A program made the translations under genes and the position numbers. Positions 1 to 41,883 of a DNA stretch of 41,883 bases are shown here, one piece after another. How positions within the stretch are numbered: position 1 is the first letter of the stretch; each line of letters opens with the position of its first letter. The notes beneath the pieces were generated by a model, which ran no database searches, was not told the origin of the DNA, and saw only the letters and a program-made list of their open reading frames with translations. The DNA lies in IMG/VR virus record IMGVR_UViG_3300024238_000001, positions 1 to 41,883 of that record; one strand, given 5' to 3'. This DNA is from a virus.

Positions 1-1
1 A

Positions 2-166
2 GTACTAGTAGATGTAATTAATAGTAATGAGTATTTTAAGACCTTAGATATTGATGGATATATAATCTCCCTCAATAGGAATACAAGCCATTTTAAGACT
101 TATCTAATAATTGGAGGTATAGGGGTAGGAGTAGGAATAATTACAGCTCTAGTCTTCTTAAAATAA
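2..166 (+). CDS. C-terminal end of a membrane-anchored protein (5' end outside window)
   Basis: An open frame runs in from the left edge and stops at TAA 164-166, giving 54 visible residues. The last ~22 residues form a Gly/Ile/Val-rich hydrophobic segment (about YLIIGGIGVGVGIITALVFL) followed by a single Lys, so the protein ends in one transmembrane helix. It sits 6 bp before a lysozyme gene, which makes a holin, spanin or other lysis/virion membrane protein plausible, but the sequence does not decide this. The start and N-terminal part are not in the window. Confidence 0.6.
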   Translation, partial: VLVDVINSNEYFKTLDIDGYIISLNRNTSHFKTYLIIGGIGVGVGIITALVFLK

Positions 167-172
167 TAGATC

Positions 173-553
173 ATGGCAGATTTTAATGAAGCAATAAAGA
201 AGGTATTACAAAGTGAGGGGGGCTATAGTAATGATCCTCTTGATAAGGGGGGAGAGACCTATGAAGGAATCTCCAGGAAGAATTGGCCTAATTGGAAAGG
301 ATGGGAACTAATTGATGCTGGAATAAGAAACAGCGAAGAGTTAGATGAAGATGTAATGAGCTTCTATAAAGAGAACTTCTGGGATGAAATCTCAGGAGAT
401 AATATTAATATACAACAAATAGCAGATCTATTAGTAGACTCTGCTGTAAATGAAGGGATATCTCCTGCTATAAAGAGAGCACAATTACTTGTTGGTCTTC
501 CTCAAACAGGAAAGATTACACAAGAATTAATAGATAAATTAAACTCTCTATGA
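173..553 (+). CDS. GH108-type lysozyme (endolysin)
   Basis: Predicted peptidoglycan-cutting lysozyme of 126 aa. The N-terminus has the family signature S-E-G-G-Y (E15 the expected catalytic Glu) followed by N-D-P-x-D-x-G-G-E-T-x-x-G-I-S, as in glycosyl hydrolase family 108 phage and secretion muramidases. The C-terminal half matches the short PG_binding_3-like helical part (DSAVNEG then a QLLVGLPQTGKI stretch). There is no signal peptide, so it would need a holin or other export route. It is somewhat shorter than the usual ~160-180 aa. The next gene overlaps its stop by 4 bp, giving a lysis cassette. Confidence 0.9.
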   Translation: MADFNEAIKKVLQSEGGYSNDPLDKGGETYEGISRKNWPNWKGWELIDAGIRNSEELDEDVMSFYKENFWDEISGDNINIQQIADLLVDSAVNEGISPAIKRAQLLVGLPQTGKITQELIDKLNSL

Positions 554-897
554 AGAAATATCTATTCATATTAGTATTAGTCTTATTGGGGATATTTTCC
601 TACCTTAAATGGCATAAATCTCCTATTACACCTACAGAGATCTCTATAGAGAAAGTATCAAAGATTGAATATATCAAATTACAGGATTCAATCTCTATCT
701 TAAATACTAAATTAAAAAGAATAGCTATTCTACAAGACTCTTTAGCAGTGTATAAAATAAGACCTTTAATGACTAAAGAACAGTTTATAGATCTATATAA
801 GTATGAGAGACTATATAAATACTATCTTCTCTGTAAGAAGAATCCTAAACAATGGGTCTACTATAAGGGATGGAGTATACGTGTATTTGAAGAATAA
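550..897 (+). CDS. Small membrane-anchored protein, candidate Rz-like inner-membrane spanin
   Basis: A protein of 115 aa. Residues ~4-20 form a strongly hydrophobic N-terminal signal-anchor (KKYLFILVLVLLGIFSYLKW); the rest is charged, predicted periplasmic and rich in helix formers (residues ~45-85 look coiled-coil-like). Its start overlaps the lysozyme stop (ATGA), so the two are translationally coupled. An N-terminal anchor, a helical periplasmic part and a position just after the endolysin are the classic look of an Rz i-spanin, but there is no diagnostic motif and no embedded Rz1 lipoprotein was seen. Function is inferred from context only. Confidence 0.6.
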   Translation: MKKYLFILVLVLLGIFSYLKWHKSPITPTEISIEKVSKIEYIKLQDSISILNTKLKRIAILQDSLAVYKIRPLMTKEQFIDLYKYERLYKYYLLCKKNPKQWVYYKGWSIRVFEE

Positions 898-952
898 CTT
901 ATTTAGTTAGTTTATTTTAACTAAAGCTGTTACTATTTAATTTAAAATGTTA

Positions 953-960
953 TATTTTTG
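953..960 (+). promoter_or_regulatory. Bacteroidetes-type promoter -7 box (TATTTTTG)
   Basis: TATTTTTG fits the TAnnTTTG -7 consensus of Bacteroidetes sigma factors and ends 21 bp before the ATG at 982, in an 84-bp intergenic gap. No clear TTTG -33 box is visible. It would drive the appendage/LamG gene series. Confidence 0.55.
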
Positions 961-981
961 TAAATAATAAAACTTATTAAA

Positions 982-2616
982 ATGACAATTCCAGCAAGAC
1001 CAATAGGACAAGATCCTCAATCTCAATGGTTATGGTATATATTACAAAAGCTTGATAGACTTACACAAATTATTTCTTCTGCTGAAGTAGGGACAGCAGT
1101 AACAATCGCTAATGGAGCTGATGTAGCTTTAGGAAGTACTACTGATGCTAAGAGTTCTGCCACTGATGCTACAGCTACTACTATTGTCTCTTTAACAAAA
1201 GAGATATCCTACTTATTACAAAATACGTTGGGGGTTACTACCGCAGATGGAGGTCAGGTTACAATAGGAGCTAAAGCTGATGCCAGGAATATAGCTACAG
1301 ATACCACTGCTATAACAGCAATGCAAGTATGGAAACAAATTTCCTACATGCTACAAAATCCAGCTACTATTCCTAATGGTGGTAATGTAGCCCTCGGTAG
1401 CACTACAGATGCTAAAAGTGCTTCAACAGACACTACAGCAGTAACAGCAATTTCTTTGCTTAAAGAGTTATCCTATCTCCTACAGAGTGTAGAAAGTGTA
1501 GCTAATACAGCAAGAACAGTCTCTACAGTTGTGATTCCTACACAACCTATTGATGAGTCAGGAAATGTGCTGGGGAAAACTGCTGCAAATACTACCAGAA
1601 CTGTAGCTACATTGGTCACTCCATCTCAAATAGTAGATGCTACAGGTAATGTTATCGGCATATCTGCAGCTAATACGGCTAGGGCTGCTTCAGACAAAGT
1701 GCTACTTGTTCAAACTATTGATGCTACGGGAAGTATTGGTGCGGGAGCAACAGATATTGATACGTCAGCATTTGCTGCAACTACGTCTAAAGGTCAAGTT
1801 ATCATGGCTATAGGTAACCCTTCTACGTTAGTTGCCGCAGATCAGAAGGGCGCAGTAGGAATGACTTTAAATAGAGACCTTAGGGTCTTCAATCCACCAT
1901 CAACGATGATGGCTGAATATAGAAGTCCAACAGATTTTACTGTAGTATTCGCTTCTTCTACTACTTTAACGGTAACAGGGGCTCCATTTACAGTAGATGA
2001 TTCTGTATGTAGGGTAACATCCATTTTATATAAAGATGTAAATGGTGTATTTAGAGGGTTATTTAATGCTCGTGGAGGTGTCAGTATCACGTGTGTTAGT
2101 GGTACTATTACGGTAGCTGGCGCGGGAACTCCATTCACAAATACAGATACTATATATGATGTGAATCTTACTGGTCCAAAGAAGGCTTACGATAACACAT
2201 TAGATGTTCTTAAGAGTATAGATCAAGCTCCATTGAGTTCTCAGTACGTATTAGATAGTCTTATAGACACAACGAACGTCACAGCCGCTACTAACTATTA
2301 TCCTTCGTCTACGGGTATGGCAATGGACGGATTTAGAGACATGTCTCTAACGGGACAGTTGATAGATTCTGACAATACAACTACTATGACTCTTGAGGTT
2401 ACTAATGATGAAGATGCAGTTAATGCGAATTGGCAGCAGATCTACGGATACGATAGTATCGGCAATGCGAATATCAATAGTGTTATCTGTGCATCAACTA
2501 CCAAGAACTTTGCTTGGAACTTCGACAACTTTAACTTCTCATTATTTAGGGTTAAGATTGTCAATGGCGATAATACGAATACGATGGTGGTTAAATGTAG
2601 AAGAAAGGCATTATGA
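982..2616 (+). CDS. Virion appendage/structural protein with internal repeats
   Basis: A protein of 544 aa, low in Cys and rich in Ala, Thr, Asp and Val, as in phage tail or fibre proteins. Residues ~39-168 contain three ~43-residue repeats of the type 'NGADVALGSTTDAKS..TDTTA......K.(I/L)SYLLQ'. Residues ~171-255 contain three ~27-residue repeats of the type 'AANTxRTV...V.P.Q.(I/V)D.(T/S)GN(V/L)'. The C-terminal ~150 residues look like a beta-rich domain. I know repeat units of this kind from phage structural proteins but cannot name a family. The last 53 bp overlap the start proposed for the endonuclease at 2564. It is the first gene after a likely promoter and heads the LamG series. Confidence 0.75.
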   Translation: MTIPARPIGQDPQSQWLWYILQKLDRLTQIISSAEVGTAVTIANGADVALGSTTDAKSSATDATATTIVSLTKEISYLLQNTLGVTTADGGQVTIGAKADARNIATDTTAITAMQVWKQISYMLQNPATIPNGGNVALGSTTDAKSASTDTTAVTAISLLKELSYLLQSVESVANTARTVSTVVIPTQPIDESGNVLGKTAANTTRTVATLVTPSQIVDATGNVIGISAANTARAASDKVLLVQTIDATGSIGAGATDIDTSAFAATTSKGQVIMAIGNPSTLVAADQKGAVGMTLNRDLRVFNPPSTMMAEYRSPTDFTVVFASSTTLTVTGAPFTVDDSVCRVTSILYKDVNGVFRGLFNARGGVSITCVSGTITVAGAGTPFTNTDTIYDVNLTGPKKAYDNTLDVLKSIDQAPLSSQYVLDSLIDTTNVTAATNYYPSSTGMAMDGFRDMSLTGQLIDSDNTTTMTLEVTNDEDAVNANWQQIYGYDSIGNANINSVICASTTKNFAWNFDNFNFSLFRVKIVNGDNTNTMVVKCRRKAL

Positions 2617-2992
2617 GAAAGTTAAGCAGTTAAATAGGGAGGCAACTATTAAAAGATTAACAGATGGTAAATATCCTAAAACAAATACAAAAATAGAACA
2701 GATTATGTATTCTGCTCTAGTTGAATTAGGAGTAGATTTTGTACATCAGTATAATTTTAATAATAAATTTGTATGTGATTTTGCTATTCCTATATATAAA
2801 ATAATAATTGAGTGTGATGGTGACTATTGGCATAATAGATCAGATGCTAAAAAAAGAGACGCACCTAAAAATGCATATATACCTAAATGTGGGTGGACAT
2901 TATTAAGATTTTGGGAAACTGACATTCATAATAATTTACAAAAATGTTTAGATGAAATTATAAATAACATGAATTATAAACAAGCCCTGTAA
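2564..2992 (+). CDS. DUF559/Vsr-like PD-(D/E)XK endonuclease, probable free-standing homing endonuclease
   Basis: The core (NTKIEQIMYSALVELGVDF, then VCDFAIP and IIIECDGDYWH, then LLRFWETDI) is the DUF559/Vsr-type nuclease fold: Asp of 'CDFAIP' and Glu of 'IIECDGDYWH' are the metal-binding pair, and 'RFWE..I' is the conserved C-terminal strand. The frame is open upstream to 2393, but that part is only a shadow of the previous gene. The best in-frame ATG is 2564, giving 142 aa and an overlap of 53 bp with the appendage gene. Small nucleases of this type often spread as mobile elements between phage structural genes. Confidence 0.8.
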   Translation: MAIIRIRWWLNVEERHYEKVKQLNREATIKRLTDGKYPKTNTKIEQIMYSALVELGVDFVHQYNFNNKFVCDFAIPIYKIIIECDGDYWHNRSDAKKRDAPKNAYIPKCGWTLLRFWETDIHNNLQKCLDEIINNMNYKQAL

Positions 2993-3004
2993 ATCAATAT
3001 AGTT

Positions 3005-3409
3005 ATGCAATTACCATTAACAGCAACAGATTTGACGCCTTTGGTGTCACAGATTTTAGAAAAAACAGTGAATCTTGCTCAGGCAGCAGCGGCATACGAT
3101 TTATTCACTGCAACTGGAGATATCTATATAGAAGATATTAATCTCTATTGTACTGTTGCAGGGGCAACTTTTACCTCTGTAGCAATTGCTACAAATGATA
3201 CAGTGCCTATAGTCATTATGACAGCAGCAGAGGGCGCACTAGCAAATATTGTTGCAGGAACTAATTTTCAACCAGCAACTAAAGGGAAGACCTTTAGATT
3301 GAAGTCTGGAAATAAGGTCAGATATACGATTGTAGGCTCTACAGGTACAGGTACGATAATCGCCACTTGTAAATATAGAACTATTTCATCAGGAGCAACA
3401 TTAACTTAA
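3005..3409 (+). CDS. Putative virion protein, unknown family
   Basis: A protein of 134 aa, rich in Ala, Thr, Val and Ile with few charges, typical of beta-rich phage decoration or fibre proteins. The N-terminal ~35 residues are probably helical (Ala/Gln-rich) and the rest beta strands with a 'SGNKVRYTIVGSTGTGTIIATCKYR' style C-terminal hairpin region. It is separated from the appendage gene only by the endonuclease and belongs to the same transcription unit. No diagnostic motif was recognised. Confidence 0.7.
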   Translation: MQLPLTATDLTPLVSQILEKTVNLAQAAAAYDLFTATGDIYIEDINLYCTVAGATFTSVAIATNDTVPIVIMTAAEGALANIVAGTNFQPATKGKTFRLKSGNKVRYTIVGSTGTGTIIATCKYRTISSGATLT

Positions 3410-3416
3410 TAACATC

Positions 3417-3815
3417 ATGGAAGACAATAAGAGAATAGAGATAAAGAATCATCTCGTAGAAGATTGGGACAAGTTCGCATATAAAAATGAGTTAGCTGCT
3501 GATGTGAAGATGAAATACATTTTCGGTCCTTATGGGAAGGACGAACATTTCAACATCGACGACATTTGGGCAATAGCGCAAGAGGTTGAAGCAGAGAAAT
3601 CTGCAGACTATGTCCCTCCAGTTGTAGAATCAGTCCCTCCTACAGATAGCGAAGTGTTAGATAAACTTATTGCAGATAATGTGGTGACTCAGGAAGAAGT
3701 AGATGCTGCAATAGAAAAACTAATTCCAGATGCTGTTATTGAAGAGCAACCAGTATCTGAAGAATCTGTTAAAGAAGAATCTCCTATTGTAGAAGAATCA
3801 GTCAATCCTAAGTAA
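3417..3815 (+). CDS. Acidic protein, unknown; possible structural or assembly factor
   Basis: A protein of 132 aa, strongly acidic. Residues 1-62 look folded and alpha-helical ('HLVEDWDKFAYKNEL', 'DEHFNIDDIWAIAQEVEAEK'). The C-terminal half is a low-complexity Pro/Glu/Val/Ser stretch with repeated 'EESV' units. The stop shares a base with the next start (TAATG), so translation is coupled to the LamG protein gene. Function unknown. Confidence 0.65.
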   Translation: MEDNKRIEIKNHLVEDWDKFAYKNELAADVKMKYIFGPYGKDEHFNIDDIWAIAQEVEAEKSADYVPPVVESVPPTDSEVLDKLIADNVVTQEEVDAAIEKLIPDAVIEEQPVSEESVKEESPIVEESVNPK

Positions 3816-4966
3816 TGGCTAAAGAATCAAAATACGGCGTACTTCCTCAACCGATTTTTAGAACTCCCTTCCTAGATGAAAGTTCTATGATTGCCAATAG
3901 TGGTACGCCAGTGTCATGTACTTTTCTTAATGGAAATATTGTATTAAATGGTGCATCTTCATATGCCACTTATCCTACTGTATATAAAGGAGTATATTCT
4001 TTGAGATTTCGATTCTCTGCTATTGCTCCTTCTGGACTACAATACATTTTTGATGGTAGAGCAAATAGTGGAACTGGATATTTGAGGATGGATAATGCTA
4101 CAACTATTTCTGCAAGCAGTGGTACATTATACGTAGATGGAGTGGCATCTTCAACTATCTCTTCAGCAACAAAAGAAATCATTGTAACAGGCATTACACT
4201 TGCCACTACATTAGACTATATAGGAAGGATTAATTCTTCGGCAGCAAATTATCTGAATGCCTATATTGATCTATTTGAGGCATATTCTACAACATTGAGT
4301 GCATCTGAAGTCTCCAACCTTTACAACAACTGCAGAAACGTAAGCCTTTCTCCATATAGGTCAGGAATAACAGAGATACTAAATATAGATGGAAGAAGAG
4401 GGGCGATAAGTAATAAGTATGGCACTGCAATTGTCAACACTGCCGTTACTTCTGTAAGGAGCGGTAGGGTGAATGCGATGAGCTTTAATTCGGGATTAAG
4501 TTCAAAACTAAACTTGGGCACATATTCAAACCTCACAGGAGATATCACTTTGTTCTGTTTAGTCAAATTGGCAAACGCAGGAGGAGGTTCTGTTGGAAGA
4601 ATAATCGATAACTCAAAACTGTCTGTCTATTATAATGCAGGAAAATATAGTGTCACATCTGATGGGTCAACAGTAGTTTCAAGTGCAGCATCTTCTGTTG
4701 CTTTTGGAGTATGGCAAATGTTGACGATTACCAGAAGTACAGCAGGAACCGTGAATATCTATCTTAATTCAGTATTATCTGGCAGTGCCAACCAAGCAAG
4801 CGGTGTGCCTGCAAGCGGGACTACAAATATTACAGTAGGAAATACTAATGCAGGAACTTCTGGACTTAGCGGCTTAATGCCTCTTATAACAGTTGTAAGT
4901 GGTTTGCTTAATGTAAATGAGATTAGTCAGTTATTTTCAAGTTTAAAATCACAAGTCAATTTATAA
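3815..4966 (+). CDS. Large LamG/concanavalin-like virion protein
   Basis: A protein of 383 aa with what look like two jelly-roll lectin-like (LamG, Laminin_G_3 type) halves. The second has the typical order 'ITLFCLVKLAN...GRIIDNSKLSVYYNAGKYSV', 'WQMLTITRSTAGTVNIYLNSVLSGS' and 'ITVGNTNAG...'. The first has 'GVYSLRFRFSA' and ends with 'FEAYSTTLSASEVSNLYNNCR', the usual LamG closing helix. Such domains bind glycans and are common in phage fibres and decoration proteins, so a role in host-surface recognition is likely. No signal peptide. Confidence 0.8.
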   Translation: MAKESKYGVLPQPIFRTPFLDESSMIANSGTPVSCTFLNGNIVLNGASSYATYPTVYKGVYSLRFRFSAIAPSGLQYIFDGRANSGTGYLRMDNATTISASSGTLYVDGVASSTISSATKEIIVTGITLATTLDYIGRINSSAANYLNAYIDLFEAYSTTLSASEVSNLYNNCRNVSLSPYRSGITEILNIDGRRGAISNKYGTAIVNTAVTSVRSGRVNAMSFNSGLSSKLNLGTYSNLTGDITLFCLVKLANAGGGSVGRIIDNSKLSVYYNAGKYSVTSDGSTVVSSAASSVAFGVWQMLTITRSTAGTVNIYLNSVLSGSANQASGVPASGTTNITVGNTNAGTSGLSGLMPLITVVSGLLNVNEISQLFSSLKSQVNL

Positions 4967-4969
4967 GAT

Positions 4970-5689
4970 ATGCGTATTTTCAGTGTAGACTTCAGACGTT
5001 CAATAAATGATCTTTATGGTGCTACAGCGACTCTTGGTAGTACAGTCACAGTCCAAAATGACACCCGTGGCATGGCATTGAAGTGCAAATCCTTAGCAAC
5101 AGACTACATCACCTATGGGAACATTGCTGCTATAAATGCTATTGATATAGGAGCATTTAGTTTTGTTGTTGGAGCTAATGTGAAGGGATTCTTGGCACAT
5201 GGATATGCAAATAATACTTTGTCTGGCAAAACAAATAATAGTGGAGCCACTGGATTTAGTTTGTATTATAATGACACTGCAACCATAATAATAAAAATAC
5301 TTAGTTCTGTTATTTCTTTTGCAACGACTTTTGTTGCAAAAAATAATCTATATATCCTTACGCGTAATGCTTCTGGTCTCTGTACCCTCTATCTTAATGG
5401 AATTTCAGTTGGCACTCCAGTAACTCAGAGTGGAAGCATATCAAATGCTGCACTAATGTCTGTTGGTTATGATGGAGAAACTACTGGGAGAACGCCCAAT
5501 GCCTCCATTTATCTCTCAGAGGTCTACAATCACTGTTTAACTCCACAAGAGATAGATAACCTTGTAAGGGATTTCAATAAAAGAACAATTGTTAGTAAAC
5601 CACAGAGAGGATTCATACAAAACCGTGCAACTGATTTGTCATTCCTCAAGCCATCATTGATTGCTGTATATAATTTTAAAATACAATAA
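4970..5689 (+). CDS. LamG-like virion protein
   Basis: A protein of 239 aa with one LamG/concanavalin-like domain: 'GAFSFVVGANVKGFL', 'NNLYILTRNASGLCTLYLNGISVGTPV', 'ALMSVGYDGETTGRTPNASIYLSEVYNHCLTPQEIDNL'. It starts 3 bp after the previous LamG gene and shares its closing-helix logic, so the series probably arose by duplication and divergence. Predicted glycan-binding structural protein. The following gene begins 1 bp after its stop. Confidence 0.78.
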   Translation: MRIFSVDFRRSINDLYGATATLGSTVTVQNDTRGMALKCKSLATDYITYGNIAAINAIDIGAFSFVVGANVKGFLAHGYANNTLSGKTNNSGATGFSLYYNDTATIIIKILSSVISFATTFVAKNNLYILTRNASGLCTLYLNGISVGTPVTQSGSISNAALMSVGYDGETTGRTPNASIYLSEVYNHCLTPQEIDNLVRDFNKRTIVSKPQRGFIQNRATDLSFLKPSLIAVYNFKIQ

Positions 5690-5690
5690 A

Positions 5691-6260
5691 ATGAAGTCTT
5701 GTGAATATTGTGGGAAGGAAATGTTAAAAGAGCCACGTTGGACATATGAGTATTTTAATAGAAAGAAATATTGTTCAGAAAAATGTTTTTATGATGCATG
5801 CAGAACTCAGGCAGTATGTACTTGTGAAATATGCAAAAAAGAGTTTAATAAAAAGCTATGTGACATACGTATTGGGAGGGGCAAGTATTGCTCTCTGGAT
5901 TGTAGAAATATTGGATTGTCTACAAAGTTTAATGGAGAAAATAACTCCAAATGGAATGGTGGAATTACTGTGGACAAGAAAGGATATAACAGAATGATGG
6001 TATTTGGATTGGAGCAGAAAGGATTATCAAAATATAGATTGCAGCATATTGTAGTTGTTGAAAGATATATTGGTAGACAATTAAATAACTCAGAAGTTGT
6101 TCATCATATAGATGGAATTAAAAAGAACAATGATCCATCCAGTTTATATTTATTTCAAACTGGAGGAGATCACACTGCATATCATTCTGCATTAAGAAGA
6201 GGCGAGGTTGGATCTTTGGTAAGTAATCTTGATGAATATAAATTACAGGAGGCAATCTAA
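5691..6260 (+). CDS. HNH endonuclease with N-terminal zinc knuckles, probable homing endonuclease
   Basis: A protein of 189 aa from the ATG at 5691; the frame is open upstream, but 5691 gives a clean Met start 1 bp after the LamG stop. Two treble-clef-like Cys pairs are visible: CEYC...CSEKC (residues ~4-27) and CEIC...CSLDC (~45-66). The HNH part is 'QHIVVVERYIGRQLNNSEVVHHIDG', then 'NNDPSSLYLF', then a late His ('GDHTAYH'). Genes like this are mobile and nick or cut DNA; it sits between two LamG genes. Its TAATG end couples it to the next gene. Confidence 0.85.
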   Translation: MKSCEYCGKEMLKEPRWTYEYFNRKKYCSEKCFYDACRTQAVCTCEICKKEFNKKLCDIRIGRGKYCSLDCRNIGLSTKFNGENNSKWNGGITVDKKGYNRMMVFGLEQKGLSKYRLQHIVVVERYIGRQLNNSEVVHHIDGIKKNNDPSSLYLFQTGGDHTAYHSALRRGEVGSLVSNLDEYKLQEAI

Positions 6261-7099
6261 TGGCTAATACAATCATAGATATTTCAGGTAATCTCAAGAA
6301 TGGTGTTGTAACCAATTGCATAAACACAAAGGATGGCATTATGCTGATGGGTGTCAACTCAAAGGTAGTATTTGGTAATATTGGTGTAGTTAAAAGTGTT
6401 TCTTTTAGATTCAAACCTCTTAGTGCGACCTGCAAGATAATGGAGAAAGCCGCTAACTCTGGTTTGATCTATAACAACAGTGGTACACTCGTAGCAGCAG
6501 ACTTTGCAAACATATATATCAATGGTACTGTTGGAACAGGATTAATCGTTAATCAATGGCATAATGTTTGTCTGACAAGTGCAAGTGATGTAACTTTTAG
6601 CGCGTGTACTCTTGGGCTTAATAATGCAACTTATGGTGCTTTTGAAATTGCAGACCTTAGATTTCATAACAGAACTTTGAACGTACAAGAGACTAAGGAT
6701 TATAATAATCTGTTTGTGCGTCCTGTGTTAGTCTGTGACTTCAGCCAAGATTCAGCAGATAGACAGGTTAAGACTCCTGTTGGATGGATTAAAGGAACTG
6801 GGGCGGGAAAAATAGGAGAATTAACTTCTGTTGTTAGTACTTCTCTCCCCAAAGGAAAAAAATATTTTGAATTCACAACGGCAGGAACTATGTCAATTTC
6901 TATATCTCTTGATGCATATATTGGAAATGGATATGTTGATTATGATTATTATAATGGCTCTGTATGGTCACATAGATCAGGATTATTAACTGCTCCAGTA
7001 ATAGGGATAGCCTATACAGCTTCTAAAATAACAATGACAGGAACAAATATTGGAGATAGATTTACAAATCTTGTTATACGACAAGGACAAATTATTTAA
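6260..7099 (+). CDS. LamG-like virion protein with extra C-terminal domain
   Basis: A protein of 279 aa. Residues ~1-155 look like a LamG domain ('VKSVSFRFKPL', 'FANIYINGTVGTGLIVNQWHNVCLTS', 'FEIADLRFHNRTLNVQETKDYNNLF'). Residues ~160-279 form a second beta-rich region ('KYFEFTTAGTMSISISLDAYIGNG...VIGIAYTASKITMTG'). It is the third LamG gene of the series. A distal fibre or decoration protein that contacts sugars is the simplest reading. Confidence 0.72.
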   Translation: MANTIIDISGNLKNGVVTNCINTKDGIMLMGVNSKVVFGNIGVVKSVSFRFKPLSATCKIMEKAANSGLIYNNSGTLVAADFANIYINGTVGTGLIVNQWHNVCLTSASDVTFSACTLGLNNATYGAFEIADLRFHNRTLNVQETKDYNNLFVRPVLVCDFSQDSADRQVKTPVGWIKGTGAGKIGELTSVVSTSLPKGKKYFEFTTAGTMSISISLDAYIGNGYVDYDYYNGSVWSHRSGLLTAPVIGIAYTASKITMTGTNIGDRFTNLVIRQGQII

Positions 7100-7121
7100 A
7101 TATTATATTTAAAATACCTAA

Positions 7122-7211
7122 ATGAGTTTTCCCCCTAATGGCTATCATGCTGTAATTTCATTAGTTACAAGTATAAATGATGGTTATTCAATACTGTTAG
7201 TAAAAAATTAA
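7122..7211 (+). CDS. Very small ORF (29 aa), uncertain
   Basis: ATG at 7122 to TAA at 7209-7211 would encode a 29-residue peptide beginning MSFPPNGYHAVISL. It fills the gap between the last LamG gene and the coiled-coil gene. Codon choice looks normal for the phage, but nothing else supports it. It may instead be a fragment or non-coding. Confidence 0.4.
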   Translation: MSFPPNGYHAVISLVTSINDGYSILLVKN

Positions 7212-7235
7212 TAGAAATCTATAAAAATATTTATT

Positions 7236-7625
7236 ATGAGCACAACTAATGAGAAGATTAAAGATGTAGTTGATAGATATGCTTCTACTTTTTCCTCTTT
7301 AGAGGATAAATTCTCCCAGCGAGAAGTTAAGATTGAGCAGGATATTGCTATAATTAAAGCCGAAGGAGAAAAAGATCTTGAAGCTATTCGGGAGGAGATT
7401 AAAACAATAGCAAACAACATTTCTACAGAGATAAAAAATAGTGTTATTACTGTTGCTGATAAAATAGAAGAAGTAGTTAAAGAAATAAAGGATAATGTTA
7501 AGAAAGTAGAGACTGTTGTAGAAGAGGAAGTAAAGAAGGTTGAAGACGATGTAAAAAAGGAAGAGGTTAAGGTAGAGACATTTTGGTCTCTTATAAAACA
7601 AGCATTTAAGACATTATTCTCTTAA
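7236..7625 (+). CDS. Highly charged long-helix (coiled-coil) protein
   Basis: A protein of 129 aa, almost all helix: heptad-like Ile/Val/Leu spacing with Glu/Lys-rich faces from residue ~20 to ~112 (runs such as 'VVKEIKDNVKKVETVVEEEVKKVEDDV'). It ends in a short amphipathic aromatic helix (TFWSLIKQAFKTLFS) that could dock on a membrane or another virion protein. No Cys. It has its own leader. Unknown family; an apolipoprotein-like or tail-associated coiled coil is possible. Confidence 0.7.
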   Translation: MSTTNEKIKDVVDRYASTFSSLEDKFSQREVKIEQDIAIIKAEGEKDLEAIREEIKTIANNISTEIKNSVITVADKIEEVVKEIKDNVKKVETVVEEEVKKVEDDVKKEEVKVETFWSLIKQAFKTLFS

Positions 7626-7648
7626 TGTTTCTCTATAGAGAGGAACAT
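7625..7648 (+). terminator. Strong hairpin just after the coiled-coil gene (weak terminator or RNA 3' end)
   Basis: A 10-bp stem (7625-7634 with 7639-7648, one G-T pair) closes a 4-nt loop and starts on the last base of the stop codon. No T-run follows, so it may be a processing or stabilising hairpin rather than an intrinsic terminator. A related CTCTATAGAG palindrome follows the glycosyltransferase gene at about 9728. Confidence 0.4.
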
Positions 7649-7671
7649 AGTATAAACTAATATTACACATC

Positions 7672-8637
7672 ATGCCTTATTCAGAAAAGAGAAGACAGGA
7701 GATTATAGAATTAATAAAGATTTATGGAAGAGAGGAAACAGCAAAAAGGTTAGGAATAACAGGAGAGACAATACGTAGACTTTGTCGTCTTGTAAATCAG
7801 AAAGAAGTTAATAAAGAGTTTATTCCAAATGGATATTTAAAGAAGATTGGGGAGATTTATTCTCCCTCAGAGTTAAGGGCAATAGCAGAAGGAGGAAGAA
7901 TACTACCTGGGATAGATCCTGTACCAATTATTGATTTTGAAGGAAGAAGAATTAGAATAGGAGCTTTTACAGATACACACATAGGACATCAGAAGTTTTC
8001 AGCTCTTCGTTTTGAACAAATGTTAGAAGAGTTTAGAAAAGAAAAAGTAGATATATTAACTCATTGTGGAGATGTCACAGAGGGAATGCATACAAGTAGA
8101 CCTGGACAGATATATGAACTAGATTTTTTAGGATATGATCAACAAAAGGCAGAAGCTATAAGGTTATTTAGTCAATGGACAGAGACAGATATTTATGCAA
8201 TTGATGGTAATCATGATAGATGGTTCTTAAAAGGGAATGGGGCTCTAATTGTAAAGGATATAGCTGCTGCTCTTACTAATTTTCATTTTATAGGTCATGA
8301 TGAAGGGAATATCTCTATAGGAGGAAAAGCTACTCTTCGATTATTTCATGGTGAAGATTCCAGCTCCTACGCCCTTAGTTACCGTGTTCAGAAGATTATA
8401 GAAGCTATTACAGGAGGGGAGAAACCTTCTGTTATGTTTTGTGGGCATACACATAAATATGTAAAGATATTTGAGAGAAATATTCATGCTATCTCTCTAG
8501 GATGTATGGAAGAGCAGACCTCTTGGATGAGAGGAAAGAGACTGGCTGCTCATGTTGGATTTTGTATTGTAGATATTTATATAGGAAAAAACGGAGTGAC
8601 AAAGTTTACAGATACATTTTATCCATTTTATGCATAA
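7672..8637 (+). CDS. HTH-fused calcineurin-like metallophosphoesterase
   Basis: A protein of 321 aa. Residues 1-42 form a helix-turn-helix resembling the terminase-small-subunit/Hin type ('RRQEIIELIKIYGREETAKRLGITGETIRRL'). From residue ~95 follows a full metallophosphoesterase core: D-x-H (FTDTHIGHQ, D101/H103), G-D (HCGDVTEG), G-N-H-D (IDGNHDRW) and G-H-T-H (FCGHTHKY). All metal ligands are present, so an active phosphatase, phosphodiesterase or nuclease is expected. The genomic place, between structural genes, is unusual for a DNA-repair enzyme; the HTH suggests action on DNA. Confidence 0.88.
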   Translation: MPYSEKRRQEIIELIKIYGREETAKRLGITGETIRRLCRLVNQKEVNKEFIPNGYLKKIGEIYSPSELRAIAEGGRILPGIDPVPIIDFEGRRIRIGAFTDTHIGHQKFSALRFEQMLEEFRKEKVDILTHCGDVTEGMHTSRPGQIYELDFLGYDQQKAEAIRLFSQWTETDIYAIDGNHDRWFLKGNGALIVKDIAAALTNFHFIGHDEGNISIGGKATLRLFHGEDSSSYALSYRVQKIIEAITGGEKPSVMFCGHTHKYVKIFERNIHAISLGCMEEQTSWMRGKRLAAHVGFCIVDIYIGKNGVTKFTDTFYPFYA

Positions 8638-8640
8638 ATT

Positions 8641-8665
8641 TCACAAATATAGATTATATTTGTGA
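8641..8665 (+). promoter_or_regulatory. Perfect 10-bp inverted repeat overlapping a -7 promoter box
   Basis: TCACAAATAT (8641-8650) is the exact reverse complement of ATATTTGTGA (8656-8665), with a 5-bp spacer. The right arm contains TATATTTG (8655-8662), a match to TAnnTTTG. A repressor bound to the palindrome would cover the promoter of the glycosyltransferase gene at 8691. It could also act as a hairpin at the end of the preceding gene, but no T-run follows. Confidence 0.55.
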
Positions 8666-8690
8666 AGAGTTAAACCAATAAACTACATAT

Positions 8691-9707
8691 ATGAAGAGAG
8701 AATTAAGATTTATTACGGCATGCCCCCTAGATACCTATTTTACATGGCAAGTTCATTTATGGTTAGAGAGTTTAAGAAATATAGGATATTCAGATAAGGC
8801 AATAGTATTAATATTTCAACCTAATAGTAGAGTAAACCCAAAATGGGATCAGATAATTAATCTCTATCCTGAAGCAGAATTTCATTTTTATACAGATGAT
8901 GGAAGAGTAACTCCCCTACTAGGTACATATATTCCTATATTGAGACCATATTTAATGTCTAAATATTGTGAGCAGTTCCCTGATATATCTGATAAAGCAG
9001 TTTTTTATTGTGACAGTGATATCTTATTTACAGAAAAGTTTAATATTGATCATTTATTAGATGATGATCTTATCTATGGATCAGACACAAATAGTTATAT
9101 AAGTGCTTCCTATTTTGATAGTAAGATAAGAGACGTTCTCCCAGATAAGTTGGATCAGTATAAAACAATAGATGTTCTTAATGAAGCAGCAAAAATAGTT
9201 GGTATAACAAGAGAAGTTTGTGAGAAAAATAATTTACATTCTATAGGTACACAATATTTACTAAAGAATACAAATAAAGATTTCTGGGAGAACGTCTTTA
9301 ATAAATGTATTCCATTATTAATGTTTCTTGGGGAGATAAATAAATTGTTCTTTGAGAATGAAAATAAGGGTCTCCAACGGTGGACATCTGATATGTGGTT
9401 GGTACTCTGGGAGTTATGGAGATTAGGGTATGAAACAAAAGTAGTTCCAGAGTTAAATTTTGCATGGGCTCCAGATCCCCTAGAGAAATTAGAGACACAT
9501 ACAATATTTCATAATGCAGGGATAACAGGAAATTATTTATATGGCTATCCATGTTTTTACAAAGGAGCATACGTAGGAGGTCAAAATCCCTTATTAGATC
9601 CACATTTAGATGTTGTTCTAAATCATCCAGAGAGTAAGAAGCATTGTACATGGTATTATGCAGATAAACTCAAATCTCTTGGAGAAAAGTATAAACTGAA
9701 GTATTAG
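8691..9707 (+). CDS. Glycosyltransferase, GT-A fold with DxD motif
   Basis: A protein of 338 aa. The N-terminal half shows a GT-A layout: beta strands 'LRFITACPLD' and 'KAIVLIFQPN', then 'LLGTYIPILRPYLMSKYC', then 'DKAVFYCDSDILFTEKF' with D-S-D (residues 108-110) as the nucleotide-sugar/metal motif. The C-terminal half has 'NLHSIGTQYLLKN' and 'HTIFHNAGITGNYLYGYPCFYKG'. Predicted cytoplasmic sugar transferase. Its acceptor is unknown; it is followed by a Thr-rich protein and faces three more glycosyltransferases across the terminator at 11.7 kb. Confidence 0.8.
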   Translation: MKRELRFITACPLDTYFTWQVHLWLESLRNIGYSDKAIVLIFQPNSRVNPKWDQIINLYPEAEFHFYTDDGRVTPLLGTYIPILRPYLMSKYCEQFPDISDKAVFYCDSDILFTEKFNIDHLLDDDLIYGSDTNSYISASYFDSKIRDVLPDKLDQYKTIDVLNEAAKIVGITREVCEKNNLHSIGTQYLLKNTNKDFWENVFNKCIPLLMFLGEINKLFFENENKGLQRWTSDMWLVLWELWRLGYETKVVPELNFAWAPDPLEKLETHTIFHNAGITGNYLYGYPCFYKGAYVGGQNPLLDPHLDVVLNHPESKKHCTWYYADKLKSLGEKYKLKY

Positions 9708-9805
9708 AATAGAAACTTGTAATTTTCCTCTATAGAGAGAATTAGAAGATTTTCTTGTTTATTATACAATAAAGAAGTTTTTATTCACATTTTAATTTTA
9801 ACACA

Positions 9806-10210
9806 ATGACACGAAGAAATCTAAAAGCATTCATTCGATTGGATGCATCGCACAAAGTAGTCGCCAGCTCTCTTATCTATAGGGCTCAGATGCCTAAAGA
9901 GGGGAGATGGATTGAAATTCCTAAAAGTGAATGTTGTAGTCCTACAACCACTATTTTCCCCTTTACATGCTTGACATATAATGTCACTGTGGCTGCTGAT
10001 ACTACAGCCGTCTTTACTTATACAAACTGTTGGACAGGAGTAGTTACTAAACAAACTGTAACAGCTACATCTGCTACTATCTGTGGAGTACAAGGTACAA
10101 TTAGTTACGTAATTACAGCTGGAAGAGGAGCAGTTACTGTCACTGTAGCCAGTATATGCACTACTACAACTACTAGTAGTACTACTACTACAACTACAAC
10201 ACATGCTTAA
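9806..10210 (+). CDS. Thr-rich beta protein with poly-threonine tail
   Basis: A protein of 134 aa. The N-terminal part ('LKAFIRLDASHKVVASSLIYRAQMPKEGRWIEIP') is followed by a Thr/Val-rich beta region, and the last ~18 residues are almost pure Thr with Ser. Poly-Thr tails of this kind are familiar from Bacteroidetes phage virion proteins. The D-T-T triplet in 'AADTTAVF' also fits the Bacteroidetes O-glycosylation rule D-(S/T)-(A/I/L/V/M/T). Lying between glycosyltransferase genes, it is a candidate glycosylation acceptor, but that is inference. The tail is encoded by ACT/ACA triplets, so length variation is likely. Confidence 0.7.
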   Translation: MTRRNLKAFIRLDASHKVVASSLIYRAQMPKEGRWIEIPKSECCSPTTTIFPFTCLTYNVTVAADTTAVFTYTNCWTGVVTKQTVTATSATICGVQGTISYVITAGRGAVTVTVASICTTTTTSSTTTTTTTHA

Positions 10211-10221
10211 TGTCTTAAGAC

Positions 10222-10635
10222 ATGAACATATTTCCTTCTAAGATGATGGAGGGGATAAATTCTCCTCTTTCATTAGATGTTATAAAGGCGAAATTGAATT
10301 TTTTTGAACTCCAATTACATGAGCTTCATTGGCAAACTCATGGATTAGGAGAACATCTTGTATTAGGAGATGCTTATAATAAGATATTTGAACTGAAAGA
10401 TGAAATAGTAGAAAAAATAATGGGATATACAGGAGTTAGAACTCAGTCTATGCCTGTAGAACCTATTAAAAACTATATTCCAGGTCTTCTAGATCAAATA
10501 TTAACAGATGTAATATCTTTTGCTAAACAATTAGAAAGTTTTGGCTTATTAAATTCTATGCCTGATATAGAGAATATCGCACAGAGCTTATCTGGAGATT
10601 TTGCTCAATATCGTTATAGGCTTACATTGTCATAA
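10222..10635 (+). CDS. Dps/ferritin-like four-helix protein
   Basis: A protein of 137 aa, all helical. The signature is 'LNFFELQLHELHWQTHGLGEHLVLGDAYNKIFELKDEIVEKIMGYTGVR': a first helix with H-W-Q-T followed by a second with an H...LG..Y..(I/L)....DE pattern, as in Dps-like proteins and the ferritin-like family often found in phage late regions. His/Asp/Glu positions compatible with a ferroxidase-type site are present, but I cannot prove metal binding. It could protect packaged DNA or be a structural bundle. Confidence 0.68.
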   Translation: MNIFPSKMMEGINSPLSLDVIKAKLNFFELQLHELHWQTHGLGEHLVLGDAYNKIFELKDEIVEKIMGYTGVRTQSMPVEPIKNYIPGLLDQILTDVISFAKQLESFGLLNSMPDIENIAQSLSGDFAQYRYRLTLS

Positions 10636-10638
10636 ATT

Positions 10639-10923
10639 ATGAAGATTAGTAGGATAGATTTTCCAGAAATCTTGCTAGATAATGACGCTACATATATTCA
10701 ATATCTTACAGGAATAATTGAATCCGTAGATGAACTTTCTAGTATGGAAATAAGAAGATCTCCTACCTCCTGGCACTTTAGAATAGCCCCTAGTATGCCA
10801 AAATATACGAATCTTCTTCTCCAAGAGATATTAAGACTGCATACATTATTTAAAATAAGACTTGATCTCTCTAAGAGTATAAAAACAACAAGTACAATAT
10901 TTTATTCTATTAATACAGATTAA
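10639..10923 (+). CDS. Unknown small phage protein
   Basis: A protein of 94 aa with mixed helix/strand pattern and no Cys. A central 'RRSPTSWHFRIAPSMPKYTNLLLQEILRLHTLFKIRLDLSKS' segment suggests an RNA- or protein-binding helix pair. It starts 3 bp after the Dps-like gene and precedes the run of tiny basic peptides, so it belongs to the same unit. No family recognised. Confidence 0.65.
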   Translation: MKISRIDFPEILLDNDATYIQYLTGIIESVDELSSMEIRRSPTSWHFRIAPSMPKYTNLLLQEILRLHTLFKIRLDLSKSIKTTSTIFYSINTD

Positions 10924-10926
10924 GCT

Positions 10927-11088
10927 ATGGCAGATAAGAAATGGATTCAAAATGCAACAAAAAGTATGGTAAAATCAAAACCATGCACAGGGGCTAAGTT
11001 TGGTAGTCCATCTTGCCCTCCTGGTAGTAAGAGGTATGCGCTAGCAAAAACCTTCAGAGCGATGGGAAAAGCTAGAAAAGGGAGTTAA
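10927..11088 (+). CDS. Small basic protein (53 aa)
   Basis: ATG 10927 to TAA 11086-11088. The sequence is Lys/Gly/Ser-rich ('MADKKWIQNATKSM', then a 'CTGAKFGSPSCPPGSKRYALAKTF' core with two Cys, ending 'KARKGS'). It starts 3 bp after the preceding stop. Small basic proteins with a 'GSPSCPPGSKRYxLAKTF' look are common in phage virion operons and may bind nucleic acid or be packaged; the function is unknown. Confidence 0.7.
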   Translation: MADKKWIQNATKSMVKSKPCTGAKFGSPSCPPGSKRYALAKTFRAMGKARKGS

Positions 11089-11107
11089 ACAAATAAAATC
11101 TTTTATT

Positions 11108-11173
11108 ATGAAAACTACAAAGAAAGTTCCAAAGAAACCATGCGCAGGGTGTGGTAAAACAGTTAAGAAATAA
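11108..11173 (+). CDS. Tiny basic peptide with CxxC (21 aa)
   Basis: ATG 11108 to TAA 11171-11173. It encodes a 21-residue peptide MKTTKKVPKKPCAGCGKTVK plus Lys, with a single C-A-G-C and eight Lys. It belongs to a run of four tiny Lys-rich reading frames in the same direction. The regular arrangement and shared composition support coding, but the size makes it uncertain. Confidence 0.5.
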   Translation: MKTTKKVPKKPCAGCGKTVKK

Positions 11174-11194
11174 ACACAATTTAATTCTATTATT

Positions 11195-11314
11195 ATGAAG
11201 AAGGTAATCAAAAAAGCAGTTGCTCCTAAGAGAATGGTAGCAGCTCCACAACAAGCTCCTATGCAACAAGCTCCTATGATGAAAAAAGGTGGGAGTATTA
11301 AGAAAAAATGCTAA
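11195..11314 (+). CDS. Small basic Lys/Ala/Gln/Met-rich peptide (39 aa)
   Basis: ATG 11195 to TAA 11312-11314. It begins MKKVIKKAVAPKRMVAAPQQ, continues with two 'QQAPM' units and ends 'KKGGSIKKKC'. Peptides ending in a 'KKGGSIKKK' motif recur in gut Bacteroidetes phages as far as I recall. The stop is 1 bp before the next ATG at 11316, a coupling-type arrangement. Possible DNA-condensing or virion-packaged peptide. Confidence 0.6.
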   Translation: MKKVIKKAVAPKRMVAAPQQAPMQQAPMMKKGGSIKKKC

Positions 11315-11315
11315 T

Positions 11316-11606
11316 ATGAATTGGTCAAATGAGATACCTCCTGTAAAGGGAGTATCTGCTTATAGTCATATTATAAGTGATACTCCTATAGGTAGGTTTA
11401 AAATAGAATGGAATAAGAAGAATATCAATGGATATACGGTTGATATTGACGAGAAATATATCGGTATAGTAAGCAGTCTTAGTGTTGCAAAAGAGATAGC
11501 AGATAGGTATCTACTTGAGAAATATAAGGAATTAACATTTTATTTTAGTCATGAAAGCTCCAAAGTTAGCACCGAAAGTAGCAGCTCCTCCGAAGGGGAA
11601 GCCTAA
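11316..11606 (+). CDS. Small alpha/beta protein with Ser-rich tail, unknown
   Basis: A protein of 96 aa from the ATG at 11316 (the frame is open to a GTG at 11289, but that overlaps the previous peptide). The body reads 'AYSHIISDTPIGRFKIEWNKKNINGYTVDIDEKYIGIVSSLSVAKEIADRYLLEKYKELTF'. That is a strand-rich region with an amphipathic helix, similar in pattern to small phage proteins that apply a 'what is the value at this position' fold, but no family is named. The tail from 'SHESSKVSTESSSSSEGEA' is produced where a second gene overlaps in another frame. Confidence 0.65.
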   Translation: MNWSNEIPPVKGVSAYSHIISDTPIGRFKIEWNKKNINGYTVDIDEKYIGIVSSLSVAKEIADRYLLEKYKELTFYFSHESSKVSTESSSSSEGEA

Positions 11607-11685
11607 TTTTATGAGAGAGAAATTGGCTCCTACAAAAGTAAAGAGTCCAATGTCTCCTCTCTTCAAGAAAAAACTCTCTAAATGA
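11551..11685 (+). CDS. Overlapping small basic Pro/Lys/Ala peptide (44 aa)
   Basis: ATG 11551 to TGA 11683-11685, in the +1 frame relative to the preceding gene and overlapping its last 56 bp. It encodes MKAPKLAPKVAAPPKGKPNF, then 'MREKLAPTKVKSPMSPLFKKKLSK'. Composition matches the neighbouring tiny basic peptides. The Ser-rich low-complexity tail of the overlapping gene is what one expects if this frame is the constrained one. It is the last + strand gene before the terminator. Confidence 0.6.
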   Translation: MKAPKLAPKVAAPPKGKPNFMREKLAPTKVKSPMSPLFKKKLSK

Positions 11686-11691
11686 AAAGAA

Positions 11692-11716
11692 GAAAGTCTC
11701 TTATTTAGAGGCTTTC
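11692..11716. terminator. Intrinsic terminator between convergent transcription units
   Basis: A 10-bp stem (11692-11701 with 11707-11716, one G-T pair) has a 5-nt loop and is followed by TTTTTAT on the + strand. The left side is A-rich, so on the - strand it can also serve the glycosyltransferase operon ending at 11720. This marks the junction of the late and early/middle halves. Confidence 0.85.
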
Positions 11717-11719
11717 TTT

Positions 11720-13006
11720 TTATAGTATTATTTCATACCTTCTATCATAATGATATTCTTCTTTTAACTCTCTTAGGAGAGCTAAATCTACTATCTCTGT
11801 AGGAATAGCATCTGGATGTTCATTTATGAAGAATTCTATGAATAAGGCTTTTCCTGTTAGATAGTCACATAGCTCTCTTGCTTTATTATTTCTCTTACAA
11901 TATTCAATAAATATTTGAGCATCTATGTTATGATTATTAATAGGAGGAGACTCTTCTCCTATCACTACTCTTATTGCTTTTTCTATTATCTCTGTAAGAG
12001 GATATTCTTCAATGTTATTATATTTATATCTATCATAATACAATGTAGAAGCATTAGAAGCTACACAAACAGATTGCTCCATAAATCCAGGAAGGGTATA
12101 GTCTCTTGTTGCATTAGGAATAACAAGATTTGGTCTCATAGAGTTAGTCTGTGTTCTCTCCATCCAACCAAGATTTACTATTACAGCTCCATTCTTTAGA
12201 AGAGGAACATACATTATTCCATTACCAGGAGCACTAACATAAATATCTATATCAGCTACATCTACTAACTGATCTTTAAATGTGAGGTAGTTTTGCCAAT
12301 ATATATACTGTATGTCTACTTTCTTTTCTTGTAGATTTTCTATTACTTTATCAATCTCTTTTCTTTCCTCTACAGTGAATCTCTTATTATCTATAATAGC
12401 TACTCTTGGAAGTCTGTTTATTGGAGAAAGAGAGATATTATAAGTAGATAGTATCCTTTCTCTGAACCTATTTATTCCATTATATATTTCTCCACATAGA
12501 GTGTAGTCTTCTCTAATCACTCTATTTCCACATCTCCCTGTTCCTGCTATAAGATTCTTTATATGAAGAGTAGGAGCTACACTAAGTTCTATTATTTCTC
12601 CTCTACAGAAGTCTTTAACTACCTCTGTAGCTCTCTCTCTAAAATTCTCCCATTTATTTACTATAATATCAAACTTTCTATCTGATAAATTAAATTTAGC
12701 TAATGCCAGATAGATGGGATATAAATCATCAAAGAGAGCATGACCTATATTACTAATCCATAGCATATCAGAATATGTAGCTAATTCAATCTCTTGAAAT
12801 TGATATTGGCTTAAATACTCATCTACGTTAGGAACTACTAATACTTCGGGTTTCCATGTATATAGATTTGTAAATTTATTTACAGGAAATACCTCTTTAG
12901 GGTAAGAAGATAGAACTGTAAGATTTCCATTTATGAAATAAATATCTTGATATAATATACTTCTTTCGTCTTCCTCTTCTATTCTTAAAAAAGAGTAATA
13001 ATTCAT
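11720..13006 (-). CDS. GT61-like (DUF563) glycosyltransferase
   Basis: A protein of 428 aa. It has the hallmarks of family 61 transferases: 'WISNIGHALFDDLYPIYLALAKF' near residue 80-105 (equivalent to NFGHWLFDELP), 'LPRVAIIDNKRFTVEERKEIDKVIENL' in the middle and 'IYVSAPGNGIMYVPLLKNGAVIVNLGW' (equivalent to the HGAGL.N.....PGA.V.EL motif) at ~255-282. Predicted cytoplasmic inverting sugar transferase. It is the last of three glycosyltransferase genes linked by ATGA overlaps and ends at the shared terminator. Confidence 0.82.
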   Translation of the reverse strand: MNYYSFLRIEEEDERSILYQDIYFINGNLTVLSSYPKEVFPVNKFTNLYTWKPEVLVVPNVDEYLSQYQFQEIELATYSDMLWISNIGHALFDDLYPIYLALAKFNLSDRKFDIIVNKWENFRERATEVVKDFCRGEIIELSVAPTLHIKNLIAGTGRCGNRVIREDYTLCGEIYNGINRFRERILSTYNISLSPINRLPRVAIIDNKRFTVEERKEIDKVIENLQEKKVDIQYIYWQNYLTFKDQLVDVADIDIYVSAPGNGIMYVPLLKNGAVIVNLGWMERTQTNSMRPNLVIPNATRDYTLPGFMEQSVCVASNASTLYYDRYKYNNIEEYPLTEIIEKAIRVVIGEESPPINNHNIDAQIFIEYCKRNNKARELCDYLTGKALFIEFFINEHPDAIPTEIVDLALLRELKEEYHYDRRYEIIL

Positions 13007-13665
13007 AGATATACTTTTTTAACATATTCATTTAAAATAATCATCTGTTCTGGAGATATCCTATGATATGTAATTTTTCTTTTAATCTCCTCCTCAGATA
13101 TTTTAAGTACTTTTTCTTTAAATGGACTATCCCAATCAAAATAATCACTATGTTTAAACTCTATTCTTCTTTTTTGCATATTCATTCCCAGAGATACATC
13201 ACTAAACCCTGTATCAAAGTTTTCTAAATTGGAGAACTTCTCTCTTATCTTAGAAGGAATTAAGAATCCTGCTCCTCCAGAGAGATATTTTAGAGCTTCC
13301 CATTGCCCTCTGATATCCATTCCTACAGGGAAGTTTTCATCAAACTCATCTATCTTTTCTACTAAGGAAGGAATATTTACAAATGTATCATCATCTACGA
13401 AGAAATACCAATCATATTCATCTTTAAATACTTCCTGAATAAGATAATTGAATGCTGTAATCACCTTTATTTCATTATCTCTGTGGGAATAGGAGAATTT
13501 ACAGGGAAGAAGATATGTATTAGTTTCTTTTTCTTCATGATCTGAATAGAAACATATCTCAACATTCTCATACCTCCCTAATAGAGAGGCATAAGAGTTG
13601 AGTATTCCTTCTTTTCTATCTTGTAACTTCTTACAACTGAGAACAAGTATTAATACTTTTTTCAT
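13003..13665 (-). CDS. GT31/Fringe-like glycosyltransferase
   Basis: A protein of 220 aa. 'YDWYFFVDDDTFVNIPSLVEKI' (DDD at residues 91-93) is the Fringe/beta-1,3-galactosyltransferase metal motif, and 'ALKYLSGGAGFLIPSKIREKF' is the matching 'sGGAG.vls' loop; 'DTGFSDVSLGMNM' corresponds to the 'pDD..lG' region. The start overlaps the upstream GT6-like stop and the stop overlaps the GT61-like start. Likely adds a hexose or N-acetylhexosamine to a growing glycan. Confidence 0.8.
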   Translation of the reverse strand: MKKVLILVLSCKKLQDRKEGILNSYASLLGRYENVEICFYSDHEEKETNTYLLPCKFSYSHRDNEIKVITAFNYLIQEVFKDEYDWYFFVDDDTFVNIPSLVEKIDEFDENFPVGMDIRGQWEALKYLSGGAGFLIPSKIREKFSNLENFDTGFSDVSLGMNMQKRRIEFKHSDYFDWDSPFKEKVLKISEEEIKRKITYHRISPEQMIILNEYVKKVYL

Positions 13666-14435
13666 GAGAGAACAAATTTACCATTCCAAAGATTCCAATT
13701 CTCTTCTTTATGTTCTTTAATCTGTTCTAATAAATGAGAAACATTTAAAGAGACATCTCTTGGTTCTCCTATTCCTCCTTTATCTGAAATGCCAAAAGCA
13801 AAATCTTCAGTCTTTACTAATTTAGTAGGAGGGTTATAATGGAAATATTTATTCGAGTAAGATTCATCGTTTGTACCAGGTTCAAATCCACATGATTTAT
13901 CTTTTCTTTGCCATTCTAGCATTGTTTTACAAAAATTTAAGACAAATTCTTTAGTCCCTCCCCAAAAAGCTCCGTATGTATATACTTGAAAATGAGGAGT
14001 ATCGTATGGTACATAAGCCATACTTCTAGGATTACGTTCAAATCCCTTTACTTCTTTCATCCAACCTTGATCTCCAAAATGTTGTCCTGCTACAGAGTCT
14101 CCTAAAAACCATTCTTCTGTAAAAGGAACAGAAATATTAGTGTCAGAATCGAAATAGAAAAAGTAATCACTCCTTATTTTATTCTCTTCTTTAATACGAA
14201 GAATAGAAGTAAACTTAAGATTAGTACCATCTACCCAACTACTATTATGTGTAGGAAAATATTCTATGTCTATATTTTCTGGAAGATATTCTCTAATATC
14301 TCTGTCACAGAAAACATAAAAGGTGATATCTTTATCTCCTTTGTAATATTTCATAAATCTATTTATAAACCGAGCTCCAAGCACAATATATGCATTCGTA
14401 CAGAGAACAACAATTCCTATATTTTCTTTTCTCAT
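13662..14435 (-). CDS. GT6-like (ABO-type) glycosyltransferase
   Basis: A protein of 257 aa with the characteristic GT6 order: 'SDYFFYFDSDTNISVPF' (DSD at 96-98 as metal motif), 'ERNPRSMAYVPYD', 'YGAFWGGTKEFV', then 'GTNDESYSNKYFHYNPPTKLVKTEDF' (the H/N-D-E-S..NKYF..NPPTK signature). This family includes vertebrate blood-group transferases, Bacteroides enzymes and some phage proteins. Retaining alpha-GalNAc/Gal transfer is the family activity; the sugar here is unknown. Many bacterial members have NxN instead of DxD, so the DSD is worth noting. Its ATG is inside the last codons of the preceding gene. Confidence 0.85.
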   Translation of the reverse strand: MRKENIGIVVLCTNAYIVLGARFINRFMKYYKGDKDITFYVFCDRDIREYLPENIDIEYFPTHNSSWVDGTNLKFTSILRIKEENKIRSDYFFYFDSDTNISVPFTEEWFLGDSVAGQHFGDQGWMKEVKGFERNPRSMAYVPYDTPHFQVYTYGAFWGGTKEFVLNFCKTMLEWQRKDKSCGFEPGTNDESYSNKYFHYNPPTKLVKTEDFAFGISDKGGIGEPRDVSLNVSHLLEQIKEHKEENWNLWNGKFVLS

Positions 14436-14755
14436 TCTTCTATTTTTTCATATTTACCAATAGAGGTAATTTCAAAGAATCTTTGAGCGTCCTCTTTAGA
14501 GAGAGATATTTCGCTCTGAAATGCATTTAGAACGTGTTTAACAGAGGTTGTCTTACCAGCCTTATTCTTTATAGGAATTTCTTGTAACCTCTGATGTAGG
14601 TCATCTAATAGCACAAGAATAGACCCATCATCCATCTCTACTGTTCTCACTACCTTAGAGAGAGAAAATGAGCATCTATAATATTCAAATGTCATTCCTT
14701 CTTTAGATTCAACAGGACGTTTCTCTGTGTAAAAAAATTGTAATTGTGTTGTCAT
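14432..14755 (-). CDS. Unknown small protein of the glycosyltransferase operon head
   Basis: A protein of 107 aa: an N-terminal beta part ('TTQLQFFYTEKRPVESKEGMTFEYYRCSFSLSKVVRTVEMDDGSILVLLDDLHQRLQEIPI') followed by a helical part. No motif was recognised. It lies between the RepL-like gene (10-bp gap) and the glycosyltransferases (ATGA overlap), so one transcript from the promoter at 15.32 kb could cover all five genes. Confidence 0.68.
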   Translation of the reverse strand: MTTQLQFFYTEKRPVESKEGMTFEYYRCSFSLSKVVRTVEMDDGSILVLLDDLHQRLQEIPIKNKAGKTTSVKHVLNAFQSEISLSKEDAQRFFEITSIGKYEKIEE

Positions 14756-14765
14756 AAATTAATTT

Positions 14766-15296
14766 TTATTTATTTACTAAAGATTCATAATTATCTCTTT
14801 TAAATTGCTTAAATATATCTAATACTTTGTTTTCAAATGTTCTTCTCTTTCTACATATATAAGGATTTATTATATAACATACTCTAATTTCTCCATATAT
14901 CAATCCTTTAATTTGATATAAAATTCCAGCTTTCATAAGTCTCTTTATTAACCCCATATACATAGCTTCTGACTTTATTGCAAGATACTTTTGAAGAGTT
15001 TCATTGGTATGAGGAATATTGTTATTAAATACTATACTTAGTGGAGTTCTTACAACAACAGCCATTTTAATGACATTTGCCAAATCAGAGTTATTCAAAA
15101 TCTGACTAAGTACTAAGATAGCTTCTGTTTCTATAACTGAATAGTCTGAGTAAGATATTAAAGACAGACTAGTATTCTCATCTATACTTACAGTAGTACC
15201 TTCTAATTGATCTATTAAAAATTCTCCTGTATCTACTTCTGCATATTTAGATAGATCTACACTTCTCTTCTTTTTTACTGGTGTTCTCTTTATCAT
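14766..15296 (-). CDS. RepL-like winged-helix replication/regulatory protein
   Basis: A protein of 176 aa from the ATG at 15296 (MIKRTPVKKKRS). The open frame extends to a TTG at 15320, but that overlaps the predicted promoter. The C-terminal half reads 'TLQKYLAIKSEAMYMGLIKRLMKAGILYQIKGLIYGEIRVCYIINPYICRKRR', the winged-helix plus 'F.INP' pattern of Firmicutes plasmid RepL and its crAss-like phage homologues. RepL-type proteins initiate replication or act as transcription regulators. Three palindromic sites lie just upstream (15344-15423), consistent with autoregulation or an origin. Confidence 0.72.
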   Translation of the reverse strand: MIKRTPVKKKRSVDLSKYAEVDTGEFLIDQLEGTTVSIDENTSLSLISYSDYSVIETEAILVLSQILNNSDLANVIKMAVVVRTPLSIVFNNNIPHTNETLQKYLAIKSEAMYMGLIKRLMKAGILYQIKGLIYGEIRVCYIINPYICRKRRTFENKVLDIFKQFKRDNYESLVNK

Positions 15297-15317
15297 ATGT
15301 AAAAATTTTATCTCTTG

Positions 15318-15325
15318 CAAACATA
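15318..15325 (-). promoter_or_regulatory. Promoter -7 box for the RepL-like gene (TATGTTTG on the - strand)
   Basis: The + strand reads CAAACATA, i.e. TATGTTTG on the - strand, a match to TAnnTTTG. It lies 22 bp upstream of the ATG at 15296. The first palindromic operator (15344-15358) covers the expected -33 region. Confidence 0.65.
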
Positions 15326-15343
15326 CAACTATTTTTCATAAAA

Positions 15344-15423
15344 CTACTAAAAATAGTACCTTTTTAATTTATAGCTACTAAAAATAGTAGCTATAAAGAG
15401 CTTACAGCTACTAAAAATAGTAG
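15344..15423. repeat. Three phased palindromic sites CTACTA-AAAA-TAGTAG (operators or iterons)
   Basis: Three copies of the palindrome CTACTAAAAATAGTAG occur at 15344-15359 (last base imperfect), 15375-15390 and 15408-15423. The middle copy extends to 10-bp perfect arms (15371-15380 and 15385-15394). Centre-to-centre distances are 31 and 33 bp, about three helical turns, so bound proteins would line up on one face. They fill the intergenic region in front of the RepL-like gene; the site nearest the promoter overlaps its -33 region. Confidence 0.85.
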
Positions 15424-15487
15424 GTGAACTTTTCATTATATATAACATAGAATAAGATAGTTACAAAAATTTATAGGAAATTCCTAC

Positions 15488-15904
15488 TTATTTATTATTT
15501 GTCTCTCGTAAAGAATTATACTTGAGTAATAATGTCTCTCTCCTTCTATTTATTTCTGCATATTTATACATATCTAATTCGACGCTTGAATGTTGATCTA
15601 ATGCGAGGAAAATGATATTATCTTTATCGAAAGCAGCTTCAGGATATTTCTTTTTTGACAAAATATGATGGAAAAATATAGAGAGAGCCTCATTTCCTAG
15701 CGGAGTACCATCTATCTCAGAATAGTGAGGTTTCTCTCTCCATAGAGAGGAGAAGAATAGTTGCATTTTGGAGACGCTTTCTCTTTTTGCCAGAGTTGCA
15801 TATTTATCCCTTTTTATAGAAATTCTTTTCTTAGGAGAATGCATTCCACATAATCCCTTACTCCATACAGGAGAATTACAACCCTCTATAGAGCATATTT
15901 TCAT
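15488..15904 (-). CDS. HNH-like protein with N-terminal zinc knuckle
   Basis: A protein of 138 aa. Residues 4-22 form a C-x4-C...C-x2-H knuckle (CSIEGC...GLCGMH). The C-terminal half has a degenerate HNH/His-Me core: 'SIFFHHILSKKKYPEAAFDKDNIIFLALDQHSSVE', with HH, N and final H in the usual order but without structural Cys pairs. This resembles the NinG/recombination-endonuclease type rather than a typical homing HNH. It lies upstream of the RepL operators and just downstream of recA, so a recombination role is plausible. Confidence 0.7.
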   Translation of the reverse strand: MKICSIEGCNSPVWSKGLCGMHSPKKRISIKRDKYATLAKRESVSKMQLFFSSLWREKPHYSEIDGTPLGNEALSIFFHHILSKKKYPEAAFDKDNIIFLALDQHSSVELDMYKYAEINRRRETLLLKYNSLRETNNK

Positions 15905-15976
15905 ATTTTAATTGCTATTATTGTTTTATTTTTAGTTATAGATACATCACTCTTCTGTATAGTGTAAATTATTGTC

Positions 15977-17038
15977 TCACACTTCTGAGGAGATATCTTC
16001 ACTAATTTCTTCTTCTTTAATTTCATTGGTTAGTCCTTTAATTTTTTCAATTATTTTTTCTCGTATTTCTTCAAGAAGTTCAGGATTGTCCTCAAGAGTT
16101 TTATATACAACACTCTCTCCTCTCTCTATTCTGATTTCTCCAAAATAATACCATCCCGCTGCTTTCTTTAGAATTTCATATTCTATTCCAAGAGTCATTA
16201 TCTCTTTTATAAAATCAATCCCTTTACCAAATACTATTTCAAACTCTCCTTTTTTATAAGGGACAAAAGTCTTATTTTTTATTACCTTTATTTTTACAAG
16301 AGCTCCTGGAATTTCTTCTCCTTCCTTTGTTAAGACTCTACTCACCTCAATAATACCATCAGCGTAATATTTAAGAGCATGACCACCCTGAGTTGTGGTT
16401 GGATTCCCCCACATTACACCAATCTTTTCTCTATACTGAGAGCTCACTAAGACACATACATTATTCATTACAAGGGCTGCTTTCAATCTGGGATAGGCAC
16501 TACTATTAAGTCTGGCTTTCTTCCCTATACTACTATCTCCAATTTCTCCATCAGTAAGAACGGCTTTAGGAATAAGAGAACTATCTGAATCTATAACTAC
16601 TAAGTCTACCTCTCCAGTTTTAATCGTTGTCTCTGCTATCATAAAACCCTCTTCTCCAGAGGAAGGCTGACTAATATACATATTAGACATATCTACTCCT
16701 AGATTACTAAAATAATTTACATCTAAAGCGTGTTCTCCATCTATATATACAACTTTTCCTCCCTTCTTTTGACATTCAGCAGCAGCATGTCCACATATTG
16801 TACTCTTACCAGAACTTTCCCATCCTCTTAACTCATACATCTTACCTTTAACAAATCCTCCAACACCCAAAGCCTGATAATCAAAAGAAATAGATCCTGT
16901 ACTTATTACATCATAATCTCCTTGTGTCTTATTATCTAATGTAAGAATAGATCCTACTCCATACGTTTTGTTCAACTGATCTAATGTATCCTGAAATTTT
17001 CCTTTTGATTCTGCTTGAACTTTCTCTTTCTTAGCCAT
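15977..17038 (-). CDS. recA: RecA-family recombinase
   Basis: A protein of 353 aa, normal length for RecA. Walker A is 'RGWESSGKSTICGHAAAECQ' (residues ~71-90; canonical GPESSGKT with W for P). Next come the catalytic-Glu strand 'KVVYIDGEHALD', Walker B 'EVDLVVIDSDSSLIP', and the L2 region 'NPTTTQGGHALKYYADGIIEV'. It should form filaments on ssDNA and promote strand exchange in phage replication and repair. It has its own promoter (17060-17067) and a terminator in front, so it is controlled separately from the upstream genes. Confidence 0.93.
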   Translation of the reverse strand: MAKKEKVQAESKGKFQDTLDQLNKTYGVGSILTLDNKTQGDYDVISTGSISFDYQALGVGGFVKGKMYELRGWESSGKSTICGHAAAECQKKGGKVVYIDGEHALDVNYFSNLGVDMSNMYISQPSSGEEGFMIAETTIKTGEVDLVVIDSDSSLIPKAVLTDGEIGDSSIGKKARLNSSAYPRLKAALVMNNVCVLVSSQYREKIGVMWGNPTTTQGGHALKYYADGIIEVSRVLTKEGEEIPGALVKIKVIKNKTFVPYKKGEFEIVFGKGIDFIKEIMTLGIEYEILKKAAGWYYFGEIRIERGESVVYKTLEDNPELLEEIREKIIEKIKGLTNEIKEEEISEDISSEV

Positions 17039-17059
17039 CCTTATTTAGTTTATTATTAA

Positions 17060-17067
17060 CAAATTTA
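17060..17067 (-). promoter_or_regulatory. recA promoter -7 box (TAAATTTG on the - strand)
   Basis: The + strand CAAATTTA reads TAAATTTG on the - strand, matching TAnnTTTG, 22 bp upstream of the recA ATG. A terminator lies just upstream (17113-17140), so this is a separate transcription start. Confidence 0.65.
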
Positions 17068-17112
17068 GTTATTTTCCTGTGTATTCCCTAATATTTTTAG
17101 TTAAAAAGAAAG

Positions 17113-17140
17113 GAAAGCCCCTCTTTTACAAGGAGCTTTC
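17113..17140 (-). terminator. Intrinsic terminator after the gene pair 17169-17619
   Basis: GAAAGCTCC pairs with GGGGCTTTC (9 bp, one G-T pair) around a 10-nt loop, followed on the - strand by a pyrimidine run with TTTTT. It separates the two small genes upstream from the recA promoter. Confidence 0.75.
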
Positions 17141-17168
17141 ACAAACAACTAACAATTAAAAACAGGGA

Positions 17169-17396
17169 CTATTCTTTAAGATTCCCTTCTATTCTTAAGA
17201 GATTATTTAATATCTCTCTTGAATGAAGAGAAACAGACTCCTCTTTAGGGATAAGATTACCCATCTCTGCGTGAAGGAAACTTACTCTGGCATCTTCTCC
17301 TTCTTCCTCAATTAGAATTTCTTTTCCTCTTAGTAAACGTAGCCTATTTGAACTAGGATCAAATGATAAATTTAACTCTCTCTCTTGTGCATTCAT
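17169..17396 (-). CDS. Unknown small protein
   Basis: A protein of 75 aa that starts 'MNAQERELNLSFDPSSNRLRLLRGKEILIEEEGEDARVSFLHAEMGN' and ends with a Leu/Glu-rich helix. It stops with TAG, less common in this genome. It starts 1 bp after the previous gene's stop. No family recognised. Confidence 0.65.
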   Translation of the reverse strand: MNAQERELNLSFDPSSNRLRLLRGKEILIEEEGEDARVSFLHAEMGNLIPKEESVSLHSREILNNLLRIEGNLKE

Positions 17397-17397
17397 A

Positions 17398-17619
17398 TTA
17401 TATTATTTGGGGATAAATTTTACTTAACAGATGTTGAGCTCTATGTCTTTCTTCCACTTGAAATCTATTAACTACTTGTTTAAGACTATTAAAATACATC
17501 TCAAGAGCTCTCATAGTAGTAATATTCAGGTCTCTTTCAGAAATACTCACTGAGACAGATCTAAAAGGCTCAAACTTATATGTATATCTAGGAGGTCTCT
17601 CTTTTATTTCTACATCCAT
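17398..17619 (-). CDS. Unknown small helical protein
   Basis: A protein of 73 aa. An N-terminal strand segment ('DVEIKERPPRYTYKFEPFRSVSVSISERDLNI') is followed by two helices ('TTMRALEMYFNSLKQVVNRFQVEERHRAQHLLSKIY'). It is co-transcribed with the 17169 gene between two terminators. Function unknown. Confidence 0.65.
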   Translation of the reverse strand: MDVEIKERPPRYTYKFEPFRSVSVSISERDLNITTMRALEMYFNSLKQVVNRFQVEERHRAQHLLSKIYPQII

Positions 17620-17676
17620 ATACTAAAAATTTTGCGGAAAGGAGTAGTAAATTTACTCTACTTATTTTGTAAAAAC

Positions 17677-17721
17677 AAGAGGATAAGGAAAATAAAAAAT
17701 AACTATTCTCCTTATCCTCTT
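17677..17721 (-). terminator. Long-stem intrinsic terminator after gene 17734-18288
   Basis: A perfect 13-bp stem (17677-17689 with 17709-17721) encloses a 19-nt AT-rich loop. On the - strand the stem is followed by TTGTTTTTAC. It ends the transcription unit coming from the nuclease/zinc-ribbon genes. Confidence 0.72.
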
Positions 17722-17733
17722 TCATTAAATTGA

Positions 17734-18288
17734 TTACATAAGCTGTTTTATTCTATCCAGATCTAAGGTTTCATTCTCTAAGAAGAATTTCCCCCACACC
17801 TCTTCGCCTTTATTATATACAAAAGCCTGTCCTATTCTATCTTCCCAGAATTTTACAAGATCAGGAGCTTTATGGAATATTCTAAATTGAAGGCTTAGTT
17901 CTTCTCTTGGAATTCCTTTCTTAGTGATTTTTACCATCTTAGGAAAGAAAGATTGAAAAGGAGCAGAAGTTTTAGAATATTTTCCTTCTCTAATGAGATT
18001 AAAATCATCTCCCCAGATTGGATTTAATTCATACACCACTACAACATATCCCCCTTCATAATCATAATCATCTATTATAGAATCAGTCCTCTCATATTCT
18101 CCATCCAGGAATTCTCTAAATTTATTAATATCATTAGGTTTAAAGAGAACATAAATACAATTCTTATATGTATCTTCTCTATGTTTATCCCTATGATACC
18201 CATTAATAAATCCATTCTTAAACATTTCCTCCTTTGGAAGTCTAAGAGTAGGAACAAAGAAAATTGATGTTATTGTCCAATCTATCAT
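17734..18288 (-). CDS. Conserved phage protein of unknown function
   Basis: A protein of 184 aa with a folded alpha/beta look: an opening strand 'IDWTITSIFFVPTL', then 'NCIYVLFKPNDINKFREFLDGEY', 'YEGGYVVVVYELNP' and a C-terminal 'KFWEDRIGQAFVYNKGEEVWGKFF'. I recall this pattern from phage hypothetical proteins but cannot attach a function. Its start overlaps the nuclease stop by 4 bp. Confidence 0.68.
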   Translation of the reverse strand: MIDWTITSIFFVPTLRLPKEEMFKNGFINGYHRDKHREDTYKNCIYVLFKPNDINKFREFLDGEYERTDSIIDDYDYEGGYVVVVYELNPIWGDDFNLIREGKYSKTSAPFQSFFPKMVKITKKGIPREELSLQFRIFHKAPDLVKFWEDRIGQAFVYNKGEEVWGKFFLENETLDLDRIKQLM

Positions 18289-19346
18289 TCTTTAATATTT
18301 AAAAGTCCATTCTTTAAGCAATTCTTTCGACTAATACCCCAGATATTATTTGTATAAGCCCAATTAAGATCTTCTATTATCTCTTTAACACCAGTGTAGC
18401 TTCTTCCTTTATACTCAAATCCTTCATAAGCATCTTTTATATCCTCTATAGAGAGAGTATATACAAGGGGGTTATAATAGCCTATAGAGTCACAAACAAT
18501 GAATCTGGTAGGTAACACTTGATATCCATAATACTTCTCTCCTTCATGCAATGTAAGAGACTCACATGCTTTATAATAGATATATGCTTGTATGAAAGCA
18601 AGTCTATAGAGATAGTATTCAGAATAAAAATTCTCTACACTCCAGACACATTTTAAATCATCTGGCTGAATAGTCTTATTCTTGTGGTCGATTTCTACCC
18701 TATCAATCATCGCCTTACAGAGATGTCCATCCACATTAAAATTCTCTATCTTACATTGATTTAAAATAGTATAACGAGCACTATCTGTTCTATTTACTAT
18801 ATCTCTTGTAAACTGATTCGTCTTTAAATCTTCTACTATCTTCTCTGCATTAGTTACCTCTTTTGCTGTTACCACTGTAAGGCCAAGAGATCTTACTCTT
18901 CTTATTTCGTCATAATAGATTTCAGCATCACTTCCTAAGAATCTTTTAATAACAGCTTCATAGGTTATTTTGAATTCGCTCTGTGCATAGGCTAATCTAC
19001 TAAGTTCTTCAAAAGATTTAGTAACAGATCCATCTTCCAATGTGTTATCTGCTGTAGCTGCATAGAGAGCTTCTATAAAGCTTCCCATTAGTCCTGTAGG
19101 AGCTCCTAAGCAAGCAGACATAAAGAATTTATCATCAAAGGTATCTGGCTCTAATAATAGCACTTCTACAATACGCCCCATAGTAGATGCTTTTGTTTCA
19201 TCTTGATCTTTCTCTTTTTCCCCTTCTATATAAATTTTATAATATTTTCTACGATCTAAAGAGAATGTCTTTAATGAACTCGAAGAATCTAAAAGAGTAT
19301 TTCTATACTCTTTCTCTGTTTTAATTTTTATATTTCCACATATCAT
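18285..19346 (-). CDS. RecE/YqaJ-like PD-(D/E)XK exonuclease
   Basis: A protein of 353 aa. The N-terminal 'LLDSSSSLKTFSLDRRKYYKIY...ASTMGRIVEVLLLEPDTF' is the entry region seen in PDDEXK_12/RecE-type phage nucleases. The active-site block near residue 215-260 is 'GHLCKAMIDRVEIDHKNKTIQPDDLKCV' (D and D-x-K) followed by the 'YRLAFIQAYIYYKAC' Q-x3-Y motif. Predicted 5'-3' dsDNA exonuclease that makes ssDNA for the nearby RecA. Confidence 0.8.
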   Translation of the reverse strand: MICGNIKIKTEKEYRNTLLDSSSSLKTFSLDRRKYYKIYIEGEKEKDQDETKASTMGRIVEVLLLEPDTFDDKFFMSACLGAPTGLMGSFIEALYAATADNTLEDGSVTKSFEELSRLAYAQSEFKITYEAVIKRFLGSDAEIYYDEIRRVRSLGLTVVTAKEVTNAEKIVEDLKTNQFTRDIVNRTDSARYTILNQCKIENFNVDGHLCKAMIDRVEIDHKNKTIQPDDLKCVWSVENFYSEYYLYRLAFIQAYIYYKACESLTLHEGEKYYGYQVLPTRFIVCDSIGYYNPLVYTLSIEDIKDAYEGFEYKGRSYTGVKEIIEDLNWAYTNNIWGISRKNCLKNGLLNIKE

Positions 19347-19357
19347 TTTATTAATTA

Positions 19358-19468
19358 TTAATTTTTATATTTCCAAATATAACCATTACTTGACTTACAT
19401 TGATATTTACAACATCTGCCTATTCCAACATTAGCACCCTTAAACTCATTCTTTTCCTTTTTAATCAT
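19358..19468 (-). CDS. Tiny Cys/Lys-rich peptide (36 aa)
   Basis: From ATG 19468 (MIKKEKNEFKGANVGIGRCC) to TAA at 19358-19360. It overlaps the previous gene's stop by 8 bp and has three Cys in 'RCCKYQCK', a possible half zinc knuckle. The frame is open further upstream, but that part is a shadow of the zinc-ribbon gene. Coding status is likely but not certain. Confidence 0.5.
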   Translation of the reverse strand: MIKKEKNEFKGANVGIGRCCKYQCKSSNGYIWKYKN

Positions 19469-19979
19469 ATGTCTCTTTTGCTTCGATTGCCTTATACTTT
19501 GTCTCCCAACAATCAGTACAATATACTCCTGCAAAATATCTTCCTGCAATCTCTACTCTATTTATTTCTTTTCCACAATTTGAGCAAGTAATAATCCCTT
19601 TTGTATATTTCTCTGTAAGAGAGGAGAGTTGTTTATAACTTTCATTAGATAATCTATCGGTTTCTTTATCTATAACATCTTGAGTTATACAACCTACACT
19701 AGTAAATCCTCTCTCATCCCAAAGAGTTATCTCCCAATATATACGAGAAGAGAGTCTTGTCTTATCTTGAAAATGAATATTTATAGCGAATAAGCCCCCA
19801 TAGATATTACTAAAATATAAATGCCTATTATCAAAGCTATATCCAGAAAGCCTTTTTAACTCCTTAAATGGTATTATTATTCCATTAGGGTTATTTCCAT
19901 CTAGCCACCAGAGCTCCTTTTCCTGAATAATCCTCTGTGGAATTTGGAATCCTCCTATCATATAAAAATTATCTTTCAT
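19461..19979 (-). CDS. Protein with C-terminal zinc ribbon, unknown
   Basis: A protein of 172 aa. The first ~120 residues form a beta-rich domain ('GGFQIPQRIIQEKELWWLDGNNPNGIIIPFKELKRL', 'LYFSNIYGGLFAINIHFQDKTRLSSRIYWEITLWDERGFTSVGC'). Residues ~130-160 are a C-x2-C...C-x2-C ribbon (CSNCGKEI...VYCTDCW). Such ribbons bind DNA or partners; nothing more specific can be said. Confidence 0.7.
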   Translation of the reverse strand: MKDNFYMIGGFQIPQRIIQEKELWWLDGNNPNGIIIPFKELKRLSGYSFDNRHLYFSNIYGGLFAINIHFQDKTRLSSRIYWEITLWDERGFTSVGCITQDVIDKETDRLSNESYKQLSSLTEKYTKGIITCSNCGKEINRVEIAGRYFAGVYCTDCWETKYKAIEAKETYD

Positions 19980-20047
19980 AAGTTTTTCTTCTTTTGTAAT
20001 TTAGTTCAGACTCTCAACAATTTTCTTCCTTTTCATCTAAAATATTA

Positions 20048-20500
20048 TCAACTCTTAATATTGTAAGTTCTAACTACTTGTGAAGGATTTTCGGGATTAT
20101 ACTCTTCTTTATATAAAAGTTGATGTCCTTTACAACTTTTTTGTTTATGTGTTAAAGTAGTTGTTATACCAGAGGTTTGTCTTAAATTTAAGAATTTAGC
20201 AACTTCTTTTACACTATTGCATTCTGTTACAAAATCCCCATCTAAAGTAAGAATTACTATTTCTTTTTTAAACCGATCTATTAATTTTTGTATATGTTCA
20301 GAAGAAAGTTTTCTTCCTGTTAAAGAGACTCTCATTTTTTCTATAGATTCTTTAGAGATAACTCTTGTTTGAAGATACTTCATAAATCTATTTACATCTT
20401 CTACTTCATCAAATATTTTAATTGCCTCTTTTAATGTCTCAGCTCTTATTTCTACTACTCCATAGACTTTCCATGTAACAGGGATTTTAAATGTTTTCAT
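20048..20500 (-). CDS. Chimeric protein: phage N-domain fused to NUMOD3/NUMOD1 DNA-binding modules, no nuclease domain
   Basis: A protein of 150 aa. Residues 1-40 ('VTWKVYGVVEIRAETLKEAIKIFDE') resemble a small phage domain that usually ends in an Asp/Glu tail. From ~51 there is a NUMOD3-like 'SKESIEKMRVSLTGRKLSSEHIQKL'. From ~83 there is a NUMOD1/IENR1-like 'VILTLDGDFVTECNSVKEVAKFLN...GITTTLTHKQKSCKGHQLLY'. These are the DNA-recognition modules of GIY-YIG/HNH homing endonucleases, but no catalytic domain is present. It is probably a remnant of an inserted homing gene, or a captured DNA-binding module. Confidence 0.75.
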   Translation of the reverse strand: MKTFKIPVTWKVYGVVEIRAETLKEAIKIFDEVEDVNRFMKYLQTRVISKESIEKMRVSLTGRKLSSEHIQKLIDRFKKEIVILTLDGDFVTECNSVKEVAKFLNLRQTSGITTTLTHKQKSCKGHQLLYKEEYNPENPSQVVRTYNIKS

Positions 20501-20657
20501 TTTTCCCTTTTAACTCGTATAATTCAACTACTATATGGGGGAAAGCTTTATCTTTCAAAATCTTTTCCCATTGAATAGACACACTCTTTACTCTATCTAA
20601 GGAGATTCCATTTCTTCTTAGAATGCTTAATGTCTCTTTTAGTTCATCTGTTTCCAT
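20487..20657 (-). CDS. Small helical protein (56 aa)
   Basis: From ATG 20657 to TAA 20487-20489; it begins METDELKETLSILRRNGISL and continues with 'WEKILKDKAFPHIVVELYELKGKNEN'. Its start shares a base with the previous gene's stop and its end overlaps the next gene by 14 bp, both typical of this operon. Function unknown. Confidence 0.68.
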   Translation of the reverse strand: METDELKETLSILRRNGISLDRVKSVSIQWEKILKDKAFPHIVVELYELKGKNENI

Positions 20658-21061
20658 TATGTTATTTTTAATAATTTACAGATATAACGAAATTCATTGA
20701 TAGAAGGACAATATCCAGAGAAGAGAGTCACATCATTATCATTGTCAAGAATTATAATATAATGTGGTTTTTTTGCAAGAATCAAATCATAATCCCTTTG
20801 TTCACCTAAATACCAAATATCATCCTCAGTAACTCTCTGTTTCCATCCTTCAGCTTCTATTTGTTCTTTGGTAAGGTATGGGACTCTTAAACATCCAGCA
20901 GCTAAAAATGTTTCTAAACCTTTTAAATTATTAATACTTTTAGTAGTATATTGTACCCAATTATCCATACCTCCTGCTAATCCACTACCATTTATTTCGC
21001 ACTCATATCCAATCCTAAAATCCTCTATATCAGGAACAAAATATTTATCGTTTTCCATCAT
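20657..21061 (-). CDS. Conserved phage protein of unknown function
   Basis: A protein of 134 aa. It opens 'PDIEDFRIGYECEIN' and has 'RVPYLTKEQIEAEGWKQRVTEDDIWYLGEQRDYDLILAKKPHYIIILDNDNDVTLFSGYCPSINEFRYICKLL'. The 'IGYECE', 'YLTKEQIEAEGW' and 'FRYICKLL' blocks recur in many Bacteroidetes phage hypothetical proteins as I recall. Function is not known. Confidence 0.72.
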   Translation of the reverse strand: MMENDKYFVPDIEDFRIGYECEINGSGLAGGMDNWVQYTTKSINNLKGLETFLAAGCLRVPYLTKEQIEAEGWKQRVTEDDIWYLGEQRDYDLILAKKPHYIIILDNDNDVTLFSGYCPSINEFRYICKLLKIT

Positions 21062-21353
21062 TTATAATATTAAAAAAGTTAATCATATATTCATCTGTTA
21101 TCCTTATATTCAAATAGTTATTTATGAGAATAATATTAGAAATATAAGGAATAGTATACAACAAGTATTCTTTTAGATCTTCTCCAAAATTCTTATGTGA
21201 AAAGGACTTAAATTGAAGAAGATTTAGACTAAAATCATAATTAGATTTAAGTTCAAGTTTTATTCTAATCTTATCTCTCTCTATTACTAGATTATAATAG
21301 TAATAAAGAAAATGTTGTATCTCATTCTTTATTTCATTTTCTGCCTTTTTCAT
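21045..21353 (-). CDS. Unknown small protein
   Basis: A protein of 102 aa, rich in Asn, Ile, Tyr and Lys; an N-terminal helix ('AENEIKNEIQHFLYYYYNLVIERDKIRIKLEL') and a C-terminal strand/helix part. It overlaps the following gene by 17 bp. No family recognised. Confidence 0.6.
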   Translation of the reverse strand: MKKAENEIKNEIQHFLYYYYNLVIERDKIRIKLELKSNYDFSLNLLQFKSFSHKNFGEDLKEYLLYTIPYISNIILINNYLNIRITDEYMINFFNIINDGKR

Positions 21354-21371
21354 AAATATAATAAATGGTCT

Positions 21372-21764
21372 TTAGATTATAAAGTTATTACTATGTATCT
21401 CATTATGACAATTATTACATAGAAGAATAAGTTCAGAGCTATCACAAAATAATCGCTGAGTAAATCCAGGCAGATCACTAAATGAATTTAGTTCTCCACA
21501 TTCAATCTTATGGTGGACATTTACTTCTCGTAGATCAAATAGCTTATGGCATTTTTCACATCTATATGACCATTTTCTACGTTTATTTGATCCTATATAT
21601 GGAACTCTATTTCTTTCTTTACATACTTTTATTGGATAGTACCATCGACTCTTATTACGAAGTGCAGATCTGATCATTCCAAAAAATGCAGCATTAGTTA
21701 ATGTACCATCTGCAAATGGTCTTATTTTTAAAACTCTCTCCTTTTTAACTCTCGTCTTCTTCAT
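21372..21764 (-). CDS. HNH endonuclease
   Basis: A protein of 130 aa from the ATG at 21764 (MKKTRVKKERVLKIRPFADG). The frame is also open to 21815, but that would run deeper into the preceding gene. It has a classical zinc-bound HNH: 'YRCEKCHKLFDLREVNVHHKIECGE' followed by 'ELILLCNNCHNEIH', i.e. C-x2-C, HH, N and C-x2-C-H. The basic N-terminus probably contacts DNA. Either a free-standing homing nuclease or a phage recombination/packaging nuclease; its place in the early region favours the former. Confidence 0.85.
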   Translation of the reverse strand: MKKTRVKKERVLKIRPFADGTLTNAAFFGMIRSALRNKSRWYYPIKVCKERNRVPYIGSNKRRKWSYRCEKCHKLFDLREVNVHHKIECGELNSFSDLPGFTQRLFCDSSELILLCNNCHNEIHSNNFII

Positions 21765-21909
21765 AAATATGGTCTCTTTCAACAGCTCTGTAATATCCCC
21801 ATGAATATTCTCCATGTTCTATCTCATATTCCCAATTAACAGGGACTTTAGGCTCAAAATTCTCCTTAGTAATTGGAATATTATTATAAAAGTAGTTAAA
21901 ATTTCTCAT
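21745..21909 (-). CDS. Small acidic Tyr-rich protein (54 aa)
   Basis: From ATG 21909 to TAA 21745-21747. It begins MRNFNYFYNNIPITKENFEP and continues 'WEYEIEHGEYSWGYYRAVERDHIYEEDES'. It overlaps the HNH gene start by 20 bp and begins 4 bp inside the previous gene's end. Function unknown. Confidence 0.62.
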   Translation of the reverse strand: MRNFNYFYNNIPITKENFEPKVPVNWEYEIEHGEYSWGYYRAVERDHIYEEDES

Positions 21910-22424
21910 TTTTCCTCGTATTTATATACATCAAATGTTTTTCCAGAAGCAACACAAATAAATTCTCCTCCTATAAATTTAGAGATATCATAATAACAAT
22001 TTGTTCCAACTCCTCCATCATATCTTCTGTATTCTATTTTATTCTCTAATGAGGTTATCCATTCCCCAGAAGAAATTCCATAGGGAGAGTCTTTTAATTC
22101 TTCTATAGATCTATTCCATAATTTATAACGAAGAAAATCATTAAATATTTCTGCTATCACTGTACTCTCTTTATCATATCCATAACCAGAGGCAGTATAT
22201 ACTTTCTCTTCATATCTAAATGTTCCATCTTTATAATGTATACGACAAGAGGCATAAGGATTACTTCCCCATGTTCTTGATTTTCTCCATTCTATTGTTA
22301 TTGTAAGAGATTGTATCTCTTTTTGTTCTTTTTGAGAGATAATTTTACTTTGAAATTTATCAAACTCTTTATTTTTAGCTCTCTCTCTTTTATTCTGTTG
22401 TTTCTGTTCTTCTGCCAGTTTCAT
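21906..22424 (-). CDS. Unknown protein with charged N-terminal helix
   Basis: A protein of 172 aa. Residues 1-40 are a highly charged helix (KLAEEQKQQNKRERAKNKEF). The rest is beta-rich: 'LTITIEWRKSRTWGSNPYASCRIHYKDGTFRYEEKVYTASGYGYDKESTVIAEIFNDFLRYKLW' and a C-terminal 'GGVGTNCYYDISKFIGGEFICVASGKTFDVYKYEE'. The 'W..SRTWGxNP.A' block is familiar from phage hypothetical proteins. No enzymatic motif. Confidence 0.68.
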   Translation of the reverse strand: MKLAEEQKQQNKRERAKNKEFDKFQSKIISQKEQKEIQSLTITIEWRKSRTWGSNPYASCRIHYKDGTFRYEEKVYTASGYGYDKESTVIAEIFNDFLRYKLWNRSIEELKDSPYGISSGEWITSLENKIEYRRYDGGVGTNCYYDISKFIGGEFICVASGKTFDVYKYEEK

Positions 22425-22441
22425 AATATTAATTAATTTAA

Positions 22442-22473
22442 TTATTCCCCAACTAAGAATAGCTGGGGAATAA
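22442..22473 (-). terminator. Intrinsic terminator-like hairpin after gene 22483-22827
   Basis: A perfect 10-bp stem (22442-22451 with 22464-22473) has four G-C pairs and a 12-nt loop. The - strand downstream side is AT-rich but lacks a continuous T-run. It lies between the stop at 22483 and the next start at 22424. Confidence 0.6.
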
Positions 22474-22482
22474 CTATTATTG

Positions 22483-22827
22483 TTATTTAAGACTCATATA
22501 TAATTTACCGAGATTTCCTAAAAAGTCATTGCTTTTAAGAAATCTATTATAATTACTCTCTGAACTTCTACTAATAAAATATGGAGCTTCCGTTTTACAT
22601 GTTCTCCATAAATCAAATGTAAATGGGTCTTTCTTCCATGAATATTTTACCTTCTTAAAGGAGACAGTGATAAACTGCTTTAGTTCTGGATTAATACACT
22701 CCTTTGCTATCTCTAAGAGTCTTTCTCTATCTGCCATTCTCTCCTGTTCCTGATGCCCTGTGCTCTGTATTGTAACTGTTTTTACTTCTTCTTTTTTCTT
22801 AAAGAATTCAATTCCAAAAATTTTCAT
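22483..22827 (-). CDS. Unknown small protein
   Basis: A protein of 114 aa with a basic/charged N-terminal helix, then 'ERLLEIAKECINPELKQFITVSFKKVKYSWKKDPFTFDLWRTCKTEAPYFISRSSESNYNRFLKSNDFLGNLGKLY'. No motif recognised. It is co-transcribed with the UDG-like gene upstream. Confidence 0.65.
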   Translation of the reverse strand: MKIFGIEFFKKKEEVKTVTIQSTGHQEQERMADRERLLEIAKECINPELKQFITVSFKKVKYSWKKDPFTFDLWRTCKTEAPYFISRSSESNYNRFLKSNDFLGNLGKLYMSLK

Positions 22828-22848
22828 AATCTATGTTTTAAATTGTTA

Positions 22849-23574
22849 TTAAAATGGAAGATCACTACCTTCCTCCATCCATTGTATACTCTCCCCATTA
22901 TTATATTTAAGAACCTCATTTATCTCTTTAAACATTCCCTTCGCATCCCAATCCTCTTTAGCGTAAGAAGCACTAGCTGGATGAGAGAGCTTAATAATAT
23001 GTGTAAAAGGAGAAATATATTTCTCTATCTTCTGTGCGTCCTTTCCTAATAATACAATAGGAACATTCACACCACTCATCACCTCTGTAAAGAGATATTT
23101 CATAAAAGGTTCCCAAATAAGAAGATGACTCCCTGGCTTATTTATTTCTGTTGTCAAGGCAGCATTAAGCATCAATACTCCCTGTTTAGCTAAATATGTT
23201 ACATCAGGATCTTTCTTATAAGAGAGAGCAAGGCCATTAAATAATTCTCTTTCACAAGCATTATAAAATTGCTGTAAGCTTGGTTGTAGAATATTTGTCT
23301 TGCTGCATCCCATAAGGAGACCATCGGCTATAGGAATTCCCTCTTTAAATGTGGCATACGGAGATTGACCTAAGAGTATCACCTTTAAATTAGAGAAGGA
23401 AGTTTCTTTAAAACATCTCCATGTATCGCAGGAGAGAGGGACTATTTTTACCCCTCTTCTCCCCTGCTCTTTAAGAAATGAATAAATCTCATCACATTCC
23501 TTACTCTCAATAAAAGACTTCATCTTAGGCCACCAACTTTCATCAAAATTATTCTTAAAATTCTCCCAAATCAT
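22849..23574 (-). CDS. Family 1 uracil-DNA glycosylase homologue lacking the catalytic Asp
   Basis: A protein of 241 aa. The UDG layout is clear: 'LKVILLGQSPYATFKEGIPIADGLLMG' (motif A, normally GQDPYH), 'YLAKQGVLMLNAALTTEINKPGSH' (Asn137 in the LLLN.xLT motif), 'PIVLLGKDAQK' and 'IKLSHPASASYAK' (H198, motif B). In motif A the catalytic Asp is Ser71 and the following His is Ala74, so glycosylase activity is doubtful. A UDG-like gene is part of the crAss-like replication set, and catalytically weak UDGs can act as replication scaffolds, as poxvirus D4 does with its processivity factor. It overlaps the next upstream gene by 4 bp. Confidence 0.88.
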   Translation of the reverse strand: MIWENFKNNFDESWWPKMKSFIESKECDEIYSFLKEQGRRGVKIVPLSCDTWRCFKETSFSNLKVILLGQSPYATFKEGIPIADGLLMGCSKTNILQPSLQQFYNACERELFNGLALSYKKDPDVTYLAKQGVLMLNAALTTEINKPGSHLLIWEPFMKYLFTEVMSGVNVPIVLLGKDAQKIEKYISPFTHIIKLSHPASASYAKEDWDAKGMFKEINEVLKYNNGESIQWMEEGSDLPF

Positions 23575-24161
23575 ATTAATAAGTCCTTTCTAAGAAGAAA
23601 GACTTCTTCCTCTAATTCCTCTATCCTCTTCTTTAAGGAAATATCTGATTCAGATAGATTCTTTAGAGAATAATCTATTTGATCTTTTGCTTCCTGAATC
23701 ATCTCTTTCTTTCCTTCCTCCCCATAATATCCCCAGCAAGATTCATATTCTGTCATATATCCATATACTTCTCCTCCTAAATATTCATTCCATTCTTCTA
23801 TAATACTCTGTGCAAGAAGGAGAGCTTCTTCTTTAGTTTTATGATGTTCATCCTTCTTAACTAATACATATCCTGTACTAGAAGTATCCCATCTATTCCC
23901 ATCATGTGTAAGAGAGAGAATAACACCACTATGTATATTGGCATAGACAACAAAATAAAAATATCCCTTGTAGAGAGGTTCTGTCTCTCTAAAAATATCT
24001 TGAGGAAAGAATCCAGCTCTTCTCACCTCAAAATCTCTATGTGTATAAACTAAGAATGCATCTGTATTTCCCCAATCATCAGGACTCTGAGCATTCTCAT
24101 CATAATAAATTTCTATGTCTACTCCTCTATAATTAATTGTTTCAATAATTGGTAAGTCCAT
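23571..24161 (-). CDS. Conserved phage protein (GWDT..SCWGYYG type), unknown function
   Basis: A protein of 196 aa. Characteristic blocks are 'HSGVILSLTHDGNRWDTSSTGYVLVKK', 'EEALLLAQSIIEEWNEYLGGEVYGYMTEYESCWGYYGEEGKK' and a C-terminal coiled coil ('SLKKRIEELEEEVFLLRKDLL'). I recall the 'WD(T/S)..(T/V)G', 'WN.YL.G.VYG' and 'SCWG(Y/F)YG' pattern from many phage and plasmid hypotheticals, always without known function. It is the first gene downstream of the palindrome array at 24.2 kb. Confidence 0.75.
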   Translation of the reverse strand: MDLPIIETINYRGVDIEIYYDENAQSPDDWGNTDAFLVYTHRDFEVRRAGFFPQDIFRETEPLYKGYFYFVVYANIHSGVILSLTHDGNRWDTSSTGYVLVKKDEHHKTKEEALLLAQSIIEEWNEYLGGEVYGYMTEYESCWGYYGEEGKKEMIQEAKDQIDYSLKNLSESDISLKKRIEELEEEVFLLRKDLLI

Positions 24162-24197
24162 TTTTATTTTTATTTAGTTCCTCATATTTTGTAAAAC

Positions 24198-24297
24198 ATG
24201 TTATAAAACATGTAATTCTTATTAAAAACATGTTATATAACATATAATCCCTGATTACTTTATGTTTTATAACAGGCATTAATATGTTATACAACAT
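24198..24297. repeat. Four phased ATGTTATATAACAT-type palindromes (iteron/operator array)
   Basis: Copies start at 24198, 24230, 24262 and 24284; each is 14 bp. The copy at 24230-24243 is a perfect palindrome (ATGTTATATAACAT); the others differ at 1-3 positions. Spacings are 32, 32 and 22 bp, i.e. three, three and two helical turns, so all sites face the same side. The surrounding DNA is very AT-rich. It lies in the ~288-bp gene-free gap (24162-24449) in the middle of the replication gene block, upstream of 23571-24161. A replication origin or a multi-site operator is likely. Confidence 0.85.
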
Positions 24298-24344
24298 AAT
24301 ACATCATATCAATAATGTGAAAAAAAATCTGTTTCTTGCACTGC

Positions 24345-24390
24345 ACAGCCTTCTCAGGGCAATGTAGCTTCAGATACAGCCTTCTCAGGG
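24345..24390. repeat. Two 15-bp direct repeats ACAGCCTTCTCAGGG
   Basis: Identical copies are at 24345-24359 and 24376-24390, 31 bp apart. They are GC-rich in an AT-rich gap, next to the four palindromes. They are placed between the primase gene end and the palindrome array, so they may be part of the same origin or control region. Nothing else coding is seen in this gap. Confidence 0.8.
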
Positions 24391-24449
24391 ACTTATTATA
24401 TCAATCTTTTTCCTTTATTATAAAATTTATTACATAAAGATGATAAAAA

Positions 24450-25451
24450 TTAATCATATAATCCTTTAGTAATAAAATGATTTCTAATAACTTCAAGTCC
24501 ACATTCTTTAGTCCAATCACTCCAATCTTTAATTTCTGGAAGATATTTGTCAGGTGTATTAATATGTTTCCATCCAAAAGTTTTAGTAATATAATTACTT
24601 GCCATTTTTCCAGCAGTATCACTGTCATACCCCAAATAAATATACTTTGAATTATCATTAATATAATTTACTGTTTCTTTAGAGAAAGCAGAAATGCTTT
24701 CGTTCTGTACTTGACAAACATGTTCATATACTTTTCTACATACCATATAGTCTTTTAATGAATCAGTAATTAATGTATTCTTATTAGGCTGAAGGTTATT
24801 CAATCCATAGGCAAGATTTAAAGGAACATTACTTAGCCATTTTTTCTTTCTATTTTCATGCGGAGAGTAGATTTTCCAATAAGATCCTTCGTATAAATAT
24901 GCGAACCTTAATTCTGTCTCTTTAAGAGGGTATTTTTGTCTATTTAGATATACTGTTTCTATAGAATAGATGTTATTAGAAATTAAGTCTTCTTTAGTAA
25001 TACTGTATTGCTTCCAGTATTGTAGTTCTTCCTGAGTAAACTTCCTTGTCTTCACCTGAATAAGAGAATATCTCTTTCCAAGATCTTCTGGCTGTTTATA
25101 TTCAGAAATAATTCTCTTATAGTCTTTAGTAGAACTACTGCTTATTCCAAGACCAAAATCAACATCTATTCTCTTTAACACTTCATCTAAGGAAGAAAGA
25201 TCCAAGAGTTGTTGTACAAAATCAAAACATCCTCCTCTATACAGAGCTCTAGAAAAGTCTATATGATATAATCCTCCTTCTCTATGTCCAATCATAAATG
25301 AGGGAGTCTTATCTTCATGAAAAGGACTTTTTGTTATCCTATCCAAACTCCATTCCTTATAAGGCATATAATATTTATAGATGTCATATGGACGGATAAA
25401 AGATAGCACTGTATCTATACTTAAATCTTTCTTTATCTTTCCTTTTATCAT
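24450..25451 (-). CDS. DnaG-like primase with toprim domain
   Basis: A protein of 333 aa. The N-terminal ~100 residues have the CHC2-like zinc-binding layout in degenerate form ('SPFHEDKTPSFMIGHREGGLYHIDFSRALYRGGCFDFVQQLLDLS'), with only one Cys left. The C-terminal part is a toprim-like fold: 'NTLITDSLKDYMVCRKVY' (where an acidic Glu is usual), 'SISAFSKETVNYI', and 'KYIYLGYDSDTAGKMASNYITKTFG' with the D-x-D pair. Short toprim primases of this type are used by crAss-like phages. It probably lays primers for the DnaB-type helicase/PolA replisome. Confidence 0.8.
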   Translation of the reverse strand: MIKGKIKKDLSIDTVLSFIRPYDIYKYYMPYKEWSLDRITKSPFHEDKTPSFMIGHREGGLYHIDFSRALYRGGCFDFVQQLLDLSSLDEVLKRIDVDFGLGISSSSTKDYKRIISEYKQPEDLGKRYSLIQVKTRKFTQEELQYWKQYSITKEDLISNNIYSIETVYLNRQKYPLKETELRFAYLYEGSYWKIYSPHENRKKKWLSNVPLNLAYGLNNLQPNKNTLITDSLKDYMVCRKVYEHVCQVQNESISAFSKETVNYINDNSKYIYLGYDSDTAGKMASNYITKTFGWKHINTPDKYLPEIKDWSDWTKECGLEVIRNHFITKGLYD

Positions 25452-25463
25452 GGTAAGAAAATA

Positions 25464-25493
25464 AAGGCTCCTACCATTTCTGATAGAAGCCTT
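25464..25493 (-). terminator. Intrinsic terminator between the SSB-like and primase genes
   Basis: AAGGCTTCTA pairs with TAGGAGCCTT (10 bp, one G-T pair) around a 10-nt loop, followed on the - strand by TATTTTC. It lies just after the stop of the gene at 25514 and 12 bp before the primase ATG, so it may be an attenuator for the downstream genes. Confidence 0.72.
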
Positions 25494-25513
25494 ATTATTA
25501 ATAATTCTCTCTA

Positions 25514-26389
25514 TTAATATTCCTGATTATCGGAATCAATTATTCTATCAGATGCAACAAGCCATTCTTCAGAATTGTATATCTTCAGATCTTTTAGGAT
25601 ATAGATATCTTTACATCCATGTTCAGGATTAGTAACTTGAAGAACAAATTTCTCATGAAATTTAAGAGAGTTAGATTTCTTCTTAGCGAGATTAGAAATT
25701 ATTTCAGGATTAGAATAATCTACCACCCTAAAGTGACTTAAATTACTTGCTGGAAGAAAAGCTTTATTATAAACTCCCTGATATTCTTTACTCTCTCCAT
25801 CCTTATCTCGGATAACCACTGTAGCTAAGCATAAAACAGGAGTGGTAAGTTCTCCATCAATATGAATTGTAAGATCTCTTACATTTCCTCTCATAAGTTT
25901 CTTCCAATCTAATTGAAGAATAGAATCTTTGTCTCTCAGATCAAGTTTTCCAAACCACATTTTAAGGAAAGAATACAATTCTTCTTCTCCTGTATATGCT
26001 ACACGATAATCTCTCTCTTTAAACCAGGAAGGGAGATTATTTGGATCATCTGCCCAAGAGCACATTCCAATAGAATTCTTATATTGTTTCTTTGTACCAT
26101 CTTTATTTTCTCGTGGTTTGTCTTCCAGGAAGAAATTCACTTTAAATTTCTGTTTCGTCTTATCTTCCTCAAGCCAAACAGTAACACGCAAATATGTATT
26201 TGACTCTTTTGTCTCTCCAAGATATTCTGTCTCTTTACTATCTTCTGGGAGATCTATTCCTAATATTTCCTTATATTCTTCTACATTAGGATTGATTGCA
26301 ATCACCCTACCAACGAATAAGCCTATTTTCTTCTCAAAATTTCCTTCTCCTGCTACTCTTTTCTTTCCACTAATTGCATTTTCTGCCAT
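25514..26389 (-). CDS. Probable single-stranded DNA-binding protein of crAss-like type
   Basis: A protein of 291 aa. N-terminal 'KKIGLFVGRVIAINPNVEEYKEILGIDL' and 'NTYLRVTVWLEEDKTKQKFKVNFFLEDKPRENKDGTKKQYKNSIG' look like an OB-fold barrel. A central helical part and 'TIHIDGELTTPVLCLATVVIRDKDGESKEYQGVYNKAFLP' follow, and the C-terminus is acidic ('DRIIDSDNQEY'), as in SSBs. It is in the expected slot beside the ATPase, helicase and primase genes. Assignment rests on context and fold pattern rather than a motif. Confidence 0.65.
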   Translation of the reverse strand: MAENAISGKKRVAGEGNFEKKIGLFVGRVIAINPNVEEYKEILGIDLPEDSKETEYLGETKESNTYLRVTVWLEEDKTKQKFKVNFFLEDKPRENKDGTKKQYKNSIGMCSWADDPNNLPSWFKERDYRVAYTGEEELYSFLKMWFGKLDLRDKDSILQLDWKKLMRGNVRDLTIHIDGELTTPVLCLATVVIRDKDGESKEYQGVYNKAFLPASNLSHFRVVDYSNPEIISNLAKKKSNSLKFHEKFVLQVTNPEHGCKDIYILKDLKIYNSEEWLVASDRIIDSDNQEY

Positions 26390-26393
26390 CTTT

Positions 26394-27254
26394 TTACTTT
26401 TTATTAGTTAAACATACGTCTTTATAAATATTTTCCCAAAATGTGGTTATTCCATCCTTTTCTTTTTTTGAAATTAGTATTTTACCAGTTAAATATGCAG
26501 CTCTTGACCCTGCAATAATAGAGTCATTCATTACATCAAAATTCAAATATCTGTCATTCCCCTCAGAGATTAGTTTGCAGAGAGCAGTTACCTTAGAACT
26601 GAAGATATTTTTAAGCTTACCTGTAAGAAAAATTTCACTTCCTATCACCTCTTCTTTACCATTATCTTTAATATATTTGTCTGCAATATGTCCTGCGTAT
26701 ATCCTATATGGAGATATTTGTCTAAACATTTCTACTTGCTGTAAGAACCACTGGCGCGTTGACATGTAGCCTGCTCCATCTGGTAGGGTGAGAACAGACT
26801 TCCATTCAGGATCTGTAGGAGCATAAGGAGCTAAAGAGGGATCTAAATTTGGTCTATTGAATTTCTTACCTATAATAGATTTTTGATATGCAATAGTTCC
26901 TCCTATTTCAGATAGATCATCTAAATCTGATAATCCATCAATAATAAGATATTTATATTTACCAATATTTTCTAAAAGAAGATTTCTATATTTTATATAA
27001 TTCTTAAAACTCTCCCATCTTGTAGTTTCCTGGGAGACGTATGTACTTAATTTTCTTGCATTTATGTAATCGTATCCCCCCTTTTCTAGGTCTAATACTA
27101 ATCCATTATATTTAGTTGTAAAATCTCCTAATATAGTTCCTTTTCCCATCTTAGGTATTGAGAGAATTACAAGATCTCTGGGGTCAGTTCCTTTTGAGAT
27201 TGTAATCTCTTCTGGTAATTGAAATTCTTTTTCTTCTTTTTCTTCGTTTTTCAT
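26394..27254 (-). CDS. RecA-like/AAA_24-type phage ATPase (Sak4-like)
   Basis: A protein of 286 aa. P-loop variant 'LVILSIPKMGKGTILGDFTTKYNGLVLDLEKGGYDYI' and Walker B 'YKYLIIDGLSDLDDLSE' are visible, in the order seen in AAA_24/Sak4 phage ATPases that assist single-strand annealing. The P-loop reads P-K-M-G-K-G-T, with G in place of the usual T/S before the final T. It starts 66 bp downstream of the helicase stop and ends 4 bp before the SSB-like start. Likely an accessory recombination or replication ATPase. Confidence 0.75.
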   Translation of the reverse strand: MKNEEKEEKEFQLPEEITISKGTDPRDLVILSIPKMGKGTILGDFTTKYNGLVLDLEKGGYDYINARKLSTYVSQETTRWESFKNYIKYRNLLLENIGKYKYLIIDGLSDLDDLSEIGGTIAYQKSIIGKKFNRPNLDPSLAPYAPTDPEWKSVLTLPDGAGYMSTRQWFLQQVEMFRQISPYRIYAGHIADKYIKDNGKEEVIGSEIFLTGKLKNIFSSKVTALCKLISEGNDRYLNFDVMNDSIIAGSRAAYLTGKILISKKEKDGITTFWENIYKDVCLTNKK

Positions 27255-27320
27255 GTTTCACCTTTCATTTTTTATAGTTTTAAAGATTAAATATACAAAA
27301 TATTATTGATAATAAAGCAT

Positions 27321-28388
27321 TTAGACATAAATAATTTTATCTTTATTAAACATTATTAACGCTTTATTTAACCATTGGAGCTCTGCTATCTCTATAGAGG
27401 TAATGATAAATATTTTAGCTTTCTTCTCTTTATTGTCATATTCAAATGAGAGAGCTCTCATTATTTTCTGAACAAGATTTTGAGGATTTGAGTCAAAATA
27501 ATTTATAATTACTTGAGATAGAGGTTTATAAGTCACTCCTGTATTTCCTATTCGGCAAACAGCTAAATGATTTCCTATTCCATTAGCAAAGTTCTCGAAT
27601 ATTTTCTTCTCTTTAGAGAGACTATGATAGGAGGGGATTCCTAAAGAGTCTGCTATTTTTGTTACTCCACAGAATACCAGAATACGCATATCCTGATTTT
27701 CTTTTAGGATTCTTTTTGTCTCTTTTATTTTTGCTACACTATTTTGAATAAGTCTCATTCTACTAAGGCGAAGAAACATAGAATCTTTTCCTTCTTTAGC
27801 TAATTTGTCTATTATATAGCTATATTCATCAAATTTCTGTTTTTCTGTCTTCCCTTTATATATTTTTAAGAGATTATCAAGAGGTATTCTAATAACAGAT
27901 ATTTCATAATCTGATATGACATTTTCTGCTATTGCTTCTTCTATAGAATATCTGGCTATAACAGGCAAATCAAGGCCATATTTAAGCCTATTCTCTGTCT
28001 CTGAAGATAGTGTACCAGTTAGCCCTAATACTTGCTTATTAGTCTTAAATAGCTCTTGGTAGGCTAACATTTGTCTCTCGCTAATGAGGTGACACTCATC
28101 AGTAATAATAAGATCAAACTTTTGTCCTATATATTTATGAGCAGAAAGATGTGTTGTATATGTTATATTGGAATCATCATATTTTAAAAAAGCAAATTCC
28201 TTCTTCCAGGAATGTTTTATTTTATTATCTGGATAGGAAATTAATACTTTAGGATTATCCAGAGCTTCTAATATAAAAAATCCTACCCTGCATTTTCCAA
28301 ATCTCGGAGATAAATATAACACCCCTTTCCTCCTGCTATTGAGAAAAACTTCAGAGAATTCTCTCTGTCTCTCGTCTCTAATACTCAT
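27321..28388 (-). CDS. SF2 DEAD/DEAH-box (SNF2-like) helicase
   Basis: A protein of 355 aa. Motif I 'YLSPRFGKCRVGFF', Ia 'KVLISYPDNKIKHSWKKE', II 'LIITDECHLIS' (DECH), III 'QVLGLTGTLSSE', then motif V 'ICRIGNTGVTYKPLSQVI' and VI 'NLVQKIMRALSFEYDNKEKKAKIFII'. At 355 aa it is compact, lacking accessory domains. It corresponds to the small SF2/SNF2-type helicase in crAss-like replication blocks. Its start overlaps a 53-aa gene by ATGA. Confidence 0.85.
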   Translation of the reverse strand: MSIRDERQREFSEVFLNSRRKGVLYLSPRFGKCRVGFFILEALDNPKVLISYPDNKIKHSWKKEFAFLKYDDSNITYTTHLSAHKYIGQKFDLIITDECHLISERQMLAYQELFKTNKQVLGLTGTLSSETENRLKYGLDLPVIARYSIEEAIAENVISDYEISVIRIPLDNLLKIYKGKTEKQKFDEYSYIIDKLAKEGKDSMFLRLSRMRLIQNSVAKIKETKRILKENQDMRILVFCGVTKIADSLGIPSYHSLSKEKKIFENFANGIGNHLAVCRIGNTGVTYKPLSQVIINYFDSNPQNLVQKIMRALSFEYDNKEKKAKIFIITSIEIAELQWLNKALIMFNKDKIIYV

Positions 28389-28546
28389 ATATTATTTAAT
28401 TTATCAAGAGCTTCTGTAAGAGCTTTCTTATAACTCTCTGCTAATGCTATTTCCAAATTAGAGAGCATATCTTCAATTATCTCTCTGCTTATACCAAATT
28501 CTTCTAAGGCATATATTGTTATTTTTAATTTATCTTCTGCTAACAT
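28385..28546 (-). CDS. Small acidic helical protein (53 aa)
   Basis: From ATG 28546 to TGA 28385-28387. It begins MLAEDKLKITIYALEEFGIS and continues 'REIIEDMLSNLEIALAESYKKALTEALDKLNNI', two amphipathic helices. Its stop overlaps the helicase start (ATGA), strongly suggesting translation coupling. Possibly a helicase partner; function unknown. Confidence 0.72.
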   Translation of the reverse strand: MLAEDKLKITIYALEEFGISREIIEDMLSNLEIALAESYKKALTEALDKLNNI

Positions 28547-28553
28547 GATTTAT

Positions 28554-28784
28554 TTATAAAAGTTCACAAAGGTCGTCTAAGAGATTTATCCCAGATAGAA
28601 AATCTGCTATATCTCCTCCTATATATGTAATAGAATCAATTTCTATTTCATCTGGTGTAGGAGGATAACCAGGGTCTCCATTATCAAGAGTCCATTTTCC
28701 AGGGTCTCCTGGATATAAATAATAGTCTACACTTAAATCAAGTCCCTTAAAATTGATGATTTTAGTTTCTGATGTACGTTTCAT
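28554..28784 (-). CDS. Conserved small phage protein (YYPGDPG type), unknown
   Basis: A protein of 76 aa: 'LDLSVDYYLYPGDPGKWTLDNGDPGYPPTPDEIEIDSITYIGGDIADFL' followed by a Leu-rich C-terminal helix. The 'YYPG(D/E)PG.W....G.PG.PP..E(I/V)EI' core is a familiar phage hypothetical pattern. It is 8 bp from the DnaB stop and shares its transcript. Confidence 0.72.
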   Translation of the reverse strand: MKRTSETKIINFKGLDLSVDYYLYPGDPGKWTLDNGDPGYPPTPDEIEIDSITYIGGDIADFLSGINLLDDLCELL

Positions 28785-28792
28785 AATATTAA

Positions 28793-29851
28793 TTATAAGA
28801 AAAAACTTCCGTTAAATAAACTCTGATAGTCAAAATTATCCATATTCTGCTTACGAGGTAGTTCTTTAAAAATTCCCACAGCTCCGTGAAAACCAAGCCC
28901 TATTCTAATTTGATCCTCTCCAAAGGTATTTTTAAGGATTTTTACACTTCTAAAATAATTACCTCCTGTTGTTTGATCTATAAACTTTTCTACATTATAT
29001 CCAGGATCTGTTGTATGATATCTTATAGGATCGAAAAGAGATACAACAACATCAGCAGCTTCTCCAGGATTTCCACTCTCTTTGATGTCGTCGATATTTG
29101 GCTCAAAGCTATCTAACTTCTTATATATAGGATTATTAAGATTTCTATTAAGCTGACTTACAGCAATAGGGGTATATCCCATGTTATCTCTGATTATCTG
29201 GATATATTCACTCAACTTATCAATAGCTTCCTTTTTAGTGCTTTGTCCTTTCTCTATTTTTGTCAAACCTAAATGATCAAACATTACTATTACTATCTCA
29301 TTAGGATGAGTAGGAATATACACTTTATTGTATTGATCTATTTCCTCAAATACTCCATTTTCTGTAGCATAATTTTTGACATATTTAAAAGCTCCTGTTG
29401 GATTTTGCGGGCCCTCAATTATATCTACTACTTCTAATAGGTTATTTAGATAATCCTGATACATAAGAAAGAGATCATGCTCATCTTTTGTAAGTTTCTG
29501 TTCCCACCATCCTAATAATTTTGGTACAGGAATTAACACTCCCTGATCTAAGAATATCTTTCTGGAAATCCATTTAGCAAGAATATAAAGTTTACTCCTC
29601 TCCATAGAGAAGAGAATCACTTTAAATTTTATTCCACTTTTATTTATCTCCTGAAGATGGTCATAGGGGTTAAGGATATATGCGGAATGGGCATAAGAGG
29701 TTTTTCCACTTCCTGAACTTCCGAATATAAGCGTCATAACTCTCTTCCTTATCCCTATATACCTATTGAGACGATTAAATCCCATAGGTATTCCAGCATT
29801 AAGTCCCTGTATTCCTTTTTGTACTTCCTCTTCTAATTGTTTAAAACTCAT
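28793..29851 (-). CDS. DnaB-like replicative helicase
   Basis: A protein of 352 aa. Walker A 'LIFGSSGSGKTSYAHSAYILNPYDHL' (residues 44-52 for GSSGSGKTS), Walker B 'IVIVMFDHLGLTKIE', H3-like 'YTPIAVSQLNRNLNNP' and H4-like 'GEAADVVVSLFDPIRYH', 'FRSVKILKNTFGEDQIRIGLGFHGAVGIF'. The N-terminal domain of cellular DnaB is missing (start at 'QKGIQGLNAGIPMGFNRLNRY'), as is usual for short phage helicases. It unwinds the fork with the toprim primase at 24.45 kb. The stop of the next upstream gene overlaps its start. Confidence 0.9.
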   Translation of the reverse strand: MSFKQLEEEVQKGIQGLNAGIPMGFNRLNRYIGIRKRVMTLIFGSSGSGKTSYAHSAYILNPYDHLQEINKSGIKFKVILFSMERSKLYILAKWISRKIFLDQGVLIPVPKLLGWWEQKLTKDEHDLFLMYQDYLNNLLEVVDIIEGPQNPTGAFKYVKNYATENGVFEEIDQYNKVYIPTHPNEIVIVMFDHLGLTKIEKGQSTKKEAIDKLSEYIQIIRDNMGYTPIAVSQLNRNLNNPIYKKLDSFEPNIDDIKESGNPGEAADVVVSLFDPIRYHTTDPGYNVEKFIDQTTGGNYFRSVKILKNTFGEDQIRIGLGFHGAVGIFKELPRKQNMDNFDYQSLFNGSFFL

Positions 29852-30156
29852 TATTCTTTTATTTTAGGTGGAGTTGGAGGAGTATCAATATATTTCCACT
29901 CAATAAATTCACGGAGAAAATATAAACTCTTTTTATCAATAATATAATAAGTCTCCATATATCCTGTACTACTTTTTACCAAAATTTGATAATATTCTTC
30001 TGTTAAAATAGGAAGTTCTTCTTCTACTCTTACCCATTGTGGTATCTGTCTTTGCATCCATTTAGTTCCGAGGATAAATCCTATTTTCTCATCTTCCTTT
30101 CCATCTACATAGTAAATATCTGCAAAGGCTTTAATCTCTTTATCTGTTATTTTCAT
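29851..30156 (-). CDS. DUF551-like small phage protein
   Basis: A protein of 101 aa. The N-terminal 'KITDKEIKAFADIYYV...IGFILGTKWMQRQIP' is followed by a DUF551-like block 'WVRVEEELPILTEEYYQILVKSSTGYMETYYIIDKKSLYFLREFIEWKYIDTPP' (the usual W-x-(S/V)..ELP ... (H/E)W.(P/Y)-LP-PP layout). Function is unknown, but such proteins are common accessory genes in phage early regions. It ends where the DnaB start begins. Confidence 0.75.
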   Translation of the reverse strand: MKITDKEIKAFADIYYVDGKEDEKIGFILGTKWMQRQIPQWVRVEEELPILTEEYYQILVKSSTGYMETYYIIDKKSLYFLREFIEWKYIDTPPTPPKIKE

Positions 30157-30161
30157 GATTT

Positions 30162-30356
30162 TTATATTAACTGTCTTACAACTTCAATATCGTGTGATAT
30201 AATCATTTTATGCCCTAAGGCTTCTACTTCTTTAATCTTTTGTAAGAATTTAAGAGGAGAAGAACTAAAAAATGTAGCCTTTAGGTTTACATCTGTTACA
30301 CGAAAATCTCCTATAGTAGGAATTCCTTCTTTACTCTTTTTTATTCTTTTGTTCAT
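30162..30356 (-). CDS. Small protein, unknown
   Basis: A protein of 64 aa from the ATG at 30356 (MNKRIKKSKEGIPTIGDFRV). The frame is open further up to 30452 but that overlaps the preceding gene. It contains 'VNLKATFFSSSPLKFLQKIKEVEALGHKMIISHDIEVVRQLI', a small alpha/beta pattern. No family recognised. Confidence 0.6.
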   Translation of the reverse strand: MNKRIKKSKEGIPTIGDFRVTDVNLKATFFSSSPLKFLQKIKEVEALGHKMIISHDIEVVRQLI

Positions 30357-30363
30357 TTTCTTC

Positions 30364-30621
30364 CTATTTAGGGGTGAAAATAATATAAATATAATCCCCC
30401 TTCTTCTCTTTCTTACAATCAACAAAAGAAAATTGCATAGATGTTTTAGCAATTATTCTATTAGCCTCTCTTCTATTTCGTTCTTCTTCCTCCTTATTGT
30501 GAAATTTGTCTCCAATAATAATCATTTCTCCTTCACATGTAACAGGAGAGAAATATGAGCATCCAGATACAAATAGCTGTATTGTAAGAAGATTTTTTCT
30601 AAATAATTCTTTGTTTTTCAT
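30364..30621 (-). CDS. Unknown small protein with hydrophobic/charged N-terminus
   Basis: A protein of 85 aa: 'MKNKELFRKNLLTIQLFVSG' then a long charged helix ('DKFHNKEEEERNRREANRIIAKTS') and a final strand pair ('FVDCKKEKKGDYIYIIF'). One Cys sits in the first part. Function unknown. Confidence 0.6.
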   Translation of the reverse strand: MKNKELFRKNLLTIQLFVSGCSYFSPVTCEGEMIIIGDKFHNKEEEERNRREANRIIAKTSMQFSFVDCKKEKKGDYIYIIFTPK

Positions 30622-30637
30622 ATTTCAATTTCTAAAG

Positions 30638-30997
30638 TTACCCAATTCCATCTACAGAGATACTCTTTACAGCACTATTATATGCTCTTGTGGCTTCTCT
30701 AGCTTTTTCAAACAATATCATATCTAATAAAGCAGCATAACAGGCTAAATCTAATATACTATCAGAGACAGATTCATTATTTGGATTTTGCCCATGTAAC
30801 AATACTCCTAGCCTTGCCACTTTAGTAGCTATTAAACTTAAACAATTTAGTTCAGGAGAAAGCCCTGCAATATTCCCTGCAAGCTTAAAATTACTCAGCC
30901 TATCCTCATTAGCATAGTCATCACCTTTTCCCTGTATTGTCTTACACATTCTATCCTGAAATTCTTTTAATTGTTCTTCTTGTTGTTGCAAGTTCAT
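30638..30997 (-). CDS. MazG/DUF1599-like nucleotide-associated domain protein
   Basis: A protein of 119 aa, all helical. The pattern 'KGDDYANEDRLSNFKLAGNIAG...LSLIATKVARLGVLLHGQNPNNESVSDSILDLACYAALLDMILFEKA' is that of small MazG-like or nucleotide-modification-associated domains (K..DYa...NF...; Esv.DsllDla.Ya.l). Such proteins cleave or sense nucleotides, sometimes tied to base modification. Exact family is uncertain. Confidence 0.65.
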   Translation of the reverse strand: MNLQQQEEQLKEFQDRMCKTIQGKGDDYANEDRLSNFKLAGNIAGLSPELNCLSLIATKVARLGVLLHGQNPNNESVSDSILDLACYAALLDMILFEKAREATRAYNSAVKSISVDGIG

Positions 30998-31326
30998 TTT
31001 TTGTCCTCTATATTTTCTCTAATATTGTTGTATCTTAATCCCATTGCGTATGATCTATAATTAATCCTTATATTTTTATCTGCATTCTCAACTCCATCCT
31101 CCTGCCACTGAAGTATAAGATACTTGGGGCACTTATTATCAATATCATATACAATCTCTTCCATACTAAAGAAATATTCTTCATTAAAAGAGGCTATTCC
31201 TCCAATAGTATCTCCAATCCAATAGAATTCGTCTAATTCTTGTTTATTTACAAACTTTTGAGCATATTCATTACAGCAGAATTCATATTTCTTTTTGAGA
31301 TCTGAGAGTCTAATAGTTTCGCTCAT
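30994..31326 (-). CDS. Conserved phage protein (FxWIGDxxGG type), unknown
   Basis: A protein of 110 aa. 'KKKYEFCCNEYAQKFVNKQELDEFYWIGDTIGGIASFNEEYFFSMEEIVYDIDNKCPKYLILQWQEDGVEN' matches a phage hypothetical pattern with 'Y...F..KQ......W(I/V)GD..GGI' and 'D(I/L)..D.......I..W'. Function unknown. It overlaps the next gene by 4 bp. Confidence 0.72.
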   Translation of the reverse strand: MSETIRLSDLKKKYEFCCNEYAQKFVNKQELDEFYWIGDTIGGIASFNEEYFFSMEEIVYDIDNKCPKYLILQWQEDGVENADKNIRINYRSYAMGLRYNNIRENIEDKK

Positions 31327-31407
31327 ATTTGTTTTTTAAAAATTTATGATTTTTCATTAGCTGTATAACATCATATTTATAGATACAAAAGGTGCGCATA
31401 TAAACGA

Positions 31408-31808
31408 GTTATAACCAATGCAAGAATGCTCCGAATGAACATTCCTACATTGAATTAAAATTAATCTACTATGTAATCGTCAATATAGCCTACTGTTTTT
31501 AATCCAGATAACAACTCCGCACTTGTATGAGTAATAATTACAGTTACGTGAGGGTGGTAGTTTTCACACAAGTATTTAATCATTGGTCTTGCAAGTTCTT
31601 CAAATTTGCCCTCATTTAATTCTCTACCATGCACTTGGTATTTTACATTTTCCATGTGCGAGTTTTCAAATAGCTCTGTAATTTGCTTGTGCTTTTCATT
31701 TCCCGGAATAGTTTCATTTGAAATAATTACACTTAGTTTTTGGCTTAATTCTTCTCTGTTCATAATCTTAAATTTATATGTTAATAATAAAAATGCACTG
31801 GTTATAAC
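31408..31808. repeat. Inverted-repeat pair GTTATAACCA(A/G)TGCA flanking gene 31461-31763, with adjacent hairpin
   Basis: GTTATAACCAATGCA at 31408-31422 and its inverted copy TGCACTGGTTATAAC at 31794-31808 match at 14 of 15 positions and bracket a ~400-bp segment holding one complete gene. Beside the left copy is a strong hairpin: 31416-31428 with 31440-31452 (11 of 13 paired, 11-nt loop). The region's base pattern differs from the rest of the genome (few AGAGAG/CTCTCT runs). Either a small cassette with terminal inverted repeats, or regulatory/terminator elements around the gene. No transposase is linked. Confidence 0.55.
31461..31763 (-). CDS. Conserved phage/plasmid protein (HPH type), unknown function
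   Basis: A protein of 100 aa with a helical N-terminus ('REELSQKLSVIISN...KHKQITELFENSH'), then 'FEELARPMIKYLCENYHPHVTVIITHTSAELLSGLKTVGYIDDYI'. The 'KYL.(E/N)(N/K)YHPH....IIT.T.AELL.G' block is familiar from many phage genomes without known function. It sits inside the inverted-repeat pair and has codon use more like the neighbouring small genes than like the polymerase block. Confidence 0.72.
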   Translation of the reverse strand: MNREELSQKLSVIISNETIPGNEKHKQITELFENSHMENVKYQVHGRELNEGKFEELARPMIKYLCENYHPHVTVIITHTSAELLSGLKTVGYIDDYIVD

Positions 31809-31935
31809 ACCATATATAAAACATAGCCAGATAGTTTTGTGCTATTTTAAAAGGGTGTACAAGTGCCACTGCTCATACACAAACCGTTAACCACGATTGA
31901 GATAGCCGTAAGGAGTATGGTGAAGATGAGCATAT

Positions 31936-32106
31936 CTAAAATCCGTCAAATTCAGGCAATGCCTCAAACTCTTCTTCTGTCATTTCAGAATAGGTAATAG
32001 TATAACATTCACCCTCTTCTGCTCCGTCAAATAAATTTTCGAGTTCGGTTAAATCTTTCAGATAATAACCTCCACCTTCTACACTTTGGATTAAATAGAC
32101 TTTCAT
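31936..32106 (-). CDS. Small acidic phage protein (56 aa)
   Basis: From ATG 32106 to TAG 31936-31938. It begins MKVYLIQSVEGGGYYLKDLT and ends 'ECYTITYSEMTEEEFEALPEFDGF'. This is a common type of small phage protein with an 'MTEEEFxALPEFxG(F/W)' end. The 170-bp gap downstream (31764-31935) contains no gene that I can support. Confidence 0.78.
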   Translation of the reverse strand: MKVYLIQSVEGGGYYLKDLTELENLFDGAEEGECYTITYSEMTEEEFEALPEFDGF

Positions 32107-32130
32107 GATTCAAATAATTCAAGTTGATTT

Positions 32131-32388
32131 TTAATTTTCCGCTTTGTCTTTGCAATCGTTAATTAAGTGATACTGTTGATATTCCTCAAATGTAGGAAAT
32201 TGGAGGTTCCCTTTAATCCATTCTTTTTGAAGTTTGGCAATATCCTTTAATGAAACTTTGTCACCCTTGATTTCAATCAGTTCCACTAAATCAATTATTC
32301 TGTCAAGTATAACCTCATGGATTTCTATACTGCATAATCTTAGGCAGTAATTCAGGTTCTTTACGGTAACCTTGTCAATTGATTTCAT
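32131..32388 (-). CDS. Small helical phage protein, unknown
   Basis: A protein of 85 aa. 'DKVTVKNLNYCLRLCSIEIHEVILDRIIDLVELIEIKGDKVSLKDIAKLQKEWIKGNLQFPTFEEYQQ' suggests a three-helix bundle with a short acidic tail. Its start overlaps the upstream gene's stop by 4 bp. No family recognised. Confidence 0.68.
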   Translation of the reverse strand: MKSIDKVTVKNLNYCLRLCSIEIHEVILDRIIDLVELIEIKGDKVSLKDIAKLQKEWIKGNLQFPTFEEYQQYHLINDCKDKAEN

Positions 32389-32591
32389 TCGTTAATTGCT
32401 TTTAAAAGTTCATCAACATCTACAACAGTCATTTTAACTCCTGCCTGATTTTCTTCATTAGAAGTATTTTCTTTAATCCATTCTTTCAGCCATTCGACTG
32501 AGACGTAAGGTGTGGTGCTTTTACCGAAAGGTATTAATGTCACTTCATCGAGATTTCTTCTGTTTATAAAAAGATGTTTTGGTGCGTTCAT
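32385..32591 (-). CDS. Small phage protein, unknown
   Basis: A protein of 68 aa from ATG 32591 (MNAPKHLFINRRNLDEVTLI); the frame is open further upstream but 32591 is the only strong start there. It contains 'TPYVSVEWLKEWIKENTSNEE' and a final 'MTVVDVDELLKAINE', the 'VEWLKEWI' type of segment that often ends small phage proteins. It overlaps the next gene by 4 bp. Confidence 0.65.
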   Translation of the reverse strand: MNAPKHLFINRRNLDEVTLIPFGKSTTPYVSVEWLKEWIKENTSNEENQAGVKMTVVDVDELLKAINE

Positions 32592-32689
32592 TGTCTTGAT
32601 TTTAATTCTGTGAGTACTTGAATCCAATAAATGACTCTCAAATGTTTAACATTTTGATAGGTAGTTATTTTAAATCCCCACCGTTTCAT
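32588..32689 (-). CDS. Very small ORF (33 aa), uncertain
   Basis: From ATG 32689 to TGA 32588-32590: starts MKRWGFKITTYQNVKHLRVI and ends with 'WIQVLTELKSRQ'. It overlaps the next ATG in an ATGA arrangement, the usual coupling in this operon. Its small size and lack of a known family keep the confidence low. Confidence 0.42.
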   Translation of the reverse strand: MKRWGFKITTYQNVKHLRVIYWIQVLTELKSRQ

Positions 32690-32699
32690 ATTATCAACG

Positions 32700-32921
32700 T
32701 TATAGCAAATGCTGTTGAAGTACTTCAATAACTTTATTTGTTGCAATATCAATATCAAATGTTGTAACTGGGTATTCATCCTCACCATTCCAACACCAAT
32801 TAGTATCTTTTGCACTTTTAATAGCTTCTTCAATGAGTTTTTTAAATGAAGTACTTACTATAACACTAGCTATATTTAATTGCTGGTTATCTGCAAAATC
32901 TTTTATATATTCGTCTGTCAT
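32700..32921 (-). CDS. Small phage protein, unknown
   Basis: A protein of 73 aa: 'MTDEYIKDFADNQQLNIASVIVSTSFKKLIEEAIKSAKDTNWCWNGEDEYPVTTFDIDIATNKVIEVLQQHLL'. The helix-'WCWNGEDEYPV' segment-helix layout resembles small phage hypothetical proteins. It overlaps the next upstream gene by 35 bp. Confidence 0.66.
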   Translation of the reverse strand: MTDEYIKDFADNQQLNIASVIVSTSFKKLIEEAIKSAKDTNWCWNGEDEYPVTTFDIDIATNKVIEVLQQHLL

Positions 32922-33195
32922 GATACTTATTTATTTTATTATACCAAACTTTTTGTCCTTTGTCTCCTCTATTTCTCTTTATAGAAGAATAATATTCTAA
33001 ACGAATTAGTTTTCTTAAATAACAGTAAGCCTCTTCATAAGTATAAAATAATTTAGTATTAGCCAAATCATCCTTATCTATTACTCTATAGAAAGGAGTT
33101 TCTACTTTATATAACCAGCTATTAGGATCTTTTATCTCTGTATAGAGAATAATTGAATACCTTTTTCTTATTTTCTTTAATAATTTTGTCTTCAT
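32887..33195 (-). CDS. Basic phage protein, unknown
   Basis: A protein of 102 aa, rich in Lys, Arg and Tyr. 'KKIRKRYSIILYTEIKDPNSWLYKVETPFYRVIDKDDLANTKLFYTYEEAYCYLRKLIRLEYY' has strand-rich and aromatic content; the final 35 residues are basic. Its long overlap with the next gene (35 bp) suggests its true C-terminus may have been extended. Its start overlaps the stop of the interrupted gene upstream. Function unknown. Confidence 0.6.
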   Translation of the reverse strand: MKTKLLKKIRKRYSIILYTEIKDPNSWLYKVETPFYRVIDKDDLANTKLFYTYEEAYCYLRKLIRLEYYSSIKRNRGDKGQKVWYNKINKYHDRRIYKRFCR

Positions 33196-33407
33196 TTCTT
33201 TGGATCTTTTAAAATACTAATATCAAGCCTATCTAATAGATATTCAAAATCCTCTTAACTTATACTCTTTGGCTTGGAAATATATAATAGAGGGGAAGAT
33301 GCATTTATAGTATTTGAGTGTCCCCAGATGATTGCAGATTTGATTCCGAAGATTCTTTTACGATTCTTATCAAATTCAAAAGATCTTATTGTATCTAGTA
33401 TATTCAT
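33192..33407 (-). pseudogene. Small conserved phage gene interrupted by an in-frame TAA
   Basis: From ATG 33407 a frame encodes 50 residues (MNILDTIRSFEFDKNRKRIF ... 'LLYISKPKSIS'), meets TAA at 33255-33257, and then continues in the same frame with 20 residues 'EDFEYLLDRLDISILKDPKK' to TGA 33192-33194. That TGA overlaps the next gene's ATG (ATGA coupling), which supports the longer frame as the original gene. The join 'KPKSIS-stop-EDFEYLL' looks like the common 'SQEDFEYLL' motif with CAA changed to TAA. Nonsense mutation, readthrough, or two small genes are possible. Confidence 0.65.
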
Positions 33408-33415
33408 TATAGATA

Positions 33416-33724
33416 TTATTTATATGTGCTTGATACTTTATAAATCTTTCCGTAAATTTTATAGTCTTTAGGAAGAAGAGTAGTATTTCTAATAATAATA
33501 GTGCCTCTTCCTATAATATTTATTACAAACCAGATTGCTTTATCCTGAGTACATATAATATCGTTTCTGTCTATCTTAGAATTAGAGGAAATATTACATC
33601 TAATCTCATATCTGTATTTTTCTTCTGGTATAATCTTAAATAGTCTTGCAACTATTCTCTGTAGATAGGATAATGTCTCTACTCTACTACAGAGAATTAC
33701 TTCGTAATAATAAATAGAAATCAT
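33416..33724 (-). CDS. Unknown small protein
   Basis: A protein of 102 aa, Ile/Tyr/Arg-rich: 'ISIYYYEVILCSRVETLSYLQRIVARLFKIIPEEKYRYEIRCNISSNSKIDRNDIICTQDKAIWFVINIIGRGTIIIRNTTLLPK'. It looks beta-rich, possibly a nucleic-acid-binding barrel. It overlaps the next upstream gene by 4 bp. No family recognised. Confidence 0.6.
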   Translation of the reverse strand: MISIYYYEVILCSRVETLSYLQRIVARLFKIIPEEKYRYEIRCNISSNSKIDRNDIICTQDKAIWFVINIIGRGTIIIRNTTLLPKDYKIYGKIYKVSSTYK

Positions 33725-34026
33725 TGCAAATCCTGTTTATCTGTTAAGAATCCATCTGCTGTAGAATATTGTTGTTTAAGCCAATATTCGACATCTCCTA
33801 ATTTTTTAAATCCAATAGGTACGTTAAGGATATTTCTGACAACATCTTCTGTCATCCAACTTGTAACAAACTTATTCTTTGTTACCTTCTTTAAATAATA
33901 CACTATTGGTTTATTATCGAAGCTATGCACTTCTACAACATAAACATCTTTATGATGTCTCTGTACGGCTTCTAATGTAAGCTCTAAAGAGCTTTTCTCT
34001 CTTGGTTTATCAATTATTTCTTCCAT
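33721..34026 (-). CDS. Unknown small protein
   Basis: A protein of 101 aa from the ATG at 34026 (MEEIIDKPREKSSLELTLEA). The frame is open to a TTG a little upstream, but ATG 34026 is cleaner, 1 bp after the upstream stop. It contains 'RHHKDVYVVEVHSFDNKPIVYYLKKVTKNKFVTSWMTEDVVRNIL', an alpha/beta pattern. Function unknown. Confidence 0.66.
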   Translation of the reverse strand: MEEIIDKPREKSSLELTLEAVQRHHKDVYVVEVHSFDNKPIVYYLKKVTKNKFVTSWMTEDVVRNILNVPIGFKKLGDVEYWLKQQYSTADGFLTDKQDLQ

Positions 34027-34027
34027 A

Positions 34028-34294
34028 TTATTCAATTCTTAATCCCCACATTAAATTAATCTCATCAAACATTTTTCTACTCATTCTTAAAGACATGCGT
34101 ACAGATCTTAAATAGCTAATAGCCCATTCTTTCCATACATCATATTCCTCTCTGGTAAGTGTATAATAATTAAACCAGGGAGTTCCTTCAATTTCCTGAT
34201 GCTCTAATATATATTCATAGTCAATATTATATTTCTCCAGCATCTTATTAAGAATAGTTTTAATAATTACATTATTATCTCTTTCCTTTTTCAT
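34028..34294 (-). CDS. Unknown small helical protein
   Basis: A protein of 88 aa. 'IIKTILNKMLEKYNIDYEYILEHQEIEGTPWFNYYTLTREEYDVWKEWAISYLRSVRMSLRMSRKMFDEINLMWGLRI' has the 'I.G.PW..YYTLT.EEY..WK.W...' block often seen in phage hypotheticals. Unknown function. Its start overlaps the upstream gene stop by 4 bp. Confidence 0.72.
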   Translation of the reverse strand: MKKERDNNVIIKTILNKMLEKYNIDYEYILEHQEIEGTPWFNYYTLTREEYDVWKEWAISYLRSVRMSLRMSRKMFDEINLMWGLRIE

Positions 34295-34509
34295 ACTGTA
34301 AATGGTGTAACAATATATTTACCACTAGTAGTTAAAAATGGATAAGGGAGATGCTCACATTCTTTAAGAGGTTCTTGAAATTCTACTCTTTTAGGGAGAG
34401 AAGAAATAATCCTATTACATTCTATTAACATTTCTATTAATTCTTTTTTAGAAAGTTTCTTATACATTTTTACTTTCTCTTCATGTGTTGTTTCTACTAT
34501 TTGATACAT
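34291..34509 (-). CDS. Unknown small protein
   Basis: A protein of 72 aa: an N-terminal helix ('THEEKVKMYKKLSKKELIEMLIECNRII') of the 'Y.KLSK.ELIEMLI' type seen in many small phage proteins, followed by a Pro/Glu-rich C-terminus. Unknown function. Confidence 0.68.
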   Translation of the reverse strand: MYQIVETTHEEKVKMYKKLSKKELIEMLIECNRIISSLPKRVEFQEPLKECEHLPYPFLTTSGKYIVTPFTV

Positions 34510-34519
34510 AATATTAGTT

Positions 34520-35146
34520 TTAAATGTCTACTACTGCTGAATTCTCTGTAGAGGATTCTGTTATTATATCTCCTGATTTTATTAGTTCTACATAAGGCTC
34601 AAAATCCCTTTGATTTAGATATGTAAGAGAATTATGCATATATTGAAGCTTATTTTCTCTTGTCTTTAAGGAATATTCCATTTTCTGTCTTATTTCATAT
34701 TCCAGAGCTTTAATAAGATCATCTGTTGTGAATAGGCCATCTGATAGAATTTTATCAAATTTAATACGACATTCTTCTTCTTTTACTCTAAGACTCCTAC
34801 TTCCCTCAAAATGTCTTCCTTTATATGTAAAGGTACTAGTACCAGGAAATGCTTGCCACCATTTCTTAAACTCTGTTATGCCTGTTTTTCTTTTTACAAA
34901 TTTCTTTGTGTCTTTACTCTCTATAAAAGTCAATAATTCTTTACCTACAGTGGTAATCTTATCCTCTGTTTCTGTAATAAGTCCTTTTCTTATTAATGTA
35001 GAATGAAGAGAGTCTATTTTAACAGACTCTCTCCTTTCAGAAATATCAATTTGGTCATAAATCATCTTTAGAAGAAAGATAAGATCTAAGGATAAAGATT
35101 GTTTTAGAAGACTCTCAAACTTCTCTGGTGATATTTGAATTCTCAT
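34520..35146 (-). CDS. Conserved phage protein with winged-helix-like N-domain, possible replication accessory factor
   Basis: A protein of 208 aa. Residues 1-75 look like a winged-helix ('LDLIFLLKMIYDQIDISE..SLHSTLIRKGLITETEDKITTVGKELL'). Residues ~90-195 hold 'FKKWWQAFPGTSTFTYKGRHFEGSRSLRVKEEECRIKFDKILSDGLFTTDDLIKALEYEI' and 'LQYMHNSLTYLNQRDFEPYVEL', a 'W...FP....RSLR....EC...(Y/F)' pattern recurring in Bacteroidetes phage replication blocks. Role as helicase loader/organiser is possible but unproven. Confidence 0.68.
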   Translation of the reverse strand: MRIQISPEKFESLLKQSLSLDLIFLLKMIYDQIDISERRESVKIDSLHSTLIRKGLITETEDKITTVGKELLTFIESKDTKKFVKRKTGITEFKKWWQAFPGTSTFTYKGRHFEGSRSLRVKEEECRIKFDKILSDGLFTTDDLIKALEYEIRQKMEYSLKTRENKLQYMHNSLTYLNQRDFEPYVELIKSGDIITESSTENSAVVDI

Positions 35147-35294
35147 GACTATATAATTTTAAAACAGTTATTTTTGCTGGCTCTTGTTCTTGTATTTCAA
35201 GCCATCTTCTCCACTCTTCTTCTATCTCCATTTCTTTCTCAACCTTATACATTTCATCTAAGTATTCCATTCTTTCCCAATCTTCTACTATCAT
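35115..35294 (-). CDS. Small acidic helical protein (59 aa)
   Basis: From ATG 35294 to TGA 35115-35117. It begins MIVEDWERMEYLDEMYKVEK and is Glu/Arg/Trp-rich helix for 40 residues ('EEEWRRWLEIQEQEPAKI'). Both ends overlap neighbours (ATGA with the gene at 35291; 32 bp with the gene at 34520). Function unknown. Confidence 0.7.
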   Translation of the reverse strand: MIVEDWERMEYLDEMYKVEKEMEIEEEWRRWLEIQEQEPAKITVLKLYSHENSNITREV

Positions 35295-35548
35295 ACTAAT
35301 GTTTGTATAAATTTTAAAGCTTCTTCTCCGTATTTATCCTTTAGTTCTCTATGTAGGATAATTTTCTCTATGTTTTCTATTGCTAAATATTTTTCCAATT
35401 TAGTAATACTAATTTTAGGTTTTCTTAAAGCAATAGATGTAGGAATATCCATAATAGAAAGTGCGTCTTTTACAGAGCAATGTAAATAATTAGAAAGTTC
35501 TATTGCTATTATAGGAAGAACCTGTGTTTCAATAAGAGATTTTCTCAT
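35291..35548 (-). CDS. Unknown small helical protein
   Basis: A protein of 85 aa. 'ETQVLPIIAIELSNYLHCSVKDALSIMDIPTSIALRKPKISITKLEKYLAIENIEKIILHRELKDKYGEEALKFIQTLV' suggests a small helical domain. It is flanked by ATGA overlaps on both sides. No family recognised. Confidence 0.66.
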   Translation of the reverse strand: MRKSLIETQVLPIIAIELSNYLHCSVKDALSIMDIPTSIALRKPKISITKLEKYLAIENIEKIILHRELKDKYGEEALKFIQTLV

Positions 35549-35805
35549 TTCTTTTTAATTTTAATACCAAATTGACTATAAAACCATTCAAAAGTCTCTG
35601 TTGCTCTTAGTCTATTACATTTAAATACTTTCTTTAAGAGTTTAATAGAATCTTTCTTATATTCCTCATATCGTACAGAGGATATCTCCCATTCAAACCA
35701 CCAATTCTCATTTAATTCTGCTTCTGGAAGCGTTTTATCAATTCTTGCTAGCATATCTTTTATCAAATAGATAGAGATATTAAGTCTGTTTATTGTCTCA
35801 TTCAT
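35545..35805 (-). CDS. Unknown small protein
   Basis: A protein of 86 aa from the ATG at 35805 (MNETINRLNISIYLIKDMLA); the frame is open upstream to 35922 but that portion is a shadow of the IS110-like gene. It contains 'ENWWFEWEISSVRYEEYKKDSIKLLKKVFKCNRLRATETFEWFYSQFG'. It overlaps the end of the IS110-like gene by 8 bp. Function unknown. Confidence 0.62.
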   Translation of the reverse strand: MNETINRLNISIYLIKDMLARIDKTLPEAELNENWWFEWEISSVRYEEYKKDSIKLLKKVFKCNRLRATETFEWFYSQFGIKIKKK

Positions 35806-36754
35806 GTTTATACTTCCATCCTCTTTCTTCTGGTTGAATAATTCCTGTATGTCCCATTTTCTCCTGAACATATAAATATGGAGTAGGAAGTCCTTCCAAT
35901 GTTCTCCATACTTTCCATACATCAGCTAAGAAATGTTTATTCATCTTTCTTATAGCAGCATCATGTCTATGAGAAGGCATAGTATCTTTCCACATCATCC
36001 TCTCTAAAGCTTTTCCATCAGTTTTACGAGAGAGAGTGAATAACTCACTATTAGATAACTTAAGTTTCTCTCTATCATATACTTCTCTATAAGCCCCTCT
36101 ACTTCTAATCATAGATCCTGCAAAGGCATAAAGAGCTGTACGAAGAGTCTTATTTCCTCCTCCTGCCTCTCCTTTAGTATATCTCTCATGAGAAGATTTA
36201 TCATATCCAACATAACTCCATAAAGAGGATGCATATTCCGCATTCTCAATTTTGATATAAACAAGAAGAAATGCAATAGTAATTGGCCCTACTCCTTTTA
36301 TATTAAGAGCTGCTTTAACAAAGGAATTATCCATAGACTTAAGATGCTTTGTTATCTCTATATCCTTATCTTTTACTTGTTTAGAGACTACTTTTATCAT
36401 ACCTTCAAGCCACTGTTTTGTTGCAGGATCTGTATGATCTACTTTTCTATTATAGGCATCAAGTCTATTATTAAAGGAATAAAGAAGTTTTATATATTGC
36501 TTTCTTGTATCCATCATAGTTTTAAGTTGTTCAAGAGAGTCTTCTCTTTCTCTTAATGTCCCATGCTCTTTCATATGAGTCTTAGGCATAATAACAATAA
36601 CATTTGTCTCATCCCTATAAGTACCATTTTTGCTCTTAGGAATTTTCCTGTGAGTATCAAATAGTTTTGTCTTTATTGGTAATGTCTCTGCTGTAAAAGC
36701 ATCTTTACCTCCTTGTTGCACTCTTTTCTTGTTTTTCAAAATTTCTTTTGCCAT
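35798..36754 (-). CDS. IS110/IS116-like Transposase_20 domain protein without recognisable RuvC-like DEDD domain
   Basis: A protein of 318 aa. Residues ~150-215 match the IS110-family C-terminal (Transposase_20) helix-hairpin-helix block: 'ALNIKGVGPITIAFLLVYIKIENAEYASSLWSYVGYDKS' followed by 'GEAGGGNKTLRTALYAFAGSMIRSRGAYREVY'. The N-terminal ~110 residues lack the D.....E..D pattern of IS110 RuvC-like domains and no flanking IS ends were seen. More likely a phage-owned DNA-binding protein related to the IS110 C-domain than an active transposase. A 36-bp repeat array lies directly upstream (36787-37038). Confidence 0.7.
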   Translation of the reverse strand: MAKEILKNKKRVQQGGKDAFTAETLPIKTKLFDTHRKIPKSKNGTYRDETNVIVIMPKTHMKEHGTLREREDSLEQLKTMMDTRKQYIKLLYSFNNRLDAYNRKVDHTDPATKQWLEGMIKVVSKQVKDKDIEITKHLKSMDNSFVKAALNIKGVGPITIAFLLVYIKIENAEYASSLWSYVGYDKSSHERYTKGEAGGGNKTLRTALYAFAGSMIRSRGAYREVYDREKLKLSNSELFTLSRKTDGKALERMMWKDTMPSHRHDAAIRKMNKHFLADVWKVWRTLEGLPTPYLYVQEKMGHTGIIQPEERGWKYKHE

Positions 36755-36786
36755 GATTTCTAGTTTTTAATTGTTACATTTTTAAA

Positions 36787-37038
36787 TTGATTCATTATTT
36801 ACTCATAGGTATCTTACTTCAAATAATTCATTTCGCCTCACTGGTTATCTTGATGTTAATAATTCATTTGCATTCATTGGTTATCTTGGATCTATTGATT
36901 CACTTTTCCCTTTTGTATATCTTTCAACTATTGATTCATTTTAATCCTTTGGATATCTTCGTATTCATAATTCGCTTAGAGTCTTTAGGTATCTTGTCTG
37001 TGATGATTCATTTATCTATTTTGGTTATCTTCTGAAAA
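36787..37038. repeat. Seven 36-bp tandem units with two conserved boxes (ATTCATTT ... TATCTT)
   Basis: Units start at 36787, 36823, 36859, 36895, 36931, 36967 and 37003, exactly 36 bp apart. In each, ATTCA (once ATTCG) begins at position 4 and ATCTT begins exactly 21 bp later; the bases between and after are variable. The array fills the gap between PolA and the IS110-like gene, directly upstream of the latter. On the + strand the units are free of stop codons and would read as a 12-residue hydrophobic repeat, but no proper start is present. Regulatory or origin-like direct repeats seem more likely. Confidence 0.85.
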
Positions 37039-37044
37039 ATAATT

Positions 37045-38943
37045 CTAATGACAACTTGCATAATCCTTTCCTAAAGCTATTGAGCATCCTATTTTAACAT
37101 TAAGCTTTAACTGCTTATTTACTTGTTCAATTGCTTTATTTACTCTTGGAATAATATATCCTTCGCTACTAATATTAGCTAGCCATTCATCATGACATTG
37201 ATAAGCTACTTTTACTCCTTGAGCTCTTATATATTTTAACCATGTATCAAATACATAAACAGCCGTCCCCTGGTTTAATGTAGAAAATCTATCCTTTTCT
37301 GCTCTTAAAGAATACCAAAAGCCTGAGATAGGATTTAACAGCCATTTTTGATCAAATAGCTCTCTCACTTTCAAACTCTTCTCTATTTTAAGAATAGCTT
37401 CATTTCTCTTCCAATATACTTGTAAGAGTTCTTTAGCCTCTTTAAGAGATATTTTAGAGTTTCTTGAGAGGGTAGATATTCCACATTTATACGTGGCTGC
37501 GAAATTAAGAGTTTTGGCTCTGGCTCTAATTTTCTTCAAATTACTAAACTTAAGAACTTCTTCCTTAGAGAGAGTTTCTCCTCTATCTTTTCTTTTATCT
37601 AATTCCTTATAGAGAATAACATCTTCTTCTGTTAAGAATCCAGCTAATTTAGCAATATCAAGATGGGGATCATATCCAGGTATATTCATCTCTTCTACAT
37701 ATTGGGGATCATAGAAATAAATATAATGTCTTTTAGTGGAGTCCTCTATAGCAGATAAATCACATCCACATAATATTTTTCCTTCATCTGCTATAAGAGA
37801 AGCTCTTACATCATGTCCATATTTCTTATCTACACCAGGAAGATTGACGATTACAGAATGTTGAAACCTCAATGTATTGGTGAGGCCAGAGCATCTAGCA
37901 TATAGCCTGTCTTCTTTTCTCTGTTTTAAGAATCCCTTAAATAAAGAGATCCTATGAGAAAGTACACTTAGTCCATTTAATATTTCTAAACTAGGTTCAA
38001 CATCAAATAGTTTCTTCACACTATGACATACTTCTCCACTACTATCTCCAAGAGATACCTGAGGAATCTTCTTTATCTCTTCTGTATTTTTATCTTTAAC
38101 ATGTTTAAAAGTCTCAGGCTCCCATCCTAAAGAAAATAGCCAATCTTTTATTTGAGAAGAGCTATTAGGATTAGGCTCTTCATATCTTACTATCTTCTCT
38201 CTTTCTATACTACTTACATTAGCCTGAGTCTCTACAGAACTAAAAAATAAATCTCCTTTCTGAAATATATTTCCATCTTTATCCTCAAGAGCATTCTCAT
38301 AAGTCTCTTTTATCTTTACAGGAGAGAGGGGCATACTAGTTTTTAGTTGTTCTACCTTACTGTCTTTCTCTGTAGAAAGAGAATGTAACATCTTTTCACA
38401 ATGAGTAACATCAAGTTTTATTCCTATTTCTTCCTGCTCTCTCATACAATCCATCTTGAAAGATAGATATTGGATATATCTGTTTATTTCAGATTCATCT
38501 CTATAGAGGAGATCTAATATACTTTTTAATCTTTTCCAGAGTTTTACATTAATTCTTACATCCTCAGTAGCTCTGTGAATATAAGATTCAACAGAGAGAT
38601 TTTTCCAATCTTTAATTTCTGGTTTATGAATACCAAGAGTTTCTCCCCAGGATTCTAATCCATGTTCAAATCTCTGAGAATAGAGAGTCCAAGAGAGAGG
38701 AAGAGTATCAATAAGGATGGCTTTTATCTCTATCTCTAAGAACTTATTAAGCATTGGAATATCATAACAGATAATATTATGCCCAATTAATGTAAGATCT
38801 TCTTGTAAAAGAAAAGCTCGCATGCCATCATAATTAGAAAAAGAGCCATAAGTATCTGTATCTAATATATGATAACAGAGGCAATGTATTTTTGTGGCAT
38901 CTTCTATTAATCCGTCACATTCAATATCGAATACTACCTTCAT
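37045..38943 (-). CDS. Family A DNA polymerase with 3'-5' exonuclease domain
   Basis: A protein of about 632 aa. Exonuclease domain (1-~170): D-I-E (VVFDIECDG, residues 6-8), 'IGHNIICYDIPML' and 'EDVRINVKLW' supply the DEDD residues. Polymerase domain: motif A 'LCGCDLSAIED' (D ~395), motif B 'RARAKTLNFAATYKCG' (R/K/F/Y ~472-484), motif C 'KVAYQCHDEWLA' (HDE ~583-585). In motif A the residue usually Arg after the Glu is replaced (IED-S). It lacks a 5'-3' exonuclease domain, so it resembles T7-type replicative enzymes. It has a TAG stop. Confidence 0.93.
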   Translation of the reverse strand: MKVVFDIECDGLIEDATKIHCLCYHILDTDTYGSFSNYDGMRAFLLQEDLTLIGHNIICYDIPMLNKFLEIEIKAILIDTLPLSWTLYSQRFEHGLESWGETLGIHKPEIKDWKNLSVESYIHRATEDVRINVKLWKRLKSILDLLYRDESEINRYIQYLSFKMDCMREQEEIGIKLDVTHCEKMLHSLSTEKDSKVEQLKTSMPLSPVKIKETYENALEDKDGNIFQKGDLFFSSVETQANVSSIEREKIVRYEEPNPNSSSQIKDWLFSLGWEPETFKHVKDKNTEEIKKIPQVSLGDSSGEVCHSVKKLFDVEPSLEILNGLSVLSHRISLFKGFLKQRKEDRLYARCSGLTNTLRFQHSVIVNLPGVDKKYGHDVRASLIADEGKILCGCDLSAIEDSTKRHYIYFYDPQYVEEMNIPGYDPHLDIAKLAGFLTEEDVILYKELDKRKDRGETLSKEEVLKFSNLKKIRARAKTLNFAATYKCGISTLSRNSKISLKEAKELLQVYWKRNEAILKIEKSLKVRELFDQKWLLNPISGFWYSLRAEKDRFSTLNQGTAVYVFDTWLKYIRAQGVKVAYQCHDEWLANISSEGYIIPRVNKAIEQVNKQLKLNVKIGCSIALGKDYASCH

Positions 38944-38961
38944 ATTTTTTTAAATTAAAAA

Positions 38962-38997
38962 GCCCCTATATCCTCTGCCTAAAGAGAATACAAGGGC
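38962..38997 (-). terminator. Intrinsic terminator between gene 39046-39258 and PolA
   Basis: A 15-bp imperfect stem (38962-38976 with 38983-38997, G-T pairs tolerated) with a 6-nt loop is followed on the - strand by TTTTTAATTT. It sits just before the PolA ATG at 38943, so it separates the right-edge genes from the polymerase or regulates read-through. Confidence 0.75.
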
Positions 38998-39045
38998 CTA
39001 TTTTATTAGTTCTTTAACATTTAGTTGAAATTTCCTCTAAAATTA

Positions 39046-39258
39046 CTATAGATTTTTAATATTTGCAACTCTTTCTGAAGAAATTTCAGACTTAAATCTT
39101 CTTCTTTCTTTAGAGACAAAAGGCTTTCTAAAAGAAGCTGTAATAAGTTCTGCAATTCTTTGATCAGAGAATACATCATTAGAGGAGTCATAAACTAATA
39201 TTTCTCTTCCATTAAAATCTTTAGATTCTGTTCTTGTGCTAAAAATAAGTTCTTTCAT
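39046..39258 (-). CDS. Small basic protein, unknown
   Basis: A protein of 70 aa. Strand-like 'ELIFSTRTESKDFNGREILVYDSSN' followed by a basic helical tail ('AELITASFRKPFVSKERRRFKSEISSERVANIKNL'). No family recognised. It is downstream of RadC by 28 bp and ends at the PolA terminator. Confidence 0.6.
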   Translation of the reverse strand: MKELIFSTRTESKDFNGREILVYDSSNDVFSDQRIAELITASFRKPFVSKERRRFKSEISSERVANIKNL

Positions 39259-39286
39259 AACTTTGCGTTTTTAATTATTTGCATTT

Positions 39287-39724
39287 TTATATTTCTCCAT
39301 TATTAGCAAGAGAATAATAACTATTCTCGTTAATAATAATAGAATCTATTAGTGTACAATCAAAGATCTTTAATGTATCTCTAACTTTTTTAGCTATACT
39401 CATATCAGCACTGCTAGGAGTTAATTCTCCTGAAGGATGATTATGACATAATATAATTCCCGAAGCTAATGCATCAAGAGCATATTTAGCAATAAGTCTT
39501 ATATCACAGACAGTACCAGATATTCCTCCCTGAGATACTTTTACCCATCCTGTAGTCCAACTTCCCCTATTGAGGGTAATCATAAACATACTCTCATAGA
39601 TACAAATATTATTAAAGAAGAATTATCTACAATAATCGGCAGCTTCTTTAGAGTCTTTTATTTTTACCTTTACATACTCACTATCTACTCTTTTCAATTC
39701 AAAAGATGGGATGTATGTCTTCAT
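39287..39724 (-). pseudogene. radC: RadC-type (MPN/JAB) protein interrupted by one in-frame TAA
   Basis: From ATG 39724 the frame gives MKTYIPSFELKRVDSEYVKV ... 'SKEAADYCR', TAA at 39623-39625, and then in the same frame 'FFFNNICIYESMFMITLNRG' and the full RadC core: 'WVKVSQGGISGTVCDIRLIAKYALDALASGIILCHNHPSGELTPSSADMSIAKKV'. The metal residues of 'HNHPSG......S..D' are intact. The upstream ATG overlaps the previous stop (ATGA), supporting one 145-codon gene. RadC relatives that I recall have '(Y/F).RQ(F/L)' here, so the stop sits at an expected Gln (CAA to TAA). A start at ATG 39589 would give a 100-aa version keeping the active core. Confidence 0.75.
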
Positions 39725-40275
39725 TTCATTAAATTCTTTAGATTATATTGTACAACAAGTTGTTTCAATTTATTTACATACTGAGGATCTTCTGCATAAT
39801 TCTGAGAGAGATAGTCATAATATTCTTCCTCTGTCTGAATTTTAGAGAGATAGGTAGCAGAATAGAGAGCATAGTCATATACACTCTCTTTCCATGTAGT
39901 AAAATAGGCATAAGAATTATTTGACAGCTTTGTAAGAGTTATTCTATGTGTAGCACATTTACTTCCAAATAAGTTATTATTCTCAAGAAATAAAGCAGAT
40001 TGAAACATATTAGTCTCATGTATTGCCTGAGCCATTACAATATAAGGAAAAGGGAAATTTAAGCCTTTTATAGCTTCTATAAGCTTTTCTTGTGTAAACT
40101 TATTCCTATCTGCCATTATTATTTTGATTTCATGTTCTGTCTCTGCATATTTAAGAAGAGGAACTCCTCCAAAGACAAAGAATAGGAGGACTAAATATCC
40201 TCCTATTAATTTTAAATAACTCTTATGCCATTTTACCTTTATAAATTCTAAGGTGTTCTCATCAAATTTATACAT
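39721..40275 (-). CDS. Membrane-anchored glucosaminidase (GH73/FlgJ-like)
   Basis: A protein of 184 aa from the ATG at 40275 (MYKFDENTLEFIKVKWHKSY); an upstream TTG/ATG in frame is less convincing. One N-terminal transmembrane helix (residues ~26-43, 'LIGGYLVLLFFVFGGVPLL'). Then the GH73 core: 'YIVMAQAIHETNMFQSALFLENNNLFGSKCATHR', 'YAYFTTWKESVYDYALYSATYL', with catalytic Glu in 'HET'. Predicted muramidase-type glucosaminidase facing the periplasm. A second wall hydrolase in the early region, besides the GH108 enzyme, could serve DNA entry or superinfection exclusion; inferred only. Confidence 0.85.
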   Translation of the reverse strand: MYKFDENTLEFIKVKWHKSYLKLIGGYLVLLFFVFGGVPLLKYAETEHEIKIIMADRNKFTQEKLIEAIKGLNFPFPYIVMAQAIHETNMFQSALFLENNNLFGSKCATHRITLTKLSNNSYAYFTTWKESVYDYALYSATYLSKIQTEEEYYDYLSQNYAEDPQYVNKLKQLVVQYNLKNLMK

Positions 40276-40288
40276 TTTTAGTTTTAAG

Positions 40289-40654
40289 TTAATCTTGTAC
40301 TTGCTTCCATAATTTCTGTAAAGGATCATACCTACGTTGAATTCCAACAAAATATTTTCCTTTCTTAATTGTAGAACTCCTGTGATCTTTTATAGGAAGC
40401 TCAATACTCTTATCAATATTTTCTTTTACATTCTCTTTAAATGTATGGTTAAGAGTACAATCTTTAAGTACATCTATACAAAATCCATCTTCCATCTCAT
40501 AAAGATCATACTCTCCACAGAGAGCATGAACACTTCCTGATTGTTCAGAAGCAGCTAGGAATCTTTTTTCTACTTTAACTGCGTTTGAGGGAATCTTATC
40601 TATAAGATAAAATTGGCAGTCGCCCTGATGACCCACTTGTTCTTCGATTTTCAT
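40289..40654 (-). CDS. Small protein with QRRYDP motif, partner of the adjacent SQLx-repeat protein
   Basis: A protein of 121 aa: 'VGHQGDCQFYLIDKIPSNAVKVEKRFLAASEQSGSVHALCGEYDLYEMEDGFCIDVLKDCTLNHTF' then a Lys/Glu-rich stretch and 'KGKYFVGIQRRYDPLQKLWKQVQD'. The layout 'HQGD......(L/I)P', 'SG..HA', '(L/V)..(L)NH.(E/F)H', then 'G.Y.V..QR.YDP' resembles a small actinobacterial protein I associate with genes of the repeat-protein type next door. Function unknown. It starts 5 bp after the upstream stop, so the two are co-translated. Confidence 0.65.
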   Translation of the reverse strand: MKIEEQVGHQGDCQFYLIDKIPSNAVKVEKRFLAASEQSGSVHALCGEYDLYEMEDGFCIDVLKDCTLNHTFKENVKENIDKSIELPIKDHRSSTIKKGKYFVGIQRRYDPLQKLWKQVQD

Positions 40655-40659
40655 AACAT

Positions 40660-41883
40660 TTAATTGTTAAATTGTGTAAAATTATATTTCAATTCCTCTG
40701 GTATTTGGGAAGGTCTATGAAATTTTGCAGCTTCTTCTACTTTGGTAAATGTAGGAAGTGTATCTAGCATATAGGTTGTTCCTGTCGAAGGACAGGAGAT
40801 TTCATACCAAGACATATACTCTCCTTGATTACCGTTTTTATCAACTAAAAATTTCACCTTATTTTTTGTCTTCCAGAGGTATTGTGTTTCAGAATAACCA
40901 GAGATATGTATAAACTTTTTAGTATCAATTATTTCTGCATCAAGAAATTTAATTAACTCTTCATTCCCGAAATTTTCTTTAATTATAGAAATAACAGCTC
41001 CTTTAACATCTTCATTTTCTTCTTTAGAGAATTCTTTAAAAGTATATTGTTTATTTATTACCTTATTAAATATATCTGTAGGAATATTCCTACCATTAAT
41101 ATAATAAGAATCAAATTTAGTAATATCTGTAGAATATCCCCACTCTACTGCATTTTCTTTTGTTGAATGTAAGTCATTATTTGAGTTTCTATGAACTCTT
41201 TTAGGATATTTAGAGACAACACATAAGATTTCTGAAAAGATCGCAGAATAAATTCCAGAAGATTTTTGTAAGGAGAAACAGTCTTCAAAATCCTTTTCGA
41301 GAGTTAATGACAAATTAAACTCGTCCTTTATAAATTTAAACCACTGATAATAACAATCTGAATAAACACTTAATGTAAATAAATAAGAATTATTACAAGT
41401 ATTTAATTTAGAACTACCAAGCTGACTATCAAGCTTACTACGAAGCTGACTATCAAGCTGACTATCAAGCTGACTAAAAAGCTGACTATGAAGCTGACTA
41501 ATAAGCTGACTATCAAGCTTACTACGAAGCCGACTATCAAGCTGACTATTAAGCTGACTAAAAAGCTGACTAAAAAGCTGACTACGAAGCTGACTATCAA
41601 GCTGACTAAAAAGCCGACTATCAAGCTGACTATCAAGCTGACTATCAAGCTGACTACGAAGCTGACTATCAAGCTGACTATCAAGCTGACTAAAAAGCTG
41701 ACTATGAAGCTGACTATTAAGCTGACTATGAAGCTGACTACGAAGCTGACTATCAAGCTGACTAAAAAGCTGACTACGAAGCTGACTATGAAGCTGACTA
41801 ATAAGCTGACTATCAAGCTGACTATCAAGCTGACTAAAAAGCTGACTATCAAGCTGACTAAAAAGCTGACTACGAAGCTGACT
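40660..41883 (-). CDS. Large SQLx-repeat protein with DUF6745-like C-terminal domain (5' end outside window)
   Basis: The frame is open from the TAA at 40660-40662 to the window edge, at least 407 codons, with no start codon in between except a late TTG at 41313 that would drop the repeats. C-terminal domain (~217+ residues): 'SGIYSAIFSEILCVVSKYPKRVHRNSNNDLHSTKENAVEWG', 'DSYYINGRNIPTDIFNKVINKQYTFKEFSKEENEDVKGAVISIIKENFGNEELIKFL', 'TGTTYMLDTLPTFTKVEEAAKFH'. This follows the order of DUF6745 ('RPt.ihRDe.gRLH...GPA..y.DG...y..hG..vP..', 'E.N.EvRr.miE..G', 'TGr.Y.L.VPp'), as I remember it. In front of it are 39 Ser-Gln-Leu-X units, matching the (W/R/G/D)SQV repeats seen with that domain in Actinobacteria. 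Confidence 0.78.
   Translation of the reverse strand, partial: SQLRSQLFSQLDSQLFSQLDSQLDSQLISQLHSQLRSQLFSQLDSQLRSQLHSQLNSQLHSQLFSQLDSQLDSQLRSQLDSQLDSQLDSRLFSQLDSQLRSQLFSQLFSQLNSQLDSRLRSKLDSQLISQLHSQLFSQLDSQLDSQLRSKLDSQLGSSKLNTCNNSYLFTLSVYSDCYYQWFKFIKDEFNLSLTLEKDFEDCFSLQKSSGIYSAIFSEILCVVSKYPKRVHRNSNNDLHSTKENAVEWGYSTDITKFDSYYINGRNIPTDIFNKVINKQYTFKEFSKEENEDVKGAVISIIKENFGNEELIKFLDAEIIDTKKFIHISGYSETQYLWKTKNKVKFLVDKNGNQGEYMSWYEISCPSTGTTYMLDTLPTFTKVEEAAKFHRPSQIPEELKYNFTQFNN
41416..41883. repeat. 39 perfect-phase 12-bp tandem repeats, array runs off the window
   Basis: The unit on the coding (-) strand is AGT-CAG-CTT-NNT. The 38 variable NNT codons inside the array are GAT (Asp) 15, TTT (Phe) 8, CGT (Arg) 7, CAT (His) 4, ATT (Ile) 2 and AAT (Asn) 2; the unit nearest the domain has GGT (Gly). 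Three units have AAG or CGG-type changes at the CAG codon (AAG at 41437 and 41521 regions; CGG at about 41530 and 41614). No insertion or deletion breaks the 12-bp phase over 468 bp. Two other frames are also open through it, but only the SQLx frame joins the downstream conserved domain. Confidence 0.95.

What the first reader, a model, noticed from the sequence alone, without database searches (positions are those of the whole stretch)
40660..41883. Phage-encoded SQLx tandem-repeat protein joined in frame to a DUF6745-like domain
Seen: the - strand frame from 40660 is uninterrupted to the window edge and contains 39 tetrapeptide units Ser-Gln-Leu-X followed by a ~250-residue domain. Any gene caller restricted to start codons inside the window would place the start at a TTG (41313) and lose the repeats. 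Established (from memory): the domain order resembles DUF6745, whose actinobacterial members carry W/R/D-SQV tetrapeptide repeats. Inference: a phage version of a repeat-plus-domain system whose function is not described. The repeat fixes S, Q and L and restricts X to Asp, Phe, Arg, His, Ile or Asn.
Basis: partly seen in the sequence, partly recalled or inferred. Interest (0 to 1): 0.88.

Follow-up and report, generated by a model that had tools for sequence, protein, structure and literature searches.

The report
Phage protein with scrambled four-residue repeats
A phage gene encodes a rod of 39 copies of a four-amino-acid unit (Ser-Gln-Leu-X) joined to a conserved domain. Across many phages only X changes quickly between copies, and some phages make the rods as separate small proteins beside the same domain, so the rod looks like a rapidly re-written binding surface in an undescribed system.

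Summary
The - strand frame is open from the contig edge (41883) to 40660: 39 tetrapeptide units (35 exactly Ser-Gln-Leu, 4 with Gln changed to Arg or Lys), then a 249-residue domain. That domain misses Pfam's DUF6745 directly. It is 36-49% identical to phage proteins of which the array-free L019 and L007 pass DUF6745's cut-off, and Microcystis-phage and actinobacterial DUF6745 proteins close the chain. The window therefore holds a divergent DUF6745 relative cut inside its array; full-length relatives add an N-terminal domain.

New points:
(1) Across 88 non-redundant arrays (2179 units), Ser-Gln-Leu is kept through 28 codon triplets, while X varies strongly. Within an array synonymous sites are almost frozen.
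(2) X is nearly always Asp, Tyr, Arg, Gly, Asn, His, Trp, Ser or Glu.
(3) Flanks 85-88% identical carry unrelated arrays.
(4) A small all-beta gene (window 40289-40654) sits beside most DUF6745 genes, always on the same strand.
(5) Phages with an array-free DUF6745 gene often carry several stand-alone array proteins instead; no locus had both.

Best reading: the array is a fast-evolving binding surface, used in cis or in trans. The target and biochemistry are unknown.

The parts
41416..41883 (-). Array of 39 Ser-Gln-Leu-X units, AGT CAG CTT NNT; open at the contig edge, so units are missing upstream
40660..41415 (-). C-terminal domain (about 250 aa) with stop codon; divergent relative of Pfam DUF6745 (PF20530); contains the CVVSKYP..H and CPST motifs shared by relatives
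40289..40654 (-). Partner gene, 121 aa, all-beta in the AF2 model (pLDDT 87), motifs QGD, (S/G)E.SG..H, H, (D/E)H, Q, V.D; family of PHROG 27831; starts 5 nt after the domain's stop codon

Best explanation
The window holds the 3' part of a phage accessory module. Shown: gene 1 is a DUF6745-type protein made of an N-domain (off the contig edge, seen in relatives), an array of Ser-Gln-Leu-X tetrapeptides, and a C-domain. Gene 2 is a small conserved all-beta protein beside it. In other phages the same module exists with the array supplied as several separate small proteins. Inferred: Ser-Gln-Leu builds a regular rod and X forms an exposed row of Asp, Tyr, Arg, Gly and similar residues, i.e. a binding face. 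The order of X is rewritten quickly by duplication, loss and shuffling of 12-nt modules under selection for X diversity. The N- and C-domains and the partner are the constant machinery, which the rod recruits to a changing protein target of the host or of a competing element. In split phages several rods with different X series would serve one core. Most likely role: a specificity part in a phage-host or phage-phage conflict system. The target and the chemistry are unknown.
For: Protein-level constraint: 88 non-redundant arrays, 2179 units, keep S 92%, Q 95%, L 99% through 28 codon triplets, including both serine codon boxes. X selected as residues: D 26%, Y 22%, R 16%, G 13%, then N, H, W, S, E; K only 0.3%. 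Per-nucleotide diversity within arrays is 0.59 and 0.41 at X1 and X2 but 0-0.03 at S, Q and L sites including synonymous ones; 245 of 258 X residues use a single codon within an array. Fast turnover: L010, L011 and L012, with 85-87% identical C-domains, have unrelated arrays. Cis or trans: 75 loci with a fused array carry no stand-alone array; 16 of 36 loci with only an array-free core do (redundant records included). L101 has a run of eight array ORFs with the core and partner, each array ORF with a GGAGG-like site before its start. Constant partner: found near 87 of 114 C-domain ORFs, always on the same strand, and in Streptomyces, Mycobacterium, Mycolicibacterium and Microcystis phage records.
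Against: No biochemical or host data. AF2 gave the array a low-confidence helix (pLDDT 30-48), so a regular rod is not shown. Neither the L012 model nor the partner model resembles a solved structure. Some DUF6745 cores have neither fused nor stand-alone arrays in the DNA at hand, so the array is not essential to all. X diversity could partly reflect neutral turnover of old unit types. Short-read assembly of arrays is unreliable, so exact unit orders carry errors.
Confidence: 0.42

Rival explanations
1. The array is a passive spacer or disordered low-complexity linker that grows and shrinks by replication slippage, with no specific binding role, like the amino-acid tandem repeats of Borg elements.
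For: Units are near-identical in DNA within an array, and number and order change fast. AF2 confidence in the array is low. Several homologues have only a short linker or none in its place. Borg repeats were described as recently formed and making disordered regions (PMC9879509 abstract).
Against: The same Ser-Gln-Leu is kept through 28 codon triplets and X avoids Lys, Pro, Thr, Gln and aliphatics. Slippage alone would homogenise X together with the other ten bases. Stand-alone array genes with ribosome sites beside array-free cores make no sense for a spacer.
Confidence: 0.25
2. The array is a structural or assembly element, for example a filament-forming or stacking rod, that multimerises the core; X tunes self-recognition so that only like arrays co-assemble.
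For: Regular 4-residue period with nearly invariant Leu; many array proteins per phage; a weak excess of equal X at a distance of five units (pooled z 3.2; per-array t 2.66 over 50 arrays).
Against: No periodicity at 3, 4 or 9 units. Arrays within one phage differ in X, which argues against simple self-matching. No structural evidence.
Confidence: 0.18
3. The array binds nucleic acid, one unit per base or so, like a TAL-type or Pumilio-type code.
For: Modular units with one variable residue; the window's gene lies at the end of a contig whose identified genes are mostly replication and repair genes.
Against: X is net acidic (D+E 618 against R+K 356 of 2179) with almost no Lys. Arrays of related phages share no X order.
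Confidence: 0.08

Closest known systems
Pfam PF20530, DUF6745 (domain of unknown function; actinobacteria, cyanobacteria, Microcystis phages)
   Same: Same C-domain by intermediates; same order N-domain, optional tetrapeptide array, C-domain; same neighbour gene in Streptomyces, Mycobacterium, Mycolicibacterium and Microcystis phages
   Different: Window sequence scores below detection; unit is x-Ser-Gln-Leu (or x-Asn-Thr-Leu) instead of x-(A/D/G)-Gln-(V/L); X is D/Y/R/G/N/H/F rather than G/W/R/E; in several phage groups the array is a separate protein
Pentapeptide-repeat proteins
   Same: Short tandem units with a central Leu, a small residue two before it and a polar residue between (from general knowledge)
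   Different: Period is four, not five; no Pfam pentapeptide match; no confident solenoid model
Borg amino-acid tandem repeats (PMC9879509)
   Same: Near-identical repeat DNA inside genes of a mobile element, with fast turnover
   Different: Those are recently formed and arise independently; here one protein motif is kept across many lineages with different codons and only X varies
Diversity-generating retroelements
   Same: Codon positions that vary far more than their surroundings
   Different: Variation is confined to the X codon; adenines in the Ser and Gln codons do not vary, and X codons such as AGG, TGG and AGA occur in fixed module types

Membership tests
DUF6745 (PF20530) | Profile match above the 27-bit cut-off for the window protein itself | tested here: not met
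   no match for the window sequence
DUF6745 (PF20530) | Homology of the domain to sequences that meet the cut-off | tested here: met
   L019 29.8 and L007 28.0 bits, 36-40% identical to the window domain; Microcystis phage protein 2.8e-15, hhalign probability 94
DUF6745 (PF20530) | N-domain before the array, array in the same place | tested here: inconclusive
   present in full-length phage relatives and in Nocardia and Mycobacterium prophage proteins; the window is cut inside the array and no N-domain lies elsewhere in it
DUF6745 (PF20530) | Conserved small neighbour gene (PHROG 27831-like) | tested here: met
   window 40289-40654; not a Pfam criterion but shared by most members found
Pentapeptide repeats | Five-residue period A(D/N)LxX | tested here: not met
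   period is 4 residues, 12 nt; no Pfam match
Diversity-generating retroelement target | Adenine-specific variation of the target codons | tested here: not met
   Ser and Gln codon adenines invariant within arrays
Diversity-generating retroelement target | Template repeat and reverse transcriptase nearby | not tested
   no search for a reverse transcriptase was made
TAL/Pumilio-type nucleic-acid code | Repeat residues that read bases | not testable with these tools
   only the acidic, Lys-poor composition of X speaks against it
Borg-type amino-acid tandem repeats | Independent, recently formed repeats with no conserved unit between lineages | tested here: not met
   one unit conserved across 88 arrays through 28 codon triplets

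The most novel reading that the evidence does not exclude
An undescribed phage system in which a constant core (DUF6745 plus the small all-beta partner) is given its specificity by interchangeable tetrapeptide rods, fused or made separately in several versions per phage. The single variable residue X per unit acts as a rewritable recognition code.
Probability: 0.28. Interest if true: 0.87.

Novelty: new variant of a known kind. Interest (0 to 1): 0.72.

Why it matters
DUF6745 has no described function, and no paper in the searched library names it. This work gives handles for finding one: a conserved partner gene; an array whose variable position can be read off from sequence; a strong signature of diversifying selection; and phages in which the array is physically separate, so that core-array binding in trans can be tested directly. 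If the array is a recognition code, it would be among the simplest modular binding scaffolds known (four residues, one variable) and a probable conflict system of phages. It also warns that short-read phage genomes break inside these genes, so the family is under-annotated.

Tried and rejected
- Direct Pfam and PHROG searches of the window protein gave only weak or chance hits, most of them in the repeats; NCBIfam searches of relatives gave none of use.
- Two genome-contig scans found no cellular relatives, so cellular members come from plasmid and prophage records only.
- Structure search of the L012 model and of the partner model against PDB found nothing. The partner resembles uncharacterised phage and rudivirus proteins only.
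- Sequence-profile search of PDB found nothing.
- Helix or solenoid periodicity in X: a lag-9 signal in a first set of 19 arrays (z 2.66) vanished in the larger set; a lag-5 excess remains and is unexplained.
- Targeted mutagenesis of NNY codons at X was considered and dropped because some arrays use AGG, TGG and AGA in fixed module types.
- Looking for the missing 5' half: window 1-172 is not it. The only other contig with the same 12-nt module run, L196, is a different phage, though it shows N-domain plus array.
- Plasmid hits in Aeromonas, Acinetobacter, Halobaculum and Burkholderia matched only in the repeat part of the query. The Aeromonas match lies antisense to the annotated gene; all were set aside.

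Full report
What is there. On the - strand the frame from the contig edge (41883) to the TAA at 40660-40662 is open. It encodes 39 tetrapeptide units, 35 exactly Ser-Gln-Leu and four with Arg or Lys in place of Gln, each followed by Asp, Phe, Arg, His, Ile or Asn (Gly in the last), and then about 250 residues. The repeat unit AGT CAG CTT NNT is far above chance. Because the unit is 12 nt, other frames are open as well, so openness alone is no evidence of translation. The N-terminal part is not in the window and not at its other end.

What the domain is. The window domain gives no DUF6745 hit in Pfam. Its relatives in IMG/VR run from 50% down to 24% identity and form a chain to DUF6745. L002 and L012 match weakly (0.013 and 0.0014). 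The array-free L019 and L007 pass the cut-off (29.8 and 28.0 bits against 27). The Microcystis phage protein matches at 2.8e-15 and aligns to the window family. Motifs shared by all are C.V(S/C)..P, a following His, and CPST. Full-length phage relatives show a further N-domain (MKTxKDFTPEIQAK...VAENPYESQIFFN) before the array. A Nocardia plasmid protein and a Mycobacterium prophage protein, both clear DUF6745 members, carry arrays of the same period in the same place, with units such as WAQV/GDQV and GDQL/WDQL. By Pfam's own criterion the window protein is not a member; by homology it is a divergent relative.

The array is constrained as protein. In 88 non-redundant arrays (2179 units) S is kept in 92%, Q in 95% and L in 99%. 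Different arrays use 28 different codon triplets for Ser-Gln-Leu, including both serine codon boxes. One group (L014-L016) uses Asn-Thr-Leu instead. Many arrays have stops in other frames. This points to selection on the protein sequence (inference from these counts).

X is the fast part. Within an array the bases of the Ser, Gln and Leu codons hardly vary (diversity 0 to 0.03), while X varies at its first two bases (0.59 and 0.41) and little at its third (0.11). 245 of 258 X residues use a single codon within an array. Each array is thus a shuffled string of a few fixed 12-nt modules. X is D 26%, Y 22%, R 16%, G 13%, then N, H, W, S and E, with Lys at 0.3%; the two actinobacterial arrays use mainly G, W, R and E. 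Related proteins with 85-88% identical flanks have unrelated arrays, while identical flanks have identical or slightly changed arrays. Neutral homogenisation would remove X diversity together with the silent diversity; that it does not implies selection for diverse X (inference).

Cis and trans. In several phage groups the DUF6745 gene has no array, and short open frames made only of the array lie beside it: up to eight or nine, with different X series. In L101 eight such frames, the core and the partner follow one another on one strand. Every array frame there has a GGAGG-like site before its start, and several starts lie at or within a few bases of the preceding stop codon. In L061 most array frames also have such a site. 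Over the loci at hand none of 75 with a fused array has a stand-alone array, while 16 of 36 with only an array-free core do (records of the same phage are counted more than once). The array therefore behaves as a separable module. That the separate arrays bind the core is an inference from this fused-or-split pattern.

The partner. The gene at 40289-40654 encodes a 121-aa protein with relatives near DUF6745 genes in 87 of 114 cases, always on the same strand. Members include Streptomyces, Mycobacterium prophage, Mycolicibacterium plasmid and Microcystis phage proteins. Some phages (L006, L017, L018) have a shortened 78-80-aa version. It has invariant or nearly invariant G11, D12, E37, G40, H43, H70, H91, V119 and D121. 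AF2 gives a confident all-beta model (pLDDT 87) without a PDB match. The three histidines suggest a metal or ligand site (inference only).

How it most likely works. The conserved Ser-Gln-Leu is read as a scaffold and X as an exposed row of residues typical of protein-protein contacts. The core and partner are the constant machinery. The speed of X change points to a target that also changes, hence a conflict system; none of this is shown biochemically. The predicted structure of the array is inconclusive (low-confidence helix). A five-unit correlation in X is unexplained.

Setting. The window carries a UvsX-like recombinase, primase, DnaB-like helicase, DNA polymerase and a DNA repair (RadC-like) protein, consistent with a phage record, about 32% GC. 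G000 is a virus record of 41883 bases and probably a fragment. The module lies at the end of the - strand gene block, next to the RadC-like and polymerase genes.

Novelty. No paper in the held library mentions DUF6745 and searches for tetrapeptide repeat proteins in phages found nothing relevant; most subscription journals are not covered. The protein is a new variant of an uncharacterised family. The separate array proteins, the codon pattern and the conserved partner were not found described anywhere searched.

Noticed in passing
L101 3247-6378; L061 6681-8414 and 10887-11072; L082 1360-2187; L065 2688-7968: Runs of stand-alone array genes (40-147 aa frames) around array-free DUF6745 genes, with differing X series.
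   Followed up: yes
L125 93-1260 and 1488-3051 (minus-strand coordinates): Two DUF6745 paralogues in one phage, C-domains 84% identical, with wholly different arrays (50 and 19 units).
   Followed up: partly
IMG/VR contigs 3300046380_000009 (L079, L096), 3300031548_000003 (L102, L142) and others: Many contigs start or end inside an array, sometimes both ends of one contig, so assemblies break there and the gene is systematically under-annotated.
   Followed up: partly
L035 1-2241 and L036 1-2381 (Streptomyces plasmids): DUF6745 plus partner gene sit next to STM4014/STM4015-family genes in two Streptomyces plasmids.
   Followed up: no
BFVD A0A0N9P6K3 and Q5W358: The partner's model resembles uncharacterised proteins of Acidianus and Sulfolobus rod-shaped viruses (E 0.0045 and 0.03).
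   Followed up: no
window 35798-36754: A transposase-like gene (PHROG 4285, 1e-29) lies inside the replication gene block of this phage.
   Followed up: no
window 36810-36959: A short imperfect 36-base tandem repeat next to the DNA polymerase gene.
   Followed up: no
non-redundant arrays: Equal X residues are slightly more frequent five units (20 residues) apart than chance; no cause found.
   Followed up: partly
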